Source: Aquitalea magnusonii
Lineage (GTDB): Bacteria > Pseudomonadota > Gammaproteobacteria > Burkholderiales > Chromobacteriaceae
Direction: 5' to 3'
Assembly (NCBI RefSeq): GCF_003202035.1
Contig: NZ_QJKC01000001.1
Coordinates: 71,114-135,113, forward strand
DNA length: 64,000 nt
This document shows, piece by piece, positions 1 through 64,000 of the stretch. The notes under the pieces are model-generated. The model did not search any database, was not told the DNA's origin, and saw nothing but the letters and a program-made list of their open reading frames with translations. Numbering within the stretch: position 1 is the first letter of the stretch; the number at the start of each line of letters is the position of its first letter. Made by a program: the position numbers and the translations under genes.

Positions 1-424
1 CGGTACGGGCGGTGTCCAGTGGCGAGGCGCCAGCGAAGCGTTGCAGCGGCTGGCGCAGCCAGGCGGTGGCAATCTCCTGTTCGCCCAGTACCTGCTCGGC
101 CAGCAACAGCAGATTGGCCAGGCGCACGCCGCGCTCGGATTCGTCGCGGCTGAGCTGCTCACCCTTGCGGATGCGGTGGCTGAGCGTGCGCTCGGGGATG
201 ACAAAGCTCAGCTCGCTGCGGCTGAGCCCGGCCTTGCCCAGATTGGTGATCAGCGAGGTGGAGAGCCCGTCGGCCACCGAGTTGGCCAGCTCCAGCTCGC
301 TGTGCAGCGGTTGGCCCAGCAGTTTTGCCAGGCCGTCCAGCTGCAGGCCACCCTTGCGCCGCGGCGGCGGCGGGGTGGTCTTGCTCCGTGGGGTAAAGCG
401 GCTGGCTTCCATGGCAGGCTCCAT
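1..424 (-). CDS. Xre/MbcA/ParS-type antitoxin (partial, C-terminus outside window)
   Basis: About 141 residues are visible and the end is cut by the window edge. The start MEPAMEASR (ATG at 424; an in-frame ATG lies at 412) is followed by a Pro/Arg-rich segment. A helical region then includes LSRSELSFVIPERTLSHR and the segment SPLDTARTV-like at the cut end, which resembles the start of the DUF2384 (MbcA/ParS/Xre C-terminal) toxin-binding domain. Such antitoxins normally precede a RES-domain toxin gene, and that gene would lie beyond position 1. The antitoxin call is by family recognition; no toxin is visible to confirm the pair. The gene lies 60 bp downstream of the phosphodiesterase gene on the same strand. 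Confidence 0.7.
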   Translation of the reverse strand, partial: MEPAMEASRFTPRSKTTPPPPRRKGGLQLDGLAKLLGQPLHSELELANSVADGLSTSLITNLGKAGLSRSELSFVIPERTLSHRIRKGEQLSRDESERGVRLANLLLLAEQVLGEQEIATAWLRQPLQRFAGASPLDTART

Positions 425-484
425 TGTCGGCAAATTGCCATTACAGTATCGGCATTTTGCCGGAGCAAGACAAGCTGCCGGCGT

Positions 485-1300
485 TCAGTCGGGCTGGCGC
501 AGCACGGCAGGGTTGTCCGGCTTGTCGTGGGCGATGCCCAGCAGGCTGGCCATCAGCCCGCACAGCTCCACCTGGCGGACGCGGGCGGTACTGTCATGGC
601 AAAAGCGCGAGCCCAGCAGGTAGAGGGGCACCAGTCTTTCCTCGGGCAACACGCCACCGTGGCTGCGGTCGGCATTCATGCCGTGGTCGCTGGTGACCAG
701 CACCTGGTAGTCCTCGGCCAGCCACTGCGGCAGATACTGCGACAACAGCTTGTCGTGGTAGCGGGCGGCATTGCGGTATTCCATGCTGTCACCACCAAAG
801 CGGTGGCCGGCATCGTCCACGCCCATGGGGTGAATCAGCAGGAAATCCGGATCATGGCGGCGGCGCAGCAGTTCGCCATCGATATACAGGTGATCGTCCG
901 GGTAGTGGTCCAGATGGTAGAACAGGCCATGCTGGATGGGCAGGCTTGCATCATCGGTCAGGCGGTCGCGCACGGCATCATAAGGCGCGCGGTTGTAAAG
1001 CTCGCTGATCCAGTGATAGGCCGCGGCAGCGGTGCGCAGCCCGGCGGCGCGGGCCAGGCTGAAAATGCTCTGCTCGGTGGACAGCCGCACCACATCGTTA
1101 TGCACCACGCCGCTGGCGATGGGGGGAACGCCGGTGAGTATGCATTCGTACAGCGGGCGCGACAGCGAGGGCAGTTCGCAGCGCAGCTGATGCAGGCTGG
1201 CCAGGCCGGCCTCGCACAGTCCCTGCAGATAACCCATGCCGTCATGGCCGGCCTGCCAGCCCAATCCGTCCACCACCACCAGAATCACCTTGTTGCGCAT
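485..1300 (-). CDS. Alkaline-phosphatase-superfamily nucleotide pyrophosphatase/phosphodiesterase
   Basis: A 271-residue protein starting MRNKVILVVVDGLGW. The reading frame runs open about 128 codons further upstream, but that part overlaps the globin/HD-GYP gene and has shadow composition, so the ATG at 1300 was chosen. The N-terminal VVVDGLGW carries the first metal-ligand Asp (D11). A TGVPP segment is the likely nucleophile region, and TSDHGM near residues 203-208 supplies the conserved metal ligands of the type I phosphodiesterase/nucleotide pyrophosphatase fold. There is no signal peptide, so it is predicted cytoplasmic. The substrate cannot be told from sequence: phosphodiesters, phosphonates and nucleotides are all possible in this superfamily. 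Confidence 0.8.
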   Translation of the reverse strand: MRNKVILVVVDGLGWQAGHDGMGYLQGLCEAGLASLHQLRCELPSLSRPLYECILTGVPPIASGVVHNDVVRLSTEQSIFSLARAAGLRTAAAAYHWISELYNRAPYDAVRDRLTDDASLPIQHGLFYHLDHYPDDHLYIDGELLRRRHDPDFLLIHPMGVDDAGHRFGGDSMEYRNAARYHDKLLSQYLPQWLAEDYQVLVTSDHGMNADRSHGGVLPEERLVPLYLLGSRFCHDSTARVRQVELCGLMASLLGIAHDKPDNPAVLRQPD

Positions 1301-1418
1301 CTTGCCTCCGCTTGCCGCCGGCGCAGGCCGGATTGCTGCCAGCTGCGCCACAAAATCAGCAATAGTGCCATGTTTCGATGACAGCCTGGTGATGTTCGCT
1401 GGCACCTGGCCTGATAGG

Positions 1419-2501
1419 CTAGCTGGTGCTTTCCGCGTAGCGGGACTGGATGGCTTCGACCTCCGGCACGATGCGCAGGAAGGTGCTGACCAGGTGGGGA
1501 TCGAAATGCAGGCCGCTTTGCTGTTGCAGATAGTCGAGCGCTGCCTGTTGCGACCATGCCGGCTTGTAGGGGCGGGTGGAAACCAGGGCGTCGTACACAT
1601 CGCAAATGGCGGCAATGCGGCCTTCCAGCGGAATTTCCTCCCCGCACAGCCCGGCAGGGTAGCCGCTGCCATCCCATTTTTCATGGTGGGTCAGGGCAAT
1701 GCGGCGCGCCATGCGGATGACCAGGGCCGGATGCTCGGGAATGATGGTGCCGCCGATGCGCGGGTGCTCGCGCATGATCTGGCTTTCGTTGTCGTCCAGG
1801 CGGCCGGGCTTGAGCAGGATGCGGTCCGGCACGCCGATCTTGCCCACATCGTGCAAGGGACTGGCCATGCGCAGCGCATGGGCCCAGGTGGCGTCCTTGC
1901 CCAGTGCCAGCGCCATCTGCTCGCACATCTTGCTCATGCGGGTAATGTGCTTGCCGGTTTCGTTGTCACGGTATTCGCCGGCGCGGGCCAGGCTGAGGGT
2001 GACTTCCTGCGCCATGTCTTCCAGTGCATTCAGCAGGGTGTCGTAGTAGGCGTAGGTAGCCAGCCCCATGTCGAGAAACACCGCCCGGTTCACTGCCGTC
2101 AGATAGCGGCTGCGGCGGGCCTCATCCGGCACCAGCTGCCCCAGCAACACCACCAGCTGATTGAGTACCACCACGTAGGCGCCGGAGTAAAAGCGCAGGT
2201 CCACCCCCAGTTGCTGATGGGTGCGGCCGATGGCCAGGGTGGCTTCCAGATAGTCCTGGTTGAAATTGCCGGCAAAGACATGGTCCTGCCAGTGACGCAG
2301 CTGATGGGCACGGGCGCGCTGCATGGCGGCCGGATCGCTGAAGGTGGCGCTGGCCGCCGCATTGGCATGGATGTAGGCATATACCCCATCCATCAGCAGA
2401 TCCATATGGGGGCGGATCAGTCCGCCAAACTCGCGCAGGGTGTTGATGCTGTCTGCATCCATGTCGAGAAAGTCACGCCATTGTTCAAAGCGAAGCCGCA
2501 C
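1419..2501 (-). CDS. Globin-coupled HD-GYP domain protein (putative c-di-GMP phosphodiesterase)
   Basis: A 360-residue protein in two parts. Residues about 10-165 match the protoglobin/globin-coupled sensor fold. IGRTHQQLGV places a candidate haem proximal His at residue 95, and FYSGAYVVVLNQL follows. Residues about 180-350 are an HD-GYP domain with HDVGKIGVPD (HD at 217-218) and HHEKWDGSGYP (272-282), so the catalytic motifs are intact. HD-GYP enzymes hydrolyse cyclic di-GMP, and the globin part would make this depend on O2 or another gas ligand (inference). There is no membrane segment, so it is predicted cytosolic. The next minus-strand gene upstream is separated by about 110 bp, so it is probably transcribed alone. 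Confidence 0.88.
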   Translation of the reverse strand: MRLRFEQWRDFLDMDADSINTLREFGGLIRPHMDLLMDGVYAYIHANAAASATFSDPAAMQRARAHQLRHWQDHVFAGNFNQDYLEATLAIGRTHQQLGVDLRFYSGAYVVVLNQLVVLLGQLVPDEARRSRYLTAVNRAVFLDMGLATYAYYDTLLNALEDMAQEVTLSLARAGEYRDNETGKHITRMSKMCEQMALALGKDATWAHALRMASPLHDVGKIGVPDRILLKPGRLDDNESQIMREHPRIGGTIIPEHPALVIRMARRIALTHHEKWDGSGYPAGLCGEEIPLEGRIAAICDVYDALVSTRPYKPAWSQQAALDYLQQQSGLHFDPHLVSTFLRIVPEVEAIQSRYAESTS

Positions 2502-2614
2502 GCAGGGATTCCTTGCAATCGTGGTTGGCCGGCATGGCCGGAAGTAACCATGATAACAAAGAGGACAAATGGCATGTCAAAGGAATGTTGTGGCCGGCTG
2601 CCTGCCGGCACCGT

Positions 2615-3661
2615 TCAGCCGTGGCGCTGGCGGCGTTGCAGACGGCTGCTGTCGATGATGTCGGCGGCGCGGGCGCGTAACTGGCCACAGCCGCCGTCGA
2701 TGTCCTGGCCGGCCGAATCGCGGATCTTGGTCAGCACGCCATGCTGGTGCAGATAGTGTTTCATGTACTGGATGTGCGCAGCATCCGGGCGCTGGTAGTG
2801 ATCGCCCTCCATGCTGTTGTAGGGAATCAGGTTCAGCACGCCATATTTGCCCTTGAGCAGGGCGATGGCGGCATCCATTTCCTGCTGGCTGTCGTTGACC
2901 CCGGCCAGCAGCGTCCACTGGTACTGAATGGGATAGCCCACCTGGCGGGCATAGCGTTCGCCCTGTGCCACCAGCTCGGCCGGACTGATGCGCGGTGCTC
3001 GCGGTAGCAAGTGGGCGCGCAGCCCGGCATCCGTGGTGTGCAAGGACAGTGCCAGTGCCGGCTTGACCCGCTGCTGCGGCAGGCGCTCGAACACGCGCGG
3101 GTCGCCCACGGTGGAAAACACCAGATTCTTGTGGGCGATATTGCCCTCGCTGCCGAGAAAATCTATCGCTTCCAGCACATTGTCCAGATTGTGGGCCGGC
3201 TCGCCCATGCCCATGAACACCACTTTTTTCACCGGGCGGATACGCCGCGCCAGCACCACCTGCGCCACGATTTCCGCACTGCCCAGCTGACGCAGCAGGC
3301 CGGATTTGCCGGTCATGCAGAAGGTGCAGCCCACGGCACAGCCCAGCTGGCTGGAAACGCAGAGCCCGTCGCGCGGCAGCAGCACGCTTTCCACCAGTTG
3401 GCCGTCGGCCAGTTCCACCAGCAGGCGTTGCGCGGCATCGGCGGCCTCATGCCGGGTGTGGATGCGCGCCAGTGCTTCCAGCTGCTGGCTGAGTGCCGGC
3501 AAGCCCTGCCGTACGCTGAGCGGAAAATAGTGCTCGCTTTGCTGGTGGCGGGTGCCGTGATCAAGCGCCAGACCTTGCAGCCAGGCGCGGCTGATGCGGC
3601 CGATGTGGCAGGGACGGGCGCCAAGGGCGGCGAGGGCGTGGTGAAAATCCTGGATGCGCAT
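2615..3661 (-). CDS. RlmN/Cfr-family radical SAM RNA methyltransferase (RlmN-like)
   Basis: A 348-residue protein. CAVGCTFC (Cys 108, 112, 115) is the CxxxCxxC cluster for the [4Fe-4S] centre, VVFMGMGEPAHN is the SAM-binding GEP motif, and RDSAGQDIDGGCGQLR carries the C-terminal methylidene-forming Cys near residue 325. Both mechanistic cysteines of RlmN (m2A2503 of 23S rRNA, A37 of some tRNAs) are therefore present. It is shorter than typical RlmN and its neighbours are not the usual ispG/hisS/ndk context, so it may be a paralogue. The start MRIQDFHHAL was chosen because homologous helices begin here. Activity on C2 versus C8 of A2503 (RlmN versus Cfr) cannot be decided by eye. Confidence 0.8.
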   Translation of the reverse strand: MRIQDFHHALAALGARPCHIGRISRAWLQGLALDHGTRHQQSEHYFPLSVRQGLPALSQQLEALARIHTRHEAADAAQRLLVELADGQLVESVLLPRDGLCVSSQLGCAVGCTFCMTGKSGLLRQLGSAEIVAQVVLARRIRPVKKVVFMGMGEPAHNLDNVLEAIDFLGSEGNIAHKNLVFSTVGDPRVFERLPQQRVKPALALSLHTTDAGLRAHLLPRAPRISPAELVAQGERYARQVGYPIQYQWTLLAGVNDSQQEMDAAIALLKGKYGVLNLIPYNSMEGDHYQRPDAAHIQYMKHYLHQHGVLTKIRDSAGQDIDGGCGQLRARAADIIDSSRLQRRQRHG

Positions 3662-3786
3662 GGCTGGTTTCTGAATAGCTGGTAACAGCGTGGGCGGGTT
3701 GATGCGAGTCGCGTAGGGTAATGCAATTGTCGACTGGCCGGCTAGTGCAGCTTGGCATGCAGCCAGGCAATGTGAGGAGCATGAAG

Positions 3787-4173
3787 ATGAAAAAAATACT
3801 GCTGACCGCTATGTTGCTGATTTTGCCATGCGAGCTGGCGGTGGCAGGCAGTGACGTAGGTATGTGGTCTGTTGCGGCGGTCTATCTGTGTGTCGCGCAG
3901 TATCCGGCTTATGCCGATCTGCCCGCCATCCGGGCCGATGAAGGTGGCCGCTCAATGCTGAGGGAGATGGACAGGCTGCGTGCGGTCTTCCAGCAATGCC
4001 AGCGCGACCGCCCCACGCCCTTGCCGCTGCTGCCGCTTGAGTTATGTGATGCCACTATGGCGCACCTGTCGGCAAGAACGGCCGAATGGGATCCTGCCGA
4101 TGACTTCGGCATGCTGATCAAACAGCGCTATGAGCCGGCTATCCAGCAGTGGCTGGACTGCATTCAGCGCTAG
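3787..4173 (+). CDS. Small exported protein of unknown function
   Basis: A 128-residue protein beginning MKKILLTAML with a clear signal peptide ending near LAVAGS. An AGGAG at 3774-3778 fits the ATG at 3787 (8 nt spacing) better than the ATG at 3781. The mature part has several Cys residues (YLCVAQY, QQCQRD, LELCDA, WLDCIQR) that could form disulfides in the periplasm. No family was recognised. It is isolated between two convergent or unrelated genes on the opposite strand. Confidence 0.75.
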   Translation: MKKILLTAMLLILPCELAVAGSDVGMWSVAAVYLCVAQYPAYADLPAIRADEGGRSMLREMDRLRAVFQQCQRDRPTPLPLLPLELCDATMAHLSARTAEWDPADDFGMLIKQRYEPAIQQWLDCIQR

Positions 4174-4228
4174 GCTGGCCTGTAAGGTGGACCTTGCCGC
4201 ACCTCCTTACCAAGTTGCTGCCAGTCGA

Positions 4229-4858
4229 TCAGATCAGCTTGTGCTCGATGGCGTAGCGCACCATGTCGGCCACCGAGTGCGCCTGCAGCTTCTGCATCAG
4301 GCGCACCTTGTGGGTGCTTACCGTCTTGGAGCTGATGTTGAGCTGCTGGGCGATTTCATTGACATTGGTGCCGTGTACCAGGCGTTCGAACACCTGGTAT
4401 TCGCGTTCGGACAGCTGGGCATGGGCGGGGCGCGAGTCGGTCAGCCCCACTTCGAATACCATGCGGTCGGCCAGTTGCGGGTCGATGTAGCGGCCACCGC
4501 CGGCCACCTTGCGGATGGCAGTCAGCAGCAGGGCCGGATCGCTGTCCTTGGTGCTGTAACCGGCGGCACCGGCCTTGAGCGCGCGGGCGGCGATCTGCAC
4601 TTCATCGTGCATGGACAGCATCAGGATGGCCGGCGGATTGTCCAGGGCGCGAATGCGCGGGATGGATTCCAGCCCATTGGTGCCGGGCATGGAAATGTCC
4701 AGCAACAGCACGTCGCAGGGAATCTGGCGCAGCTGTTCCAGCAGGTGGGTGCCATTGGTGGCTTCTCCCACCACGCTGATGTCCTCGGCCAGCGATACCA
4801 GCTGCTTGATGCCCTCGCGGACGATTTTGTGGTCTTCGGCAATGATGACGCGGATCAC
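4229..4858 (-). CDS. NarL/FixJ-family response regulator
   Basis: A 209-residue protein. The receiver domain begins VIIAEDHKIVREG, with the phospho-acceptor Asp in LLLDISMPG (about D54) and TKDSDPALL near the conserved Lys. A LuxR-type helix-turn-helix follows (LSEREYQVFERLVHGTNVNEIA, then SSKTVSTHKVRLMQKL). The start is a GTG at 4858 that overlaps the TGA of the upstream kinase gene (GTGA), so the two are translationally coupled and form a cognate pair. It probably activates or represses transcription in response to the kinase's periplasmic ligand. Confidence 0.92.
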   Translation of the reverse strand: MIRVIIAEDHKIVREGIKQLVSLAEDISVVGEATNGTHLLEQLRQIPCDVLLLDISMPGTNGLESIPRIRALDNPPAILMLSMHDEVQIAARALKAGAAGYSTKDSDPALLLTAIRKVAGGGRYIDPQLADRMVFEVGLTDSRPAHAQLSEREYQVFERLVHGTNVNEIAQQLNISSKTVSTHKVRLMQKLQAHSVADMVRYAIEHKLI

Positions 4859-7257
4859 GCGTTTTCCTTTCCTGCTTCGGCGGGCAGCCGGATGGTGAGA
4901 GTGCAGCCTTGTTCCGGCTGGCTGTCGATGTCGAGCACGCCACCCAGCAGCAGCACGCGTTCGCGGATGCCGACCAGGCCAAAAGAGCGCAGCTGGCGGT
5001 GGGCATGCGGGTCGAAGCCCTTGCCGTCGTCGGCAATGCTCAGGGTGATCATGCCTTGCTGGCAGGTCAGGCCCACGCTGACCGTGCTGGCTTCGGCATG
5101 GCGCAGCACATTGGTCAGGGCTTCCTGCAGGATGCGGAACACGCCGATGGCGCGGGCATCGCTCAGCGGGATGGGGGTGTCGGGCACGGAGACCAGGCAA
5201 GGGATGCCGCTGCGTTTTTCAAAGCGCCGCGCCTGCCATTCGATGGCCGAGCCGATGCCGGCATCCAGCACCGGCGGGCGCAGCGCCGTGGCGACGTCGC
5301 GCACGATCTGGAAGGTTTGCTCGATCAGCTTTTTCATCGCCTGCAGCCGTTCGGCCAGCTTGCTGTCGCTCTGGCCGAAGCTCAGTTCGCACATCGAGGT
5401 TTCCAGTCGCAGCACGGTCAGGATCTGTCCCAGTTCATCGTGGACTTCGCGGGCGATACGGGCTTTTTCTTCTTCACGCACCGATTCCAGGTGGGCCGAC
5501 AGGCTGCGCAGCAGGCCACGCGATTCGGCCAGCTGCAATTCATTGTGCTTGTTCTCGGAGATATCCCAGACAATGCCGTCCCATACCACATGGCCATCGT
5601 CAAAGCAGCGCACCGTGGCCTTGATGTCCACCCAGCGCAATTGCCCGTCCTGATGCAGCATGCGGCCCTGCCAGGCCAGGTCGTGATTATGCTGGTCGGC
5701 CTGTTGCCAGGCCTGCTGGTAGCTGGCGCGGTCGCTGGCAGCCACCACATCCAGCCAGCCTGCCGGCAGGCTGATCATGTCCAGCGGGCTGTAGCCCAGC
5801 ATGCTCTGGCTGGCATCGCTGACAAAGGCCAGCCGCACCGGCATTTGCGCTGCCGGGCGTTCCAGGCGGAATACCATGCCCGGCACATTGCTGGCCATGC
5901 CCTTGAAGCGGGCTTCGCTTTCTTCCAGGGCCGCGCGGGCTTTTTGCCGTTCGGTAATGTCGTTGAGATAGACCACCAGGTATTCGGTACGGCCGAATTT
6001 GAGAAAGCTGAGGGTGACGCCTACCGGCAGTGTCTGGCCATCGGCCTTGAGGCAGTGGGTTTCAAAGCTGCTGACGGCCTTGCGGCTGCGCAGCTGGTTC
6101 CACATTTCCAGCCAGCGGGCGTGGTCGAGCGAGGGTTGCAGTTCGGGCAGGGACAAGCGCAACAGCAGGGCTGGCGGATAGCCCAGCATGGTTTCCGCCG
6201 CCCGGTTGGCGTACTGGATGCGGCTGTCCCAGTTGACCCACAGGATGCCGACCGTGCTGTTGTCGATGGAAAACTGGGTCAGCCGCAAGGATTCTTCGGC
6301 TACATCGCGCGCCTCCAGCTCCATGCGCGCTGCCAGCAGGCGCTTTTCCGCCCAGCGCCGTTGCCGCCGCTGATGGTTCCACACCACAGCCAGCAGCAGG
6401 CTGCTCAGCAGCAGCGCCAGGCTCAGCCGGTGCCAGAAGGTCAGCGAGTCGATCAGCCGTGGATAGCTGGGCAGCATCCAGCGGGCGTACAGCTGCTCCA
6501 TGCGGCTGCCGGGGATGTCCTGCAGCTGGCGGTCCAGTACGGCGGGCAGCTCCGGCCAGTCACGCCTTACCCCGATGCGCAGCAGATGGGTGTAGCCCAG
6601 GTCGCCCACCACCGCCAGGCGGGAGAATTCCGGCTCCTTGAGCAAGGTGGCCAGCTGGGCCTCATCGACGATGGCGTATTCGGCATATTGCTGCTGTACG
6701 GTTTGCAGGGCCAGACGGTCGTTGGCCACTTCGACGCGGGGCAGTTCCGGGTAATTGCGCCGGACAAAGCGCAGGGCATCGCTATTGCCGTCCAGCGCCA
6801 GCCGCTCGCTGAGTGACAGCCGGTCCAGATCGACCGCATTGCCGCTGCCGTCGGGGAAGCCGACTATCTTGTGCGGCACCCGCAAATAGGGCTGGGAAAA
6901 CAGCCAGTGATGCAGGCTGGCCGGTGTTTGCAACATGCCGGGCGAGACATCCACCGTGCCGGCCTCCACCGCCCGGTCCAGTGCCTGCTGGGTGGCAAAG
7001 GTACGCCAGCTCAGCTGCACGCCCATCTTGCTGGCCAGCAGCAGCATCACCTCGACGTCGGCTCCTTCCAGCAGATGGTTGCGCGGGTTGATCTGGGCAT
7101 AGGGCGCTTGCAGTACCACGCCCACCCGCCAGTCGCGATGGGCGGCCAGCCAGTTGCCTGCAGCCGGCGCTGCCGCCATGGCCAGTGAGCAGAACAGGCT
7201 GAGCAGCAGGGCTGGCAGGGTCAAGGACAAATGTCGAAGGCGGGAAGCCGGTTGCAT
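4855..7257 (-). CDS. Periplasmic-sensor histidine kinase (SBP_bac_3 / PAS / PAS / HisKA_3 / HATPase)
   Basis: An 800-residue membrane kinase. A signal sequence (residues 1-30) leads into a solute-binding-protein-like sensor (about 40-265; WRVGVVLQAPYAQINP and VDVSPGM). One transmembrane helix follows (LALLLSSLLLAVVW), then two PAS domains with PAC segments (about 330-440 and 450-580). A HisKA_3 dimerisation domain carries the phospho-His in REVHDELGQ (about H606), and the HATPase has LQEALTNVLRHAEA and DDGKGFDP. A Venus-flytrap sensor fused to PAS and kinase is BvgS-like in layout, but the NarL-type partner and HisKA_3 place it in the NarX/UhpB kinase class. The ATG at 7257 was chosen because it opens directly on the signal peptide; ATGs at 7293 and further upstream lack a visible ribosome site. 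Confidence 0.9.
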   Translation of the reverse strand: MQPASRLRHLSLTLPALLLSLFCSLAMAAAPAAGNWLAAHRDWRVGVVLQAPYAQINPRNHLLEGADVEVMLLLASKMGVQLSWRTFATQQALDRAVEAGTVDVSPGMLQTPASLHHWLFSQPYLRVPHKIVGFPDGSGNAVDLDRLSLSERLALDGNSDALRFVRRNYPELPRVEVANDRLALQTVQQQYAEYAIVDEAQLATLLKEPEFSRLAVVGDLGYTHLLRIGVRRDWPELPAVLDRQLQDIPGSRMEQLYARWMLPSYPRLIDSLTFWHRLSLALLLSSLLLAVVWNHQRRQRRWAEKRLLAARMELEARDVAEESLRLTQFSIDNSTVGILWVNWDSRIQYANRAAETMLGYPPALLLRLSLPELQPSLDHARWLEMWNQLRSRKAVSSFETHCLKADGQTLPVGVTLSFLKFGRTEYLVVYLNDITERQKARAALEESEARFKGMASNVPGMVFRLERPAAQMPVRLAFVSDASQSMLGYSPLDMISLPAGWLDVVAASDRASYQQAWQQADQHNHDLAWQGRMLHQDGQLRWVDIKATVRCFDDGHVVWDGIVWDISENKHNELQLAESRGLLRSLSAHLESVREEEKARIAREVHDELGQILTVLRLETSMCELSFGQSDSKLAERLQAMKKLIEQTFQIVRDVATALRPPVLDAGIGSAIEWQARRFEKRSGIPCLVSVPDTPIPLSDARAIGVFRILQEALTNVLRHAEASTVSVGLTCQQGMITLSIADDGKGFDPHAHRQLRSFGLVGIRERVLLLGGVLDIDSQPEQGCTLTIRLPAEAGKENA

Positions 7258-7502
7258 GTGAAGCCTGTATGCAATGGGGTAAGGGATGGCCATGGCCGTT
7301 GTGCAATAAGAAGCGGCTGGCATGAGTGCGGCATACTTTACCCTTTAGTGCCGGTTTTGCCAAAAATGCTGGCGGAAGTCGGCCTGGTCGGCTTCGGTAG
7401 TGCGTTTACCAGAATTAACATCAATTTACCGTGCATTAACCGCGACGCAGCCGCCAAAGCCGGATACTGCGCTATCAAAATAGCAAGCATCCTTATCCCT
7501 TC

Positions 7503-8720
7503 ATGCCTCGTTTCATTGCATTGCACCGTCGCAGCCTGCTGCTCGTCATCGGTTTGCTGCTGGCGCTTGCCGCTTACCTGTTCTACCCCCGCCCGCCAGT
7601 CAATCACTACCTGACCGCCACCGTAAGCCAGCTGGATCTGGAAGACAGCGTGCTGGCCACCGGCACCATCAAGGCGCTACGCGAAGTCAGCGTGGGTGCC
7701 CAGGTATCCGGCCAGGTGAAGTCACTCAAGGTGGTCCTGGGCCAAACTGTGAAAAAGGGTGATGTACTGGCCGAAATCGACCCGCGCACCCAGGAAAATG
7801 CGCTGGAAGATGCCCAGGCTTCGGTCAGCAGCTATCAGTCGCAGCTGAAGTCCAGACTGGCGGCCTTGCTCAAGGCGCGCCAGGATTTCTCCCGGCAGCA
7901 GCAGATGCTGGGGCAGCAGGCTACCTCGCGTGAAAGCTACGACAGCGCCAAGGCGGCGCTGGATGGTGCCGAAGCGGATACCCAGCAACTGCAGGCGCAG
8001 CTGCAACAGGCGCGCATCAGCCTGAAAACCGCCCAGCTCAATCTGGGCTATACCCGCATTGCTGCGCCCATCGATGGCGTGGTGGTGGCCTTGCCGGTGG
8101 AGGAAGGGCAGACGGTGAATGCCAGCCAGTCCACCCCCACCATCGTCAAGCTGGCGCAGCTGGATACGGTGACGGTGAAGTCGGAAATTTCGGAAGGCGA
8201 TGTGGTCAAGGTCAAGCCCGGCCTGCCGGTGTACTTCACCATACTGGGCGAGCCGGACCGGCGCTATCAGGCGCGCTTGCGCGCCATCGATCCGGCGCCG
8301 CAGTCGTATAGCGATGCCAGTGACAGCAGCACCAGCTCCACCTCGACCGGTAGCAGTTCCAGCAGCTCCACCTCGTCCACTGCCATCTATTACTACGGCC
8401 TGTTTGATGTGCCCAATCCGCAGCACAAGCTGCGCATCAATATGACGGCACAGGTCACGGTGGTGCTCAGCCAGGTCAGGGCGGCACTGGCGATTCCGGC
8501 CAATGCGCTGGGTGTGCGTGGCAAGGATGGCCGCTATCAGGTGCGGGTATTGCAGCCGGACGGCAGCGTGCAGACGCGGACGGTGAAAATTGGCCTGAAC
8601 AATAATGTGCACGCCCAGGTATTGAGCGGCCTGCGCGCCGGCGAGCAGGTGATTGTAGGGGAGGCCAGCGTCAGCAGCAGTGGCAGCGGTCATAACGGCC
8701 CGCCGCCGATGGGGATGTAA
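7503..8720 (+). CDS. macA: MacA-like periplasmic adaptor (membrane fusion protein)
   Basis: A 405-residue adaptor. The N-terminal membrane anchor ([16 protein letters not shown]) is followed by a lipoyl half-domain ([28 protein letters not shown]), a coiled-coil hairpin (about 95-180, Gln/Ala-rich), the second lipoyl half ([13 protein letters not shown]), a beta-barrel and a membrane-proximal domain. A Ser/Thr-rich insertion at about residues 270-295 ([15 protein letters not shown]) is a low-complexity loop. It bridges MacB to an outer-membrane channel for export of macrolides, lipopeptides or haem-type substrates. It is first in an operon with macB (2 bp spacing) and the outer-membrane lipoprotein. 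Confidence 0.93.
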
Positions 8721-8722
8721 GC

Positions 8723-10672
8723 ATGCGTACTCCCTTGCTGGAACTGTCAGGCGTGTGCCGCGATTTTGTCGCGGGCGAAGAGACGGTCACCGTGCTGGAC
8801 GACATTCATTTGCAGATTCAGGCCGGGGAAATGGTGGCCATCATCGGAGCATCCGGCTCCGGCAAATCGACGCTGATGAATATCCTGGGCTGTCTGGATG
8901 CCCCCTCGCGCGGCAGCTATCGGGTGGCCGGGCTGGCGGTGGCGGACATGTCGGCCGACCAGCTGGCCGAGCTGCGGCGCGAGCATTTCGGCTTTATCTT
9001 CCAGCGCTACCACCTGCTGGGCGAGCTGAATGCCTTGCAGAATGTCGAGTTACCGGCCGTCTACGCGGGCTGCCCGGCAGCAGAGCGCTCAGCGCGTGCC
9101 GCCAGCCTGCTGGCACGCCTTGGCCTTGCCGACCGTGCCGGCCACAAGCCGGGCCAGCTGTCTGGCGGCCAGCAGCAGCGAGTGAGTATTGCGCGGGCGC
9201 TGATGAATGGCGGCAAGGTGATTCTGGCCGATGAACCCACCGGCGCGCTGGACAGTGCCAGCGGCCAGCAGGTGATGGCCATCCTGCGTGAACTGCATGC
9301 CGAGGGCCACACCATTATCCTGGTTACCCACGACAGCAAGGTGGCCGAGCATGCCGACCGCATTATCGAGATTGGCGATGGCAAGCTGGTGGCGGACACC
9401 CGCCGTACCCCCGCCGTTGCCGTTACCGCCGTGCCTGCAGCCCTGGCCAGCCCGCAGGCCACTGGCTGGCGCTTGCTGCGCGAACAATTTGCCGAAGCCT
9501 TCGGCATGGCCTGGCGTGCGTTGATGGCGCACCGCTTGCGCTCGGCACTGACCATGCTGGGCATCATCATCGGCATTGCCTCGGTGGTGTCGGTAGTGGC
9601 ACTGGGTACCGGCTCCAGCCAGCGCATTCTCAGCGACATCAGCGCGCTGGGCACCAATACCATCAATATCTATCCCGGCAAGCATTTTGGCGACCGCAAG
9701 GCCGATGCCATCCACACCCTGACCCCGCGTGATGCCACCGTGCTGGCCGAGCAGGGTTTTGTCGACAGCGTGACGCCGGAAGTCAGCGACAGTGTGACAC
9801 TGCGCTATCGCAATGTGGCGGTGACGGCGCAGGTCAAGGGCGTGGGCGAGCAGTATTTCCGCGTGCGCGGGGTGTCCATGGCGCAGGGCAGGGCCTTTGA
9901 TGCCGTGGCGGTCAGCCAGCAGGCGCAGCAGGTGGTGATCGACGAAAACAGCCGCAAGGCCTTGTTTGCCGAGGGTGACGAGCCCATCGGCAAGGTGATC
10001 CTGCTGGGCAAGCTGCCCTGCCGCGTGGTGGGCGTGACCCAAACCCAGAAAAGCGCCTTTGGCACCGATGACAACCTTAATCTGTGGCTGCCCTACAGCA
10101 CGGTGATGTACCGCATGCTGGGCCAGGACTACCTGAAAGCCGTCACGGTGCGGGTCAGTGACAATGTGTCCACCGCTGCTGCCGAGCAAAGCCTGGTGGC
10201 GCTGATGACCCGCCGTCACGGCACGCAGGACTTCTTTGTGATGAATACCGACAGCATCCGCCAGACCATTGCCAGCACCACCGCCACCATGACCTTGCTG
10301 GTGTCGCTGATCGCGGTGATCTCACTGGTGGTGGGTGGTATCGGCGTGATGAACATCATGCTGGTGTCGGTGAGCGAGCGTACCCGCGAGATCGGCGTGT
10401 GCATGGCGGTGGGTGCGCGCCAGCGCGACATCATGCAGCAGTTTCTGATCGAGGCCGTGCTGGTCTGCCTGCTGGGTGGTGCGCTGGGCGTGGCCTTGTC
10501 GCTGGGCCTGGGTGTGCTGGTGGCCCGGCTGGCCAGCTTCACCATGGTGTACTCGCCCACCTCCATTGTGGCGGCCTTTGCCTGCTCCACCCTGGTGGGC
10601 GTGCTGTTTGGCTATCTGCCGGCGCGTAATGCGGCGCGGCTGGACCCTGTCGTGGCCTTGTCACGAGAATGA
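8723..10672 (+). CDS. macB: MacB-like ABC efflux transporter (ATPase fused to permease)
   Basis: A 649-residue protein, the usual MacB length. The N-terminal ATPase has GASGSGKST (Walker A), LSGGQQQR (signature) and [11 protein letters not shown] (Walker B), with HDS as the switch His. After a linker, a first membrane helix ([20 protein letters not shown]) leads into a periplasmic MacB_PCD domain. Three C-terminal helices form the FtsX-like permease ([24 protein letters not shown] with the conserved SERTREIG loop). It acts as a homodimer that drives substrate from periplasm to outside through the adaptor and channel. Confidence 0.95.
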
Positions 10673-10679
10673 GAATGCA

Positions 10680-12092
10680 ATGAAAGTGCTTTACCCGCTC
10701 TTGCTGACCAGCCTGCTGCTGGCCGGCTGCACCAGTCTGACCGCATCGCCCTATCAGGTGCCGGTGGTCACCCTGCCCGCCCAGTGGCAGGGTGCGGCGG
10801 CGGCGGATGATGGCCCGATCAGTGGCGATAACTGGTGGCAGCAGTTTGGCGATGCCGAACTGAACCGGCTGGTGGCGCTGGTGCTGTCCCGCAATAATGA
10901 TCTGGCCGCTGCCGCCATCAAGGTGCAGCAGGCCATGCTCAAGGCCGAGCTGGCCGCCACCGACCTGGCCCCCACGCCTGCCTTCAGCCTGTCCAGCTCC
11001 ACCAGCCAGCGGCTGGGTGGGGCTGCCGTCAACAGCCAGACCCATGCGGCCAGCCTGTCGGTCAGCTACGAGGCCGATCTGTGGGGCCAGCTGTCGCATC
11101 TGCGCGATGCCAAAGCCTGGGAGGCGCGCGCCACCGAGCAGGATCGCGCAGCCAGCCGGCTCAGCCTGATTGGCAGCACCATCAAGCTGTACTGGAAGCA
11201 GGCCTGGTTGCAGCAGCGCCTGCAACTGGGCGCAGCCAGCGTCGATTACCAGCAGCAAGCCTTGCGCCTGGTGCTGGCCAAGCAGCAGGCCGGTGCGGCG
11301 GCGCAGCTGGATGTGCTGACCGTACGGCAAAGCCTGGCCAGCCAGCAGGCCAGTCTGTACGACTACCAACAGCAACTGGCAGAAACCCGCAATGCGCTGG
11401 CCATCTTGCTGGACGGCCCGCCGCTGGGTGTGCTGACCACTGCCAGCAGCCTGCCGCAGCAGGATCTGCCCGATGTGCCGGCCGGTCTGCCGGTGCAGCT
11501 GCTGGCCCGGCGGCCCGATCTGCGCGCCGCCGAACTGCGTCTGCGTGAAACGCTGGCCAATGGCGACGCCACCCGCGCATCCTACTATCCCGATTTTTCC
11601 CTGACCGGCAGCCTGGGCAGCAGCAGTAGCCGGCTGGCACAGGTGCTCAGCAATCCGCTGGCCACGCTGGGGGCCGGGCTGACCCTGCCATTTTTGCAAG
11701 TGCGGCAGATGAAGCTGAACAACAGCATCAGCGACGCCGATTACCAGCTGGCGGTGGTGAATTTCCGCCAGACGCTATACACGGCGCTGGCCGATGTGGA
11801 AAACGCGCTGGCTGCCCGCAGCCACTATCAGCAGCAAGGGCAGCGGCTGACGCTGTCGGCGCAACTGGCCGGACAGTCCGAGCAGCTATACCGGCTGCGC
11901 TACCAGGCCGGTGCGGCAGCGCTGAAAGACTGGCTGGACGCACAGGAAACCCGCCGTCAGGCGGAAGTGTCGCTACTGGAGAACCGCTACAACCGGCTGC
12001 TGAATCAGGTGACGCTGTATCAGGCACTGGGCGGGGATGCGCAGCCACACCAGCTGGCTGCGCATGACTCAGCGCCGGGCGGAGGCGGATAG
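10680..12092 (+). CDS. Outer-membrane efflux lipoprotein (NodT/TolC family)
   Basis: A 470-residue protein with a lipoprotein signal and lipobox LLAGC, followed by two OEP repeats (long Ala/Gln-rich helices, for example DLAAAAIKVQQAMLKAEL and RRPDLRAAELRLRETLA). It forms the trimeric outer-membrane duct of a tripartite pump. It begins 7 bp after macB and completes the macAB operon. Its 3' end overlaps the convergent permease gene by 24 bp (12069-12092), so the two transcripts are antisense at their ends. Confidence 0.92.
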   Translation: MKVLYPLLLTSLLLAGCTSLTASPYQVPVVTLPAQWQGAAAADDGPISGDNWWQQFGDAELNRLVALVLSRNNDLAAAAIKVQQAMLKAELAATDLAPTPAFSLSSSTSQRLGGAAVNSQTHAASLSVSYEADLWGQLSHLRDAKAWEARATEQDRAASRLSLIGSTIKLYWKQAWLQQRLQLGAASVDYQQQALRLVLAKQQAGAAAQLDVLTVRQSLASQQASLYDYQQQLAETRNALAILLDGPPLGVLTTASSLPQQDLPDVPAGLPVQLLARRPDLRAAELRLRETLANGDATRASYYPDFSLTGSLGSSSSRLAQVLSNPLATLGAGLTLPFLQVRQMKLNNSISDADYQLAVVNFRQTLYTALADVENALAARSHYQQQGQRLTLSAQLAGQSEQLYRLRYQAGAAALKDWLDAQETRRQAEVSLLENRYNRLLNQVTLYQALGGDAQPHQLAAHDSAPGGGG

Positions 12093-12845
12093 TTTCTGTT
12101 CCAGCTGGTGCTGGAACAGCTCCAGCACGATGGACAGCAGCCAGTACAGAATGGCCGCCGTCAGCAGCATTTCCATGTAGCGGTAAGCCGAGCGGCCATA
12201 GCTTTGCGCCAGGAACATCAGCTCCCACAAGCCCATCACCGACACCAGCGAGGAATCCTTCAGCATGGAAATGAACATGCTGAAGGTGGGCGGGACTGCC
12301 ACTTTCATTGCCTGCGGCAAGATGATGAAGCGCATGATGGCATGCGGTTTCAGCCCCAGTGCCTTGCCGGCATCCCACTGGCCGCGGTGGATGGACAGGA
12401 TGGCCGAGCGGAACACCTCGCTCAGATAAGCGCCATAGCACAGCGCCAGCGCCGCCACGCCGGACGGAATGGCCGTGGGCACCACGCCCAGCTGCGGCAG
12501 GCCCAGGTAGATCAGCAGAATCTGCACCAGCAGCGGCGTGCCCTTGAAAAACGAGTTATAGAAGGTGGCCAGGCCGTACAGCAGCGGGTTGGTCGACAGC
12601 CGGCCCAGTGCCGACAGCATGCCGATGGCCACTGCCAGCACAGTGGAAAGCAGGCATAGCAGCAGGGTGAGCGGAATGCCCTGGATAAAGCCTTCCGGGC
12701 TTAACTCCAGCCCGGCCAGCAAGGGCAGCTTGCTCAGGGCAAACTGGTAGTCCAGCCCAAAGGCTTGCACAAACCAGACAAAGCCACCCAACAGACACAA
12801 CATGACCAGGCCGACTTGCAGCCTGAATCGGTTTTCCAGTTTCAT
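12069..12845 (-). CDS. Polar amino-acid-type ABC transporter permease
   Basis: A 258-residue inner-membrane protein with several helices and the EAA-type loop of the HisM/GlnP family (YLSEVFRSAILSIHRGQWDAGKALGL). The ATG at 12845 (MKLENRF) was preferred over an in-frame TTG five codons upstream. It follows the binding-protein gene in the same direction after a hairpin. No ATPase gene is next to it, so it must use an ATPase encoded elsewhere or be incomplete. Confidence 0.88.
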   Translation of the reverse strand: MKLENRFRLQVGLVMLCLLGGFVWFVQAFGLDYQFALSKLPLLAGLELSPEGFIQGIPLTLLLCLLSTVLAVAIGMLSALGRLSTNPLLYGLATFYNSFFKGTPLLVQILLIYLGLPQLGVVPTAIPSGVAALALCYGAYLSEVFRSAILSIHRGQWDAGKALGLKPHAIMRFIILPQAMKVAVPPTFSMFISMLKDSSLVSVMGLWELMFLAQSYGRSAYRYMEMLLTAAILYWLLSIVLELFQHQLEQKLSASARR

Positions 12846-12856
12846 GATACGGACAG

Positions 12857-12900
12857 ACAAAAACAGAAAGCCCCGGACGGCTGCATGCCGTCACGGGGCT
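12857..12900 (-). terminator. Intra-operon hairpin with T-rich tail
   Basis: Read on the minus strand, AGCCCCG and GACGGC arms around a short TGCAT loop pair with GCCGTC and CGGGGCT. A T-rich run (TTTCTGTTTTTG) follows. It lies between the binding-protein stop and the permease start. A leaky terminator here would give more binding protein than permease, a common arrangement for ABC importers (inference). Confidence 0.7.
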
Positions 12901-12905
12901 GATTC

Positions 12906-13736
12906 TTAGTTGGTGATATCGCTGCCAATCCACTTCTTGGAAATGGCGCTGAGGGTGCCGTCTTTCTTCAGCTCGCTGATGACCTGTTTGACGCGGGCAT
13001 TCCACTGCGCATCACCCTTGTCCACGGCCACCCAGTTCGGTTCCTGATACAGCGGACTGCCGACGATGCGGAACTTGCCGGTCTTGCTGATGCGCTCGTT
13101 TGCCGTCACCAGGTTGGAAATCACCGCATCCACGCGCTTGCCCGCGCCCAGTGCCAGGTCCTGGAAGGCCAGTTCTTCATTGTCGTACGGGGCAATCACC
13201 ACCTTGTTGAAGGGGTAGGCGGGTTGCACGGCGTTGGGGGCTTCAATGGTCAGCTTCTTCTGCAGATAGCTTTCATAGGACGAGCCTTGCTGTACGGCAA
13301 TCTTCTTGCCTTCCAGGCTCTTGATGCTGCTGGTTTTCTTGTCGGCCACATTGGCGATCAGCACCGCCGGCGAATTGTAGTAAAACGCCGGGAAGTCCAG
13401 TACCTGGGCACGTTCCTTGTTGGGCGTCATCGAGCAGATGCAGATGTCCCAGCGAGCGCCCCATTTGCCGGCGGCAATCACTTCCCAGGACGGGGTGTCC
13501 AGTTTCAGCTTGACGCCCAGTTTTTTCGCCACGGCCTTGGCCACATCCACATCAAAGCCATCCAGCTGGTTTTTGCTGTTGAGGAAGGAGAAGGGTGGGT
13601 AGCTTTCCAGCAATACACCACGCAGCACGCCGCTTTTCTGAACGTGGTCAAGGGTGGCACCGGCATGGCTGTGGCCGGCAGCCAGCAGGGCCAGGGCGGC
13701 GATGGTGTTGGTGATCTTGGTTTGTCGTTGGAACAT
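12906..13736 (-). CDS. Amino-acid-type ABC transporter substrate-binding protein
   Basis: A 276-residue periplasmic protein with a signal peptide (AALALLAAGHSHAG) and the SBP_bac_3 fold (SYPPFSFLNSKNQLDGFDVDVAKAVAKKLGV, then WDICICSMTPNKERAQVLDF). It is first in a two-gene operon with the permease. It is divergent from a homocysteine S-methyltransferase gene, so a sulfur amino acid such as S-methylmethionine, methionine or cystine is a reasonable ligand guess. This rests on context only. Confidence 0.88.
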   Translation of the reverse strand: MFQRQTKITNTIAALALLAAGHSHAGATLDHVQKSGVLRGVLLESYPPFSFLNSKNQLDGFDVDVAKAVAKKLGVKLKLDTPSWEVIAAGKWGARWDICICSMTPNKERAQVLDFPAFYYNSPAVLIANVADKKTSSIKSLEGKKIAVQQGSSYESYLQKKLTIEAPNAVQPAYPFNKVVIAPYDNEELAFQDLALGAGKRVDAVISNLVTANERISKTGKFRIVGSPLYQEPNWVAVDKGDAQWNARVKQVISELKKDGTLSAISKKWIGSDITN

Positions 13737-13870
13737 TTTTATGGTCTTGATGCTGTTTGGGTGTTAATCTATATACCAAACTATTATAATAAATACCAAC
13801 TTGTTTCTTTATAAGAATATAACATTTTCTCATCATCACTACGGAATTTTCCGGTATGGGTGGGGAATGC
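13737..13870. promoter_or_regulatory. AT-rich divergent promoter region
   Basis: The only strongly AT-rich intergenic stretch in this part of the window. It holds a direct repeat ATACCAAA/ATACCAAC about 20 bp apart (near 13775-13800) and a TATAAT-like word on the minus strand. It probably contains the promoters for the transporter pair and for the homocysteine methyltransferase. The regulator is unknown. Confidence 0.45.
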
Positions 13871-14776
13871 ATGGATAACATCATGAGCCAAATCCTTATT
13901 CTCGATGGCGGCATGGGCCGCGAACTCAAACGCATTGGCGCACCGTTCCAGCAACCGGAATGGTCGGCGCTGGCCTTGCTGGAGGGCCCGCATTTTGTCG
14001 AGCAGGCACACGATGCCTTTGTGAATGCCGGTGCCCGCGTCATTACCACCAATAGCTATGCGGTGGTGCCCTTTCACATTGGCCAGCAGCGTTTCGAACA
14101 GCATGGCGAGCGACTGGCTGCGCTGGCCGGTGAACTGGCGCGCCGCAGCGCCGACAAGGCAAGCCACGCGGTGACCGTGGCCGGCTCCTTGCCGCCGGCA
14201 CTGGGTTCCTACCGGCCGGACCTGTTCAACGAGGCCGACTCGCTGGCCATTCACCGCGTGCTGATTGCCGGCCTGGCACCCTATGTGGATGTGTGGCTGG
14301 CCGAGACGCAAAGCTCGCTGGCCGAGGTGCGTGCGGTGCGCCAGGCGCTGGGCGAGCAGGACAAGCCGCTGTGGCTGTCCTTCACCCTGCAGGATGAAGA
14401 TACTGATGCGGTGGCGCGGCTGCGCTCTGGCGAAACCGTCAGCGAAGCCGTGGCCGAAGCCATCCGCCTGGGTGCGGCGGCGGTGCTGTTCAACTGCAGC
14501 CAGCCGGAAGTGATGGAAGCGGCGCTGGATGCCGCCAATGCGGTGCTGCAGCAGCAAGGCGGCCAGTTGCAACTGGGGGTGTACGCCAATGCCTTTCCCC
14601 CGACTCCGAAGGATGCCAAGGCCAATGCCACGCTGGATGAAATCCGCGCCGACCTGACCCCGCAAAACTATCTGGGCTGGGCCGAGCGCTGGGTGGGCAA
14701 GGGCGCGGGCATTGTCGGCGGTTGCTGCGGCATCACGCCGGAGCACATTGCCGCATTGTCCAACAGCCTGAGCTGA
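13871..14776 (+). CDS. mmuM: Homocysteine S-methyltransferase family protein (MmuM-like)
   Basis: A 301-residue protein starting MDNIMSQILILDGGMGRELK; a GGGG lies 5 nt before the ATG at 13871, and further in-frame ATGs lie at 13856 and 13883. The zinc-site cysteines of the family are visible in VLFNCSQPEV and in the C-terminal GIVGGCCGIT. The enzyme would transfer a methyl group from S-methylmethionine (or SAM) to homocysteine to give methionine. It is divergent from an ABC importer pair and ends at a strong terminator. Confidence 0.85.
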   Translation: MDNIMSQILILDGGMGRELKRIGAPFQQPEWSALALLEGPHFVEQAHDAFVNAGARVITTNSYAVVPFHIGQQRFEQHGERLAALAGELARRSADKASHAVTVAGSLPPALGSYRPDLFNEADSLAIHRVLIAGLAPYVDVWLAETQSSLAEVRAVRQALGEQDKPLWLSFTLQDEDTDAVARLRSGETVSEAVAEAIRLGAAAVLFNCSQPEVMEAALDAANAVLQQQGGQLQLGVYANAFPPTPKDAKANATLDEIRADLTPQNYLGWAERWVGKGAGIVGGCCGITPEHIAALSNSLS

Positions 14777-14808
14777 TACTCTTCAGCCCGAATCGTCAGC
14801 CAGACGGT

Positions 14809-14840
14809 GTGCCGGGAGGCGTCAGCCTCCCGGCACTTTT
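14809..14840 (+). terminator. Rho-independent terminator after mmuM
   Basis: A perfect 12-bp stem GTGCCGGGAGGC / GCCTCCCGGCAC with a GTCA loop is followed by TTTT. It sits 33 bp after the mmuM stop. Confidence 0.9.
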
Positions 14841-14911
14841 CCGGTCATGGTCGGGGTGTCGATAGCGGCTTCCCGCATGGCTTGGCCGGTGCCGCGGGCA
14901 GCTGAGCGGCC

Positions 14912-15874
14912 TTAGTCCCGCATGAAGCAGGCATCAGCATCACCGCTTTGTCGGTAGTTTGCCTGCAAGTTTGAAAAGTCCATCTCGCCAAAGCTGTCAG
15001 TCAGGAAATCCAGCAAGCTGCGCACGGAGGGCAACAAGCCCTGCCGGGATGGAAACAGCGCATACACAACCGCCTCCGGTGGTTTCCAGTCGGGCAGTAC
15101 CGGGACCAGCAGTTGCTGGTTCAGGTCTTTGAAACACACCAGCAGTGGCAATTGTGCAATCCCGCCATGATCAAGCGCCAGCCGGCGGATGGTGATGATG
15201 TCATCACTAACCAGCCTTGGCGTGTGGGGGATGTGCAGCGATTGCTGAGCGGGCCCCTGCAGCTGCCAGGCATAGTTGCGACGTTGCAGCCCCCAGTGCA
15301 GGCTGGGCAGCTGGCTGAGTTCCTGCACTGAGCCCGGGCAGCCATGCTGCTGCAGAAACTGCGGGCTGGCCACCAGTTCTTGCGGGCTGCGCGAAAGTCT
15401 CTTCATCACCAAGCCGCTATCTTCAAATGGCGGCGTTTTGGCATGCAAGGCCAAATCCAGCCCTTCCCTTAATACATCCACTTCGCGATTGGTGCTTTCT
15501 ATCTGCACCTTCACCAGCGGGAAGCGTGTCATGAAGCGCGAAATCATCCCGGCTACGACAAAGTTCAACAAGGCCGTGGGGCAGCTGATCCGCACCGTGC
15601 CTTGCGGCACGACCTGCTTTTTCTCGACGGATGCCCGGGCAGCTTCGCTGGCAGTCAGCACCTGCTGGCAGTGCACGTAAAATTCCTGTCCCAGATCAGT
15701 CACCGCAAAATGGCGGGTGGAACGGTTGATCAGACGCGCAGCAAGATAGCTTTCCAGCTCCTGGATGCTGCGGCTGAGCCTGGATTTGGAAACGCCAGTG
15801 GCGCGGCTGGCCGCTCCAAACCCGCCATGGTCAACAATCTGGGCAAAGTAATACAGTGCATTCAGGTCATACAT
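14912..15874 (-). CDS. LysR-family transcriptional regulator
   Basis: A 320-residue regulator. The N-terminal winged helix (FAQIVDHGGFGAASRATGVSKSRLSRSIQELE) is followed by a LysR substrate-binding domain. It is divergent from hchA, the layout of a LysR regulator and its target. An inverted repeat in the intergenic region is the likely operator. Confidence 0.92.
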   Translation of the reverse strand: MYDLNALYYFAQIVDHGGFGAASRATGVSKSRLSRSIQELESYLAARLINRSTRHFAVTDLGQEFYVHCQQVLTASEAARASVEKKQVVPQGTVRISCPTALLNFVVAGMISRFMTRFPLVKVQIESTNREVDVLREGLDLALHAKTPPFEDSGLVMKRLSRSPQELVASPQFLQQHGCPGSVQELSQLPSLHWGLQRRNYAWQLQGPAQQSLHIPHTPRLVSDDIITIRRLALDHGGIAQLPLLVCFKDLNQQLLVPVLPDWKPPEAVVYALFPSRQGLLPSVRSLLDFLTDSFGEMDFSNLQANYRQSGDADACFMRD

Positions 15875-15985
15875 TGCGCGGGCACACCCTGTTGATGGAT
15901 GGGATCAACATACCGGAAACCTCCTCTTGATGTCTGCCGCAAGCGCTGTCTTGCCGGTGAAACACTCTGTTGCATTTATCAAGCA

Positions 15986-16016
15986 ATCAATATAACAGTA
16001 GAAACTATATATTGAT
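15986..16016. promoter_or_regulatory. Inverted repeat between LysR gene and hchA
   Basis: ATCAATATA at 15986-15994 and TATATTGAT at 16008-16016 form a 9-bp inverted repeat with a 13-bp spacer in the AT-rich part of the divergent intergenic region. It is a good candidate LysR operator. The assignment is inference. Confidence 0.5.
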
Positions 16017-16088
16017 GGCGCAGCTGCCACTGCCGGCATTCACGGCCTGCCCGGCACGGTGCTTGCACATCTATCACAGGAGAGCCTC

Positions 16089-16973
16089 ATGACCGATCAA
16101 ACCGCTGAATTAAGCAAAGCACCCACGCCAGATCCTGCCGAGGACAATGCCTTTTTCCCTTCGCCATACTCCTTGAGCCAATACACCTCATCCAGAACGG
16201 ACTTTGATGGTACGGACTACCCGCAGCCCTACAGCGGCGGCAAGTGGAAGGTTTTGATGGTGGCAAGCGACGAGCGCTATGTGCTGATGCAAAACGGCAC
16301 CATGTTCTCCACGGGCAACCACCCGGTTGAAACGCTGCTCCCCATGTATCACATGGACCGTGCCGGCTTTGAGATCGATGTGGCCACCCTGTCGGGCAAT
16401 CCGGTCAAGTTGGAAATGTGGGCGATGCCGGGCGAAGATGACACCGTGAAAGGGGTCTACGCCAAGTATCGCGATCAATTCAAATCGCCACTGAAGCTTG
16501 CCGACGTGATGGCGCAAAGCGTGAATGACGACTCTCCCTATATTGCCGTCTTTGTTCCGGGTGGTCATGGCGCCTTGGTGGGCATTCCACATAGCAAGGA
16601 AGTGAAAGACTTGCTGCTGTGGGCGATGGCCAAGGATAAATACGTGATTACCTTGTGCCATGGCCCGGCCTGTCTCCTGGCCCCGGCCGTGGATGAAGCG
16701 CCGGAAGACTATATTTACAAGGGTTACAAGATCTGTGTTTTTCCTGATGCCCTGGATCAAGGCGCCAATATCCAGATCGGCTACATGCCCGGCCCCTTGC
16801 CTTGGCCTTTGGCGGAAAGCCTGGCCAAGCTGGGCGTCGAGATACTGAATAGCGGGATTAGCGGCCAGTGTTATCAGGATAGAAAGCTGATCACTGGTGA
16901 TAGCCCACTGGCCGCCAACAATATCGGCAAATTGGCCGCCAATGCCTTGTTGCAAGAAGTCCGGTCGATTTAG
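16089..16973 (+). CDS. hchA: HchA-type glyoxalase III / Hsp31 deglycase (DJ-1/PfpI family)
   Basis: A 294-residue protein, close to the usual HchA length. The nucleophile elbow TLCHGPA holds Cys190 with His191, and NHPVETLLP supplies the catalytic Glu81. The family converts methylglyoxal to lactate without glutathione and also acts as a holding chaperone. The start at 16089 has an AGGAG 7 nt upstream; an in-frame ATG at 16059 lacks one. It is probably controlled by the divergent LysR gene. Confidence 0.9.
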
Positions 16974-17056
16974 CCGGATCTGTGTGCACACCATAAGGCC
17001 GGAGTGGCGCTAGCAGGTAAACAGCACGGCTCCGGCCGCATCGACCAGATGGCCAG

Positions 17057-17096
17057 ATGGCTGCTTTCCATGTGGAAGCAGCCATTTTTTATTTTC
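17057..17096 (+). terminator. Rho-independent terminator after hchA
   Basis: The stem ATGGCTGCTT / AAGCAGCCAT (17057-17066 with 17076-17085) is followed directly by a run of T residues. Confidence 0.9.
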
Positions 17097-17254
17097 CTGG
17101 GGAAGGGTGGGATGGGCTGAAGCACGGCCTGCCGACTGGCGCGCATGGTCTGCTTGCGCAACAGGCTGCGCGGCGGTGGCGGATAGTGAAGCCATGGGAC
17201 TGCTGCCTGTTGCCCGGCTGCTGTCTTGTGCGCAGTCAATGCGAGCCAATGCAG

Positions 17255-17283
17255 AATGCAAAACCCCCGCAGGGCGGGGGTTT
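17255..17283 (-). terminator. Rho-independent terminator after ssb
   Basis: On the minus strand AAACCCCCGC pairs with GCGGGGGTTT around a 3-nt loop, followed by TTTTGC. It lies 36 bp past the ssb stop. Confidence 0.85.
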
Positions 17284-17318
17284 GGGGGGATACTTTACAA
17301 ATAACTCTCAGGTGTAAG

Positions 17319-17774
17319 TCAGAAGGGGATGTCGTCGTCCATGTCGTCCAGCTTGGGTGCCGGCTTGGCTTCCATGCGGCGCGGTGCCGCCGGCGGTGCG
17401 GCCGGGCGGGACTGGGCTGCCGGCTCGCCATAGGCGTAGTTGTCGTCCATGGACGAGCCGCCTTCGCGCTTGCCGCCTTGCAGGCTCAGTTCGTTTACGC
17501 GCACATCAGGCGACAGTTGTTTCTGGCCTTCCTTGTTCTGCCATTCGCGCAGGGTGAGCTGGCCGTATACGGTCACTTGCTGGCCCTTGCTGAGGAAGTT
17601 TTTCAGCGATTCGCCGCGCTTGCCCCATACCTGGCAGCTAAACCAGTTGGTGGTCTTGCGCTCGCCAAAGCCGATGTCGCTGGCCACGCGGAAGCTCAGC
17701 ACCGGTTCGCCACTGGGGGTGTAGCGCAGTTCGGCGTCTGCCGCCAGGCGTCCGTCAAAAGTGATGCTGTTCAT
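17319..17774 (-). CDS. ssb: Single-stranded DNA-binding protein
   Basis: A 151-residue SSB. The OB fold occupies about residues 1-105 (SITFDGRLAADAELRYTPSG, NWFSCQVWGKRGESLKNFL, VTVYGQLTLREW). A Pro/Ala-rich linker leads to the acidic partner-binding tip DDDIPF. It lies in the block with a YajR-type MFS gene and, on the other strand, uvrA. Confidence 0.96.
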   Translation of the reverse strand: MNSITFDGRLAADAELRYTPSGEPVLSFRVASDIGFGERKTTNWFSCQVWGKRGESLKNFLSKGQQVTVYGQLTLREWQNKEGQKQLSPDVRVNELSLQGGKREGGSSMDDNYAYGEPAAQSRPAAPPAAPRRMEAKPAPKLDDMDDDIPF

Positions 17775-17868
17775 GTGGGGTCTCCGATTCGATTCATTGA
17801 TGCTGCGCCGGACACGGCCGACGCGTGATTGTAGGGCCAGACACGCTGTGGCAATAGCCGCGCTGGCA

Positions 17869-19230
17869 TTAATAAGTAGCCTGGATCAGCTGTTTGACTG
17901 CGGCTTCGTCCCAGCTTTGTTGCGATACCTTCAGGTAGGCGACACGGTCCTCCAGCACCACCACCGCTTCGCTGACACCGGCCAGTGCCGACAGCTGCTG
18001 CGATAGCTGCTGCGGGCTGCCGCGCCAGTCTTCGCCGATGTGGAACATCACCGAACGCACGGCCTGCGGGGCCTGCATGCTGAAGGAGGCCAGCAGCCAG
18101 CTGGCCATCAGCACGCTGGTAAAGCCGAATACGCCGGCAGCGCCATAGTGGCCGTACAGCCAGCCGCCAGCAGCAGCGCCCATGAACAGGCCAAAGGACT
18201 GCGCCGTATTATACACACCGATGGCAGTGCCCTTGGCATCGGCCGGGGCAATTTTCGAAATCAGCGAGGGCAGGGTGGCTTCCAGGATATTGAAGGCGAT
18301 GAAATACAGGCCCAGCCACACCACGATCTGCCAGAAACTGTCCAGTGCCAGCGCCATGCCCAGCTGGGCGACGGTCATGATGGCGATGGCGGCAATGAAT
18401 ACCTGCTTCAGCTTGGATTTCTTCTCGCCGTAGATGATGGCCGGCACCATCAGCAGAAAGCCGATGACCGTGACCGGCAGGTACACCTCCCAGTGGTGGG
18501 CCTTGTCGAGACCGGCGGTCTTGATCAGGGCAAAGGGAATGGTGACGAACATGGCCATCTGCGCCGCATGCAGCGCAAAAATACCGTAATTGAGGCGCAG
18601 CAGTTGCGGGTTTTTCAGTACCGCTGGCAGGCGCTTGGTATTGGCTTCGGTATCCGAGTGGAAGCGCGAGATGGCCGGATTCGGGATGATCAGCCATACG
18701 CCCACCAAGGCTGCCAGCGACAGCACGCCGGTGAGGGCAAAGATGCCGTTGACGCCGATGTACTGCGCCAGCAGCGGGCCGGCAACCAGGCTGACAGCAA
18801 AGGTGGTGCCGATGCTCATGCCTATCATGGCCATGGCGCGGGTGCGGTTCTCTTCGCGGGTCAGGTCGGCCAGCAGGGCGGTGATGGCGGCGGAGATGGC
18901 ACCGGAGCCCTGGATCACGCGGCCGATGGTGAGGGTGACAATATCATGCGCCCCGGCAGCCACGAAGCTGCCGATGGCAAACAGCAGAAGTCCGCCGTAA
19001 ATCACCTTCTTGCGGCCGATGCGGTCGGACAACATGCCCAGCGGCAGTTGCAGCAGGGCCTGGGTGAGGCCGTAGCTGCCCAGTGCCAGGCCAATCAGCG
19101 TGTGGTTGTCGGCCCCGTGCAGGGTTTGCGCATAAATGGCAAACACCGGCAGGATCAGGAACATGCCCAGCATGCGCAGGGCGTAAATACCGGCCAGCCC
19201 CAGGCTGGCGCGCAATTCAAGCGAATTCAT
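17869..19230 (-). CDS. MFS transporter with C-terminal ferredoxin-like (YAM-type) domain, YajR-like
   Basis: A 453-residue protein. Twelve helices include the MFS motif A DRIGRKKVIYGG. A roughly 65-residue soluble tail (about 388-453) follows, containing VSEAVVVLEDRVAYLKVSQQ, resembling the YAM domain of E. coli YajR. The substrate is unknown. The start MNSLELRASLGL at 19230 was chosen because the upstream in-frame extension has no membrane or family sequence. Confidence 0.88.
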   Translation of the reverse strand: MNSLELRASLGLAGIYALRMLGMFLILPVFAIYAQTLHGADNHTLIGLALGSYGLTQALLQLPLGMLSDRIGRKKVIYGGLLLFAIGSFVAAGAHDIVTLTIGRVIQGSGAISAAITALLADLTREENRTRAMAMIGMSIGTTFAVSLVAGPLLAQYIGVNGIFALTGVLSLAALVGVWLIIPNPAISRFHSDTEANTKRLPAVLKNPQLLRLNYGIFALHAAQMAMFVTIPFALIKTAGLDKAHHWEVYLPVTVIGFLLMVPAIIYGEKKSKLKQVFIAAIAIMTVAQLGMALALDSFWQIVVWLGLYFIAFNILEATLPSLISKIAPADAKGTAIGVYNTAQSFGLFMGAAAGGWLYGHYGAAGVFGFTSVLMASWLLASFSMQAPQAVRSVMFHIGEDWRGSPQQLSQQLSALAGVSEAVVVLEDRVAYLKVSQQSWDEAAVKQLIQATY

Positions 19231-19411
19231 GTGTGTTGTCGTTATCGATTCAGGAGTAAGGCTTTTAACGCGGTTCATGGCGGGCGGTTTACCGCCACAC
19301 CGGCTTTCGGCTGAGCCGGTTTTTTGCTGCAGCGCATACTTAGCTGGAGCGGCAGTCGCCAAGTCGGGTATATTATCAGGTTCCCCGACCGACTGAGTAA
19401 CGCTCTCACAC

Positions 19412-22240
19412 ATGGACACCATCCGCATTCGTGGCGCTCGGACGCACAATCTGAAAAACGTCAATCTGGACTTGCCGCGCAACCAGTTGATCGTCATCAC
19501 CGGCCTGTCCGGTTCCGGCAAGTCCTCGCTGGCTTTCGACACCCTGTATGCCGAGGGGCAGCGCCGCTATGTGGAGAGCCTGTCGGCCTATGCCCGCCAG
19601 TTTCTGCAATTGATGGAAAAGCCGGATGTCGACCTGATCGAGGGGCTGTCGCCGGCCATTTCCATCGAACAGAAAGCCACCAGTCACAACCCGCGCTCCA
19701 CCGTGGGTACTGTCACGGAAATCCACGACTACCTGCGCCTGCTGTTTGCCCGTGTGGGCGAGCCGCATTGCCCGGAACACGGCGTGCCGCTGGCTTCGCA
19801 AACCGTCAGCCAGATGGTGGACCATGTGCTGGCACTGCCGGAAGAAACGCGGGTGATGATCCTGGCGCCGGTGATTGTCGGCCGCAAGGGCGAAAACCTG
19901 GATCTGTTTGACGACTTGCGCGCCCAGGGCTTCATCCGCGTACGGGTGGATGGCGAAGTCTACGAAATCGACAGCCTGCCCAAGCTGGACAAGAACAAGA
20001 AGCACACCATCGAGGTGGTGATCGACCGCCTGAAAGTGCGCGAGGACATGAAGCAGCGGCTGGCGGAAAGCTTTGAAACCGCCCTGCGCCATGCCGAAGG
20101 CCGCGCCATTGCGGTGGAGATGGATAGCGGTGAGGAACACTGGTTCTCGGCCAAGTTTGCCTGCCCGGTGTGCAGCTACAGCCTGCCGGAGCTGGAGCCG
20201 CGCCTGTTCTCCTTCAACAACCCGATGGGGGCCTGCCCCAAGTGCGATGGCCTGGGCGAAATCACCTTTTTCGACCCCAAACGCGTGGTGGCCCACCCGG
20301 AACTGACGCTGGCCGCTGGCGCCATCAAGGGCTGGGACAAGCGCAACCAGTTTTACTTCCAGATGCTGCTGGCGCTGGGCGAGCATTACGGTTTCTCGCC
20401 TACCGAGCTGGCCTTTGAAGACCTGCCGGAAAAAGTGCGCCATGTGGTGCTGCACGGTTCCGGGCGCGACAGCATCGAATTTGTCTATATGTCGGAGAAG
20501 GGCACGCGCTTTACCCGCGCTCATCCGTTTGAGGGCATCATTCCCAATCTGGAACGCCGCTACCGTGAAACCGACTCCAGCGCGGTGCGCGAAGAACTGG
20601 CCAAGTACCAGAACAACCAGCCCTGCCCGCACTGCCAGGGCTCGCGCCTGCGGCTGGAAGCCCGTCACGTTTTCATTGGCGGGCGGACCCTGCACGAGCT
20701 GAACCAGCTGCCGCTGAAAGAAACCGCGGCCTTTTTTGCCCAGCTGAGCATCAGCGGCCACAAACATGCGGTGGCCGAGAAAATCGTCAAGGAAATCAGC
20801 GAGCGGGTGTCCTTCCTCAATAATGTCGGGCTGGATTACCTCAACCTGTCACGTTCCGCCGATACCCTGTCCGGTGGCGAGGCACAGCGTATCCGTCTGG
20901 CCAGCCAGATCGGTTCCGGCCTGACCGGGGTGATGTATGTGCTGGACGAACCGTCCATCGGCCTGCACCAGCGCGATAACGACCGCCTGCTGGCCACGCT
21001 GATGCGCCTGCGCGACATCGGCAACAGCGTGATTGTGGTAGAACACGATGAAGATGCCATCCGTGCCGCGGATTACCTGGTGGACATGGGGCCCGGCGCT
21101 GGCGAACACGGTGGCGAAGTGCTGGTGGCCGGTACCCCGGCTGACGTTGCCGCCAGTGAAAATTCGGTGACCGGTGCCTTCCTGTCCGGCCGCCGTCGTA
21201 TCAACTGGCCGGGTGAGCGCCGCGCGGTCAACCCGGAGCGGGTGCTGAAGCTGCATGGCGCCACCGGCAACAACCTGAAAAATGTCTCGCTGGAATTGCC
21301 GCTGGGCATGCTGGTCTGCATTACCGGGGTATCCGGTTCCGGCAAGTCCACTCTGATCAACGACACCCTGTACAAGATTGCCGCGCGCGATCTGAATGGT
21401 GCCAGTGAAGAACCGGCACCATACGACAGCATCGAGGGCCTGGGCCTGCTGGACAAGGTGATCAATGTCGATCAAAGCCCGATTGGCCGCACCCCGCGCT
21501 CCAACCCGGCCACCTACACCGGCCTGTTCACGCCCATCCGCGAACTGTTTGCCGGGGTGCCGCTGTCACGCGAGCGTGGCTATGGTCCGGGCCGCTTCAG
21601 CTTCAACGTCAAGGGCGGTCGCTGCGAAGCCTGCCAGGGCGATGGGGTGATCAAGGTGGAAATGCACTTTTTGCCGGACATCTACGTGCCCTGCGATGTG
21701 TGCCATGGCAAGCGCTACAACCGCGAAACGCTGGAAGTGCAGTACAAGGGCAAGAATGTTTACGAAGTGCTGGACATGACGGTGGAACAGGCGCTGGACT
21801 TCTTCAGCGTGGTACCGGCGGTCGCCCGCAAGCTCAAGACCCTGATGGATGTGGGCCTGGGCTATATCCGCCTGGGGCAGAGCGCCACCACGCTGTCCGG
21901 TGGCGAGGCACAACGGGTCAAGCTGGGGCTGGAACTGTCCAAGCGTGACACCGGCCGTACTTTGTATATTCTGGATGAACCGACCACCGGCCTGCATTTC
22001 CACGATATCGACCTGTTGCTGCAGGTGCTGCATCGTCTGCGTGAAAACGGCAATACCGTGGTGGTGATCGAACACAATCTGGATGTGATCAAGACCGCTG
22101 ACTGGCTGATCGACCTTGGCCCGGAAGGCGGAGCGGGTGGCGGCCAGATCATTGCCACCGGCACGCCGGAACAGGTGGCGGACAATCCGGTCAGCCATAC
22201 CGGCCGTTATCTCAAGCCGCTGCTGCAAGCGCGCTCCTGA
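19412..22240 (+). CDS. uvrA: Excinuclease ABC subunit A
   Basis: A 942-residue protein of standard UvrA length. There are two ABC ATPase modules ([22 protein letters not shown] near the start and [16 protein letters not shown] near 640, split by insertions), with [12 protein letters not shown] and [11 protein letters not shown] signatures. Zinc-finger cysteines are seen in [21 protein letters not shown] and in [19 protein letters not shown] with [10 protein letters not shown]. It recognises damage in nucleotide excision repair and loads UvrB. No clear CTGT-N8-ACAG LexA box was seen in its short upstream region. Confidence 0.97.
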
Positions 22241-22372
22241 GCGCGGCACAGGCAGCGCAGTACCAAGCCACAGCCGGCAGCAGCGAGCCGCATTGTTGCC
22301 GGCTGCGGCAAACACCGTAGAATGAGCGCGCGCCACCTGGTGGCCGCGTCACCCACACCCGATGAGGATGCA

Positions 22373-22816
22373 ATGCTATCGCTTGGCAAGATTGACCATA
22401 TCCATGTCCGTGTCACCGATCTGGCAAAGGCGCAGAACTGGTACCAGCGCGTGTTGAACCTGGCGCCGGACAGCCGCTACAAGCACATGCAGAGCGGCCC
22501 GCATGGTGTCGTGATGCTGATGAACAGCAATGGCTCGGTGCGGCTGGCCATTTCGCAGGAAGACAAGCCGGTATGCGAACCCGGCTCGGTGGCTTTTCTG
22601 GTCAATGGCCAGGACTTCCTCGAGTGGATAGACCAGCTGGCCGGTGAGCGGGTGATTGACCGTGCCGGTCAGACCGTGGCGCGCGATTCGGTGGTGGATC
22701 ACCAGTTTTTCTGTTCCATCAGCTTTGTCGACCCGTTTGGCAACCCCTTCGAGATTGTCAGCTACGACCACACCTGGCTGGCCGGCAAACTCAAGCTGGG
22801 TAACAAACCAGCCTGA
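22373..22816 (+). CDS. VOC (glyoxalase/bleomycin-resistance) family protein
   Basis: A 147-residue protein with paired betaalphabetabetabeta modules: KIDHIHVRVTDLAKAQNWYQRVL at the start and SISFVDPFGNPFEIVSYDHT at the end. The His and Glu metal ligands typical of the fold are present. The ATG at 22373 has a GAGG 5 nt upstream. The substrate is unknown. A terminator follows. Confidence 0.82.
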   Translation: MLSLGKIDHIHVRVTDLAKAQNWYQRVLNLAPDSRYKHMQSGPHGVVMLMNSNGSVRLAISQEDKPVCEPGSVAFLVNGQDFLEWIDQLAGERVIDRAGQTVARDSVVDHQFFCSISFVDPFGNPFEIVSYDHTWLAGKLKLGNKPA

Positions 22817-22840
22817 CCAGCCCTTCCGTTTCACCTGCCA

Positions 22841-22861
22841 ACCCGCTGCGGCGGGTTTTTT
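22841..22861 (+). terminator. Rho-independent terminator
   Basis: ACCCGC, a short loop and GCGGGT are followed by TTTTTT, 25 bp after the VOC gene. Confidence 0.85.
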
Positions 22862-23122
22862 CATGCCGGTCTTGCGGGAAAACACTGTCAAATCAGCAGT
22901 CTGCTGCGGCTGGGGCAGGGCTGTCGCCATCTGGCGACGGAAATAATGCTGCCATTTCAATGGCTTGCGTCACGGTATGCTGCTGGTGTCGCTCATTGCC
23001 GACAAAGGGCAGGGCCTGGTCGGTTGCTTATGCCGGCAAGTTGTTGTTTTACAAGAAAAATGTACAACTGGCATGGTGCTTGCAATGGCAGGCTGGTCTT
23101 CCAACCATACAGAAAGAAGCCG

Positions 23123-23323
23123 ATGCAAAAGACCATGCTTGTTGTTGCCATGCTCTCCCTGCCCCCGGCCAGCCTGGGATTGATCAATCTGGTGTTTGCC
23201 GCCACGCCCGCGCCGCAGACACAGTCAGAGCAGCCAGAGGCTTCGGCACCACAAGGCAATCTGCCTGATGCATCACCGGAGCAGGGCAGCAGCATGCCGC
23301 AGCCAGCGGAACAGCAGCAATAA
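23123..23323 (+). CDS. Small secreted Pro/Gln-rich protein, unknown
   Basis: A 66-residue protein beginning MQKTMLVVAMLSLPPASLG. The hydrophobic leader ends near VFAATPAP, and the mature part is a low-complexity Pro/Gln/Glu/Ser tail. An AGAAAGAAG purine stretch precedes the ATG. The 260-bp gap upstream holds only the previous terminator and AT-richer promoter-like DNA. No family was recognised, and the gene is likely but not certain. Confidence 0.55.
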   Translation: MQKTMLVVAMLSLPPASLGLINLVFAATPAPQTQSEQPEASAPQGNLPDASPEQGSSMPQPAEQQQ

Positions 23324-23356
23324 ACGCTGTTTTCCGGCAATAAGCCGGTAATGCAA

Positions 23357-23381
23357 CAAGGCCCGCCATTTGCGGGCCTTG
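23357..23381 (-). terminator. Stem-loop between convergent genes
   Basis: CAAGGCCCGC / GCGGGCCTTG forms a perfect 10-bp stem with a 5-nt loop between the small exported gene and the convergent HDAC-like gene. Neither side has a long T run, so it may act weakly in both directions. Confidence 0.55.
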
Positions 23382-23401
23382 TGCATGGTCATTCGAGCCT
23401 G

Positions 23402-24514
23402 CTACAGCCCGTGCAGGCTGGCCATGCCATCCAGCAACTGGCGCTGCAACTGCAGCATGGCCGTGCAGGGCTGTTGCTGCTTGATGAAGTCCAGCAGCGG
23501 GTCGACCACTTCGCTGCGCAGGCCGGACAGCGCCTCGATGGTGGCCAGGCCGCAGAACGGCACATAGGCTTCGGAGTAGCCGCCTTCGTGCATCAGCACC
23601 AGTTTCCCCTCACAGTGTTGTTCGGCAAAGCTGCGCAGCAGGCTGGTCATCTGGCGGAAGGTGTCGCTGTGCGCCTGCATGCGCGCCAGCGGATCTACCG
23701 CATTGGCATCATAGCCGCAGGCGACGATGATCAGCTGCGGCTGATAGCGCGCCAGCGCCGGCAGCACGATACGCTGCATGGCGTACAGATAGGCATCGTG
23801 GCCGCTGCCCGGCAGTAGCGGGATATTGATATTGGCGCCCAGCCCGGCCCCTGCGCCCCGGTCCTCGCTGCCGTTGTAGCCCGGCGGGAAGCAGCCATCC
23901 TGGTGCATGGACATGGTCAGCACATCGGGGCGCTGGTAGTAGATGGCCTGGGTGCCGTTGCCGTGGTGCACGTCCCAGTCCAGCACCGCCACCCGTTCTA
24001 TGCCGTAGCGCCCCTTGGCCGCCTCGATGGCGATGGCGATATTGGACAGGAAACAAAAGCCCATGGCGGCATCCGGCAGGCAGTGGTGACCCGGTGGCCG
24101 CGTCAGCACATAGGCGTTGGCCACCTCGCCGCGCCATACCGCCTCTACGGCGGCCATGGCCAGCCCGGCCGAGCGGCAGGCAATGTCGTAGCTGCCGGGG
24201 CCGATGGCGGCTTGCGGGCCGATTTCACCGCCGCCGGCATCGCTGACCAGCTTGAAATGATCCAGATAAGCGGCGTCATGCACGCGCAGCAGGTCGCTGT
24301 GGCTGGCCGGTTCGGCCGAGCGTTGCTGCAGCTGGCGACTGATGCCGGCCACATCCAGCAGGTTTTTCAGGCGGCGCTTGGTTTCCGGTGATTCGGCATG
24401 GCCGGCAGCCGCGGGGGGTTGTACCCAGCCGCCCACCGGCAGCGTCAGTGCATGCAGGCCGGTGCTGTGCCACATGCAGATTTCATCAAAATAAAAGGCG
24501 GTAGCGGAAGTCAT
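23402..24514 (-). CDS. Histone-deacetylase-family amidohydrolase (HDAH / acetylpolyamine deacetylase-like)
   Basis: A 370-residue zinc hydrolase. The active-site pattern is intact: RPPGHHCLPDAAMGFC (catalytic His pair), VLDWDVHHGNGTQAIYY (zinc Asp and His) and the Tyr-containing HEGGYSEAYVP. Length and motifs match the bacterial class II-like HDAH group, which removes acyl groups from amides including acetylpolyamines. It appears first in a minus-strand set only by coordinate: transcription runs LuxR, channel, MFS, then this gene. With an importer and an outer-membrane channel beside it, uptake and deacylation of an acetylated amide is likely (inference). Confidence 0.9.
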   Translation of the reverse strand: MTSATAFYFDEICMWHSTGLHALTLPVGGWVQPPAAAGHAESPETKRRLKNLLDVAGISRQLQQRSAEPASHSDLLRVHDAAYLDHFKLVSDAGGGEIGPQAAIGPGSYDIACRSAGLAMAAVEAVWRGEVANAYVLTRPPGHHCLPDAAMGFCFLSNIAIAIEAAKGRYGIERVAVLDWDVHHGNGTQAIYYQRPDVLTMSMHQDGCFPPGYNGSEDRGAGAGLGANINIPLLPGSGHDAYLYAMQRIVLPALARYQPQLIIVACGYDANAVDPLARMQAHSDTFRQMTSLLRSFAEQHCEGKLVLMHEGGYSEAYVPFCGLATIEALSGLRSEVVDPLLDFIKQQQPCTAMLQLQRQLLDGMASLHGL

Positions 24515-24529
24515 GGTTTCTCCTCGGCT

Positions 24530-25711
24530 TCAGGCGTGGGCAGGGTTGGGGTGGGGTGCTTGGAGCGATAGCAACAAGGCCAGCGACAGGGCGGCCACCA
24601 GGGTGGCCAGCAGCAATAGCAGATGCAGGCTGCCGCCATTGGCGGCAATCAGTTGGCCGGCCAGCGCCGGGCCGATGGCCAGGCCGCCACCGATCACCAG
24701 ATTGGTGGCATTCATCAGCTTGCCGCTGTGGTCGATGTCGGCCAGCGTGGCCAGGATGAAAGGCAGGATGAAGGTCCAACTGAATTTGAACAGCAGCGCC
24801 GCCGTGGCAAAGCGCGCCAGCGCCGGGGCATTCAGCAACAGCAGCATGGCGGCCATCATCATGGCAAAACCGGCCAGCAGCAGTTGGGCGCGCGGCAGGC
24901 GGCGGCCAATCAGTGAGGCAGTGCCGGCACCGGCCACGCCCAGCAGGGTGGCGATGGCGAAGATATTGCCGCTTTGCTGCGGATCAATGCCGGATTGCCG
25001 GGCGATCTGGCCGATGAAGGTCCATACCCCGCTCAGGCTGATGTAAAACGCCAGCGTGGCGAGGATGCCCAGGGTGGCGCGGCCACGGCGGTGCTGCGTG
25101 GTGGATGGTGCGGCTTGTTGCGCGCTTGCTTGCTGGCCCTGGGGAAAGCAGCGTGCCAACGGGGCACACAAGGCCATCAGCAAGGCCAGGCCAACATAGC
25201 AGGCGGCAATGCCGAAGCGGGCGAACAAGGATGGCATCGCCACCAGCCCGGCGGCACCCAGCGCCAGCTGGCCCATTACCCACAGGCCATAGGCCCGGTC
25301 CGGGTTGCGCAGGGTGGCAGCAGCGGACAGGCACAGAATCATCAGTGATCCGCCAGCCAGCGCACTGACAAAACGCAGGCCCAGCAGCAGCGGATAGCTG
25401 ACGGTGGTGGCCGACAGCAGATTGGCGGCGATGAAGACCGCCACCGCCAGCCAGGCGGCGCTGCGCCAGTTGACGCGGGGCAGCCAGAACCATGCCGGCA
25501 ACGTGGCCAGGCTCATGGCGCCCAGTTCGGCCGAAAACAGCTTGCCGATGTCGATCGGCCCCAGTTGCAGCTGGCTGGCCAACTGGCTGGCCACCGCTGG
25601 GGCCATCATCAGCACGGCGGGGACGATGGCGGCAAAGCCGACAATGGCGGCCATGGCCGAGCGCTCGGTGGGCTGGGCCTCGGCAGGCCTGGCCTGGGAG
25701 AGTGTGTTCAT
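24530..25711 (-). CDS. MFS transporter
   Basis: A 393-residue protein with about 12 predicted helices (for example IVGFAAIVPAVLMMAPAVA, LGILATLAFYISLSGVWTF). It lies 15 bp upstream of the HDAC-like gene and 57 bp downstream of the outer-membrane channel gene, all on the minus strand. Its cargo is probably the substrate or product of that hydrolase. Confidence 0.85.
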   Translation of the reverse strand: MNTLSQARPAEAQPTERSAMAAIVGFAAIVPAVLMMAPAVASQLASQLQLGPIDIGKLFSAELGAMSLATLPAWFWLPRVNWRSAAWLAVAVFIAANLLSATTVSYPLLLGLRFVSALAGGSLMILCLSAAATLRNPDRAYGLWVMGQLALGAAGLVAMPSLFARFGIAACYVGLALLMALCAPLARCFPQGQQASAQQAAPSTTQHRRGRATLGILATLAFYISLSGVWTFIGQIARQSGIDPQQSGNIFAIATLLGVAGAGTASLIGRRLPRAQLLLAGFAMMMAAMLLLLNAPALARFATAALLFKFSWTFILPFILATLADIDHSGKLMNATNLVIGGGLAIGPALAGQLIAANGGSLHLLLLLATLVAALSLALLLSLQAPHPNPAHA

Positions 25712-25768
25712 GGATTTTCCTCGGTAGTGGGTGATCCGTCGGGCGGATGTTCTTGTCGCGCAGCCAGC

Positions 25769-26644
25769 TCAGAAAACATGTACCAGCCGCAGCATGGCCT
25801 GGCTGCTGTCAAAGCTGTTGGTGGTATGGACGTTGCGCGCCAGCATCAGCAGCAGCTGGTCTTGCTTGTCCAGCCAGTGGCCCAGTTCCACGCCGAGCTG
25901 GGTACTGTTCTGCCGGGTGTCCGGCACTTCCTGTCCATTCAGGCGCCAGGCGCCGCCACGGCTGTGGTACAGCCGCAGCGCGCCATAGGTAGCTGGCGTG
26001 AAGTCGTAGGAGGCAAAAGCCTGCAAGCGGTACAGCGGCTGCTGTTTCAGGCTGCTGCCGAGATAGTTGTCGTTGTTGCCGTAGAGCTGGGCTTCCAGCG
26101 AGGCCTCCAGCACCCAGTTCTTGCCTAGGCCGCGGGTGTAGTTGTAGAGAAAGGTGGCGCCCCAGCGGTTTGCCCCGGCGGAAACATCCGGGTGCTGCGC
26201 GTCATAACTGCCCACCGGCAGGGTGATCAGCGTCAGCAGGCCGCTGTATTCGCGCTGGTCCGGCTGGTTGATGAAGAACAGCGTGCCACCCACTTGCGGG
26301 TCGCCAATGCCGCTGTCCTGCTGGCTGGTCTGGCTGCCGGGCAGGGTGGTCTTGATGTGCGCGGCCGGAATGATGAACTGCGGTGTGCACAGCGTGCCGC
26401 AGATATCGGAAAACCACAGCTGGCGCCAGGCCATGGCCTCTACATTCAGCCGGGCGTGGTCGTCGTTGCCGCTGGCCGAGTGAAAGCTGTCGGCCCAGGT
26501 GACGGGCAGGTACAGCACGCCCAGCGAGGTGCCGACCGGTGCGCTGAAGAAGTCACGGGCATTGGTGTCGGCGGCATGGCCGGGTTGGCTGGCGAGCAAG
26601 AGGCTGGCCGCCAGCGCGGTCAGAACGGGGCGAAACGGGGGCAT
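25769..26644 (-). CDS. Outer-membrane channel, Phenol_MetA_deg (meta-pathway transporter) family
   Basis: A 291-residue protein. The signal peptide (LAASLLLASQPGHAAD) is followed by beta-strand-rich sequence with alternating aromatic residues and a C-terminal Phe (MLRLVHVF), typical of outer-membrane barrels. The family is usually found next to catabolic genes and is thought to carry small organic substrates. Here it would feed the MFS and HDAC-like pair. Confidence 0.75.
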   Translation of the reverse strand: MPPFRPVLTALAASLLLASQPGHAADTNARDFFSAPVGTSLGVLYLPVTWADSFHSASGNDDHARLNVEAMAWRQLWFSDICGTLCTPQFIIPAAHIKTTLPGSQTSQQDSGIGDPQVGGTLFFINQPDQREYSGLLTLITLPVGSYDAQHPDVSAGANRWGATFLYNYTRGLGKNWVLEASLEAQLYGNNDNYLGSSLKQQPLYRLQAFASYDFTPATYGALRLYHSRGGAWRLNGQEVPDTRQNSTQLGVELGHWLDKQDQLLLMLARNVHTTNSFDSSQAMLRLVHVF

Positions 26645-26758
26645 GGCATGCTCCTATGGGTGGGTGGGCGAAAAAACGTGGACGCAGCTGTCCCTGCCAG
26701 CCATGGCGGACCATGGCAGCTTCAGCGACGTAGGGGTGGAATCAGCAGGCTGGGGAGA

Positions 26759-27736
26759 TCAGCCGAATGGCGCTTGCTGGTGCAAGAGATGGGCGATGCC
26801 CGCCTTGCCCTTGATACCCAGCTTGGCGTAGATGGCGCGGATGTGATGGCGCACGGTATGTGGCGACAGGCCCAGTTTGCGTGCGATGTCCTTGTAGGTG
26901 AGCCCTTCGCCAAACAGGCGGGCGACATCGGTTTCGCGGCTGGAAAGCTGTTCCATGGCGCAGCGGTAGCGGGCGGTCAGCAGGTAGAGGTCGCTGCTGC
27001 GGCGGGCTTCGATACTGAGGCGGGCACCGTCATGCCCCTGTGGTGACAGCCCGGCGGGCAGGGCGGGGCCGGTCCACTGCGGCCATTCGGTGAGCAGCAG
27101 GTCGACAAAACCGGGTTCGGCACAATGCAGGGTGCCGTGCTGGTCACACACCGCCATGGCCAGCCGCGGGCCGCTGAGTGTTTCGCGCAACGCCTGCAGG
27201 GTGCGGATCTGGTTGATGGCCACGGTGGAGGCCAGGTGTGGCATCAGGCAGGACAGCAACAGGCTGTCGGCAGCGCCAAATGGCGTGGCGCCGGGGCGGC
27301 GGTATAGCGCCAGATGGTCGCTCAGCTGGGTGACCGGGTCGATGTGGATCACGCACAGCAATTCGCCAATGCCATGGCGCTGGCCCAGCCAGTGCAGTTG
27401 CGGCGGCGCATCGTCGGCCAGCATGTCCACCACCACCGCCTGGCCGGGGTGGGCATGCACCCGTGTCACGGTGATATCGTGCTGGCGGATGGCTTTCCAG
27501 TCATCGATATAGTGATCCGGCAGGCCAAACAGAAAGGAACTGTGCTCGTGCGGGCCATCCGCCGCCTGGGCGGCGCGGCCCCACCAGGCCTTGTCGAAGT
27601 GCAGTTGCGGGCGCAGGCACTCCAGCACGGTGTGGTGAAAGCGCTCCAGCGACTCCTCGCGCGCCAGGCGATAGATTTCCAGCAAGATGGCGCTGAACAT
27701 GGCCAGGTCCGGCTGGCGGTCTGATGGCTGCTGCAT
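26759..27736 (-). CDS. LuxR-family transcriptional regulator
   Basis: A 325-residue protein. The N-terminal roughly 250 residues show no recognised sensor motif. The C-terminal LuxR helix-turn-helix (SSRETDVARLFGEGLTYKDIA, LSPHTVRHHIRAIYAKLGI) is clear. The ATG at 27736 has a strong AGAGGAGAAC ribosome site. It heads the HDAC/MFS/channel group, so it is the probable regulator. It has the same general layout as the second LuxR gene at 56291-57091. Confidence 0.85.
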   Translation of the reverse strand: MQQPSDRQPDLAMFSAILLEIYRLAREESLERFHHTVLECLRPQLHFDKAWWGRAAQAADGPHEHSSFLFGLPDHYIDDWKAIRQHDITVTRVHAHPGQAVVVDMLADDAPPQLHWLGQRHGIGELLCVIHIDPVTQLSDHLALYRRPGATPFGAADSLLLSCLMPHLASTVAINQIRTLQALRETLSGPRLAMAVCDQHGTLHCAEPGFVDLLLTEWPQWTGPALPAGLSPQGHDGARLSIEARRSSDLYLLTARYRCAMEQLSSRETDVARLFGEGLTYKDIARKLGLSPHTVRHHIRAIYAKLGIKGKAGIAHLLHQQAPFG

Positions 27737-27790
27737 GGTGTTCTCCTCTGTATGGCGTGCGGTGGCTGCGTGGCCTGCCGTCTGTCCTGT

Positions 27791-27904
27791 AGAGCGGCTA
27801 ACAAAATAGCGTAGCGTCCCTGGGGCAAGGCGCGCCGACGCAGACAGTACCAGGAGTACGGCAAGGAGGCGCAACGCAGCGGCAGGGTGTTTGTCAGTCG
27901 CTCT
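27791..27904. repeat. 114-bp intergenic element with imperfect terminal inverted repeats
   Basis: It opens with AGAGCGGCTAACAAAA and closes with TTTGTCAGTCGCTCT, which is the reverse complement with two mismatches. Inside is a second hairpin around GTACCAGGAGTAC. The look is that of a small dispersed non-coding repeat (MITE or REP-like). Only one copy was noticed in this window. The rest of the 27737-28061 gap shows no gene and probably holds the LuxR promoter. Confidence 0.5.
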
Positions 27905-28061
27905 TATTGTGGAGTCAGTGTCATGCAGCAAGGCAGGGCTGACCATCCTGCAAATGAGGGATGGGGCCGCCATTGGCGAAGAATCCGGGTGCTCTCCTTG
28001 GAAAATCGGCCATTTTTGCCAATTCTGGATAGACAAAATGCAACAACTTGCCAGCAGCGGA

Positions 28062-28958
28062 TCAGCTGGCAGGGATTTCATCCCACAGGTGGGCAATGAA
28101 ACCGGTCACCAGCGGCGAGCTGTCGCCCTCGCGGGTGGCAATGCCCATGGCCAGATAGGCACCGTCGTCGGTCAGCGGGATATAGCGCACCCCGGGCAGC
28201 TGCACGCACTCCAGCGGCGAGGGCAGGATGGCAATGCCCAGCCCGGCAGCCACCAGCCCCACCTGGGTGGTGGCTTCGCCCGCTTCCTGGGTGATGCGTG
28301 GCTCGAAGCCGCAGGCTTCGCACAGCTGGCGGATGACCGTGTGCAGCCCGGTACCGGCACTGCGCGGATAGCTGATCATGCCCTCGTCACGCAATTGCCC
28401 CAGCGACAGTCTGGGCTCACCCGCCAGCGGGTGGTTGCTGTTGATCACCACCAGCAGCGGGTCGCGCCGCAGTTCCTGCACCAGGATGTTGGCGGCCGGA
28501 GACAGGCCGTTGAAGCGGACAAAGCCGACGTCGATGTCCTGTTGCTGCAAGGCGGAAAACTGGTCGGTGGTGAACATTTCGCGCAAGGTCAGCCGCACCG
28601 CCGGGTAATGCTGGCGATAGGCATGCAGCGCCGCCGGCAGGATGGGGGTAAGCGGCAGCGAGGAGGTAAAGCCGATGCGCAGCTCGCCCACCTCGCCGCG
28701 GGCGGCGCGTCTGGCCAGTTCGGCGGCCTCTTCGGTATCGGCCAGAATACGCCGGGCGCGCAGCAGAAACTGCTGACCGGCGGCGGTCAGTTCCACCTTG
28801 CGCTTTTCCCGCAGAAACAAGGCCACGCCCAGCTCGGCTTCCAGGGACTGTATCTGCTGGGACAGCGGTGGCTGGGCCATGTGCAGCCGTTCGGCAGCAC
28901 GGGTGAAGTGCAGTTCTTCGGCAACGGTGACGAAATAACGCAGGTGGCGCAGTTCCAT
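28062..28958 (-). CDS. LysR-family transcriptional regulator
   Basis: A 298-residue regulator. MELRHLRYFVTVAEELHFTR opens the classic N-terminal helix-turn-helix (AAERLHMAQPPLSQQIQSLE), followed by the LysR effector domain. It is divergent from an MFS gene 101 bp away, so it probably controls that exporter. A perfect palindrome sits immediately before its start codon. Confidence 0.93.
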   Translation of the reverse strand: MELRHLRYFVTVAEELHFTRAAERLHMAQPPLSQQIQSLEAELGVALFLREKRKVELTAAGQQFLLRARRILADTEEAAELARRAARGEVGELRIGFTSSLPLTPILPAALHAYRQHYPAVRLTLREMFTTDQFSALQQQDIDVGFVRFNGLSPAANILVQELRRDPLLVVINSNHPLAGEPRLSLGQLRDEGMISYPRSAGTGLHTVIRQLCEACGFEPRITQEAGEATTQVGLVAAGLGIAILPSPLECVQLPGVRYIPLTDDGAYLAMGIATREGDSSPLVTGFIAHLWDEIPAS

Positions 28959-28962
28959 ATTG

Positions 28963-28977
28963 ATACTTTTAAAGTAT
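28963..28977. promoter_or_regulatory. Palindrome next to LysR start (candidate operator)
   Basis: ATACTTTTAAAGTAT is a 15-bp palindrome about a central T. It lies 5 bp from the LysR start codon in the divergent region, so it covers the ribosome site. It fits the T-N11-A LysR box pattern and would give autoregulation. Confidence 0.55.
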
Positions 28978-29059
28978 TAATAATTCAGTAAAGATATATT
29001 GGACTGCTGTTTTGTCAAGGGCTAAGCTCAAACCCTGTATCACTGCTACCGGTTTCATC

Positions 29060-30328
29060 ATGCCTCCCGATTCTGCTTCCTGTGCTGCTACGCTACATGC
29101 AGGCCCCGCTGCCTCACAGGAGAACACCATTTCCGCCAGTCCTCGCCTGCAAGCCGGTTCGCCCGCATTTCGCGCTACTGCGCGTGCCATGTTCGTGGGC
29201 GGCTTCTGCACCTTTTCCATGCTGTACAGCATGCAGCCGCTGATGCCGATGTTTGCGCAGGACTTTGCCCTGAGCCCGGCGGCAGCCAGCAGCGTGCTGT
29301 CGGTGCCCACCACTGGCCTGGCGCTGGCGCTGATTCCGGCCAGCTTTCTGGCGGACAAGGTGGGGCGCAAGCCGGTGATGAATATCGCGCTCAGCCTGGC
29401 GGCCTTGCTGATGCTGCTGGCGGCCTTTGCGCCCGGCTTTCAGCAGTTTCTCTATCTGCGTGCCCTGTTCGGTGTGGTACTGGCGGGCTTGCCCGCAGTG
29501 GCCATGGCTTATCTGAGCGAGGAGGTGGAGCCGCTGTCGCTGGGACATTCCATCGGCCTGTATATCGCCGGCAATGCGCTGGGCGGCATGAGCGGGCGCT
29601 TTCTGGCCGCGGTGATTGCCGATCACTTTGGCTGGCGCGCCGCCGTGCTGGCACTGGGTGTGCTGGGCGTGGCCGGTGCCATCGAGTTCTGGCGCAGCCT
29701 GCCGGACTCGCGCCACTTCAAGCCGCTGCCATTCAACCTGGCCGAGTTCCGCCGCGACGTGGCCAGCCATTTTGCCGATGGCGGCCTGCCCTGGTTGTTC
29801 CTGTCGGCCTTCCTGTTCATGGGCTGCTTTGTCAGCCTGTACAACTACCTGGGTTTCCGCCTGCTGGCCGCGCCCTTCAATCTCAGCCATAGCGTGCTGG
29901 GCTTTGTGTTCTCGCTGTACATGGTGGGCATCTGGGCCTCGGCCTGGGTGGGGCGCATGGCCGACCGCTTTGGCCGCCGCAATATGCTGTGGCTGATGGT
30001 GCTGCTGATGGCTGCCGGGCTGCTGTGCACGCTGGCGGATTCGCTGTGGCTGATGGTGCCGGGCATTGCCTTGTTTACCTTTGGCTTTTTCGGCGGGCAC
30101 TCGGTGGCCAGCAGCTGGATAGGCCGCCGTGCGCAGCGCGGCAAGGCCTTGGCCTCGGCGTTTTACCTGACAGCCTATTATCTGGGTTCCAGTGTGGTGG
30201 GGTCCTTCTCCGGCCTGCTGTGGGGCATGGGCAAGTGGAATGGTGTGGCAGCGATGATTGCGCTGGGCTTGCTGGCACTGCTGCTGATTGCCCTGCGGCT
30301 GCGCAAGCTGGAGCCGCTGGCGGTGTGA
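29060..30328 (+). CDS. MFS transporter (YnfM-like)
   Basis: A 422-residue protein with 12 helices and the motif A-like sequence ADKVGRKPVMN plus a second-half counterpart ADRFGRRNMLW. The family is the YnfM/arabinose-efflux-like drug exporter type. The ATG at 29060 was preferred because the 16 residues before it show no pattern. It is divergent from the LysR gene. Confidence 0.87.
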   Translation: MPPDSASCAATLHAGPAASQENTISASPRLQAGSPAFRATARAMFVGGFCTFSMLYSMQPLMPMFAQDFALSPAAASSVLSVPTTGLALALIPASFLADKVGRKPVMNIALSLAALLMLLAAFAPGFQQFLYLRALFGVVLAGLPAVAMAYLSEEVEPLSLGHSIGLYIAGNALGGMSGRFLAAVIADHFGWRAAVLALGVLGVAGAIEFWRSLPDSRHFKPLPFNLAEFRRDVASHFADGGLPWLFLSAFLFMGCFVSLYNYLGFRLLAAPFNLSHSVLGFVFSLYMVGIWASAWVGRMADRFGRRNMLWLMVLLMAAGLLCTLADSLWLMVPGIALFTFGFFGGHSVASSWIGRRAQRGKALASAFYLTAYYLGSSVVGSFSGLLWGMGKWNGVAAMIALGLLALLLIALRLRKLEPLAV

Positions 30329-30415
30329 TGCGCCAGCCCAGCCGGCTGAGTGATGCCGCTGGTGGGCAGGCAGTGGTGCTGGGAGATACCTGCGCTCAGG
30401 CAGGTATCCTGGGTA

Positions 30416-30943
30416 TTACGGTTTGCGGTAGACCTGGAGTTGGCCGTTCATGGCATCTTGCGTCATTGCCCAGCCAAGCGAGCCCTGAGCCAGGCGCATG
30501 GTTTCCGGATCTGAAGTAATGTTGCCGACCGAATTGCTGATTTTGGCAAACTCGCAGGGGTCTTTGCAACGCAATGTTGTGGTGATGCGGTTCTTGGTGG
30601 AGGTCAGGGTGTGATAGCCCTTGATGACGCCACGGTATCTGACCATCGAGATATCTGCCGCAACCTGCCCGTTCTGTCGTTGGGTCTGACTGACGCTGGG
30701 TTCATAGCCGTACTCGCCATTTTCCTCGATCACATAGTGATGACGCGGGACTGTTACTGGCTCCGCGGCGGCAATCTGATCAAGAGATCGCTCTTCCGCC
30801 AAGGTTTGACTGCCCACTTGCTCGTGTGCCGTATTATTGGCTGGTGCTGTGCTGGCAGGGGCTGCCGATGATGTGGTGGACTCTTTGCCACTGCAGCCAG
30901 CCAGTCCGCATCCTAACAGCAATACCAATAGACCAAATCGCAT
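30416..30943 (-). CDS. Lipoprotein of unknown function
   Basis: A 175-residue protein with the lipobox LAGCSGKE, so it is predicted to be lipidated. A Ser/Thr/Ala-rich linker of about 35 residues precedes a globular part with two Cys (LRCKDPCEF). No family was recognised. An inverted repeat GATACCTGC / GCAGGTATC at about 30385-30410 separates it from the convergent MFS gene. Confidence 0.75.
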   Translation of the reverse strand: MRFGLLVLLLGCGLAGCSGKESTTSSAAPASTAPANNTAHEQVGSQTLAEERSLDQIAAAEPVTVPRHHYVIEENGEYGYEPSVSQTQRQNGQVAADISMVRYRGVIKGYHTLTSTKNRITTTLRCKDPCEFAKISNSVGNITSDPETMRLAQGSLGWAMTQDAMNGQLQVYRKP

Positions 30944-31231
30944 AAAACCTCCCTTGTGTTGGATGCTGGAATTCTATGATCCATGCCCATGGCAAGGGGA
31001 AGGATAAGGAGCGCAGAAGAGACGGGAGCTTCTTGCCAGTCTGCCGATTCTTCAGATTGTTACAGCCCGCTTGCCACTGTCCGGGCATTTCTTTAATGGC
31101 GGGGTGTTGCCGAGTGATGGCTGTCCTGCCGCCCGGCGATCACATGGTGCGCCAGCGCCGGGGCCGGAGTGGATGCGCCTCGGCCTTGGCGGTCAGCAGG
31201 CTTTGGGCCGGCAAGGCTGTTTTAATCGCGT

Positions 31232-31936
31232 TCAGCTCGCCATGTCTGGTCGGCTGACGATACGCATCTGGCCATTGCCGTCGAAAATCAGTAAGGCGTT
31301 TTCAGATTGCGGACTGTTTGCAAACAGGTAGGCATTTTTGGCGACCGCCTTATCGACCGCAGCCGGAGTACTGGCGGCTGAGTATGCCTGCTGCAAGGGC
31401 TGGCTCTGATCCAGTAGATTCTTGAATTCGCCAAGCGCCTTGACGGTGCTCAGTTCTCTGGCCATTCCCGGATTGTCCTGCAAAGCCTGTTTCAGCTGTG
31501 TCGCATAGGGGTAATCAGCCGGGAATTGAGCTTGTCCATTGGCATCGTACCGGATGCTGGCCGGCGCAGCCGGAATGCCGTTCTCGGACAGGAAAGCCGG
31601 GAATTTCTGATTGATATGCTGCGTCAGTGCATCGATATTGCGCTGGGACGGCATTAGTAAAGGCGGGAGCTCCGCGGATTGGCTGGCGGGTTTTGCTGAG
31701 AAATACGTATCCAGATTCAGCGCCACACTGCCTTTGTCAGTATCAAGACTGACCGTGGAGCCGGCACTGCTGGCTGCATCGGCGGCCAGTTGTGCCCGCG
31801 CTGCGGCGGAAATGCTGACTACGTCGGCAATATTTGCCGTCCGGGCGGCCGTAACGGTACTGTTGTCCTGCGCTGCGGCCGTGGATTGATAGGCGCTGAA
31901 AACCTTGCCAGTGCTGGTGGTGGCGGATATTTGCAT
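31232..31936 (-). CDS. Conserved-looking protein of unknown function
   Basis: A 234-residue protein starting MQISATTSTGKVF; an AGGG sits about 9 nt upstream of this ATG, whereas the ATG at 31945 touches it. The N-terminus (VSISAAARAQLAADAASS) resembles the leader region of flagellar or surface-associated proteins annotated only as hypothetical. There is no signal peptide and no membrane helix. The 288-bp gap upstream of 31232 holds nothing recognisable. Confidence 0.65.
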   Translation of the reverse strand: MQISATTSTGKVFSAYQSTAAAQDNSTVTAARTANIADVVSISAAARAQLAADAASSAGSTVSLDTDKGSVALNLDTYFSAKPASQSAELPPLLMPSQRNIDALTQHINQKFPAFLSENGIPAAPASIRYDANGQAQFPADYPYATQLKQALQDNPGMARELSTVKALGEFKNLLDQSQPLQQAYSAASTPAAVDKAVAKNAYLFANSPQSENALLIFDGNGQMRIVSRPDMAS

Positions 31937-31991
31937 GATTGGCATCCCTGATCTGTATGCAGTCAAATAATGCAAATTGCATGCCAGTGCG

Positions 31992-32144
31992 CTACCCGCC
32001 CGGATGTCCCTGCCGTGTGGTGGGAATCCACTGAAACTGTGGGTTGACTTGAATCTTCGGCACATGCGTACCGAGTTCGCTTACGATAACCGGATGCCCA
32101 GATAGCATTGGCGCTGCGTATGGATGCATGTCATCGAGTCCCAT
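31992..32144 (-). CDS. Small phage-type protein, unknown
   Basis: A 50-residue protein starting MGLDDMHPYAAPMLSG. A good AGGAG lies 5 nt before the ATG at 32144. A hairpin GAGCCGC / GCGGCTC at 32166-32185 with a following pyrimidine stretch lies upstream and may end earlier transcripts. No family was recognised. Confidence 0.5.
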   Translation of the reverse strand: MGLDDMHPYAAPMLSGHPVIVSELGTHVPKIQVNPQFQWIPTTRQGHPGG

Positions 32145-32340
32145 CTCATCTCCTGCAAAGTGAAAGAGCCGCACAGTGGCGGCTCGGTTGGTGTTTGTGT
32201 CCCAAATGAGACAGGTAAAGTCGTCGCGCCGTCGCCTGTAGAGGTGCAAGAGCTGGCGCGGGTTTGGTCTTGGTGGCTGTTTCGATAATCGCAACATGTT
32301 GATTATTAAGTAATCACTCCATCAAAATCTATGATGGCGC

Positions 32341-32354
32341 TATCCGAACGGATA
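32341..32354. promoter_or_regulatory. Perfect 14-bp palindrome upstream of small plus-strand gene
   Basis: TATCCGAACGGATA is perfectly symmetric and ends 38 bp before the start of the 61-residue gene. It is a candidate operator for a phage-type repressor. Confidence 0.45.
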
Positions 32355-32392
32355 CGGCAGGATGCAGTCATTAATAACGGCAGGAGACTGCA

Positions 32393-32578
32393 ATGAACGA
32401 CCGTATCGTCAACAGCACTTACGACCCGAAAACCCAGGCTGAGGCCGATGCCATGGCCAAGGCGGCGGAGGCGGTGCAGGTCTCCCCATTCCCATACGGG
32501 CAAATGAAGCCATTCATTCTTGTCGACATGGTGGATGGCGTACCGGTGGCCACGGAGCAGGGCTGGGTGACTCGATAA
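32393..32578 (+). CDS. Small phage-type protein, unknown
   Basis: A 61-residue protein MNDRIVNSTYDPKTQ. A clear GGCAGGAGACTGCA ribosome site precedes the ATG. It is the only plus-strand gene in the phage-like region. The stop is followed by the terminator of the convergent DUF551-like pseudogene. Function unknown. Confidence 0.6.
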   Translation: MNDRIVNSTYDPKTQAEADAMAKAAEAVQVSPFPYGQMKPFILVDMVDGVPVATEQGWVTR

Positions 32579-32600
32579 AAAAGCCCTCACTTGGAGGACT
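32575..32600 (-). terminator. Terminator of the DUF551-like gene
   Basis: On the minus strand CCTC, a short loop and GAGG plus GC are followed by TTTTTT, overlapping the end of the pseudogene. Confidence 0.6.
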
Positions 32601-32999
32601 TGGGTGGATTGGGTAGCGGCATCCAGTGGTTCAGGTTTCGCACCCGGACTATTTTCCATCCCCATCCATCTTCATATTTACTTATGCGAAAGTCATATTC
32701 GCCTTTAGGCTCTCAGGACGGCCTGGCCCAGCTTGCATTCGGCACGCGCTCACCATTCCAGCCGTCAAACTCGGTGACGAAATCCTTCGGCGCTGTCTCA
32801 ACCGGCTGCCACCCGCTCAGCCAAGACAGGTCGAGGGCGCGGATAGCGGCGGCGCAATCAACATGAGTACATGCATGGTGACGAAGTATGATGTTAGATA
32901 AATCGCTTTGGTCACCAACCTGAGCAATCAATGCTTTTGTGCTTTATCGGCGCATGCCTTCGCGCACGCCTCCTGTACCTGCTTAATGATGTCGTTCAT
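32587..32999 (-). pseudogene. DUF551-type phage protein, frameshifted and with an in-frame TGA
   Basis: The minus-strand reading begins MNDIIKQVQEACAKACADKAQKH (ATG at 32999, AGGAA ribosome site) and stops at 32928. One frame away it continues as IAQVGDQSDLSNIILRHHA, then AAAIRALD and WQPVETAPKD. It meets TGA at 32713-32715 after WARPS, then carries on in the same frame as EPKGEYDFRISKYEDGW to HWMPLPNPPKSSK, stopping at 32587. WxPxETAPKD and HWMPLP-PP are the two ends of the DUF551 domain of phage proteins, so the pieces belong together. One frameshift and one nonsense codon break the gene. Confidence 0.75.
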
Positions 33000-33159
33000 C
33001 GTCCGTTCCTTTCTCGTTTCCACTGGGCAACCTTCTTGCCTTGCCGGCCGGCACTGCTGACCACATTCAGCTTGCAGCCGTTCTCTGCCAGCCATTGGTC
33101 GCCCCGTTGCAGTCCGGATCATGGAACAGCGCGTCGTTCTCTACGTGAAGCTTGGTCAT
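32996..33159 (-). pseudogene. Small phage-type protein with a frameshift
   Basis: ATG at 33159 opens MTKLHVENDALFHDPDCN. At a GGGG run the sensible frame shifts to GDQWLAENGCKLNVV and ends KRERNGR with a TGA that overlaps the next ATG (ATGA). The 164-bp length is not a multiple of three. Either the gene is broken or the G run holds a sequence error. Confidence 0.5.
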
Positions 33160-33170
33160 GTGATCTCTAA

Positions 33171-33196
33171 TAAAAAAGCCCACGCGAGGGTGGGCT
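33171..33196 (-). terminator. Rho-independent terminator
   Basis: On the minus strand AGCCCAC, GCGAGG-type loop and GTGGGCT arms are followed by TTTTTTATT, just upstream of the small phage genes. Confidence 0.75.
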
Positions 33197-33283
33197 GGGG
33201 TAATTGGGGATAATTTGGGACAGAGAGTGCTACGCACTCCCACGTAAAACGGCGCTATTCAGCCGTAAAAAGGCAACAAAAAA

Positions 33284-33354
33284 GCCACCAATTCTGTCTG
33301 GAATCCTTGTTTCTCAAAGGGTTCCGTCAAAATTGATGGCTAGATTAGGTGGCT
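33284..33354 (-). terminator. Large stem-loop with T run near the left end of the element
   Basis: AGCCACC-AATTCT at 33284-33297 pairs with AGATTAGGTGGCT at 33342-33354. An inner stem GGAATCCTT / AAAGGGTTCC is nested inside. On the minus strand the structure ends in GGTGGCTTTTTTG, a terminator form. Its right arm overlaps the candidate att core. Confidence 0.5.
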
Positions 33355-33363
33355 GTGGGAGTC
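33348..33363. other. Candidate left attachment core
   Basis: GGTGGCTGTGGGAGTC differs at two positions from GGAGGCTGTGGGATTC in the tRNA-Ser 3' end (45675-45690) and has the same orientation. It is short for an att duplication and partly overlaps a terminator stem, so this is a moderate call. Confidence 0.45.
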
Positions 33364-33417
33364 ACAAAAACGTCTGAAAGCCTTGTTTTTAAGCAATGTA
33401 GATTTGGAAAAATGAAA

Positions 33418-33439
33418 AGTTATACGCAAAGTTATACAC
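33418..33439. repeat. Left copy of 22-bp end repeat (GTTATACGC .. GTTATACAC)
   Basis: Two half-sites, GTTATACGC at 33419-33427 and GTTATACAC at 33431-33439. The same pair with the same spacing and only two differing bases is at 45534-45555 beside the integrase. The copies lie close to each end of the element, so they may be integrase arm sites or binding sites for an excision regulator. Confidence 0.65.
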
Positions 33440-33497
33440 TTTTCGAAAAGTACCCCCCATTTTGGGCACTCTTGAGCCTGTGATGTGACGGCCAGTC

Positions 33498-33517
33498 GAA
33501 ACCCCCAGCTCGGGGGC
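33498..33517 (-). terminator. Terminator after the coiled-coil gene
   Basis: On the minus strand CCCCC, GAGCT loop and GGGGG are followed by TTTCG, 18 bp past the stop codon. Confidence 0.6.
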
Positions 33518-33534
33518 CTCGGCCTCACTCACCG

Positions 33535-34047
33535 CTAGACCGTCTGCCACCCGGCCACAGTCTCGCCTAAGATGTGCGGCTCGGCGCTTTGGTCAAACAG
33601 TAGATCATCGCCTCCTTGCCAGTCGGGCAGGTACACGCCAGCCTCCACCGCAAGGCTGCGCACTTTGGGCGCTGCCGCCACCAGTGCATCAGCAGCCTGG
33701 CGGTAAGCGGCAAGTGCCTCCTCGTAGGCGCGCACCTTTTCGGCCTTCTCTTCGTCCAGTCGCTTCTGCTCGGCATCCTTGCGGGCTTGCTCTACGTGGG
33801 AGGCCATCACGTCGTACTCGGACAGTGCCGCCTCCAGCGCCTGGGCCGCTGCTGGTTCTTCCACCAGTGCGGCTTGCAGCATCAGGGCGCTGACTGCACC
33901 GGGATTGGCCCTTACTCGGTCGGCTTCGGCCTTGGCGCGGTTGTATCGGGTCTGCGCGTCATCTCGGGCATTGCGCAGCTTGAGCAGTTCCAGCTCGGCC
34001 GCGTCATCGGCAGGGGCTGGTGTGGGCTTACGGAAAAGATTCATCAC
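33535..34047 (-). CDS. Coiled-coil protein of unknown function in gpI operon
   Basis: A 170-residue protein, MMNLFRKPTPAPADD. Residues about 18-125 are rich in Ala, Glu, Lys, Arg and Gln with heptad character, and a short C-terminal globular part follows (AGVYLPDWQGGDDLLFDQS). It starts 2 bp after the gpI-like stop and is last in the operon. In lambda the next gene would be the central tail fibre J; this is not J. Function unknown. Confidence 0.7.
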   Translation of the reverse strand: MMNLFRKPTPAPADDAAELELLKLRNARDDAQTRYNRAKAEADRVRANPGAVSALMLQAALVEEPAAAQALEAALSEYDVMASHVEQARKDAEQKRLDEEKAEKVRAYEEALAAYRQAADALVAAAPKVRSLAVEAGVYLPDWQGGDDLLFDQSAEPHILGETVAGWQTV

Positions 34048-34049
34048 GA

Positions 34050-34685
34050 TCAGCTCAATGTAGGGTTGGTGTTGGTGTAACTGCCCATGTTTTCGGCGTA
34101 GACGCCGGCGGCAACGGCGACGGAGCCCACCAGCATGCGGCCGTAGCCGACCGGGACTGCATATCCTTGGCCGGCGACGTTTTCAGTTCCACCGAAAGCG
34201 TAGGACGATAGGTTGCTGCTTGAAGCGGCGACCCCTATCTTTTGCTGTGGAGACAGCATCTCGATCACGCCCCCCAGCATCATGGATGCACCCATCATGG
34301 CAACAGAGCCGTATGCGGTAAGTCCGCCTGATGCTGTTGTAAGGCCGGAAAGTCCTGCTCCTGGGGCCATCTGGATTGCCGCATAGATAAGAGATGCGCC
34401 AATAACAATTCTCCCAACAGATCCAGCACCCCGCACAATCGGCATCAGGGTCACTGTCTGGCCTCCATGCAGGGCATCAAACTCATTTTCGTCGATGGCC
34501 CGCTTGTTCAGCCGCAACCGGAAAACCAACCCCATGTCCGACAGTTCCAGAATGCGTTTGATAAACCCCGGCCTGTTTGCCTCGATGGCACGAATGGCCT
34601 CTGTCGGCCGGTCAATGTCCAGCTTCCATACTTGGCCAAACTCCTGCCCCAGCCGGCCGCCCAGTTTTACGGTCGTCATGGTCAT
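34050..34685 (-). CDS. Lambda gpI-like tail tip assembly protein (TAPI, beta-grasp N-terminus)
   Basis: A 211-residue protein. Residues 1-80 resemble the ubiquitin-like beta-grasp start of lambda tail assembly protein I (TVKLGGRLGQEFG, RAIEANRPGFIKRI, HGGQTVTLMPIVRGAG). A Gly/Ala-rich membrane-like middle follows, then YAVPVGYGRMLVGSVAVAAGVYAE, the conserved C-terminal box. The usual neighbours K (JAB peptidase/NlpC) and J are absent. Its ATG overlaps the stop of the upstream gene (ATGA). Confidence 0.8.
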   Translation of the reverse strand: MTMTTVKLGGRLGQEFGQVWKLDIDRPTEAIRAIEANRPGFIKRILELSDMGLVFRLRLNKRAIDENEFDALHGGQTVTLMPIVRGAGSVGRIVIGASLIYAAIQMAPGAGLSGLTTASGGLTAYGSVAMMGASMMLGGVIEMLSPQQKIGVAASSSNLSSYAFGGTENVAGQGYAVPVGYGRMLVGSVAVAAGVYAENMGSYTNTNPTLS

Positions 34686-34897
34686 GCTATTGCCTCGCTT
34701 CCCAGCTCTACGCGGATAGTCCGCAGGCCGTGTTGATTGAGCAGATTGACGGCGCTGTCACAGAGCCGGAAGCGTCGGGCGTGGCCTGTTCTGGTTTCCA
34801 GCGGGTCGCCGTTGATCTTTATCTGGTAGTCACCGGGCCTGCCGTAGACCAGGGCATCCCGCACCTGGCTGGGGGCTGGTATTTCACTGAGTCGCAT
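34682..34897 (-). CDS. Small protein of unknown function upstream of gpI-like gene
   Basis: A 71-residue protein MRLSEIPAPSQVRDALVYG, translationally coupled to the gpI-like gene by a 4-bp overlap. No family recognised. The AT-rich upstream region contains the palindrome TACATATGTA near 34924-34933 and a TATAAC-type word, probably this operon's promoter. Confidence 0.6.
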   Translation of the reverse strand: MRLSEIPAPSQVRDALVYGRPGDYQIKINGDPLETRTGHARRFRLCDSAVNLLNQHGLRTIRVELGSEAIA

Positions 34898-35036
34898 AGC
34901 TTACTCTAGTTACGTTATAACATTACATATGTAGTTTACTGACTTTCCCAGAAAGCGCAAAAGTACCTATCTGATTGCGTACAAATTCAAGTAAAAGTGT
35001 TGGGGAAGTGCGACGGACGGTTGCCGGTTTGAAATG

Positions 35037-35057
35037 AAAAACCCGCCGAAGCGGGTA
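35037..35057 (-). terminator. Rho-independent terminator after lipoprotein gene
   Basis: On the minus strand ACCCGC, TTCG tetraloop, GCGGGT and TTTT follow the lipoprotein stop by 29 bp. Confidence 0.85.
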
Positions 35058-35085
35058 TAGAGAATGAAATTCTTACACGGCAGGC

Positions 35086-35529
35086 TTACTTTTTAGCTAC
35101 CTCAGTCGTTCCAGGGGTAGCAGGAGCGAGACCAACAGCTGCTTCGATCTTCTTCAAAATAACTGTAATGTTGGTCGGATAGTCAAACCCTGCACCAGTA
35201 TTGCGGTCTACGATGTACCCGATGCCTCCACCAAGGAGAATATTTCCCCATACTGGACCATTGCTTTTCGATACAGCCGTCTCATGGCCGGCGGCACTAT
35301 CAGTTTTGCAGTCGACCGCCATGTCAGCAGTGCTCTTATGAACAACTGTTGTGCCAGGGCTGGTTACGAACCATTTCCCTTCGTCATTTTGCAGTGTGCA
35401 TGTGACGCCAGACACTTCCTTGTTATCCAGCATGGTTTGCACGGAGACTGGCTGTGTCTTGCTACTTACCACTGACGCGCAGCCTGAAAGTGTCGATAGT
35501 GCGATAGCAGCAGCGATGATTTTTTTCAT
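35086..35529 (-). CDS. Lipoprotein of unknown function
   Basis: A 147-residue protein with signal and lipobox LSGCASVV, so it is probably anchored to a membrane. The mature part has SVQTMLDNKEVSGVTCTLQNDEGKWF and GNILLGGGIGYIVDRNTGAGFDYP, a pattern I associate from memory with small bacterial and phage-carried lipoproteins lacking a defined role. It stands alone between two terminator-bounded units and may be a lysogenic conversion gene (inference). Confidence 0.75.
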   Translation of the reverse strand: MKKIIAAAIALSTLSGCASVVSSKTQPVSVQTMLDNKEVSGVTCTLQNDEGKWFVTSPGTTVVHKSTADMAVDCKTDSAAGHETAVSKSNGPVWGNILLGGGIGYIVDRNTGAGFDYPTNITVILKKIEAAVGLAPATPGTTEVAKK

Positions 35530-35730
35530 TTTGACTTCACTTAATCTTATTTTGAATAGGCGTATGGCATTCTACAGGCAAATGGCATTTATATGGATGG
35601 GGAAAACCGGGTTATCGTGGTGTCGCTTCGATGATGAGCTGTTGCACCGCTTCTGGATGTCGTGACGGCGCAGTTGCTTAATGGTCAGTAAAACAGTGTG
35701 GTGTATTGCTTCGGAAACGTCTCGTTTCTG

Positions 35731-36622
35731 TGTTTACACCAGTGTTTACACGATTACTGTTTACACCCCTTATCCGTGGATACCTGAGTGGATACCACGT
35801 ACTGGATACCAGCCTTTTCCGTGGAAACCTGAGTGGAAACCTCTGCTTTGGCAACCAGTCCTTTTTTTGGTTTTTAGCCTGCAACCAAGCCTGCAACTTT
35901 CCATGCTTTGGGTGGTAACCAGCGTGGTAACCGGCTCACTGGCTACCATGTCTTCGGGTGCGAACCCGTGCAAACCAGCTCAGTGCGAACCAGCCATTCT
36001 GCTGTTACACCGTCTGTTACATGCCCTCCATCTGCTGTTAACCGGCGTTGTTAACTCCCACTGTTAACCGGGCAGCAAGGCTCGTCGGAAACTGGAGTTT
36101 TCTGGAGTAGCCACCGTTATTTTTCGTTATCAGCCAGCACCTAGTTTTACCTAGTAGTGGCCAGGCTTTTTGCCCCGTTCCAACTCGCCAGAAAACTAAC
36201 ATTTACTAACAGTTTGCCCGGCCTGCTGGTGGGTGATTGCAAGGCATGAGCCTTATCATTCCTTATCAGCCTTGCTGGTCTGCTGGTCTGCTCAAACCCT
36301 CCAGGAAACCTGAGCATTTCTTGGTATCGCTTCTGCCCGCAACTCTAGTTTTCCCTAGTAGCTTGCACCGTCTGCACGTCAACAAATGACAACATGGCCA
36401 TGCCAACAATCCAGCCCCCAGCATGTCAAGTTTTGACAAGTAGGTGGGCGGCCTGCTGTCCGGTCGGCATGTCAGGTTTTGTCAGGTAGCAGTGCCGGCT
36501 GATTTCGTCATTTTTCATCTGGTTGTCCGGTTGGCATCTCAAGGTTTATCAAGTAGCTGGCCGGGTGGCCAGTGCGCGCCATCTTAGGATTTCTTGGGAT
36601 GCAGGCATAACAATTGATAACA
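35731..36622. repeat. Array of about twenty self-matching short direct repeats with changing words
   Basis: First half (35731-36069): TGTTTACAC at 35731, 35743, 35759; TGGATACC at 35777, 35789, 35803; TGGAAACC at 35822, 35834 (TGGCAACC 35849); GCCTGCAAC at 35877, 35889; GTGGTAACC at 35912, 35924; GTGCRAACC at 35958, 35968, 35983; CTGTTACA at 36002, 36014; GTTAAC at 36037, 36050, 36063. Period is mostly 12 bp, unit spacing near 45 bp, loose consensus TG-N2-3-ACC. Second half (36092-36622), period 10 bp: CTGGAG, CGTTAT, CCTAG, ACTAAC, CCTTATCA, CTAG, CAAC, CAAG, GTCAGG, TCAAG, CTTRGG and ATAACA pairs, usually joined by T-rich spacers and followed by TAG or CAG. No convincing gene lies here. Position after the primase operon suggests an origin. 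Confidence 0.85.
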
Positions 36623-36688
36623 GGGGCGTGCAATGCGGATTGCTGGCACAGAAATGGCCTTTCCTGCGTACTTGCCGCATCAGATGGG

Positions 36689-36784
36689 GATTGCATGGGA
36701 TTGTTTTCAAAAACAGTCGGATTGCCGGAAGTGGCCCCTTGACAGCCGATTGCATGGGGTTAATTTCAAAATCAGTCTGATTGC
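36689..36784. repeat. Two 37-bp direct repeats bounded by GATTGC
   Basis: Copies at 36689-36725 and 36748-36784 match at 32 of 37 positions. Each begins and ends with GATTGC, and a further GATTGC lies at 36638. They sit between the short-word array and the operon terminator. P4 carries long direct repeats (crr) as part of its replication origin, and these could be an equivalent. Confidence 0.7.
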
Positions 36785-36796
36785 GGTTTCAGACGC

Positions 36797-36820
36797 AAAA
36801 AAGGCGGGTCGCCCCGCCTC
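36797..36820 (-). terminator. Terminator of the replication operon
   Basis: On the minus strand GGCGGG, GCGA loop and CCCGCC are followed by TTTTTT. It lies 16 bp beyond the stop of the last operon gene. Confidence 0.9.
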
Positions 36821-36833
36821 GCTCACCCGCCTG

Positions 36834-37175
36834 TTATATGCCCTGCATCTGTCGGCTGATCATCTCGCCCACGGCCATCTTGCCCACTGCATCCACAGCC
36901 TTGACCAAGGCCGGCAGCAAGCGTCTGGCATCCGGGTTGCCACGTAGCAGCCACGTTTCCAGATACTCGGCCTGTGGGTAGTGGATCTGGCGCAGCATGG
37001 CGACAAACTCCACCAGCGCAGCCTTGGCCCGTTGCTGGCCCGCTAGTGTGCTGTCATCGCTTCCAATGCAGTCGGACAGAATTAGCAGCGTTGCTGGCAT
37101 GCTCAACTGCATAGCGCCGTCCGGGTCGCCGTGAATCGGCATGAAGTGGTCTTGCAGGTTCAGCGGCTTGCTCAT
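36834..37175 (-). CDS. Last gene of replication operon, unknown function
   Basis: A 113-residue protein MSKPLNLQDHFMPIHG; mostly helical, with no recognised motif. It overlaps the upstream gene by 4 bp (ATGA). The terminator follows directly. Confidence 0.7.
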   Translation of the reverse strand: MSKPLNLQDHFMPIHGDPDGAMQLSMPATLLILSDCIGSDDSTLAGQQRAKAALVEFVAMLRQIHYPQAEYLETWLLRGNPDARRLLPALVKAVDAVGKMAVGEMISRQMQGI

Positions 37176-37618
37176 TTGCGTTTCCTTTCATCGTTGCGGC
37201 CAATCAGCAGGGTTTTGACGTGGCGGCGGTAGGTCTCGAACAGCTCCCACTCGGTGGACTCCTTGCGGGCTATCTGCCGGCGGGCAAACAGGATGGCCTC
37301 GTCAATGCTGCGCTGGTCCCAGCCATCCAGCCGGGCCGTGGTCGTGATGGCACGCATCAGGTCTTCATGGATGGTTGGCAGGGGGTGGCCTGTTCCCGGT
37401 GCAATGGCAGTGACCGTGGCGCTGGTCTGCTTCGGTGCAGGCGGCACAGTGCGGCCAGTCCCCACCAGCCACACATGCAGGGCATCGCGGTTGCGCTTGA
37501 TCTGTTCCACCAGGGCGGAAGGAACAATCGACAGGGGGCTGAGATGCACCTTGCCTTGTTGCGCCCAGCAGTTGGCACCGGTGGCGGCAATGGCGTTGTA
37601 GAGGGTTTCGGGCGTCAT
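37172..37618 (-). CDS. Unknown protein of the primase operon
   Basis: A 148-residue protein MTPETLYNAIAATGANC. The first 50 residues (AQQGKVHLSPLSIVPSALVEQIKRNRDALHVWL) resemble the TubC_N-type docking or small helical domains seen at the N-termini of some phage proteins; the likeness is weak. Its ATG overlaps the primase stop by one base (TGATG). Confidence 0.65.
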   Translation of the reverse strand: MTPETLYNAIAATGANCWAQQGKVHLSPLSIVPSALVEQIKRNRDALHVWLVGTGRTVPPAPKQTSATVTAIAPGTGHPLPTIHEDLMRAITTTARLDGWDQRSIDEAILFARRQIARKESTEWELFETYRRHVKTLLIGRNDERKRK

Positions 37619-39894
37619 CAGAATTTCACCTCGTCAGTACCGGTCAGCAGGTGGTCAGCGGCCTCATAGGCTGCGCTCCAGTCGTCGATGCTTTGGCTGT
37701 CCAGTGCGGGGACTGGCGGTGCTGTCGTGACTGGTGGCGGGCTGCTCAATGCCAGCTCTGAAAAACTCGGTTTTGGCGAGTTGCTAATGCTAATCGTGCT
37801 AATTTTGCTAACTTCACCCCCTGACCAACCCTGCGAATTAGCGGGATTAGCAGAATTAGCATTAGCACGGCCTGATAGCTGCATTCCTTGCAGGGTGAAA
37901 CTGGCCCCATCAAACGTCAGCCACTGGCGGCGGACTAGCTCATTAAGGGCTGCATTGCGGCGGTCTTTGTCCTTGCGCAGTGGGCCATAGCCTTTGGTGG
38001 CAATCGCTGATTTTGTGAAGGTCTTCCATCGCACATCATCCCTCTGCAAAAACTTGAGCAGCTCTTGAGCGTCGCGCTCTGTGGCGGATAGCTGGGTGGT
38101 TTCCGACAGGCGCAGCCATTCCGCCAGGCTGTAGCTCACCAGGCTGCAAGCGCGGGCCATGTCCTCACCCGACACCAGCAAATGCTCTGCCGGTTGCTCA
38201 AAGTGCCGCCAAACGGCAAACACCGTGGCCACTCTCACCGCCAGTTCGCCCGCACGGCCGCCGAAGGCTTGCAGGCTGCCGGTCAGGTCACCATCCAGCG
38301 GCGCTTGCCGGGCTTCTGTGGCGTTGTAGAAGGCCAGCCATAGAGCGGTGGCGTCAGTGGATAGCGTGGCGCTGGGCAGCTCCAGCCCGCCGTACTGGTC
38401 CACGTTTTCCGGCTGCTGGTTCATCCTCCCCAGCACAGCCCAATAGCGGCCAAGGCGCTGATCATGATCGGCCCGCTGGGTCAGTGTGCTTTCATCCAGG
38501 AAGCGCCCACCGGCAAGACTGGGCGGACTACTCAGCAGGAAGCGCGGCAGCAAGCCTTGGTCCCGCAGCAGCGGATCTGTCAGCGAGGAGGCAATGACGC
38601 TGGGCTGGCCAGACAGGAAGAGGCCAAAGCGGACGTTGTAGCGCACCCCACTGCCAGAGTCCTGCCCGATCCGGTCGCGCTCCACACCTCGGCCATCAAA
38701 CAGTCTAGTGAGGACGCCCAAGGCCCCGGCGCGGGTATCGCTCTTGAGCGTGTGCCCACCGAAAAACTGCGCAGCTTCGTCCGACGACCAGGACAGGGCT
38801 GGGCGGCTTCCTCGCACAAAATCGCTGACAATTTTCTCTAGTGTGGCCTCTGTGTAAACGCTGCGCGGATCGCGTGGCCGGTCTTGCAAGATGTCTTCAC
38901 GCTCTGGTCCCCTGGCTGCGGCGGCCTGCCGCTCTACCGCCTCGGCCTGGGTCTTGTGACGCTGGCGCTGCTCAATCTCGGATTGAGTAATCGGGTGGGT
39001 GGCCAGCGAAAAAGTAGCGCTCTTGCGGTCGCCGCTATTGGCCAGACTCAGCACAAACAGGCTGCAAGGCATTGCGCCCATCTTGGGGTGGTCGGCATTG
39101 GCAATGCGCTGGGCAACGTGCGCCACGGCAGCCAGTACCGCCATCCCGGCCAGCGGCTCAGGGGCCTGCACATGCTCGGCAATCGCCTGGGCGGCTTCTT
39201 GCATGGCCCCCGGCAGGCAATCGGCAGGCCACGGTGTCGGCTCACTGTCGCGCTCGAAAGGCTCCGGCCCGGTATCGGGCATTTCCACCTCGATCAGCGG
39301 CAAGGCAGCCAGCTCGGCCGGCTGGTGGGCGGCCAGCCAGTCCACTACATCGCCCTTGCTGGGCAGCGACAGGACAGACACGTCCACAATGCTGATTGCC
39401 GCCACGCCAGCGGCCTGTAGCAGCGGCAGGCAGTCGGCCAGGTACTTTGCCCCGGCTTCGTCATTGTCGGGCCAGATTGTCACGCTACGGCCCACCAGCG
39501 GCGTCCAGTCAGCCACATTGGCACTGTCAGCAGCTCCACTGGTGACTGCCACATGGCCCAGCCTCAGCAGCGCATCGGCAGCCTTCTCTCCTTCCACCAG
39601 GAAAACAGCGTCATCCGGTTGCAGGGCAAGGGCATGCAGGCCGTACAGTGGTTTTCCACCAGCAGGGGCTGGCGGTTCGCCAAAGCGGTATTGGCCGCCG
39701 CCGTGGTACATGGGCCTGATCCACTTATCACCGTTGTCATGCTTGGCCCTGATGCGCCAGTAAAGTGCTGTGCCGCTGGTGTCGGTATAGGTGTGCAAGG
39801 CTTCGGGCTTGTAGCCGGCGGCCTGGGCCTGGGCGGACAGGCGTCTTGCCGCCATCCGTGCTTCGTCGCTGGGTTTTATCGTCAGGTCAGCCAT
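37618..39894 (-). CDS. Primase-helicase with TOPRIM-like and DUF3987 (YfjI-type) domains
   Basis: A 758-residue protein. The N-terminal part (about 1-200) has a primase TOPRIM pattern: VFLVEGEKAADALLRLG, then VTIWPDNDEAGAKYL. The middle and C-terminal part is DUF3987-like, with a P-loop-type FVLSLANSGDRKSAT and SWSSDEAAQFFGGHTL. A Ser/Pro-rich tail (about 670-745) ends the protein. Such proteins replace phage P4 alpha in many integrative elements. The ATG at 39894 overlaps the CHC2 gene end by 8 bp; an upstream open frame (to 40053) has no domain sequence. Confidence 0.85.
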   Translation of the reverse strand: MADLTIKPSDEARMAARRLSAQAQAAGYKPEALHTYTDTSGTALYWRIRAKHDNGDKWIRPMYHGGGQYRFGEPPAPAGGKPLYGLHALALQPDDAVFLVEGEKAADALLRLGHVAVTSGAADSANVADWTPLVGRSVTIWPDNDEAGAKYLADCLPLLQAAGVAAISIVDVSVLSLPSKGDVVDWLAAHQPAELAALPLIEVEMPDTGPEPFERDSEPTPWPADCLPGAMQEAAQAIAEHVQAPEPLAGMAVLAAVAHVAQRIANADHPKMGAMPCSLFVLSLANSGDRKSATFSLATHPITQSEIEQRQRHKTQAEAVERQAAAARGPEREDILQDRPRDPRSVYTEATLEKIVSDFVRGSRPALSWSSDEAAQFFGGHTLKSDTRAGALGVLTRLFDGRGVERDRIGQDSGSGVRYNVRFGLFLSGQPSVIASSLTDPLLRDQGLLPRFLLSSPPSLAGGRFLDESTLTQRADHDQRLGRYWAVLGRMNQQPENVDQYGGLELPSATLSTDATALWLAFYNATEARQAPLDGDLTGSLQAFGGRAGELAVRVATVFAVWRHFEQPAEHLLVSGEDMARACSLVSYSLAEWLRLSETTQLSATERDAQELLKFLQRDDVRWKTFTKSAIATKGYGPLRKDKDRRNAALNELVRRQWLTFDGASFTLQGMQLSGRANANSANPANSQGWSGGEVSKISTISISNSPKPSFSELALSSPPPVTTAPPVPALDSQSIDDWSAAYEAADHLLTGTDEVKF

Positions 39895-40303
39895 GTTGCA
39901 CCTCCCATGCTCCAAGAGCCTTGGCAGCGTCGATAAAGCTGGCACCGGTCTGCTGGCGGTGGAAAGCCAGCACATCCCCACCGGCAGCCTGGCAGGCATG
40001 GCAGCGATAGGCCCCGGTGTGGACGTTGACCGACAGGCTGGCGTGGCTGTCATCGTGGAAAACGCACTTGGTCATGCGCCATTCCCCCTGGCCGCGCAGC
40101 TTCATGCCCTGGGCCTCAAAGAAGGACTGAGGATCTGGCAGCAAATCCCGCTTGAATTGACCGGGTGCTGTGCCAGAATAGTGGCTCGACTGTTTAATTT
40201 TCTCGCGGCCCACTCCCTGGGCCGTTTCTTTTTTCTGGCGCAGATTGGCGTAGAACTGCCCAATGGCCTCGCCCACCAGTTGTTTCATCTTTTCAGGTGT
40301 CAT
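39887..40303 (-). CDS. CHC2-type zinc-finger primase subunit
   Basis: A 138-residue protein. CVFHDDSHASLSV followed by YRCHACQAAGG gives the Cys-His-Cys-Cys zinc ribbon of DnaG-type primases, used to contact template DNA. It overlaps the TOPRIM/DUF3987 gene by 8 bp, so zinc finger and catalytic parts are made as two coupled polypeptides instead of one fused primase. Confidence 0.85.
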   Translation of the reverse strand: MTPEKMKQLVGEAIGQFYANLRQKKETAQGVGREKIKQSSHYSGTAPGQFKRDLLPDPQSFFEAQGMKLRGQGEWRMTKCVFHDDSHASLSVNVHTGAYRCHACQAAGGDVLAFHRQQTGASFIDAAKALGAWEVQHG

Positions 40304-40388
40304 GTTCTGACCTTTCAGATGTGCCGCGCCCTATTGCCCGTTATCGGCCTTGGGACGCGGCCTAAGATTTCAGATTGTTGGGGAAGGG

Positions 40389-40664
40389 TTAGCGGTTGAG
40401 GCTAGTCAGCAGCTCCGGCGCTCGTTCGGTGATGCGCTGATAGAGCACGGCCACGGCGTCACTGCCCTGATGCTCCAGGGCGTCAGCCAGGCATCCGGCA
40501 AACACGCTGGCGAAGGCTTCCAGCAGGGTATGCGCGGCTTCTGTGCGGTCTGCCGGGGTTTCATAGGCCGAAGGGTGCAGATGCTCATTCAAGAGCAGCA
40601 GCAGGCGGAAGGCGGCGGACTGGCCGTCATACTCGGCGGCGTGGATCTGGTTCGGGGTCAGCAT
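40389..40664 (-). CDS. Unknown helical protein of the replication operon
   Basis: A 91-residue protein MLTPNQIHAAEYDGQ, all-helical by appearance, starting inside the previous gene (7-bp overlap). No family recognised. Confidence 0.65.
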   Translation of the reverse strand: MLTPNQIHAAEYDGQSAAFRLLLLLNEHLHPSAYETPADRTEAAHTLLEAFASVFAGCLADALEHQGSDAVAVLYQRITERAPELLTSLNR

Positions 40665-40966
40665 GGCACGGCCTCCCTGCGGGTGTGCGGCTGCATATGA
40701 GCAAGCAAGGCTTCAGAGCAGGCCCGTAAAGCCGCTTCATCCCCATAAATACCAGTCTTGAACTGACCATCAGACAGCATGGTAACGACAAGGCGGGCGG
40801 TTACCTCTGCGCCATCAGCTGGCACAGCAATGCTGTCATCAGTAATGATGGCTGCCGGGGCGCTTGCTAGAAAGCCGTCCATCAGCTCGGACAGTTTTTC
40901 ATCTTTCATCAGGCCAGCGCGGCCATTGGCATACAGGGAAAGAGTCAGGCGGGAAACTTCGGTCAT
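40658..40966 (-). CDS. Unknown protein of the replication operon
   Basis: A 102-residue protein MTEVSRLTLSLYANGRAG, alternating strands and helices, coupled upstream by ATGA and downstream by a 7-bp overlap. No family recognised. Confidence 0.65.
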   Translation of the reverse strand: MTEVSRLTLSLYANGRAGLMKDEKLSELMDGFLASAPAAIITDDSIAVPADGAEVTARLVVTMLSDGQFKTGIYGDEAALRACSEALLAHMQPHTRREAVPC

Positions 40967-41229
40967 GCTTCACCTCCAGTCACTACGTTGGACAATAGGG
41001 ACACTTCGTCTGCCAGGTTGTCGGCAATCCACATGATGGTGTCTTGCACGTCGTCGGACATGGCCCGGAAAACGTCGCCTTCATGGCCGGTGGTCATCTT
41101 GAGCAGAGCGCGCAGCTGTGCGGTCTTCTGCGTCAGCAGGTCCACGGCGTCGGCATGGTGGATGAAGGATGTTTTACCGCTGGTTTCAGTGACTTCCAGC
41201 CCTTTGATGCTTGCTTGACGGGTAGCCAT
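40963..41229 (-). CDS. Unknown small protein after the C4 region
   Basis: An 88-residue helical protein MATRQASIKGLEVTE. Its ATG shares the A of the preceding TAA stop (TAATG). The C-terminal helix DTIMWIADNLADEVSLL resembles short regulatory proteins found at this place in related elements; no function is claimed. Confidence 0.65.
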   Translation of the reverse strand: MATRQASIKGLEVTETSGKTSFIHHADAVDLLTQKTAQLRALLKMTTGHEGDVFRAMSDDVQDTIMWIADNLADEVSLLSNVVTGGEA

Positions 41230-41402
41230 TAGCGCACCTCCGCAACGGTGAAGCCGACAGAGGCAGGAGCAATGCGTACAGCGTGGCCGGTGCGGGCCAG
41301 ATGCAGGCGGGCAAGGGCTTGGGCTTCGGCCAGATTGGCAGCGGTGCCGATGTTGTGAGCAATGGGGAACATGCGCGTCAGGGCGCGGGAAAGATTGGGC
41401 AT
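41229..41402 (-). CDS. Icd/AshA-like small protein controlled by the C4 RNA
   Basis: A 57-residue protein MPNLSRALTRMFPIAHN. Its ribosome site GAGGAGG lies in the segment CATAGAGGAGGCCACC, which is also the seqC target of the antisense RNA. The frame is open upstream to 41684, but that part is the RNA region and the true start is the ATG at 41402. In P1 and P4 the gene at this place encodes a cell-division inhibitor (icd/kil); that function is not shown here. Confidence 0.6.
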   Translation of the reverse strand: MPNLSRALTRMFPIAHNIGTAANLAEAQALARLHLARTGHAVRIAPASVGFTVAEVR

Positions 41403-41620
41403 GGTGGCCTCCTCTATGAGCGTAAAGCTCGCCTCCCGTCGCCAAACGGGGGTGGCAAGCACGTGGCAGGGTTGGCGAACCGGCATAGAGGTACCGGCAT
41501 ACCCGAAGGTATCCCCACCACGGCTTGCCATAGAAATGGGCGCACCAGTGGTGTTGCGGACGGACGTAAAAATAGCCGCTAGGCGGCTGTCCGCCTCTAT
41601 GTTCGGGTCGCCAAACCCGG
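41403..41620 (-). promoter_or_regulatory. seqA and seqC target regions flanking the C4 RNA
   Basis: seqA (41594-41601 and the adjoining GGTTTGGCGACC) and seqC (41411-41418, with TTTGGCGACGGG further in) both match the complement of seqB. Pairing of the RNA to seqC would cover the GAGGAGG ribosome site of the 57-residue gene. Confidence 0.7.
41454..41529 (-). ncRNA. C4-type antisense RNA (P4 cI / P1 c4 class)
   Basis: The 76-nt minus-strand RNA is closed by GGCAAGC-CGTGG pairing with CCACG-T-GCTTGCC. It contains a small hairpin ATACC-TTCG-GGTAT and, exposed, seqB with CCTCTATG (41484-41491) and GTTCGCCAACC. Flanking copies of the complement, CATAGAGG with TTTGGCGAC, occur at 41594-41601 (seqA) and 41411-41418 (seqC). 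This seqA/B/C layout is the hallmark of the C4 immunity RNA that silences downstream lytic or replication genes. Confidence 0.8.
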
Positions 41621-41680
41621 TGCCGCTATTGAACGGCACGGGCTTATTATCACGCTGAGTAGGTAGGCAAGCAAGGGAAA

Positions 41681-41779
41681 TCATGCGGTTATTCTCCCGA
41701 TCATGAAGCCAGTTAGCAGGATGGCGGCGTCAGCAAGGTACGGTGCCAGACTGGTGTAGATCCGATAGAGGCGGTTCAT
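41681..41779 (-). CDS. 32-residue hydrophobic leader-like peptide
   Basis: MNRLYRIYTSLAPYL followed by ADAAILLTGFMIGRITA. The ATG overlaps the KilA-N stop (ATGA) and the TGA overlaps the next ATG (41684). The perfect coupling on both sides suggests it is translated. It has one hydrophobic helix. It may only carry ribosomes into the C4 region. Confidence 0.5.
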   Translation of the reverse strand: MNRLYRIYTSLAPYLADAAILLTGFMIGRITA

Positions 41780-42447
41780 GCTGTCAGCCTCCCGCTTGTA
41801 TCGTTCGCAGCCAGGTTCTGGCGCTGTTCCTGGGCGAAGGTGTGCAGGGCTTGCTTGCGCTCGTCGTAGGCCATGCCACGGCCCAGTAACACCATGTCTT
41901 GGGCTTCCAGCAGCTCCAACAAGCGCAGGCCAGTCCTGCTTAGACTGTTGCGGTCTATGGCAGCACGTTGGCCGGTCAGTACTTCATTGATTAGCAGGGC
42001 CTCGTTGCTGTAGTGGTGTCGTGCCGTTGTCTTGCCATCGGCCTGCCGGGACAGGTTCAGCATGTCGCAGACGCCACGGAAGCGGCTGGCGGCCTCGATG
42101 CGGGCAGACTGCCAGTCACTCACGCCAGCATGGCCACGGATCAGGCCGTCTATCTGCATGTCGCACCAGATGGCCAGACGGGTATCCAGCCAGCGGGCAA
42201 AAACAACAGCCAGCTTGGGGTGCATCCAGGTGCCGCCGTTATTACCGCGCTTGGTTTTCAAAAGTGAGCCAGGCTCACATTTGAGCATGTCGGCCAGGGT
42301 GGTGATGTATTCCCGCGTCCCGTCCTGATTGAGCCAATCAACTGGGCGCTTGCCGTATTTATCGGCTGCCTCGGTGGCATTGAACCAAGCCTCAGCGGTG
42401 AAGCTCATCACGCTGCCGTCAAAGTCTGCTTTCACGATCTTGCTCAT
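41776..42447 (-). CDS. KilA-N domain protein
   Basis: A 223-residue protein starting MSKIVKADFDGSVMSFT. The KilA-N fold is clear: WFNATEAADKYGKRPVDWLNQ, then GTWMHPKLAVVFARWLDTRLAIWCD. KilA-N proteins bind DNA and act as antirepressors or replication regulators in phages. It overlaps the upstream gene by 4 bp. The C-terminal part has ASRFRGVCDMLN and LLELLEAQDMVLLG. Confidence 0.85.
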   Translation of the reverse strand: MSKIVKADFDGSVMSFTAEAWFNATEAADKYGKRPVDWLNQDGTREYITTLADMLKCEPGSLLKTKRGNNGGTWMHPKLAVVFARWLDTRLAIWCDMQIDGLIRGHAGVSDWQSARIEAASRFRGVCDMLNLSRQADGKTTARHHYSNEALLINEVLTGQRAAIDRNSLSRTGLRLLELLEAQDMVLLGRGMAYDERKQALHTFAQEQRQNLAANDTSGRLTA

Positions 42448-42746
42448 GCTGCTTCCTCCACTTTGCCGTAGCCAGGTCGCGGCCATTCCGGTGTGCCAAG
42501 CACGTACTGGGCGACACGGCGGCGCTCTTTGCCACGGAAGTACACTGCAGAGTGAATCACGCTGATGATGTTGAAGCCCATGCCACGCAGTTCATGGATG
42601 CGTGAGGCGGCTTCAGGAATGGAGTAATTACCGGTCAGCGTCAGGCTGTAGAGCGGTTTGCCACTCTTGGCATGCTGGCGCAGTAGGTTGAGGACTTCGC
42701 CGACCTGTCCGGTCGGGCTGGGGGCTTTTCGGGCTTGCTGTTCCAT
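42444..42746 (-). CDS. Winged-helix-type small regulator
   Basis: A 100-residue protein MEQQARKAPSPTGQVGEVLNLLRQHAKSG. The pattern SIPEAASRIHELRGMGFNI is that of helix-turn-helix proteins common in phage and satellite operons. It starts 9 bp after the AlpA-like stop. Confidence 0.7.
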   Translation of the reverse strand: MEQQARKAPSPTGQVGEVLNLLRQHAKSGKPLYSLTLTGNYSIPEAASRIHELRGMGFNIISVIHSAVYFRGKERRRVAQYVLGTPEWPRPGYGKVEEAA

Positions 42747-42755
42747 GTCCGCCCC

Positions 42756-42992
42756 TTATGCCGCGTCGGCCTGATAGTTGACCGGATCGGCAAGCCAGCG
42801 GTGCAGGTCGCTATTGCGGTACATGGTGCAGCGGATGCCCATGCGGATCGGCTGAGGGGCGCGGCCTTCCATGCTCAGGCGGCGGAAGGTTTCGCGGCAG
42901 ACAGGGGAGAAGCGTTGGAATTGTCCCCACCGGCTTAGGCCGTCAGCCGGTAGGGTTGCAGGGGCGGGGAGATGCTGGGTATTGCTTGCCAT
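42756..42992 (-). CDS. AlpA-like helix-turn-helix regulator
   Basis: A 78-residue protein starting MASNTQHLPAPATL; strong AAGGAGG ribosome site. The pattern FSPVCRETFRRLSMEGRAPQP, then RCTMYRNSDLHRWLADPV is of the AlpA/excisionase winged-helix type. It is first in the operon. In P4-like elements such proteins control integrase, excision or late transcription. Confidence 0.75.
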   Translation of the reverse strand: MASNTQHLPAPATLPADGLSRWGQFQRFSPVCRETFRRLSMEGRAPQPIRMGIRCTMYRNSDLHRWLADPVNYQADAA

Positions 42993-43083
42993 CGTTTTGC
43001 CTCCTTGGGCATCGGTTGCGATGGCTGCAAATGTAAAGCGGCACGGCGGCGGCTTTCTGGTAATCCCAACTGGTAATTGGTAA

Positions 43084-44181
43084 TCAGGTATTTCCCAGTA
43101 GGGCGAGGCCTTGGGAAATGTACTTCCTGATGTTTTCAGGACTGAGGCCGAAGGTGTCGGCATTGGGTAGGTTCTTGCATACGACCTCTATTTCTTGGCT
43201 AATTTGCGAGTAGTTTGGGTTCTCACCTCGTTTGTACCTGCCTCCCTTTTCGGCTAGTACCAGAGCAAGCCCCGCTAGCATTTTGAGGGTTGTATCTGAT
43301 GGCAAATCAGAGCTATTTCCACTGTCTCCGTTGTCTTCAAGAGATGCCTCAAATTTGGATATATCTGATGCCTTGACCATTAGTACGGAGTCGCTTGGAA
43401 GTCCCGATGAAGGGTAATAGTTATTTTTTTCTGGTTGAGATGCTGCTTTTTTTAGGTACTCTTTCCTGTTTTTGGTATGCTCATCCCTAATTTTTTTTGC
43501 TTCATCTTCTTTTATTTTTTTCTGTTTTATTTGACGCTCAAGCTCTTTCCCTGCGGCTAGTGAGCCCTTTTGGTATTGATTGTCGTCGAATGATTCTTGT
43601 AATTGATAAATTTTTCCATTTTCATCTTCGACAAAAGCCCCGTCAATGCTTGTCAGTGTGATGGAAGGGCCTCCAGTTTTTAATTGAAACTCATGCCTAA
43701 TATCCAGTCTCTCTGCACCAATCATGGGTAAGGTATAGCAGCCCTTTAGTGTTACAATGTGGTCTTCTAGTTCAAAAACCTCTGTTTCATTTCGTGGCCC
43801 CTTGTATATTGCAGTTAGTGGGTACTCTTTTAAGATATCTAGTAGTTGCTGTGATAAATGGTCAATCCAATTTTTGGATTCATTTAATAGTTCGTCAGAA
43901 GTATACTCGGCAGTTTTCGGAAACTCTTTGTTGAAAATTTCTAGCATTTCTCCTTTGATGCTTGGGTTCATAAATAATGAGAACTTGGCATCCGCAATGG
44001 GAACCCTATTGCATGGGATGGCTTGAGTGTGATTAACAAAATCAACAGAGAGTTTTAAGTGGCCATCAATAGCAAGCTGTAAGACATCCTTAATATCAAC
44101 GTCTTCGCCCAGGGATGCTGTCAGTCGCTTTGCAGCATCCTCAAGAGTTAGAAATTTTTTTAGTTTGAACAGTTTATTCAT
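43084..44181 (-). CDS. AT-rich cargo gene of unknown function next to integrase
   Basis: A 365-residue protein starting MNKLFKLKKFLTLEDAAKRL (AGGGGG before the ATG at 44181). The N-terminal region (TLEDAAKRLTASLGEDVDIKDVL, LAIDGHLKLSVDF) resembles a motif seen in hypothetical proteins of many proteobacterial accessory regions. A charged coiled coil (about 215-255, KELERQIKQKKIKEDEAKK) and a C-terminal helical domain (TLKMLAGLALVLAEKGG, then NYSQISQEIEVV and LSPENIRKYISQGL) follow. Base composition is clearly more AT-rich than its surroundings. The place between integrase and AlpA is a cargo hotspot in such elements. Confidence 0.7.
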   Translation of the reverse strand: MNKLFKLKKFLTLEDAAKRLTASLGEDVDIKDVLQLAIDGHLKLSVDFVNHTQAIPCNRVPIADAKFSLFMNPSIKGEMLEIFNKEFPKTAEYTSDELLNESKNWIDHLSQQLLDILKEYPLTAIYKGPRNETEVFELEDHIVTLKGCYTLPMIGAERLDIRHEFQLKTGGPSITLTSIDGAFVEDENGKIYQLQESFDDNQYQKGSLAAGKELERQIKQKKIKEDEAKKIRDEHTKNRKEYLKKAASQPEKNNYYPSSGLPSDSVLMVKASDISKFEASLEDNGDSGNSSDLPSDTTLKMLAGLALVLAEKGGRYKRGENPNYSQISQEIEVVCKNLPNADTFGLSPENIRKYISQGLALLGNT

Positions 44182-44278
44182 CACGCCCCCTTCGGCGTCC
44201 CTTGTTGGGTTTGCCAACACCAGGCGGCAAGGGTTTCCGCTTTTCGCCCCGTCGGGCTAGGTGTCGGCAAAGCTGGTG

Positions 44279-45493
44279 TTATGCGGTCTTGCGAATGGGT
44301 GTCACCTTGGCCCCGGCCTTGACTGCATCCAGGTACTTGCTCCAGTCACGCATCATGCTGGCCCGTTGTTCCAGATAGCGCGCATGGTTGTATGCGGCGC
44401 TGACGGCATTGCGCGGTGCGTGGGCAAGCTGTAGCTCGATATGGTCGTGCGGGTAGCCTTGTTCGTGCAGGATGGTGGAAGCAATGCCCCGGAAGCCGTG
44501 GCCGGTCATGCGGCTGTGGTAGCCCATGCGGTAGATGGCATAGAGCAGGGTATTATTGCTCATGCTCTTGCCTTCTCCGCGCTCACTGGGAAATAGCAGG
44601 GGGCGGTTGCCCGACAGCTTCCTGATGTCTTCCAGAATGGCCAGGGACTGGTCAGTCAGCGGGACAATGTGTTCTTCCCGCATTTTCATGCGCTCGGCCG
44701 GTATCCGCCATTGCCGGGCCTCCAAATCAAACTCCTCCCACTTGGCCCCGATCAGTTCGCTGGTGCGGACAAAGGTGTGCGCCATCATTTGCAGGGCAAG
44801 GCGGGTCAGCGGCTGGCCGTCGTAGGCGTCAATCAGGCGTAGCAGCTCCGGCAGCTCCTTGGCGCTCAGGCGGGCGTGGTTGGTTTTCTTGGCAGACTTG
44901 AGGGCGTCGGCCGGCTTCACGTCGGCAGCCGGGTTGCGTTCGGCCAGGCCGTGGGCCACGGCATAGCGCATGATCTGGCCGCAGGTTTGCAGTGCGCGCT
45001 TGGCAATATCCAGTGCGCCGCGGGCCTCGATCTTCTTCACCGTCATCAGCAGCAAGGGTGTGGTGATGTCCGTCACCGGCTTGTTGCCAATGACCGGGAA
45101 TACATCTGCCTCCAGCCGGCGCAATACATACTCGGCGTGGCGCTCGGTGCGTGTGCTGCGCCAGTCCTTCCACCATTGGCGGGCCACGGCCTCGAAGCTG
45201 TTTTCGCTGACGATCTTGGCAATCAGCTTTTCCTCTTGCCGGTTCTGCGATGGGTCGATGCCTTGCTTCACCAGGTCTTTGAGGCGGTCGCGCTCCAGCC
45301 GGGCAGCTTTCAGGCCGGTGTCAGGGTAGGTGCCAAGGGAGAGGAGGCCGGGTTTGCCGTTGAAGCGGTAGCGGAAGCGCCACCATTTGGCCCCGGTAGG
45401 CTGAATGTGCAGGGCAAGGCCCTCGCCATCGGAAAGTGTATAAGCCTTGTCCTGGGGCTTTGCAGCCTTGATTACCGGGTCTGTCAGCTTCAT
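44279..45493 (-). CDS. int: P4-type tyrosine recombinase (integrase)
   Basis: A 404-residue protein. The N-terminal DUF4102-type arm-binding domain (KLTDPVIKAAKPQDKAYTLSDGEGLALHI) is followed by the catalytic domain. The catalytic residues are in HTFVRTSELIGAKWEE (Arg), HGFRGIASTILHE (His-x-x-Arg), LAHAPRNAV (His) and YNHARYLEQR (Tyr). The ATG at 45493 was chosen; a TTG four codons upstream is also in frame. It sits 178 bp from the tRNA-Ser 3' end. A GTGTATAAC site touches its promoter region. Confidence 0.93.
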   Translation of the reverse strand: MKLTDPVIKAAKPQDKAYTLSDGEGLALHIQPTGAKWWRFRYRFNGKPGLLSLGTYPDTGLKAARLERDRLKDLVKQGIDPSQNRQEEKLIAKIVSENSFEAVARQWWKDWRSTRTERHAEYVLRRLEADVFPVIGNKPVTDITTPLLLMTVKKIEARGALDIAKRALQTCGQIMRYAVAHGLAERNPAADVKPADALKSAKKTNHARLSAKELPELLRLIDAYDGQPLTRLALQMMAHTFVRTSELIGAKWEEFDLEARQWRIPAERMKMREEHIVPLTDQSLAILEDIRKLSGNRPLLFPSERGEGKSMSNNTLLYAIYRMGYHSRMTGHGFRGIASTILHEQGYPHDHIELQLAHAPRNAVSAAYNHARYLEQRASMMRDWSKYLDAVKAGAKVTPIRKTA

Positions 45494-45506
45494 GGTGGGG
45501 ACCAAT

Positions 45507-45555
45507 GTGTATAACTTCTGGATGCTTCATTTTAGTTATACGCATTGTTATACAC
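45507..45555. repeat. Integrase-side repeats: GTGTATAAC and the 22-bp end repeat
   Basis: GTGTATAAC at 45507-45515, then GTTATACGC at 45535-45543 and GTTATACAC at 45547-45555. The last two make up the right copy of the 22-bp end repeat. Sites this close to the integrase start could also repress it. Confidence 0.65.
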
Positions 45556-45599
45556 AAATTTTGGTGTTCCCAGCGTTGCCCATGGTTGGCAATGGATAA

Positions 45600-45638
45600 C
45601 AAAAAACCCCGTAGAAGCTAGGTTCTATCGGGGTTCTG
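45600..45638 (-). terminator. Terminator downstream of tRNA-Ser
   Basis: On the minus strand AACCCCGATAGAA, a CCTAGC loop and TTCTACGGGGTT are followed by TTTTTTG. It lies inside the element, so the insertion supplied a terminator for the tRNA transcript. Confidence 0.85.
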
Positions 45639-45670
45639 TGGGCAATGCTGGGTGTTGCTAGGCGTATACG

Positions 45671-45758
45671 TGGCGGAGGCTGTGGGATTCGAACCCACGG
45701 ACGGTTTCCCGTCGGCAGTTTTCAAGACTGCTGGTTTAAACCACTCACCCAAACCTCC
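45671..45758 (-). tRNA. serT: tRNA-Ser (anticodon UGA)
   Basis: 88 nt including an encoded CCA. Acceptor arms GGAGGTT / AGCCTCC, anticodon stem CAGTC-TTGAAAA-CTG with anticodon TGA, a long variable arm and TTCGAATCC in the T loop are all visible. Its 3' end faces the integrase and is the likely insertion site. Confidence 0.95.
45675..45690. other. Candidate right attachment core inside tRNA-Ser
   Basis: GGAGGCTGTGGGATTC in the 3' part of the tRNA gene matches 14 of 16 positions of 33348-33363. Insertion here keeps the tRNA intact. Confidence 0.5.
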
Positions 45759-45832
45759 GCAGTGTCCATGCCATCAGCGCTGGGCGCCGCTGGCAAAGAG
45801 GACGCAATCATAACCGCCCCAAGCCGTTTTGG

Positions 45833-47503
45833 CTAGGGGGTGGCACGGTTCATTTCCAGCATTTCGGCGGCGTGCTGGCGGGTGGTCTGGGTAAGTTCCG
45901 CCCCACCCAGCATACGGGCGATTTCCAGCACGCGCTGTTCGTGCTCCAGCGGGGTGATGCGGCTGACCACGCGCTTTTTCTCTTCGCGCTTGCTGACCTG
46001 CCAGTGCTGCTCGCCGCAGGAGGCGACCTGGGGCAGGTGGGTGATGCACAGCACCTGGTAGCGCTGGCCCAGCTGCTTGAGCATGTGGCCGATGACTTCG
46101 GCCACGCGCCCGCCAATGCCGACATCCACTTCGTCGAAAATCAGTGTCGGTACGCTGGCCACCTGGCTGATCACCACTTGCATGGCCAGGCTGATGCGCG
46201 ACAGCTCGCCGCCGGAGGCTACCTTGGCCAGCGGACGCAGGCTGGTGCCAGCGTTGGCGGCCACCAGGTATTCGATGGATTCCAGGCCGTGCGCGCCGGG
46301 CTCGGCCAGTGCGGCCAGTTCGATGGCGAAGCGGGCGCTGCTCATGGCCAGCTGCTGCATTTCCTTGCTGATGCGGGCAGACAGTTCGCTGGCGGCCTGG
46401 CGGCGCTTGCCGGACAGGGCTTCGGCCAGGGTGCGGTAGCGCGACAGGCTGGCGGTTTCGGCCAGCGCCAGGGCTTCGCTGTCGGTGGAGGCTTCCAGCG
46501 CGGCCAGCTGGGTTTGCCAGTCTTCCAGCTTGAGCGGCAGTTCCTGCGGCTGTACGCGGTATTTGCGGGCCATGCTCATCAGGCTGTCGATGCGGCTTTC
46601 CACCTGTTGCAACTGGCCGGGGTCTTCGTCGATGTCGCTGGCGTAGTCGCGCAGGCTGTACACCACTTCGCGCAGTTCGGCGTCCACCGAATCCAGCAGC
46701 GACAGGGTGTCGGCCAGGCGCGGGTCGAGGTTGGCCAGCTTGCTCAGGCGGGTTTGCACCTGGGTGAGTACGGACAGGCAGTTGCCCTCCATCTCGGACA
46801 GGGTGTCGACGGCGTATTGGGCGCTCTGCACCAGTTCGGCGGCATTGGCCAGGCGGGAGTGGCTTTGGTTGAGGCTGGCCCACTCGTCCTGTTGCAGGCC
46901 CAGTTCGGTCAGTTCGTTGATCTGCCAGGTGAGTCGTTCGCGCTCCACTTCGGATTCGCGTGACAGCTTGTCGGCATCGGCGCGCGCCTTGCGCGCGGCT
47001 TGCCATTCCTGCCAGGCCTGGTGCACTTCACGCGCCAGCGAGCTGCTGCCGGCATAGGCGTCCAGCAGTTCGCGCTGGGCTTCGGCTTTGACCAGCGACT
47101 GGTGCGCATGCTGGCCGTGGATGTCGACCAGGAATTCGCCCAGCTGTTTGAGCTGGGTCAGCGTGGCCGGCTGGCCGTTGATAAAGCTGCGCGAGCGGCC
47201 GGATTTGTCCAGCACGCGGCGGATGAGCACGATGTCGTCGTCACCGGACAGGGCGTTTTCCTGCAGCCAGGCTTTGATCTCCGGCCGTTGCCGGCTGTCG
47301 AACTCGGCGCTGATTTCTGCCTTTTCGGCGCCTTCGCGTACCAGCGAGCCTTCGGCGCGATCGCCCAGCAGCAGGCCGAGGGCATCCAGCAGGATGGATT
47401 TGCCAGCCCCGGTTTCGCCGGTCAGTACGGTGAAGCCGGGGGCAAAGTCCAGCGCGATGCTGTCAACGATGACGAAATCTTTGACCAGTAGGGATAGCAG
47501 CAT
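45833..47503 (-). CDS. recN: DNA repair protein RecN
   Basis: A 556-residue SMC-like ATPase. Walker A is GETGAGKSILLDALGL near the start, a long coiled coil fills the middle, and LRPLAKVASGGELSRISLA with LIFDEVDVGIGG forms the signature and Walker B near residues 400-450. RecN acts at double-strand breaks. It lies 12 bp downstream of nadK. No obvious LexA site was seen in that short gap. Confidence 0.96.
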   Translation of the reverse strand: MLLSLLVKDFVIVDSIALDFAPGFTVLTGETGAGKSILLDALGLLLGDRAEGSLVREGAEKAEISAEFDSRQRPEIKAWLQENALSGDDDIVLIRRVLDKSGRSRSFINGQPATLTQLKQLGEFLVDIHGQHAHQSLVKAEAQRELLDAYAGSSSLAREVHQAWQEWQAARKARADADKLSRESEVERERLTWQINELTELGLQQDEWASLNQSHSRLANAAELVQSAQYAVDTLSEMEGNCLSVLTQVQTRLSKLANLDPRLADTLSLLDSVDAELREVVYSLRDYASDIDEDPGQLQQVESRIDSLMSMARKYRVQPQELPLKLEDWQTQLAALEASTDSEALALAETASLSRYRTLAEALSGKRRQAASELSARISKEMQQLAMSSARFAIELAALAEPGAHGLESIEYLVAANAGTSLRPLAKVASGGELSRISLAMQVVISQVASVPTLIFDEVDVGIGGRVAEVIGHMLKQLGQRYQVLCITHLPQVASCGEQHWQVSKREEKKRVVSRITPLEHEQRVLEIARMLGGAELTQTTRQHAAEMLEMNRATP

Positions 47504-47515
47504 GGTGTGTGCGTG

Positions 47516-48391
47516 TCAGAGCAGTCGCTCGCCCCAGTGAAGCTTGTGGCGCAGCATGTCGTAGTAGTTGTAACCCACCGGGTGCAGGATGCGCAGCGGG
47601 TTGCGGTAGCGGCGGATCAGCACGCGGTCCATTTCCATCAGGTCGCAATGCGATTGGCCATCGAAGTGAACCCGTGCGTCCAGCCCGCGGGTCAGCATGA
47701 ATTCCACCTCGCAGGAGTCGTTGACGGCGATGGGGCGGTTGTTCAGCGATTGCGGGCAGATGGGCACCAGGGCGATGGCCTGCAGCGTAGGGTGCAGGAT
47801 GGGGCCGCCGGCGGCCAGCGAATAGGCGGTGGAGCCGGTGGGGGTGGACACGATCAGCCCGTCCGAGCGTTGGCTGTAGACGAACTGGTTGTCGATGAAG
47901 ACTTCGAATTCGATCATCGAGCCGACAGCGCCACGGCTGAACACGATGTCGTTGAAAGCCAGCGCATTGGCCACCTCGGCATCTTCCCGGATCAGCGAGG
48001 CTTGCAGCAGGATGCGGTTTTCCGGGACAAAGTGGCCGGCGAGGATGGCGTCGATGGCTTCCAGCATTTCATGGCGCGGGATGTCGGTCATGAAGCCCAG
48101 CCGGCCTTGGTTGATGCCCACCAGCGGTACGCGGTAGGGGGCCAGCACGCGGGCGATGGACAGCATGGTGCCGTCGCCGCCCAGTACGATGACCAAGTCG
48201 GCCAGCTTGCCCATGTCGCTGCGTTCGATCAGCAGGTGCGGGCCGGCTTCGGCCGGCGTGGCGCTTTCCTTGTCGACGAACACGGTGATGCCGGCTGCGG
48301 CAAGGTGGTCGGCCAGCGTGCGTAGCGATTCCACCACTTGAGGTTTGCTATGTCGTGCCACCAGGCAGACATGTTTGAACAGTCGTTCCAT
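47516..48391 (-). CDS. nadK: NAD kinase
   Basis: A 291-residue protein. VIVLGGDGTMLSIAR holds the GGDGT ATP-site motif, and TPTGSTAYSLAAGGPI is the second conserved box. It phosphorylates NAD to NADP. nadK-recN order is common in beta- and gammaproteobacteria. Confidence 0.95.
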   Translation of the reverse strand: MERLFKHVCLVARHSKPQVVESLRTLADHLAAAGITVFVDKESATPAEAGPHLLIERSDMGKLADLVIVLGGDGTMLSIARVLAPYRVPLVGINQGRLGFMTDIPRHEMLEAIDAILAGHFVPENRILLQASLIREDAEVANALAFNDIVFSRGAVGSMIEFEVFIDNQFVYSQRSDGLIVSTPTGSTAYSLAAGGPILHPTLQAIALVPICPQSLNNRPIAVNDSCEVEFMLTRGLDARVHFDGQSHCDLMEMDRVLIRRYRNPLRILHPVGYNYYDMLRHKLHWGERLL

Positions 48392-48401
48392 GTGGGCGAT
48401 T

Positions 48402-49070
48402 CTACTGCCTTGCGGTCGTTTCGTTCAAAAAAGACTCGTCGCTGCGTTTTTTGCCGGTGGCTTCGAGTGCCTTGAGGTAGAAGCGGATCAGGTCGGCCAG
48501 CGAATCCACGCCCAGCTTGCTGAACAGATTGGCGCGATGTACCTCGATGGTGCGCGGCGACAGGTCCAGCTGGCGGGCGATTTCCTTGCTGGACAGGCCA
48601 TCGGCCACCAGTTCCAGCACTTCGCGTTCGCGGCCGCTGATGCGGTCCAGCAATTGCATGACTTCCTGGGTTTCTTCTTCCTGCTGCTGCTGGTGAATGC
48701 TCATGCGGATGCCCTTGCGCAGGCTGTCGATCAGGCGGTTCTGGTCGATGGGCTTGGTCAGGAAATCGATGGCGCCGGACTGGAAGGCGCGGCGGCACTG
48801 TTCGATGTCGCCATGGCCGGTAATGAAGACGATGGGAATGGTGATGCCGCGTTCCACCAGCTTTTCCTGCAGCGCCAGGCCGGTAATCTGCGGCATGCGG
48901 ATATCCAGCACCATGCAGCCGATTTCGCCTTCGGTATAGTTTTCGAGAAACTCCATGGCACTGGCGAAGGTCACCGTGCGCATGCCCTGGGCCATGATCA
49001 GCAAGGCCAGCGAGTCGCGCACGGCCGGATCATCATCCACGATGAAAACGGTTGGCATCATGTACTTCAT
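48402..49070 (-). CDS. FixJ/TodT-type response regulator
   Basis: A 222-residue protein. The receiver (VFIVDDDPAVRDSL, MVLDIRMPQITG, FLTKPID with the conserved Lys) is followed by a Gln-rich linker and a LuxR helix-turn-helix (SGREREVLELVADGLSSKEIA, SPRTIEVHRANLFSKLG). Its ATG overlaps the kinase stop by 4 bp. Output genes are unknown. Confidence 0.92.
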   Translation of the reverse strand: MKYMMPTVFIVDDDPAVRDSLALLIMAQGMRTVTFASAMEFLENYTEGEIGCMVLDIRMPQITGLALQEKLVERGITIPIVFITGHGDIEQCRRAFQSGAIDFLTKPIDQNRLIDSLRKGIRMSIHQQQQEEETQEVMQLLDRISGREREVLELVADGLSSKEIARQLDLSPRTIEVHRANLFSKLGVDSLADLIRFYLKALEATGKKRSDESFLNETTARQ

Positions 49071-51337
49071 GAAACTTGTTCTCCTGCTACAGCCTGTGCT
49101 GTCGATGTGGTAAGTGCCGGGAGGTCGATCACGAATTGCGCGCCGCCGGATGGGCGGTTGCTGGCCAGGATCTGGCCTCCCATATTGTCGATGGCCGTCT
49201 GGCAGATGGCCAGTCCCAGCCCCATCCCGTTGGGTTTGGTGCTGAAGAAGGGGTCGAATATCTTGTCTTGCAGTGCGGTGGCGATGCCGGGGCCGTTATC
49301 GGCGATCATGATACGCACTCGCGTCGCATCCTGCTCGGTGCTGATGATCAGCCTGCCCCAGGGGTGGACGCTTTCCATGGCGTCGATGGCGTTGCGCAAT
49401 ATATTCAGGATGACCTGCTCCAGCTGAATGTTATCAGCATAAACGGCGGAGAGCTTGTCGGAAAAATACTGTTCCAGGTGAATGTCGTGGCTTTGCAGCT
49501 CGAATTCCAGCAGGGCGAGGGCATTGGCCACGATCTGGTTCGGGTCCAGCAGGCTCTGGTGCTGGTTGCGCTTGCTGACGAATTCGCGCAGGCGCTGGAT
49601 GACCTGCCCGGCACGCTGTGCCTGGTGGGCAGCACTCTGCATGGCGCGGCAGACCAGTGGCAGATCGGGGTCTTCTTCCGCCAGCAGGCTCAGGCTGGCC
49701 TGGCAGTAGCTGACAATTGCCGACAGCGGCTGGTTGATTTCATGGGCGATGCCCGAGGCCATTTCGCCCATGGTGTTGATGCGCGCGACGCGCGCCAGCT
49801 CTTGTTCGTGCTGGCGCAGCCGGCGCTCGCTGGCTTCCAGTGCCGCCAGCATGTGCTGGCGGCGCGGGGCGGTGTCGCGCAGGGTGAGCACGGCGCCGAG
49901 CAGCCGGGTTTGCTGGTCGAATACCGGTGACACACAGCCTTCCACCAGCAGTTTTTCACCCGAGCTGCGGGTCAGGTAGCTGCTGTCTGGCAGGTAGACG
50001 TTGTCACGGATCTGCATGGCCTGGGTAAAGGGGTCGGTGTCGCCGGGGCGGGCAAATTCATGCCCCAGCCGCAGCAGCTGGCGCACATTCTGGCCGATGA
50101 CGCTGTGATGCCCCGGCCCCAGCAGCATGCTTGCCGAGGGATTGATGTACTGGATGCGAAAGGTGGTGTCAAAGGTGACCACGGCATCGGCAATGGCTTG
50201 CAGGGTGACGCTGGCGTGCTCGCGTTCGCGGTGCAGGTGATCCATGGCGCGGCGGCGGATATTGCGCTGGCGCTGCTGCTGGGCGGCCAGCAGCCATAGC
50301 AGGTAGCACAGCAGGGTATTGGCTACCAGGCCCACGGCCAGCAGGGGCAGGGATAGCTGCTGCCATGCCAGTGGCTGTGCCAGTTGCAGGCGATAGCCGT
50401 CGACAGGCAGCACGACTGGCTGCTGGGCGCCTTGTACTGGCAGCAGACTGTTGCCGCCGCTTTGCTGGCCGCTAACTAGCGGGCTGGCGCTGCCATCCGG
50501 GGCCAGCAGGTCAAGTTGCAAGCCGCGGTAAGGTGCGGTGGATGCAGCCAGCAAGCCATCCAGTTGCAGGCTGAGCAGCAACACGCCTTGCAACTGTTCG
50601 CTGCGCACCAGCGGATTGGGCGAGGGCGGGTTGGCCGCATAGCGGGCCTGCAGCAAGAGCAGATGCCAGTGCTCAGCGATGCGGCTGGGCGGGCTGAATT
50701 GTACCGAGCCCTGGCTGACCGCCTGCTGCACGGTCTGGCCCAGCAGCGGGTCGTGCAGCAGGTCCAGCCCCTGCATGGCGCGCAGCGCTGCGGACGGCGC
50801 CGGCTCTTGCATCAGCAGCGGCAGGTAGTCATGACGCGGCGGTGCCGGCACATAGTTGCCGCTGTCCTGGCCCGCTGCGTTGCGGGTGGGCCAGTAGTCG
50901 CGGATGGCGAAAGCCTGGCCGCGCAGCTGGCTTTGCTGCTGTTCGAAGCGGGCGCGTTGGTCGGCGCGGATGCGCGGCTGCCAGCCCAGGTAATCGATAA
51001 ACGGCTGGCGGGCAGCGGCCAGGCCGGCGAAATCGCGCAGCTGTGGTGTCGGGTCGGTCGCTTGTTGCGGCAGCAGCATGCTGGCGTGGTCCATCGTGGC
51101 CAGGGCCAGTTGCATGTGGGAGTTGATGTCGGCTTGCAATTGGCTGGCCAGGCCATCCAGTGCCTGTTGCTGGCGTTGCATGGCTTCGTGTACCAGCAGC
51201 AGGGCCAGCAGGGCGCAGAGCAGCAGATAAAAGCCGGCCAGCAGCCATTTGCGGCGGCGGTCGGTTTCCTGCAGCAGCTTCAGGTGGCGGTGCAGCAGGC
51301 TGGCCGGGTGTGAGGTGGCGGTGGGCTGGGCTGGCAT
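49067..51337 (-). CDS. CHASE/PAS sensor histidine kinase
   Basis: A 756-residue membrane kinase. There is a transmembrane helix near residues 30-50, a CHASE-like periplasmic region (about 55-310; FIDYLGWQPRIRADQRARFE), a second helix (LPLLAVGLVANTLLCYLLWLL), a PAS domain (TLQAIADAVVTFDTTFRIQYINPSA) and a HisKA domain with GEMASGIAHEINQPLSAIV (His acceptor). The HATPase has NAIDAMES, DNGPGIA and GMGLGLAI. It is coupled to the FixJ-type regulator by ATGA. The ligand is unknown. Confidence 0.9.
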   Translation of the reverse strand: MPAQPTATSHPASLLHRHLKLLQETDRRRKWLLAGFYLLLCALLALLLVHEAMQRQQQALDGLASQLQADINSHMQLALATMDHASMLLPQQATDPTPQLRDFAGLAAARQPFIDYLGWQPRIRADQRARFEQQQSQLRGQAFAIRDYWPTRNAAGQDSGNYVPAPPRHDYLPLLMQEPAPSAALRAMQGLDLLHDPLLGQTVQQAVSQGSVQFSPPSRIAEHWHLLLLQARYAANPPSPNPLVRSEQLQGVLLLSLQLDGLLAASTAPYRGLQLDLLAPDGSASPLVSGQQSGGNSLLPVQGAQQPVVLPVDGYRLQLAQPLAWQQLSLPLLAVGLVANTLLCYLLWLLAAQQQRQRNIRRRAMDHLHREREHASVTLQAIADAVVTFDTTFRIQYINPSASMLLGPGHHSVIGQNVRQLLRLGHEFARPGDTDPFTQAMQIRDNVYLPDSSYLTRSSGEKLLVEGCVSPVFDQQTRLLGAVLTLRDTAPRRQHMLAALEASERRLRQHEQELARVARINTMGEMASGIAHEINQPLSAIVSYCQASLSLLAEEDPDLPLVCRAMQSAAHQAQRAGQVIQRLREFVSKRNQHQSLLDPNQIVANALALLEFELQSHDIHLEQYFSDKLSAVYADNIQLEQVILNILRNAIDAMESVHPWGRLIISTEQDATRVRIMIADNGPGIATALQDKIFDPFFSTKPNGMGLGLAICQTAIDNMGGQILASNRPSGGAQFVIDLPALTTSTAQAVAGEQVS

Positions 51338-51490
51338 GATGTTGTGGTGTATTGGCCAGTCATGGCAATGCAGTTGTCGACTGTAGCAGCAAGGGCCGCT
51401 TAACGCTAATTTGATCGCGGCCCCTGTCGTGGCGGCCCGGTCTGGCGGCTGTGCCGCCAGTGGCCGGTGTCATGCCGGCACGGGCCTCAC

Positions 51491-52024
51491 TCAGCTATCT
51501 TTCAGCCATTGGGCAAACTGCCGGCGCAGCTTCATTTGCTTGGGCAGGATCACCGCCTGGCAATAGGGTTCGTGGCCATGCAGCTCGAAATAGCGCTGAT
51601 GGTAGTCTTCCGCCGGATAAAAGTGGCTGGCGGCTTCCAGGGTGGTGACGATGGGGGCGGAGAAAATCTGTTGCTGCTCCAGGGTGGCAATGTAGTCGCG
51701 GGCCATGCGCTGCTGTTCGGCATCGTGATAGAAAATGGCCGAGCGGTACTGGCTGCCGACATCATGCCCCTGACGATTGAGGGTGGTGGGGTCGTGGGTG
51801 GCGAAAAATACCTGCAGCAACTGGCTGAAGCTGATGATCTGCTCATCGAAGTCGATCTGCACGGCCTCGGCGTGGCCGGTCTGGCCGCTGCACACGCTGC
51901 GGTAGTCAGGGTTGCTGGTATGGCCGCCGATATAGCCGGATTGCACCTGTCGCACGCCTTGCAAGGCCAGGAAAATGCTTTCGGTACACCAGAAACAGCC
52001 GGCGGCCAGTGTGGCTTTGCTCAT
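51491..52024 (-). CDS. msrA: Peptide methionine sulfoxide reductase A
   Basis: A 177-residue protein with the catalytic GCFWCTES motif near the start. YIGGHTSNPDYRSVCSGQTGHAEAV and HDPTTLNRQGHDVGSQYRSAIF are the other family blocks. It reduces methionine-S-sulfoxide. An AGGAG precedes the ATG at 52024. It is downstream of the HDAC-like gene in the same direction. Confidence 0.96.
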   Translation of the reverse strand: MSKATLAAGCFWCTESIFLALQGVRQVQSGYIGGHTSNPDYRSVCSGQTGHAEAVQIDFDEQIISFSQLLQVFFATHDPTTLNRQGHDVGSQYRSAIFYHDAEQQRMARDYIATLEQQQIFSAPIVTTLEAASHFYPAEDYHQRYFELHGHEPYCQAVILPKQMKLRRQFAQWLKDS

Positions 52025-52079
52025 GATTTGCTCCTGCGATAGTGGGTGGTCATGGTTGGTCGGTCTGGCCGGGTGCTGC

Positions 52080-52985
52080 TTACATTGCGCCGGCCCGGCT
52101 ATGGTACTGCCAGGCAAGCTGCACGGTATTGCGCTGAATGGCCACCGTGTCGGCAATATCGTTGGCGTAACCGCCAGCCATGGTGATGGCCAGTGCGGCG
52201 CCATGCGCGGCGACCTGTTCCAGCACCAGCCGGTCGCGTTGCTGCAGCCCGGCCATGCTGAGCGCCAGCTTGCCCAGCCGGTCGCCGGCATAGCTGTCCG
52301 CCCCCGCCAGATAAAACACCAGCTCGGGCTGCTGCTGCCGCAGCAGTAGCGGCAGATGCTGTTGCAACAGGCGGAGATAGACTTCGTCGCCGGTAGCGTC
52401 GGGCAGGTCGATATCGAGCGAACTGGCCTCCTTGCGGAAGGGGAAATTCTTTGCGCCGTGCATGGAAAAAGTGAATACCCGGGCATCGTCGCGAAAGATG
52501 GCAGCGGTGCCATTGCCTTGATGGACATCCAGATCGACCACCAGAATGCGCCGTACCAGCCCTTCTTGCAGCAGCAGCTTCGCGGCGACCGCCACATCGT
52601 TGAATACGCAAAAGCCGCTGCCCTTGTCGCGGTAGGCATGGTGGGTGCCGCCAGCCAGGCTGATGCCGCAGCCATGCAGCAAGGCCGAGCGGGCGGCGGC
52701 AATGGTGGCACCCACCGAGCGGCAGGAGCGCTCCACCAGCTGTGGCGACCATGGCAGGCCGATTTCACGCCAGGCGCGCGCCGGCAGGCTGCCATCCAGC
52801 ACCTGGGCGATATAATCGGGGCAGTGCGCCTGCTGCAGCTCCCATGGCGTGGCAGCCGCTGCCGTGTCCAGGCAGTCGGCGGCGAAGCGGGCCACGGCCT
52901 CGGTCAGCATCTGGTATTTTTGCGCCGGAAAACGGTGACCGGCAGGCAAGGGCAGGGGGAACTGGTCGGTACGGTATATGTGCAT
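52080..52985 (-). CDS. Histone-deacetylase-family hydrolase (second HDAC-like)
   Basis: A 301-residue protein starting MHIYRTDQFPLPLPAGHRFP. Zinc-site motifs: AGGTHHAYRDKGSGFCVFND (catalytic His pair), VVDLDVHQGNGTAAIF (zinc Asp, His) and LAGADSYAGDRLG (zinc Asp). This shorter form is common in bacteria next to stress genes, and its substrate is usually unassigned. It differs in length and motifs from the one at 23402, so they are not recent duplicates. Confidence 0.88.
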   Translation of the reverse strand: MHIYRTDQFPLPLPAGHRFPAQKYQMLTEAVARFAADCLDTAAAATPWELQQAHCPDYIAQVLDGSLPARAWREIGLPWSPQLVERSCRSVGATIAAARSALLHGCGISLAGGTHHAYRDKGSGFCVFNDVAVAAKLLLQEGLVRRILVVDLDVHQGNGTAAIFRDDARVFTFSMHGAKNFPFRKEASSLDIDLPDATGDEVYLRLLQQHLPLLLRQQQPELVFYLAGADSYAGDRLGKLALSMAGLQQRDRLVLEQVAAHGAALAITMAGGYANDIADTVAIQRNTVQLAWQYHSRAGAM

Positions 52986-52996
52986 GGGCCGCCGGG

Positions 52997-53212
52997 CTAG
53001 AACAGCTTGACCGGGGCAAAGCGTGGCCGGCTTTCCCCTTCGTGGATCACGGTCTCCAGAAACATGCCGGCCGGGCGCATCCACAGTTGATATTCGCCAT
53101 AGAGTGCGCGGTAAGCCACCATCGGCTCATGCGTTTCCGAATGCAGCCCCAGCCCCAGTACCTCGTACAGATTGCCACGATAGTGGCGATAGATGCCGCG
53201 TGGAATGTCCAT
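52997..53212 (-). CDS. DUF1653 domain protein
   Basis: A 71-residue protein starting MDIPRGIYRHYRGNLYEVLGLG with an AAGGAG ribosome site. GIYRHYKG-Y-V and the EPMVAYRALYGEYQLWMRP segment are the DUF1653 signature. Function unknown. It lies 11 bp upstream of the HDAC-like gene, so they are probably co-transcribed. Confidence 0.88.
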   Translation of the reverse strand: MDIPRGIYRHYRGNLYEVLGLGLHSETHEPMVAYRALYGEYQLWMRPAGMFLETVIHEGESRPRFAPVKLF

Positions 53213-53278
53213 TGCGTGCTCCTTGCAGTCAAAACGCTCGCCAGCATGGCCGGGAGCGGCCACCAGGTCAACTGCGGG

Positions 53279-53734
53279 TCAATTTCCCTTGCCATCCCAG
53301 TAGTACACCCGGAAGTCCGTGTCGAGCACGAAGCCATTGCGCTCATACAGCCTTTGCGCCTTGCTGTTGTCATGGGCGGTTTGCAGCATGATGTCGCCGC
53401 CACCCAGCTTCAGCACATGCGCCTGGCACACTTGCAGCAATTGCTTGCTGACGCCGCTGCCGCGGTATTCCGGCGCAACATAGAGATCGTGCAGCAGCCA
53501 GCTGGGCTTGAGCGTCAGCGAATTGAATCCGGGGTACATCAGGGCAAAACCCACCGCGACACCGGCATCTTCGGCCAGCCACAAGCGCGCCTCGTGCTGG
53601 CTCAGGCGGGCTTCGAGAAAGGCCAGGCAATCGGCAGCGGCCTGCTCGACATGATAAAAGGCCAGATAGGCCTGAAACAGCGGCAGGCAGCTGGCGGCCT
53701 GGTGTGGTGCGACGGGGGAGATCTTCAAGGTCAT
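53279..53734 (-). CDS. GNAT-family N-acetyltransferase
   Basis: A 151-residue protein. LHDLYVAPEYRGSGVSKQLLQ is the acetyl-CoA-binding motif A, and NSKAQRLYERNGFV is motif B. The ATG at 53734 has a GGAG 7 nt upstream. The acceptor is unknown, but an acetyltransferase beside an HDAC-like hydrolase is notable. Confidence 0.88.
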   Translation of the reverse strand: MTLKISPVAPHQAASCLPLFQAYLAFYHVEQAAADCLAFLEARLSQHEARLWLAEDAGVAVGFALMYPGFNSLTLKPSWLLHDLYVAPEYRGSGVSKQLLQVCQAHVLKLGGGDIMLQTAHDNSKAQRLYERNGFVLDTDFRVYYWDGKGN

Positions 53735-53794
53735 GCATTCGCTCCGGGGCAATGATTCCGTTACAATAGCGCCCTTTTTTCAGCAGGTTAAGCC

Positions 53795-54742
53795 ATGAAT
53801 CTGATGCTGGCGCCGATGGAGGGTCTGGTCGACCCCATCATGCGGGATGTACTGACCCGTCTGGGCGGTATCGACTTGTGCGTAACCGAGTTTGTCCGTG
53901 TCACCAATGTGCTGCTGCCGACGCGGACTTTCCATCGGCTGGCGCCCGAATTGCTGCATGGCGGCAAGACACGGGCCGGCACCACGGTGCGGGTGCAGCT
54001 ATTGGGGTCCGACCCGGCATGCCTGGCTGAGAATGCCGCCAAGGTGGCGGGCCTTGGTGCGCCTGGAGTCGACCTGAACTTCGGTTGCCCGGCACCGACG
54101 GTCAACCGCCATCGCGGTGGTGCGGTATTGCTGACCGAGCCGGAGCTGCTGTACCGCATTGTCAGCCAGGTAAGGGCAGCTGTGCCGGAAGCCATTCCGG
54201 TCACCGCGAAGATGCGTTTGGGATACGAAGACAAGAGTCTGGCGCTGGAGTGTGCCCAGGCGCTGGCCAGTGCTGGCGCCGCCGAGCTGGTGGTGCATGC
54301 CAGGACCAAGCTGGAAGGCTACAAGCCGCCCGCACACTGGGACTGGATTGCCCGTATCCGCGAACATGTCACGGTGCCGGTCATTGCCAATGGCGAGGTG
54401 TGGACCGTGGCCGACTATCATGCCATTCGTGCGCAGAGCGGCTGTGAGCGTGTCATGATCGGACGCGGCCTGATTGCGGCTCCCGATCTGGCACGACGTA
54501 TCGCCAGCGACCAGTCGGCCACCCCCATGGCCTGGTCCGTGCTGATGGAATGGTTGCTCGACTTCTATCAGCAATGCGTGGCAGAGGCGGGTGAGTCGCG
54601 CTATCCGCCGGCCCGGCTCAAGCAGTGGCTGGGGCAGCTGAAGAAAACCTATCCCGAGGCGGCCGCTTTTTTTGAGCGGATACGGCGCGAAACTTCGGCT
54701 GAGAATATTCTTAAGATCATGCGGGATATGTCTGCTAAGTAA
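53795..54742 (+). CDS. dusC: tRNA-dihydrouridine(16) synthase
   Basis: A 315-residue flavoenzyme. [15 protein letters not shown] opens the FMN-binding barrel. [22 protein letters not shown] contains the catalytic Cys region and [19 protein letters not shown] the Dus signature, with a C-terminal helical tRNA-binding domain. The DusC rather than DusA or DusB assignment follows the N-terminal and C-terminal pattern and is moderately certain. Confidence 0.88.
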
Positions 54743-54874
54743 ATTCACCCATAGTCAATGCCATGGGCAAAGCGATACGATGATTCTGTGCTTGGTTCTT
54801 GGTATGGATCCAGGCGCTGTATGACCGGATGCCCTCAGCTTCCGGTCCTTACACTTCCCCGATACCCTGTTAAT

Positions 54875-54900
54875 CCCTCCCCTTGTGGGAGGGCTTTTTT
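54875..54900 (+). terminator. Rho-independent terminator after dusC
   Basis: CCCTCCC, CTTGT loop and GGGAGGG are followed by CTTTTTT. Confidence 0.88.
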
Positions 54901-55349
54901 ATGGTTCCTCCCGCTTCGCTTCCCTCGGCGCAGCTTGCCAGGGCTGCCATGCTGGCATGGCTACCAGCCTTGATCCTGCTTTGTTTCAGCGATTTCTCAC
55001 TAAATTTCTCACCATGCCCTGTGGCGGATCAGCGCGGCAGGGGCAGTTGCCGCAGCCTAACAGCAGCAGACCCTGCAAGGATGGCCGCCGGCTACGCTGG
55101 CGCATGATGTGCCAGGCAGTGTGGCGCGGGTTTGTTGGCGGGGTGGACGTCTGGCGTGGTGCAGGCTGGCCGGCGGGCAGGCTCGGGCCGTGGTGATGCT
55201 GGGTGCCGGTGCTGCGCTTGGCCGGACCGGGCCTGGATTGCCGGCTGCTGCTCGCACTGGCCCCGCGTGTTGCTCAGGCCGGGCGTTCGCAGCGGAACCG
55301 GCAGGGCGCCGGTTCGCTGGAGGTGTGCCGATGGCGGTACGCCATGGCT
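54901..55349. other. Gap without recognisable gene
   Basis: About 450 bp between the dusC terminator and the small gene. Open frames on both strands are short and have shadow composition. One inverted repeat GCCATGC / GCATGGC occurs near 54945-54962. This is the place where a umuC gene might be expected after umuD, but no UmuC motif was found. Confidence 0.5.
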
Positions 55350-55496
55350 TCAGACAAACTGCACCGGGACAAAGTAGCTGCGACCGGTACGGGACACCAG
55401 CACTTGTGGCTGGCCGGCGCGCACTTCGCGAAAGGCGCGCGGCAGGCGACGCCAGTCCATGAACTTCATCTTGATCAGGCTTTCATCGATTTGCAT
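55350..55496 (-). CDS. 48-residue protein downstream of UmuD-like gene
   Basis: MQIDESLIKMKFMDW, then RRLPRAFREVRAGQPQVLV and a C-terminal FVPVQFV. The strong AAAGGAGAGCAAG ribosome site, the 11-bp gap after the UmuD-like stop and a compact basic sequence argue it is real. It has no recognised family. It is probably co-transcribed with the protease gene. Confidence 0.6.
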   Translation of the reverse strand: MQIDESLIKMKFMDWRRLPRAFREVRAGQPQVLVSRTGRSYFVPVQFV

Positions 55497-55507
55497 CTTG
55501 CTCTCCT

Positions 55508-56086
55508 TTACGAGACCGGATGGATGACATTGGTCACCACACCCCAGATAAACAGCGCCGCTTCTTCCGGCACCTCAATCGGCGCGTAGGCCGGGTTTTC
55601 CGGCATCAGAAACAGCCCGCTCGCCGTTTTCTCCAGCCGTTTCACCGTCAGTTCGCCATTGATGACGGCTACCACCACCTTGCCGCTGCGCGCCTGCAAG
55701 GAGCGGTCGACAATCAGCAGGTCGCCATCGTGAATGCCGGCATTGATCATGGAGTCGCCCTTGACCGTCACCATGAAGGTGCTGGCCGGGTGGCTGACAA
55801 GGTGGGCGTTCAGATCGATGTCGGCTTCCTTCAGGTCATCCGCCGCCACCGGCGAACCGGCCGGCACCCGGCTGGCGAACAGGGGCAGCGACAGCTGGCT
55901 GAGGGTGTCGGACAGGGTGCGGATATCCTGCGTGTCCGCCGTTTTCACCGAGCGCAGCTGGCGGTATTCCGCCAGCCAGTCTTCCAGCAGGGGGCGCAGT
56001 GGTTCCGGCACCCGCATGGCCACGGTCTTGTCGCCACCGAATGCGGATTTGCGTCCTGCGCCATCGCGTTTACCACCTTGGGCCAT
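55508..56086 (-). CDS. UmuD/LexA-type S24 autoprotease
   Basis: A 192-residue protein. A basic N-terminal extension (MAQGGKRDGAGRKSAFGGDK) and helical segment precede an S24 domain. VPAGSP carries the Ala-Gly cleavage site, KGDSMINAGIHDGD the catalytic Ser, and VVAVINGELTVKRL the catalytic Lys. It is longer than E. coli UmuD (139 residues). Auto-cleavage on RecA filaments is expected. No canonical CTGT-N8-ACAG box was seen upstream, and no umuC follows. Confidence 0.85.
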   Translation of the reverse strand: MAQGGKRDGAGRKSAFGGDKTVAMRVPEPLRPLLEDWLAEYRQLRSVKTADTQDIRTLSDTLSQLSLPLFASRVPAGSPVAADDLKEADIDLNAHLVSHPASTFMVTVKGDSMINAGIHDGDLLIVDRSLQARSGKVVVAVINGELTVKRLEKTASGLFLMPENPAYAPIEVPEEAALFIWGVVTNVIHPVS

Positions 56087-56290
56087 GCCGGCTTCCTTTG
56101 CTGTTGCTGTGATATTGATTGTGTACAAATTCAAATTGCTTGGCAACCAGCATAGGGAAAATGTCCTGTTTTGCGGCTCCGGACTGTGGCATTCCTGTCG
56201 CATGTCACGCTGCCGGGACAGAAAAACCGTTGCATGACAAGGCTTTGGCGCAGGGCGGGCTGGGGCGGCAAGGCGCTGCCGCTACCCGTG

Positions 56291-57091
56291 TCAATCGGCT
56301 GCGGCCGCGCTGGGAGCGGAAAACAGCAGAAACAGGCCAGCCTGATTGCTGACGCCCAGCTTGGCGTAGAGATTGCGCCGGTGCACCTTGGCGGTATCCA
56401 GCGAGATGCCCAGTTCGCGCGCCACGGCCTTGGTGGAGTGGCCGGCCAGCACCAGCAGGGCGACTTGCACTTCGCGTTCGGTGAGGTGGGGCTCGCCACG
56501 CTGGCGCAGTGCATCTTCCAGCCGCAGCTGGCGCTCGGCCGGATTGTGGCGCAGCTGCTCGGTCAGATGGGCATCCAGCCGCATGGCCTTGCCCATCAGG
56601 GGCAACAGCCAGGGGCTGAACAGCTGGCAGGCACCGATTTCGACATCGGTAAAGCGCCGGCGGCTGCCCAGCGACAAGGACAGCACGCCCTGACCGGGTA
56701 TGGGCAGCAGGAATTGCAGTTCGTCAGCCCCGACATTGCGGCTGAAGTACTGGCGGAAATACTCGGTGTCACGGAATGAATCGGGTGCCACATCATCCAG
56801 CCGGTACAGGCCGCTGGCCGGCTGCTGCTGGCTGAAGGCATAGAAGGGATCGATGCGGTAGAGCTGGGCGCGGTAGTCGGCAAACAGGTCGGCAGCGGCC
56901 AGATTGGCAGCGTGATCGGCCAGGATGTGCGGTGCCTGTTCCGGCTGAAACAGCAGGACCACCCAGGTATCGAAGGTGATGACATCGGCCAGCAGCCGTG
57001 CCAGGGCTGGCCAGAAACCGGGCTCACCCAGTTTTTCCATCAATCGGCCCAGCCTTTGGTGAAAGGCCAGGTCTGCCACTGCAAGCTGCAT
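56291..57091 (-). CDS. LuxR-family regulator, divergent from polyamine genes
   Basis: A 266-residue protein starting MQLAVADLAFHQRL (AAAGGAAAG ribosome site). An N-terminal GAF/autoinducer-like alpha-beta sensor of unknown ligand is followed by a LuxR helix-turn-helix (LTEREVQVALLVLAGHSTKAVA, SLDTAKVHRRNLYAKLG). The 223-bp divergent gap to the aldehyde dehydrogenase gene suggests it controls the polyamine cluster. Confidence 0.88.
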   Translation of the reverse strand: MQLAVADLAFHQRLGRLMEKLGEPGFWPALARLLADVITFDTWVVLLFQPEQAPHILADHAANLAAADLFADYRAQLYRIDPFYAFSQQQPASGLYRLDDVAPDSFRDTEYFRQYFSRNVGADELQFLLPIPGQGVLSLSLGSRRRFTDVEIGACQLFSPWLLPLMGKAMRLDAHLTEQLRHNPAERQLRLEDALRQRGEPHLTEREVQVALLVLAGHSTKAVARELGISLDTAKVHRRNLYAKLGVSNQAGLFLLFSAPSAAAAD

Positions 57092-57314
57092 GTTCTTTCC
57101 TTTGTTGTCGCCGTTCATGGCCGCACATGGCCCGCCATGATGCCGCAAGCCGGCTTGTTCCTCGCTACCCCGGCGGGGTTAGCCGGCTAACCCATCAAGG
57201 CTATGTTGCTGCTGCCGGTGGCTGCCTAGACTGGCCGGCAATGAGTAGCAAGCCTGCCAGCGGCCATCGGCCTGTTCCGGCGCAGGGCTTGCACCCCGAC
57301 AGGAGAGTAGCACG

Positions 57315-58808
57315 ATGCATGCACGAGATACCGCTTTCTGGACTGCCTGCGCTGCCGCCTTGCGCCCGGCCAGCCAGGCTTATATCGATGGCCGGTTGCA
57401 GGATGCACGGGACGGCCGCCAGTTTGCCAGCAGCTGCCCGCACACCGGTCAGACACTGGCCATGGTGGCGCGCTGCGACCGGGCGGATGTCGATGCCGCG
57501 GTAGCCGCAGCCCGTCGCAGTTTCGATGCCGGCCACTGGTCGCGCTGCCATCCGCGTGAGCGCAAGGTTGTGCTGCAAAAGCTGGCGCAACTGCTGCGTG
57601 ACAATGCCGACGAGCTGGCCTTGCTCGATTGCCTGGACATGGGCAAACCGATCTCGGATGCGCTGAATATTGATGTCCCGGCTACCGCGGCGCTGTTCGA
57701 CTGGTATGCCGAAGCCTGCGACAAGCTGTACGACGAAGTAGCTCCCACCGGGCCGGATGCGCTGGCGCTGGTGACGCGCGAACCGGTGGGCGTGGTGGCG
57801 GCGGTGATTCCGTGGAACTTCCCGCTGGACATGGCGGCGTGGAAGGTGGCCCCGGCGCTGGCCGCCGGCAATAGCGTGCTGCTGAAGCCGGCCGAGCAGT
57901 CGCCCTTGTCGGCCATCCGGCTGGCGCAACTGGCCAGCGAGGCCGGCCTGCCCGATGGCGTGCTGAATGTGCTGCCTGGCTATGGCGAAGAAGCCGGGCA
58001 GGCGCTGGGCCTGCATCCGGATATCGATTGCCTGTCATTTACCGGCAGCACGGAAATCGGCAAGCGTTTTCTGGCGTATTCGGCCGCTTCCAATATGAAG
58101 ATGGTGTGGCTGGAGTGCGGTGGCAAAAGTCCCAATCTGGTGTTTGCCGACTGTGCCGATCTGGATGCGGCCGCGCGCAAGGCAGCCTTCGGCATTTATT
58201 TCAATCAGGGGCAGGTGTGCTCCGCCAGTTCGCGCTTGCTGGTCGAATCCAGCATTCACGACTGTTTTGTCGAAAAACTGTTGGTCGAGATGGCGTCGTT
58301 CCAGCCGGGCAATCCGCTGGACCCGGCCACCCGGCAGGGGACGCTGGTGGATGCCGGGCATACCGCACGGGTACAGGGTTTTATTGCCAGCGGCCTGCAG
58401 CAAGGTGCCAGCCTGCTGGCTGGCGGCGAGCGCCTGCGCATAGGCCATAGCGATTGCTATCTGCAACCCGCGCTGTTTACCGGTGTGACCCCCGACATGC
58501 GTATTGCTCGCGAGGAAATCTTCGGCCCGGTGCTGTCGGTGCTGCGGTTTGACAGCGAGGCCGAGGCCATCGCCCTGGCCAATGACAGCATCTATGGCCT
58601 GGCAGCGGCGGTTTGGACCGACCAGCTGCGCCGCGCCCACCGCGTGGCCCGCGCCCTGCGCGCCGGTACGGTATCGGTGAATACCGTGGATGCGCTGGAT
58701 GCCGGCGTACCGTTTGGCGGCTGCAAGCAGTCCGGCTTTGGCCGCGACCTGTCGCTGCATGCGCTGGACAAGTTCAGCCAGCTCAAGACCACCTGGATCA
58801 GCCTGTAA
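57315..58808 (+). CDS. puuC: Aldehyde dehydrogenase, gamma-glutamyl-gamma-aminobutyraldehyde type
   Basis: A 497-residue NAD(P)-dependent dehydrogenase. VIPWNFPLDMAAWKVAPALAAGN (coenzyme site), FTGSTEIGKRF, LECGGKSPNLVF (catalytic Glu) and YFNQGQVCSASSRLLV (catalytic Cys) are intact, and PFGGCKQSGFGRDLS ends the fold. Context with a putrescine-type aminotransferase and a polyamine binding protein supports oxidation of an aminoaldehyde. Confidence 0.88.
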   Translation: MHARDTAFWTACAAALRPASQAYIDGRLQDARDGRQFASSCPHTGQTLAMVARCDRADVDAAVAAARRSFDAGHWSRCHPRERKVVLQKLAQLLRDNADELALLDCLDMGKPISDALNIDVPATAALFDWYAEACDKLYDEVAPTGPDALALVTREPVGVVAAVIPWNFPLDMAAWKVAPALAAGNSVLLKPAEQSPLSAIRLAQLASEAGLPDGVLNVLPGYGEEAGQALGLHPDIDCLSFTGSTEIGKRFLAYSAASNMKMVWLECGGKSPNLVFADCADLDAAARKAAFGIYFNQGQVCSASSRLLVESSIHDCFVEKLLVEMASFQPGNPLDPATRQGTLVDAGHTARVQGFIASGLQQGASLLAGGERLRIGHSDCYLQPALFTGVTPDMRIAREEIFGPVLSVLRFDSEAEAIALANDSIYGLAAAVWTDQLRRAHRVARALRAGTVSVNTVDALDAGVPFGGCKQSGFGRDLSLHALDKFSQLKTTWISL

Positions 58809-58835
58809 GCCGGCGCAGCCGGCATGGAGACCTCA

Positions 58836-60218
58836 ATGAAAAATACCCAACCCGTTCGCAGTACCGCCGAATACCAGGCGATGGATGCCGCCCACCATAT
58901 TCATGCCTTTCTCGACCAGAAAGCCTTGAACGAGGAGGGCGCCCGCGTCATTACCCGTGGCGAAGGACTGTATGTGTGGGATAACGAGGGCAAGCAGTAT
59001 CTGGACGGGATGTCCGGCCTGTGGTGTACCAATGTCGGTTATGGTCGGCCAGAGCTGATCGATGCTGCCACCCGTCAGCTGAAGGAACTCAGTTATTACA
59101 ATATGTTTTTCCACACCACCCATCCGGCCGTGGTGGAATTGTCCGAGCGGCTGTTTTCCCTGCTGCCCGGCAACTATAGCCATGTGATTTATACCAATTC
59201 CGGCTCCGAGGCCAATGAGGTGCTGATCCGCACCGTGCGCCGCTTCTGGGATGTGATGGGCCAGCCGGACAAGAAAATCTTCATCGGCCGCCACAATGGT
59301 TATCACGGCTCCACCGTCGGTAGCGCCTCGCTCGGTGGCATGGCCTTCATGCACGAGATGGGTAATCTGCCGATACCGGGGGTAGAGCATATTGCCGAGC
59401 CTTACTGGTATGCCCATGGCGGCAAGCTGAGCCCGGCCGAGTTTGGCCTGAAATGCGCGCAGGAACTGGAGGCGAAAATCCTGCAACTGGGCGCGGACAA
59501 GGTGGCGGCTTTTGTCGCCGAACCCTTCCAGGGTGCGGGCGGGATGATTTTTCCACCGGAAAGCTACTGGCCGGAAATCCAGCGTATCTGCCGCCAGTAC
59601 GATGTGCTGCTGTGCGCCGACGAGGTGATTGGCGGTTTTGGCCGTACCGGCGAATGGTTTGCCCACCAGCATTTTGACTTCCAGCCCGACACGCTGAGCA
59701 TCGCCAAGGGCCTGACTTCCGGCTACATCCCCATGGGCGGGCTGGTGCTGTCGCGGCGCATGGCCGAGGCGCTGATCGCCAAGGGCGGGGTGTTTGCCCA
59801 CGGTCTGACCTATTCCGGCCACCCGGTGGCCGCCGCGGTGGCGCTGGCCAATCTGGATGTGCTGCAGGGCGAGGGCATGGTGCAGGCCGTCAAGCAGGAC
59901 ACCGGTCCCTATCTGCAACGCTGCCTGCGTGAAGTGTTTGCCGACCACCCGCTGGTGGGCGACATCCAGGGCACGGGCATGGTGGCGGCCCTGCAGCTGT
60001 GCGAAGACAAGGCCAGCCGCCAGCTGTTTGCCAACGAAGACGACATCGGCTGGCGCTGCCGTACTCATGGCTTTGACGAGGGGCTGATCATCCGCTCCAC
60101 CCATGGCCGCATGATCATGGCGCCCGCGCTGGCCATTACCCGCAGCCAGATCGACGAGCTGGTTGGCAAGACCCGCCGCGCGGTGGACCGCACCGCACAG
60201 GAGCTGGGTCTGTTGTAA
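58836..60218 (+). CDS. spuC: Class III aminotransferase, putrescine-pyruvate type (SpuC-like)
   Basis: A 460-residue PLP enzyme. YTNSGSEANEVLIRTVRRFW (PLP phosphate region), HNGYHGSTVGSASLGG, CADEVIGGFGRTGEWF (Asp that contacts the ring N) and SIAKGLTSGYIPMGG (PLP Lys) are present. The ATG at 58836 has a GGAG 6 nt upstream; one at 58824 is also in frame. Predicted product is 4-aminobutyraldehyde from putrescine, the substrate of the upstream dehydrogenase. Confidence 0.88.
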   Translation: MKNTQPVRSTAEYQAMDAAHHIHAFLDQKALNEEGARVITRGEGLYVWDNEGKQYLDGMSGLWCTNVGYGRPELIDAATRQLKELSYYNMFFHTTHPAVVELSERLFSLLPGNYSHVIYTNSGSEANEVLIRTVRRFWDVMGQPDKKIFIGRHNGYHGSTVGSASLGGMAFMHEMGNLPIPGVEHIAEPYWYAHGGKLSPAEFGLKCAQELEAKILQLGADKVAAFVAEPFQGAGGMIFPPESYWPEIQRICRQYDVLLCADEVIGGFGRTGEWFAHQHFDFQPDTLSIAKGLTSGYIPMGGLVLSRRMAEALIAKGGVFAHGLTYSGHPVAAAVALANLDVLQGEGMVQAVKQDTGPYLQRCLREVFADHPLVGDIQGTGMVAALQLCEDKASRQLFANEDDIGWRCRTHGFDEGLIIRSTHGRMIMAPALAITRSQIDELVGKTRRAVDRTAQELGLL

Positions 60219-60365
60219 ACAGCGGGCGGCAGCTGCCGCCCTGCTGGTCCCTGACAAACGGCCGTCCAGAGCCGGCATGACTCATTCCCAGTTACGCCAT
60301 TTACCCCGCAGTCCTGCCATGCGCCGGTCTGCGGATTTCGTCACAGGATTATCGGGAGTCCCATC

Positions 60366-61460
60366 ATGAGCCGTAAACCCACCATGCGCCTGCTATTGTC
60401 CGGCGCGGCACTCTGTCTCGGCCTGACCGCACAGGCAGCCGAGCTGCATGTGTACAACTGGTCCGATTACATCGGTGAACAGACCATCAGCAGCTTCGAG
60501 AAACAGACCGGCATCAAGGTGAAATACGATGTCTACGACAGTGACGACACCTTGCAAGCCAAGCTGCTGACCGGCAAGGCGGGCTACGATATCGTGGTGC
60601 CCACCTCCAATTACATGGCCCGTCAGGCGGCAGCCGGCATCTATCTGCCGCTGAACAAGGCCGAGCTGCCCAATCTGGCCAATCTGGACCCGCAGCTGCT
60701 GAAGATGGTGGCCACGGCCGACCCGGGCAATAAATACGGCGTGCCCTATGCCTGGTTTACCGATGGCCTGGGCCTGAACCTGAACAAGGTCAAGGCGGCG
60801 CTGGGCAATGAAGTGGCGCTGGATAGCTGGGATGTGCTGTTCGAGCCAGCCAAGCTGAGCAAGCTGAAGGGCTGTGGCGTATCCATGCTGGATCAGGCCA
60901 GCGACGTGTTTGCCATCACCCTGCATTACCTGCACAAGGATCCCAACAGCAAGAACCCGGCCGATTATCAGGCGGCGTTTGAAACCCTGAAGAAGATCCG
61001 CCCCTATATCACCCAGTTCAACTCTTCCGGCTATATCAATGATCTGGCCAATGGCGATATCTGCTTTGCCGTGGGCTGGTCCGGCGACATCGGCATTGCC
61101 CGCCGTCGTGCGGCGGATGCCGGCAAGCACTACCAGATCAGCTATGTCATTCCCAAAAGCGGGGCACCGTTTTCCGTCGACATGATGGCCATTCCCAAGG
61201 ATGCGCCCAATCCGGCCGCAGCCCATCAGTGGATCAACCACATCCTGCAGCCGGATGTGGCAGCCGGCATCACCAACAAGGTGTTCTACCCCACGCCCAA
61301 TCTGCCGGCACGCAAGCTGGTGCAAGCGGCCATTGCCAGCGATGGCGGTATTTATCCGCCGCCGGCGGTGATGCAGACGCTGTTCCTGTTGCAGCCCTTG
61401 CCCAGCGATATCCTGCGCTTGCAGAACCGGCTGTGGACACAGCTCAAGACCGGGCGCTGA
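60366..61460 (+). CDS. potF: Polyamine ABC transporter substrate-binding protein (PotF/SpuD-like)
   Basis: A 364-residue periplasmic protein with a signal peptide (LLLSGAALCLGLTAQAAE). ELHVYNWSDYIGEQTISSFEKQTGIKVKYD is the family opening. Trp and Asp residues used to hold the amino groups are present (YNWSDY, VGWSGDIGIA). It lies 147 bp after the aminotransferase gene. The permease and ATPase genes are not in the window, which reaches past this gene only with unrelated ones. Confidence 0.9.
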   Translation: MSRKPTMRLLLSGAALCLGLTAQAAELHVYNWSDYIGEQTISSFEKQTGIKVKYDVYDSDDTLQAKLLTGKAGYDIVVPTSNYMARQAAAGIYLPLNKAELPNLANLDPQLLKMVATADPGNKYGVPYAWFTDGLGLNLNKVKAALGNEVALDSWDVLFEPAKLSKLKGCGVSMLDQASDVFAITLHYLHKDPNSKNPADYQAAFETLKKIRPYITQFNSSGYINDLANGDICFAVGWSGDIGIARRRAADAGKHYQISYVIPKSGAPFSVDMMAIPKDAPNPAAAHQWINHILQPDVAAGITNKVFYPTPNLPARKLVQAAIASDGGIYPPPAVMQTLFLLQPLPSDILRLQNRLWTQLKTGR

Positions 61461-61610
61461 GCCAGCCACACAGGCGCTCGTGGGTGGCATGTGTCAGCGT
61501 GGGCGTTGAAACGGCCGCCTACTCAGGGTAGTCTCTGCCCCTTGCCGGCCATCGTGGCCGGGCGGCCCGTCCTGCCACGGTGGCGCGGACGGGTTTATCC
61601 GGGGAAGACA

Positions 61611-61778
61611 ATGCGAGTACAGGCGAATCCGGCCGATATCGGTCGTTGTGGTTGTGGGCGACGTGATTATTGCGATGGCAGCCATGGTCTGAGTGAAGAA
61701 CAATGGCAGGCCAGGCTGGCCGAAGAGCAAAAACAGGCCGAGCAGCTGGCGGAGCAGGCTGATTTCGGCGACGACTGA
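61611..61778 (+). CDS. Small CDGSH-like iron-sulfur motif protein
   Basis: A 55-residue protein starting MRVQANPADIGRCGCGRRDYCDGSHG. C-x-C and CDGSH are the ligand residues of the CDGSH [2Fe-2S] family, but only five residues separate the second and third Cys instead of eight, so cluster binding is uncertain. The C-terminal half is a charged Gln/Glu helix. GGGGAAG precedes the ATG. Confidence 0.6.
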   Translation: MRVQANPADIGRCGCGRRDYCDGSHGLSEEQWQARLAEEQKQAEQLAEQADFGDD

Positions 61779-61800
61779 GCACACAGGCGGCCCATGTCGA

Positions 61801-61840
61801 AACAGCCCGCACATCCTGATGGATGTGCGGGCTGTTTGTT
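61801..61840. terminator. Bidirectional terminator
   Basis: A perfect 16-bp stem (61801-61816 with 61821-61836) around a TGAT loop between the CDGSH-like gene and the convergent phasin gene. T-rich on the plus side (TGTTTG). Confidence 0.8.
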
Positions 61841-61855
61841 TGCGGATGGCAGGGT

Positions 61856-62245
61856 TTATTTTTTCTTGTCTGCCGTTTCCGTTGGCTGGAGATAGGCCGC
61901 CATGCCCTGCAAGGAGTGCTGCATGCTGCCCAGGTGCTCCAGCGCCAGGCCTTGCAGGTCTTCCTGGGCCTTGGTCAGGATGCCGCAGAACTCGCCGGAA
62001 CATTCCATGGCCTGGTTGGCGTTTTCCTTGGCGATGCTGCTGATCTGGTTGAGTGCTTCTTGCGGGCTGCCGGCCTGGCTAAGGGCTTGCAGCGATTTGG
62101 CATAGTTGTCCAGCTGGCTGCGGCTGGTGCTGATCTGGAAATTCATCAATTGCTCGACATTGTTCATCGAAACCTGCAGGAACTTCAGGGTGATGTCGAG
62201 GCTGGGTTGCTGCGGGAAGCGGGCATTCTTCGGGCTGGATGACAT
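61856..62245 (-). CDS. phaP: Phasin family protein
   Basis: A 129-residue protein starting MSSSPKNARFPQQ with an AGGAGAACCCCC leader. Long amphipathic helices (FLQVSMNNVEQLMNFQISTSR, then YAKSLQALSQAGSPQEALNQIS) match the Phasin_2 pattern. Phasins coat polyhydroxyalkanoate granules. Confidence 0.82.
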   Translation of the reverse strand: MSSSPKNARFPQQPSLDITLKFLQVSMNNVEQLMNFQISTSRSQLDNYAKSLQALSQAGSPQEALNQISSIAKENANQAMECSGEFCGILTKAQEDLQGLALEHLGSMQHSLQGMAAYLQPTETADKKK

Positions 62246-62446
62246 GGGGGTTCTCCTGGGCTGGCGCAGCGCGTGGAAAATCAAGAAGATGATTTCCAGG
62301 TTCGGGCTGCATCGGTTTTGAGCGCCGCATCAGCTAATCGTTCAGTGTGCCGGGCGAGGTAAGCAGCTGCCGGGCTGGCCAAGCCCGGCAGATACTGGCC
62401 ATGCCGGTGGACAACCCGGCCTTTGTAATGGTATCGATGCGGCTGC

Positions 62447-64000
62447 TCAAGCCAGCGCACGGGCGATGAACTGGCGCGGCACGCGGGTTTTCGGCACCCG
62501 GCCGGCAAACCAGCTGCGCACATCTTCCTCCAGACCGATGCCATGCATGTAGTTGTACAGCGCCTTGTTAAGCGCCTTGCCCATGGCGTCGTGGTCGGTG
62601 CCGGTGGGGTCGATGAAGCCGACATCGTTCTTGGCAAAGCTGACCGGCGGCAGCGGGCGCAGGCTGACGCCGTATTCCTCCGGGTTCTGGCCCACCGGCG
62701 AATGTACCGTACAGGCAAAGCGGTGGAAGAAACCGGACTGGATGCAGCCGGTATCAAACAGCTGGCGCACGTATTCCAGCGCATCCACCGTGTCCTGCAC
62801 CGTCTGGGTGGGGAAGCCGTACATCAGGTAGGCATGCACCAGCACCCCGGCTTCGGTAAAACTTTGCGTGACCCGCGCCACCTGTTCCACCGACACGCCT
62901 TTTTTCATCAGCTTGAGCAGGCGGTCCGAGGCCACTTCCAGCCCGCCGGAAATGGCAATGCAGCCGCTTTCCGCCAGTAGCTGGCACAGCTCCGGGGTAA
63001 ATGATTTCTCGAAACGGATATTGCCCCACCAGGAAATGGACACATTGCGCCGTAGCAGTTCTTCGGCCAGCGCGCGCAGCATCTTGGGCGGTGCGGCCTC
63101 GTCGACAAAGTGAAAACCGGTCTGGCCGGTTTCGGCAATGATGGCTTCGATACGGTCCACCAGCGTGCTGGCCGAGGCGGTTTCGTAGCGTGAGATGTAG
63201 TCCAGCGTCACGTCACAAAAACTGCACTTTTTCCAGTAACAGCCATGGGCCACCGTCAGCTTGTTCCAGCGCCCGTCGCTCCACAGCCGGTGCATGGGAT
63301 TGAGCATGTCCAGCAGCGACAGGTAGCGGTCGATGGGCAGGCCATCCCAGGTGGGGGTGCCGACTTCCTCGAAGGGGATGTCGGCTTCCATCATGTTGAT
63401 GTAGCGCACCGCGCCATTCTCGCGCACGAAGGTGCGCACCAGGCGCGAGGCCGAGCGCTTGCCTTGCAGGTGTTCCAGCAGCGCCAGTAGCGGCTTTTCG
63501 CCATCATCCAGGGTGATGAAGTCAAAGTAATCGAATACCCGTGGCTCTTTCAGTTCGCGCAGCTCGGTATTGACGAAACCGCCGCCCAGCACGGTGCGAA
63601 TGGCCGGCCAGCGCGCCTTGATGGTCTGGGCGATGCGGAAGGCGGCATACACCGAACCGGGGAAGGGCACCGACAACAGCACGATGTCCGGCTGATGGCG
63701 GGCAATGGCTTCTTCCACCAGTTGTTGCAGGGTGTCGTCCACCAGCGTGGGTTTGCCGGCCAGTGCGCGGGCCAGCGGGTCGAAGGTGGGCTGGCTCATG
63801 GCCAGTGATTCGGCATAGCGCACGAATTCAAAACGCTCATCTACCGCTTCGCGCAGCACATCGGCGATGTCATTCAGGTAGAGCGTTGCCAGATGGCGGG
63901 CGCGGTCCTGCTGGCCCAGTGCGCCAAAGGCCCAGGCCAGCGGGTCGCCACCGTAAGGATCGTCCGGGTCGACATACACTTCCAGCGCGGCAAAGCGTTC
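62447..64000 (-). CDS. B12-binding radical SAM protein (partial, N-terminus outside window)
   Basis: More than 510 residues. The frame is open to the window end, so the true start lies outside. The N-terminal part has a B12-binding-type Rossmann segment (IVLLSVPFPGSVYAAFRIAQT, VLGGGFVNTEL, FDFITLDDGEKPL). The radical SAM core has CYWKKCSFCDV (CxxxCxxC) and VHAYLMYGFPTQTVQDT. The substrate is unknown; related proteins act in peptide or lipid maturation. Confidence 0.85.
   Translation of the reverse strand, partial: ERFAALEVYVDPDDPYGGDPLAWAFGALGQQDRARHLATLYLNDIADVLREAVDERFEFVRYAESLAMSQPTFDPLARALAGKPTLVDDTLQQLVEEAIARHQPDIVLLSVPFPGSVYAAFRIAQTIKARWPAIRTVLGGGFVNTELRELKEPRVFDYFDFITLDDGEKPLLALLEHLQGKRSASRLVRTFVRENGAVRYINMMEADIPFEEVGTPTWDGLPIDRYLSLLDMLNPMHRLWSDGRWNKLTVAHGCYWKKCSFCDVTLDYISRYETASASTLVDRIEAIIAETGQTGFHFVDEAAPPKMLRALAEELLRRNVSISWWGNIRFEKSFTPELCQLLAESGCIAISGGLEVASDRLLKLMKKGVSVEQVARVTQSFTEAGVLVHAYLMYGFPTQTVQDTVDALEYVRQLFDTGCIQSGFFHRFACTVHSPVGQNPEEYGVSLRPLPPVSFAKNDVGFIDPTGTDHDAMGKALNKALYNYMHGIGLEEDVRSWFAGRVPKTRVPRQFIARALA

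Follow-up and report, generated by a model that had tools for sequence, protein, structure and literature searches.

A candidate library of phage packaging sites in a satellite-like element of Aquitalea magnusonii

The window analyzed here, a 64,000-nucleotide stretch of an Aquitalea magnusonii contig, contains a short interval (35731 to 36622) composed of small units. Each unit repeats its own word about one helical turn apart, and the word changes from one unit to the next. What could read such an array, and what does it do for the DNA that carries it?

The array and the element that carries it

The initial annotation described about twenty units of self-matching words at lags of 10 and 12 bp and proposed comparison with shuffled sequence. 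We used 500 dinucleotide-preserving shuffles as the null. Exact lag-10 runs (≥5) in 36076 to 36625 numbered 11 (expected, 0.56; shuffle maximum, 4), and lag-12 runs in 35725 to 36075 numbered 6 (expected, 0.33; shuffle maximum, 3). Both signals were far above those of the shuffles, and a scan of the 64 kb confirmed that they are local, as the top 890-bp windows coincided with the array (17 runs; mean of all windows, 3.5).

The first half (class A) comprises eight units (A1 to A8) of two or three copies each, with one deviating copy in some. Most copies have the form TG-NNN-ACC and start 12 and 15 bp apart (i.e., 12/15), while spacings of 12/14, 13/13, and 10/15 are also present. The recurrence near 45 bp previously noted for this half was recovered (lag 45; z = 4.6). 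The second half (class B) comprises 13 pairs of the form word6-N4-word6 at lag 10, including a weak one at 36503 to 36518 that was not tabulated. This catalogue of 8 + 13 units bears out the described identity within units and change between them. A T-rich spacer and a trailing TAG or CAG, also ascribed to the second half, hold for most units but not for those at 36378 and 36607.

Table 1. Features of the element and units of the array (positions within the window). Fractions give identical bases of 16 in the best terS match, and the encoded peptide is in parentheses.
Feature	Position	Strand	Description
Tail assembly protein I-like	34050..34685	-	phrog_32; 33% identity to AH14b_p20 of phiAH14b
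A1	35731..35765	-	TGTTTACA(C) x3, lags 12/15; palindromic word, strand = assumed TerS-coding sense
A2	35777..35810	-	TGGATACC x3, lags 12/14
A3	35822..35856	-	TGGAAACC x2 + TGGCAACC, lags 12/15
A4	35877..35898	-	GCCTGCAAC x2, lag 12
A5	35913..35947	-	TGGTAACC x2 + TGGCTACC, lags 12/15
A6	35959..35991	-	TGCGAACC / TGCAAACC / TGCGAACC, lags 10/15
A7	36003..36021	-	TGTTACA x2, lag 12; GTGTAACAGC x2 unit in phiAH14b array
A8	36036..36069	-	TGTTAAC(C) x3, lags 13/13
B1	36092..36107	-	CTGGAG-TTTT-CTGGAG; best terS 14/16 (L496)
B2	36115..36130	-	CGTTAT-TTTT-CGTTAT; 16/16 in L420 terS (QLITKNNV), protein-chosen set
B3	36139..36154	-	ACCTAG-TTTT-ACCTAG; 15/16 in L418 terS (ELLGKTRI), protein-chosen set
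B4	36195..36210	-	ACTAAC-ATTT-ACTAAC; 16/16 in L269 terS (RLLVNVSI), loci chosen by another word
B5	36251..36266	-	CCTTAT-CATT-CCTTAT; best terS 13/16
B6	36343..36358	-	CTCTAG-TTTT-CCCTAG; 16/16 in L459 terS (ELLGKTRV), protein-chosen set
B7	36378..36393		GTCAAC-AAAT-GACAAC; best terS 13/16
B8	36424..36439	-	TGTCAA-GTTT-TGACAA; 16/16 in annotated terS, Streptococcus phage Javan258 (found via B8)
B9	36470..36485	-	TGTCAG-GTTT-TGTCAG; 16/16 in terS loci chosen by same word
B10	36537..36552	-	TCTCAA-GGTT-TATCAA; best terS 13/16
B11	36582..36597	-	TCTTAG-GATT-TCTTGG; best terS 14/16, other register of gene
B12	36607..36622	-	ATAACA-ATTG-ATAACA; 15/16 in L442 terS (RLLSNVMV), protein-chosen set
DUF3987 replication protein	37618..40053	-	Own inverted iterons TGCTAAT, 37788-37870
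CHC2 zinc-finger primase part	39887..40303	-	PF01807
KilA-N regulator	41776..42486	-	PF04383
Tyrosine integrase	44279..45505	-	Beside tRNA-Ser 45671-45758

L010, from Aquitalea sp. LB_tupeE (DUF3987 protein, 79% identical; part of G007, which is congeneric with the window's genome), and L033, from IMG/VR (87%), are the element's closest relatives. Both have an array at the same place with other words, and the copies within units have changed together (e.g., GTGGTAACC..GTGGTAACC in the window corresponds to GTGGAAACC..GTGGAAACC in L010), the behavior that the initial annotation proposed to look for. It had also named a conserved protein frame across the interval as evidence against its view. 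None was seen: the ORFs that cross it vary in both frame and strand, and relatives have a rearranged interval with varying spacers and numbers of units. The six L010 ORFs scanned included an integrase and a primase and no tail or head family.

Coding readings of the array were rejected, as it held only chance frames and a mini-ORF pattern for class B (M-S-x-F-x-K-stop) fit, by eye, just two or three units. A BLAST search of the whole array against phages returned no match. The array also includes a perfect 8-bp tandem unlike the other units (TGCTGGTC x2.5; 36273 to 36292). Next to the array, at 36690 to 36785, lies a third family of repeats (GATTGCATGGG-N-TTTTCAAAA-CAGT-GATTGC; present in two to four copies) that is also found at this place in L010 and L033; a search of phages for this family gave no informative match.

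The host flanks of the element are about 2 kb apart in two congeners (G001 and G002), and thus the element is at most about 14.5 kb. Besides the genes in Table 1, it contains a lipoprotein-like ORF and an AlpA candidate (42756 to 43163) that had no Pfam match. No terminase, portal, or capsid gene was found among 13 distinct ORFs scanned between 32.3 and 45.5 kb (10 by Pfam, 10 by PHROGs, and 7 by both; small and overlapping ORFs lay outside the scan). With an integrase, its own replication gene, a size of <20 kb, and no terminase, portal, or capsid gene among the scanned ORFs, the element matches the general form of a phage satellite. As part of the packaging-site reading set out below, we judge from this gene content that it is likely a phage satellite lacking terminase and capsid.

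At its 3' end, the DUF3987 gene has inverted iterons whose word differs by element (TGCTAAT in the window; TGCTGTT in L033, 7987 to 8066; GGCTAAT in L010, 8196 to 8254). The words of the window and L033 differ although the two DUF3987 proteins are 87% identical, which suggests a fast change of origin specificity.

Array words in small-terminase genes

First-half words were found as triples inside the small-terminase (terS) genes of one family of helix-turn-helix (HTH) TerS proteins (i.e., TGGATACC, TGGAAACC, TGGCAACC, TGGTAACC, TGCGAACC, TGTTAACC, and, once, TGTTTACAC). Triples of TGCGWACC were present in at least 120 IMG/VR stretches. Among the 120 listed, 87 were in an ORF with the TerS helix (assigned by script), 12 were in pentapeptide-repeat genes, which we set aside as false class A matches, and 21 were elsewhere. 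Triples of TGGNWACC at a fixed 12/15 spacing were likewise present in at least 120 stretches. Of the 80 such loci examined, 65 lay in terS as recognized by a loose motif, with TGGATACC (A2; 32 loci), TGGCAACC (A3; 14), TGGAAACC (A3; 13), TGGTAACC (A5; 3, this triple being found in five distinct TerS proteins), or mixed words (3); the other 15 were in arrays or elsewhere.

GenBank phages were chosen by TerS protein and not by word (57 records matched, of which 12 were examined). Triples at 15/12 were found in the terS genes of HK639 (GGTACGCA), USP_18 and 8P (GGTATCCA), Cruim01 (GGTTTCCA), and Pseudomonas phage PseuP_222 (GGTTCGC), and one at 12/13 was found in that of PS-1 (GGTGACCA). The A2 word thus occurs three times (12/15) in USP_18 and 8P and also in AP1, where two copies are clean and the flank of the third is altered; the A3 word TGGAAACC occurs three times in Cruim01, and the PseuP_222 triple corresponds to A6. 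EhrS_49, GZ7, and pAEv1818 repeat GGTACGCA or GTACGCA at other spacings, and the terS genes of Y7 and PdC23 had no such repeats. In 11 of the 12 phages, an annotated large-terminase gene lies immediately 3' of terS. On the basis of these loci and phages, terS genes contain the words of A2, A3, A5, and A6.

Two words that had been nearly without partners served as predictions. Triples of TGTTTAC fell in a terS-like ORF in 1 of 15 stretches with the pattern (L631; TGTTTACACCAGTGTTTACACCGCCAGTGTTTAC at 12/15, nearly the A1 unit), and triples of TGTTAAC, the A8 word, fell in terS-like ORFs in 16 of 68 (12/15; by reading). The 12/15 spacing of class A terS genes is shared by A1, A3, and A5 and differs from that of A2 (12/14), A6 (10/15), and A8 (13/13). 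Among 61 genomes of the bacterial family, no class A TerS was detected by a query that recovered 3 of 3 controls, so any helpers in this family may be rare or virulent; Terminase_2 was present in 6 of the 61.

The TerS proteins themselves vary with the word. In 94 distinct proteins, residues of the putative recognition helix tracked the word almost without exception, in counts that ignore kinship. This set was restricted to class A genes with three equal words, excluding three mixed-word TerS and an uncounted number of ORFs that departed from the helix pattern. Two DNA patterns, neither involving the helix, supplied its loci together with the 12 GenBank phages, which were found with a protein query that includes the helix. 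The helix position was assigned by eye, and Pfam detects the HTH only below its cutoff. The pairings were TGCGTACC with EG-R (33/33), TGGATACC with HG-N (31/31), TGGAAACC with HT-N (13/13), TGGCAACC with HT-Q (6/7), TGCGAACC with DT-R (5/5), and TGGTAACC with HV-x (5/5). Written as GGT-N1N2N3-C, the word has at N1 an A with Gly and a T with Thr, Val, or Gln; at N2 a C with Arg, a T with Asn, a G with Gln or Ser, and an A with Gly, Ala, Gln, or Ser; and at N3 a G with Glu or Asp and a C with His. The mutual information of the leading residue-base pairs far exceeded that of shuffles. Because helices and words recombine (EG-R, DT-R, HG-N, HT-N, and HT-Q), the pattern points to a code rather than to one clade per word, and these sequences seem to follow a simple residue-to-word code.

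Class B pairs have their counterpart in terS genes of the Terminase_2 family. We examined the best 80 of 595 protein matches to an alignment of eight TerS stretches, one of which was taken from a locus selected with a class B word. In 38 of the 80 genes, a lag-10 pair (≥6) sits 10 to 50 codons past the EYLVDLNAT motif; in the controls, the next 40 codons had a lag-10 pair in 1 of 80, and other lags gave 0 to 9. The pair mostly encodes ENLxKPxI-, LLxKTxx-, or RLLxNVxV-like stretches, so that two frames of terS are used to write the site.

When 24 exact class B units from three Aquitalea arrays were compared with the terS site region, the mean best identity was 0.86 (control region, 0.65; reversed units, 0.67). 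Five of the window's units (B2, B4, B6, B8, and B9) have a terS match of 16/16, B3 and B12 have one of 15/16, and the others reach 12 to 14/16, with no good terS partner for B5, B7, and B10. The lag of 10 equals the terS spacing in all class B units. For TGTCAGGTTTTNTCAGGT (B9), at least 120 IMG/VR stretches were found; of the 120 listed, 80 were in terS and 2 in partial terS (by script), 19 in other arrays, and 19 elsewhere. The B8 sequence also occurs in the satellites Javan225 and phiAH14b. The exact 18-mer of B1 was found in two IMG/VR stretches, neither in terS (0/2) nor within an ORF. In another genus of the family, an array unit (L371, in G025) is identical over 17 bases to a terS site (L369, in G026).

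Other carriers of arrays

Arrays sharing several class A words were present in a further congener (L120, in G003) and on contig 34 of G007 (L119), in elements with the replication proteins DUF3631 and DUF927. In the Streptococcus satellite phage Javan225, integrase and regulator flank a class B array, L342 (PICI-like by eye) also carries an array, and a 15-kb contig (L327) combines one with integrase-like, KilA-N-like, and DUF927 genes. A DUF3987 element of Acinetobacter sp. ANC 3789 (L013, 9590 to 10150) carries a class B-like array with words overlapping those of Aquitalea.

In nine arrays, the terS-coding sense matched the primase strand in 40 of 45 automatic class A calls, at least one of these 40 being a class B unit. 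Of the five calls on the other strand, two were class B units and three counted a palindrome twice. This single orientation supports a directional signal.

A large-terminase (TerL) match was absent from 12 of 16 array-bearing records, with a model (phrog_2) that missed 1 of 3 controls (L195, which has a visible terminase ORF). The other four, all large records, have both an array and TerL. The two are >30 kb apart in G456 and G454, and G464 could not be separated into an array element and a phage. Judged by gene order, the L288 contig appears to hold a P2-like prophage and, after it, a distinct element (integrase, primase, tape measure, and array). In G451 (L613 to L615), an apparent P2-like prophage adjoins an array-bearing element in one 55-kb contig.

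A tail tape-measure gene often lies near arrays (L616, 4604 to 7504; L618, 4494 to 7751; L615, 4803 to 7706; L620, 6672 to 10769; L120, 5617 to 7299). One such record, G450 (L616), had no large-terminase match; G451, G456, and G464 have one at a distance of 14 to 30 kb, so the tape-measure gene there may belong to either a satellite or a prophage. It would be remarkable for a satellite to encode its own tape measure.

A probable multi-helper packaging signal and comparison with known systems

Many units have words that recur identically, at the same or nearly the same spacing, within terS genes, and the helix of TerS tracks the word. Among the units compared with terS (A1 to A3, A5, A6, A8, and B1 to B12), most have a counterpart in a phage terS gene, and B5, B7, and B10 have no good one. 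Identity within units and diversity between them are expected of packaging (pac) sites for many TerS proteins. We infer that the terS sequences are pac sites to which TerS would bind, also in the array, and we consider it likely that the array is a multi-helper packaging signal, a library of putative pac sites.

Each unit would be a compact copy of the site recognized by one phage TerS type, and phages would keep this site sequence within their terS gene. A TerS ring of HTH motifs could contact two or three copies of one word at helical spacing. Units would be self-matching because one TerS reads the whole unit, and they would differ from each other because TerS proteins differ. According to the available part of PMC4737164, the TerS of SF6 forms a ring of HTH motifs, and direct repeats lie at the start of terS in the SPP1 pac region; a same-word site at helical spacing fits both. 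A satellite without a terminase would need its helper's pac site. Once induced, it would be replicated by its own primase/DUF3987 machinery; any helper growing in the cell could then find its pac site among the roughly twenty, and headful packaging of satellite DNA would follow. By analogy, the relative phiAH14b supports packaging in a helper's capsids. Several findings count against this reading: the differing spacings of A2, A6, and A8; the units that lack a good terS partner; the small share of stretches with the A1 word (1 of 15) or the B1 word (0 of 2) that fall in terS; the absence of class A TerS from the 61 genomes of the family; the nearly nonspecific binding of pac DNA by the SF6 domain; and the lack of a site shared by the phiAH14b array and its helper.

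A decoy array, in which TerS sites titrate or misdirect the terminases of competing phages and thereby protect the host with no need to package the element, is the main rival, and one that we hold to be unlikely. The evidence from words and helices fits it equally, and the records with both an array and TerL, of which G464 is not clearly two elements, speak for it. There is also a precedent for ectopic recognition sites halting a phage: in the presence of a plasmid with the lambda origin, phage yield fell by some three orders of magnitude (PMC4488673, excerpt). However, titration does not need the single orientation of 40 of 45 calls (although common descent could give the same), an element without a visible terminase or capsid among its 13 scanned ORFs would need a packaging signal, and phiAH14b is reported to be packaged in its helper's capsids (PMC4936722, excerpt). 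Decoy and packaging functions may also coexist.

The initial annotation took an origin for the DUF3987 primase as the simplest reading. Iterons of an origin, whether for this machinery or for many foreign initiators, would account for a form and spacing like those of the type 1 repeats of P4 (whose alpha iteron, TGTTCACC, follows TG-NNN-ACC), and several primase genes of such elements do bear iterons near their 3' end. Those iterons, however, use one word each, and that of the window's DUF3987 gene (TGCTAAT, with a copy in L052) is not an array word. No single word is repeated through the array, as it would be through an origin. Loci with D5_N initiators also have iterons of their own, none of which is an array word (by reading). 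Moreover, elements with different primases (DUF3631 and DUF927) share array words, and array words recur in terS genes, those of class B at one place. The origin reading was dropped once array words surfaced inside terS genes; the array is probably no origin, and we rate this alternative as highly improbable. What stands of the earlier interpretation, given the words in terS, is selection on self-matching under helical constraint and an unknown recognition array; the DUF3987 origin does not. Neutral local duplication, with slippage producing the 10- to 12-bp repeats and the likeness to terS accidental or a relic of a decayed terS, is barely credible. Array DNA does turn over fast between relatives, but the 16/16 matches of the units at 36115 and 36343 are in genes chosen by protein, geometry and orientation recur, and words change together within units.

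If the array is a library of pac sites, the DNA of a satellite would spell out its helpers, and the helper range would be predictable from it and testable. Together with the TerS helix code, the library would predict which phages carry which satellite from sequence alone. It would account for a satellite living with many unrelated phages and for the self-matching words in the coding sequence of terS, and the element could probably travel in particles of many different viruses. We lean somewhat toward the broader view that pac-site libraries are a general satellite device in Proteobacteria and Firmicutes, each satellite listing its range of helpers legibly in TerS words.

One relative is phiAH14b of Pseudomonas sp. 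ANT_H14, which encodes an integrase, AlpA, Rha, a Toprim/DUF927 primase-helicase, a lipoprotein, and tail protein I and has a large array of both classes. It resembles the window element in its integrase, primase machinery, tail protein I, and class A and B array. Its authors did not find a terminase gene and inferred that its DNA is packaged by the headful mechanism in phiAH14a capsids (PMC4936722, excerpt). The AH14 particles are tail-less, so transfer is not demonstrated for this pair, and the available part of the same paper has no description of the array. phiAH14a, the documented helper of phiAH14b, encodes a DUF2280 protein in the small-subunit position. With 50 of its 55 kb searched, no site common to phiAH14a and the array was found beyond chance (10 merged matches versus 6.4 13-mers expected). 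The phiAH14b array (L624, 14957 to 16070) also has a further type of unit, mostly at lag 11 (TTTGAC, TGAGAC, CTGGAC, and CTAGAC); these are perhaps sites of yet another TerS family.

PICMIs are similar in having an integrase, a DUF3987-type primase (allowed in their model), no packaging-redirection genes found, and suggested pac-like packaging (PMC10803314, excerpt). They are inserted beside fis and carry AlpA; the window element lies at tRNA-Ser and not beside fis, and its AlpA candidate had no Pfam match. The available part of that paper does not report an array. Its authors could not identify the pac or cos sites of the helper. The DNA-binding domain of SF6 TerS binds pac DNA almost without sequence preference, and its weak preference for [TG][TC][AT]GGTT fits TCAGGTT of B9 (PMC4737164, excerpt). 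The pac regions of SPP1 and SF6 and the P4 type 1 iterons likewise have direct repeats, located within or close to the gene for an HTH or winged-helix protein, and they differ from the array in having a single repeat set per genome and no library.

To our knowledge, SaPI, PICI, and StCI pirates have one or two sites or one terS, and never the sites of about twenty unrelated terminases. SaPI and PICI satellites redirect the packaging of their helpers via terS or a helper-like cos or pac site (PMC10803314 and PMC11389934, excerpts), and StCI-301 has two putative cos sites resembling that of phage DT1 (PMC13376191, excerpt). Our search of open-licence PMC literature, including the available parts of PMC11389934, PMC10803314, PMC13376191, PMC10111431, and PMC4936722, found no description of an array of pac sites from different phages. 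Within the reach of this search, borrowing of one or two helper sites by satellites is known, and a library of many sites is not.
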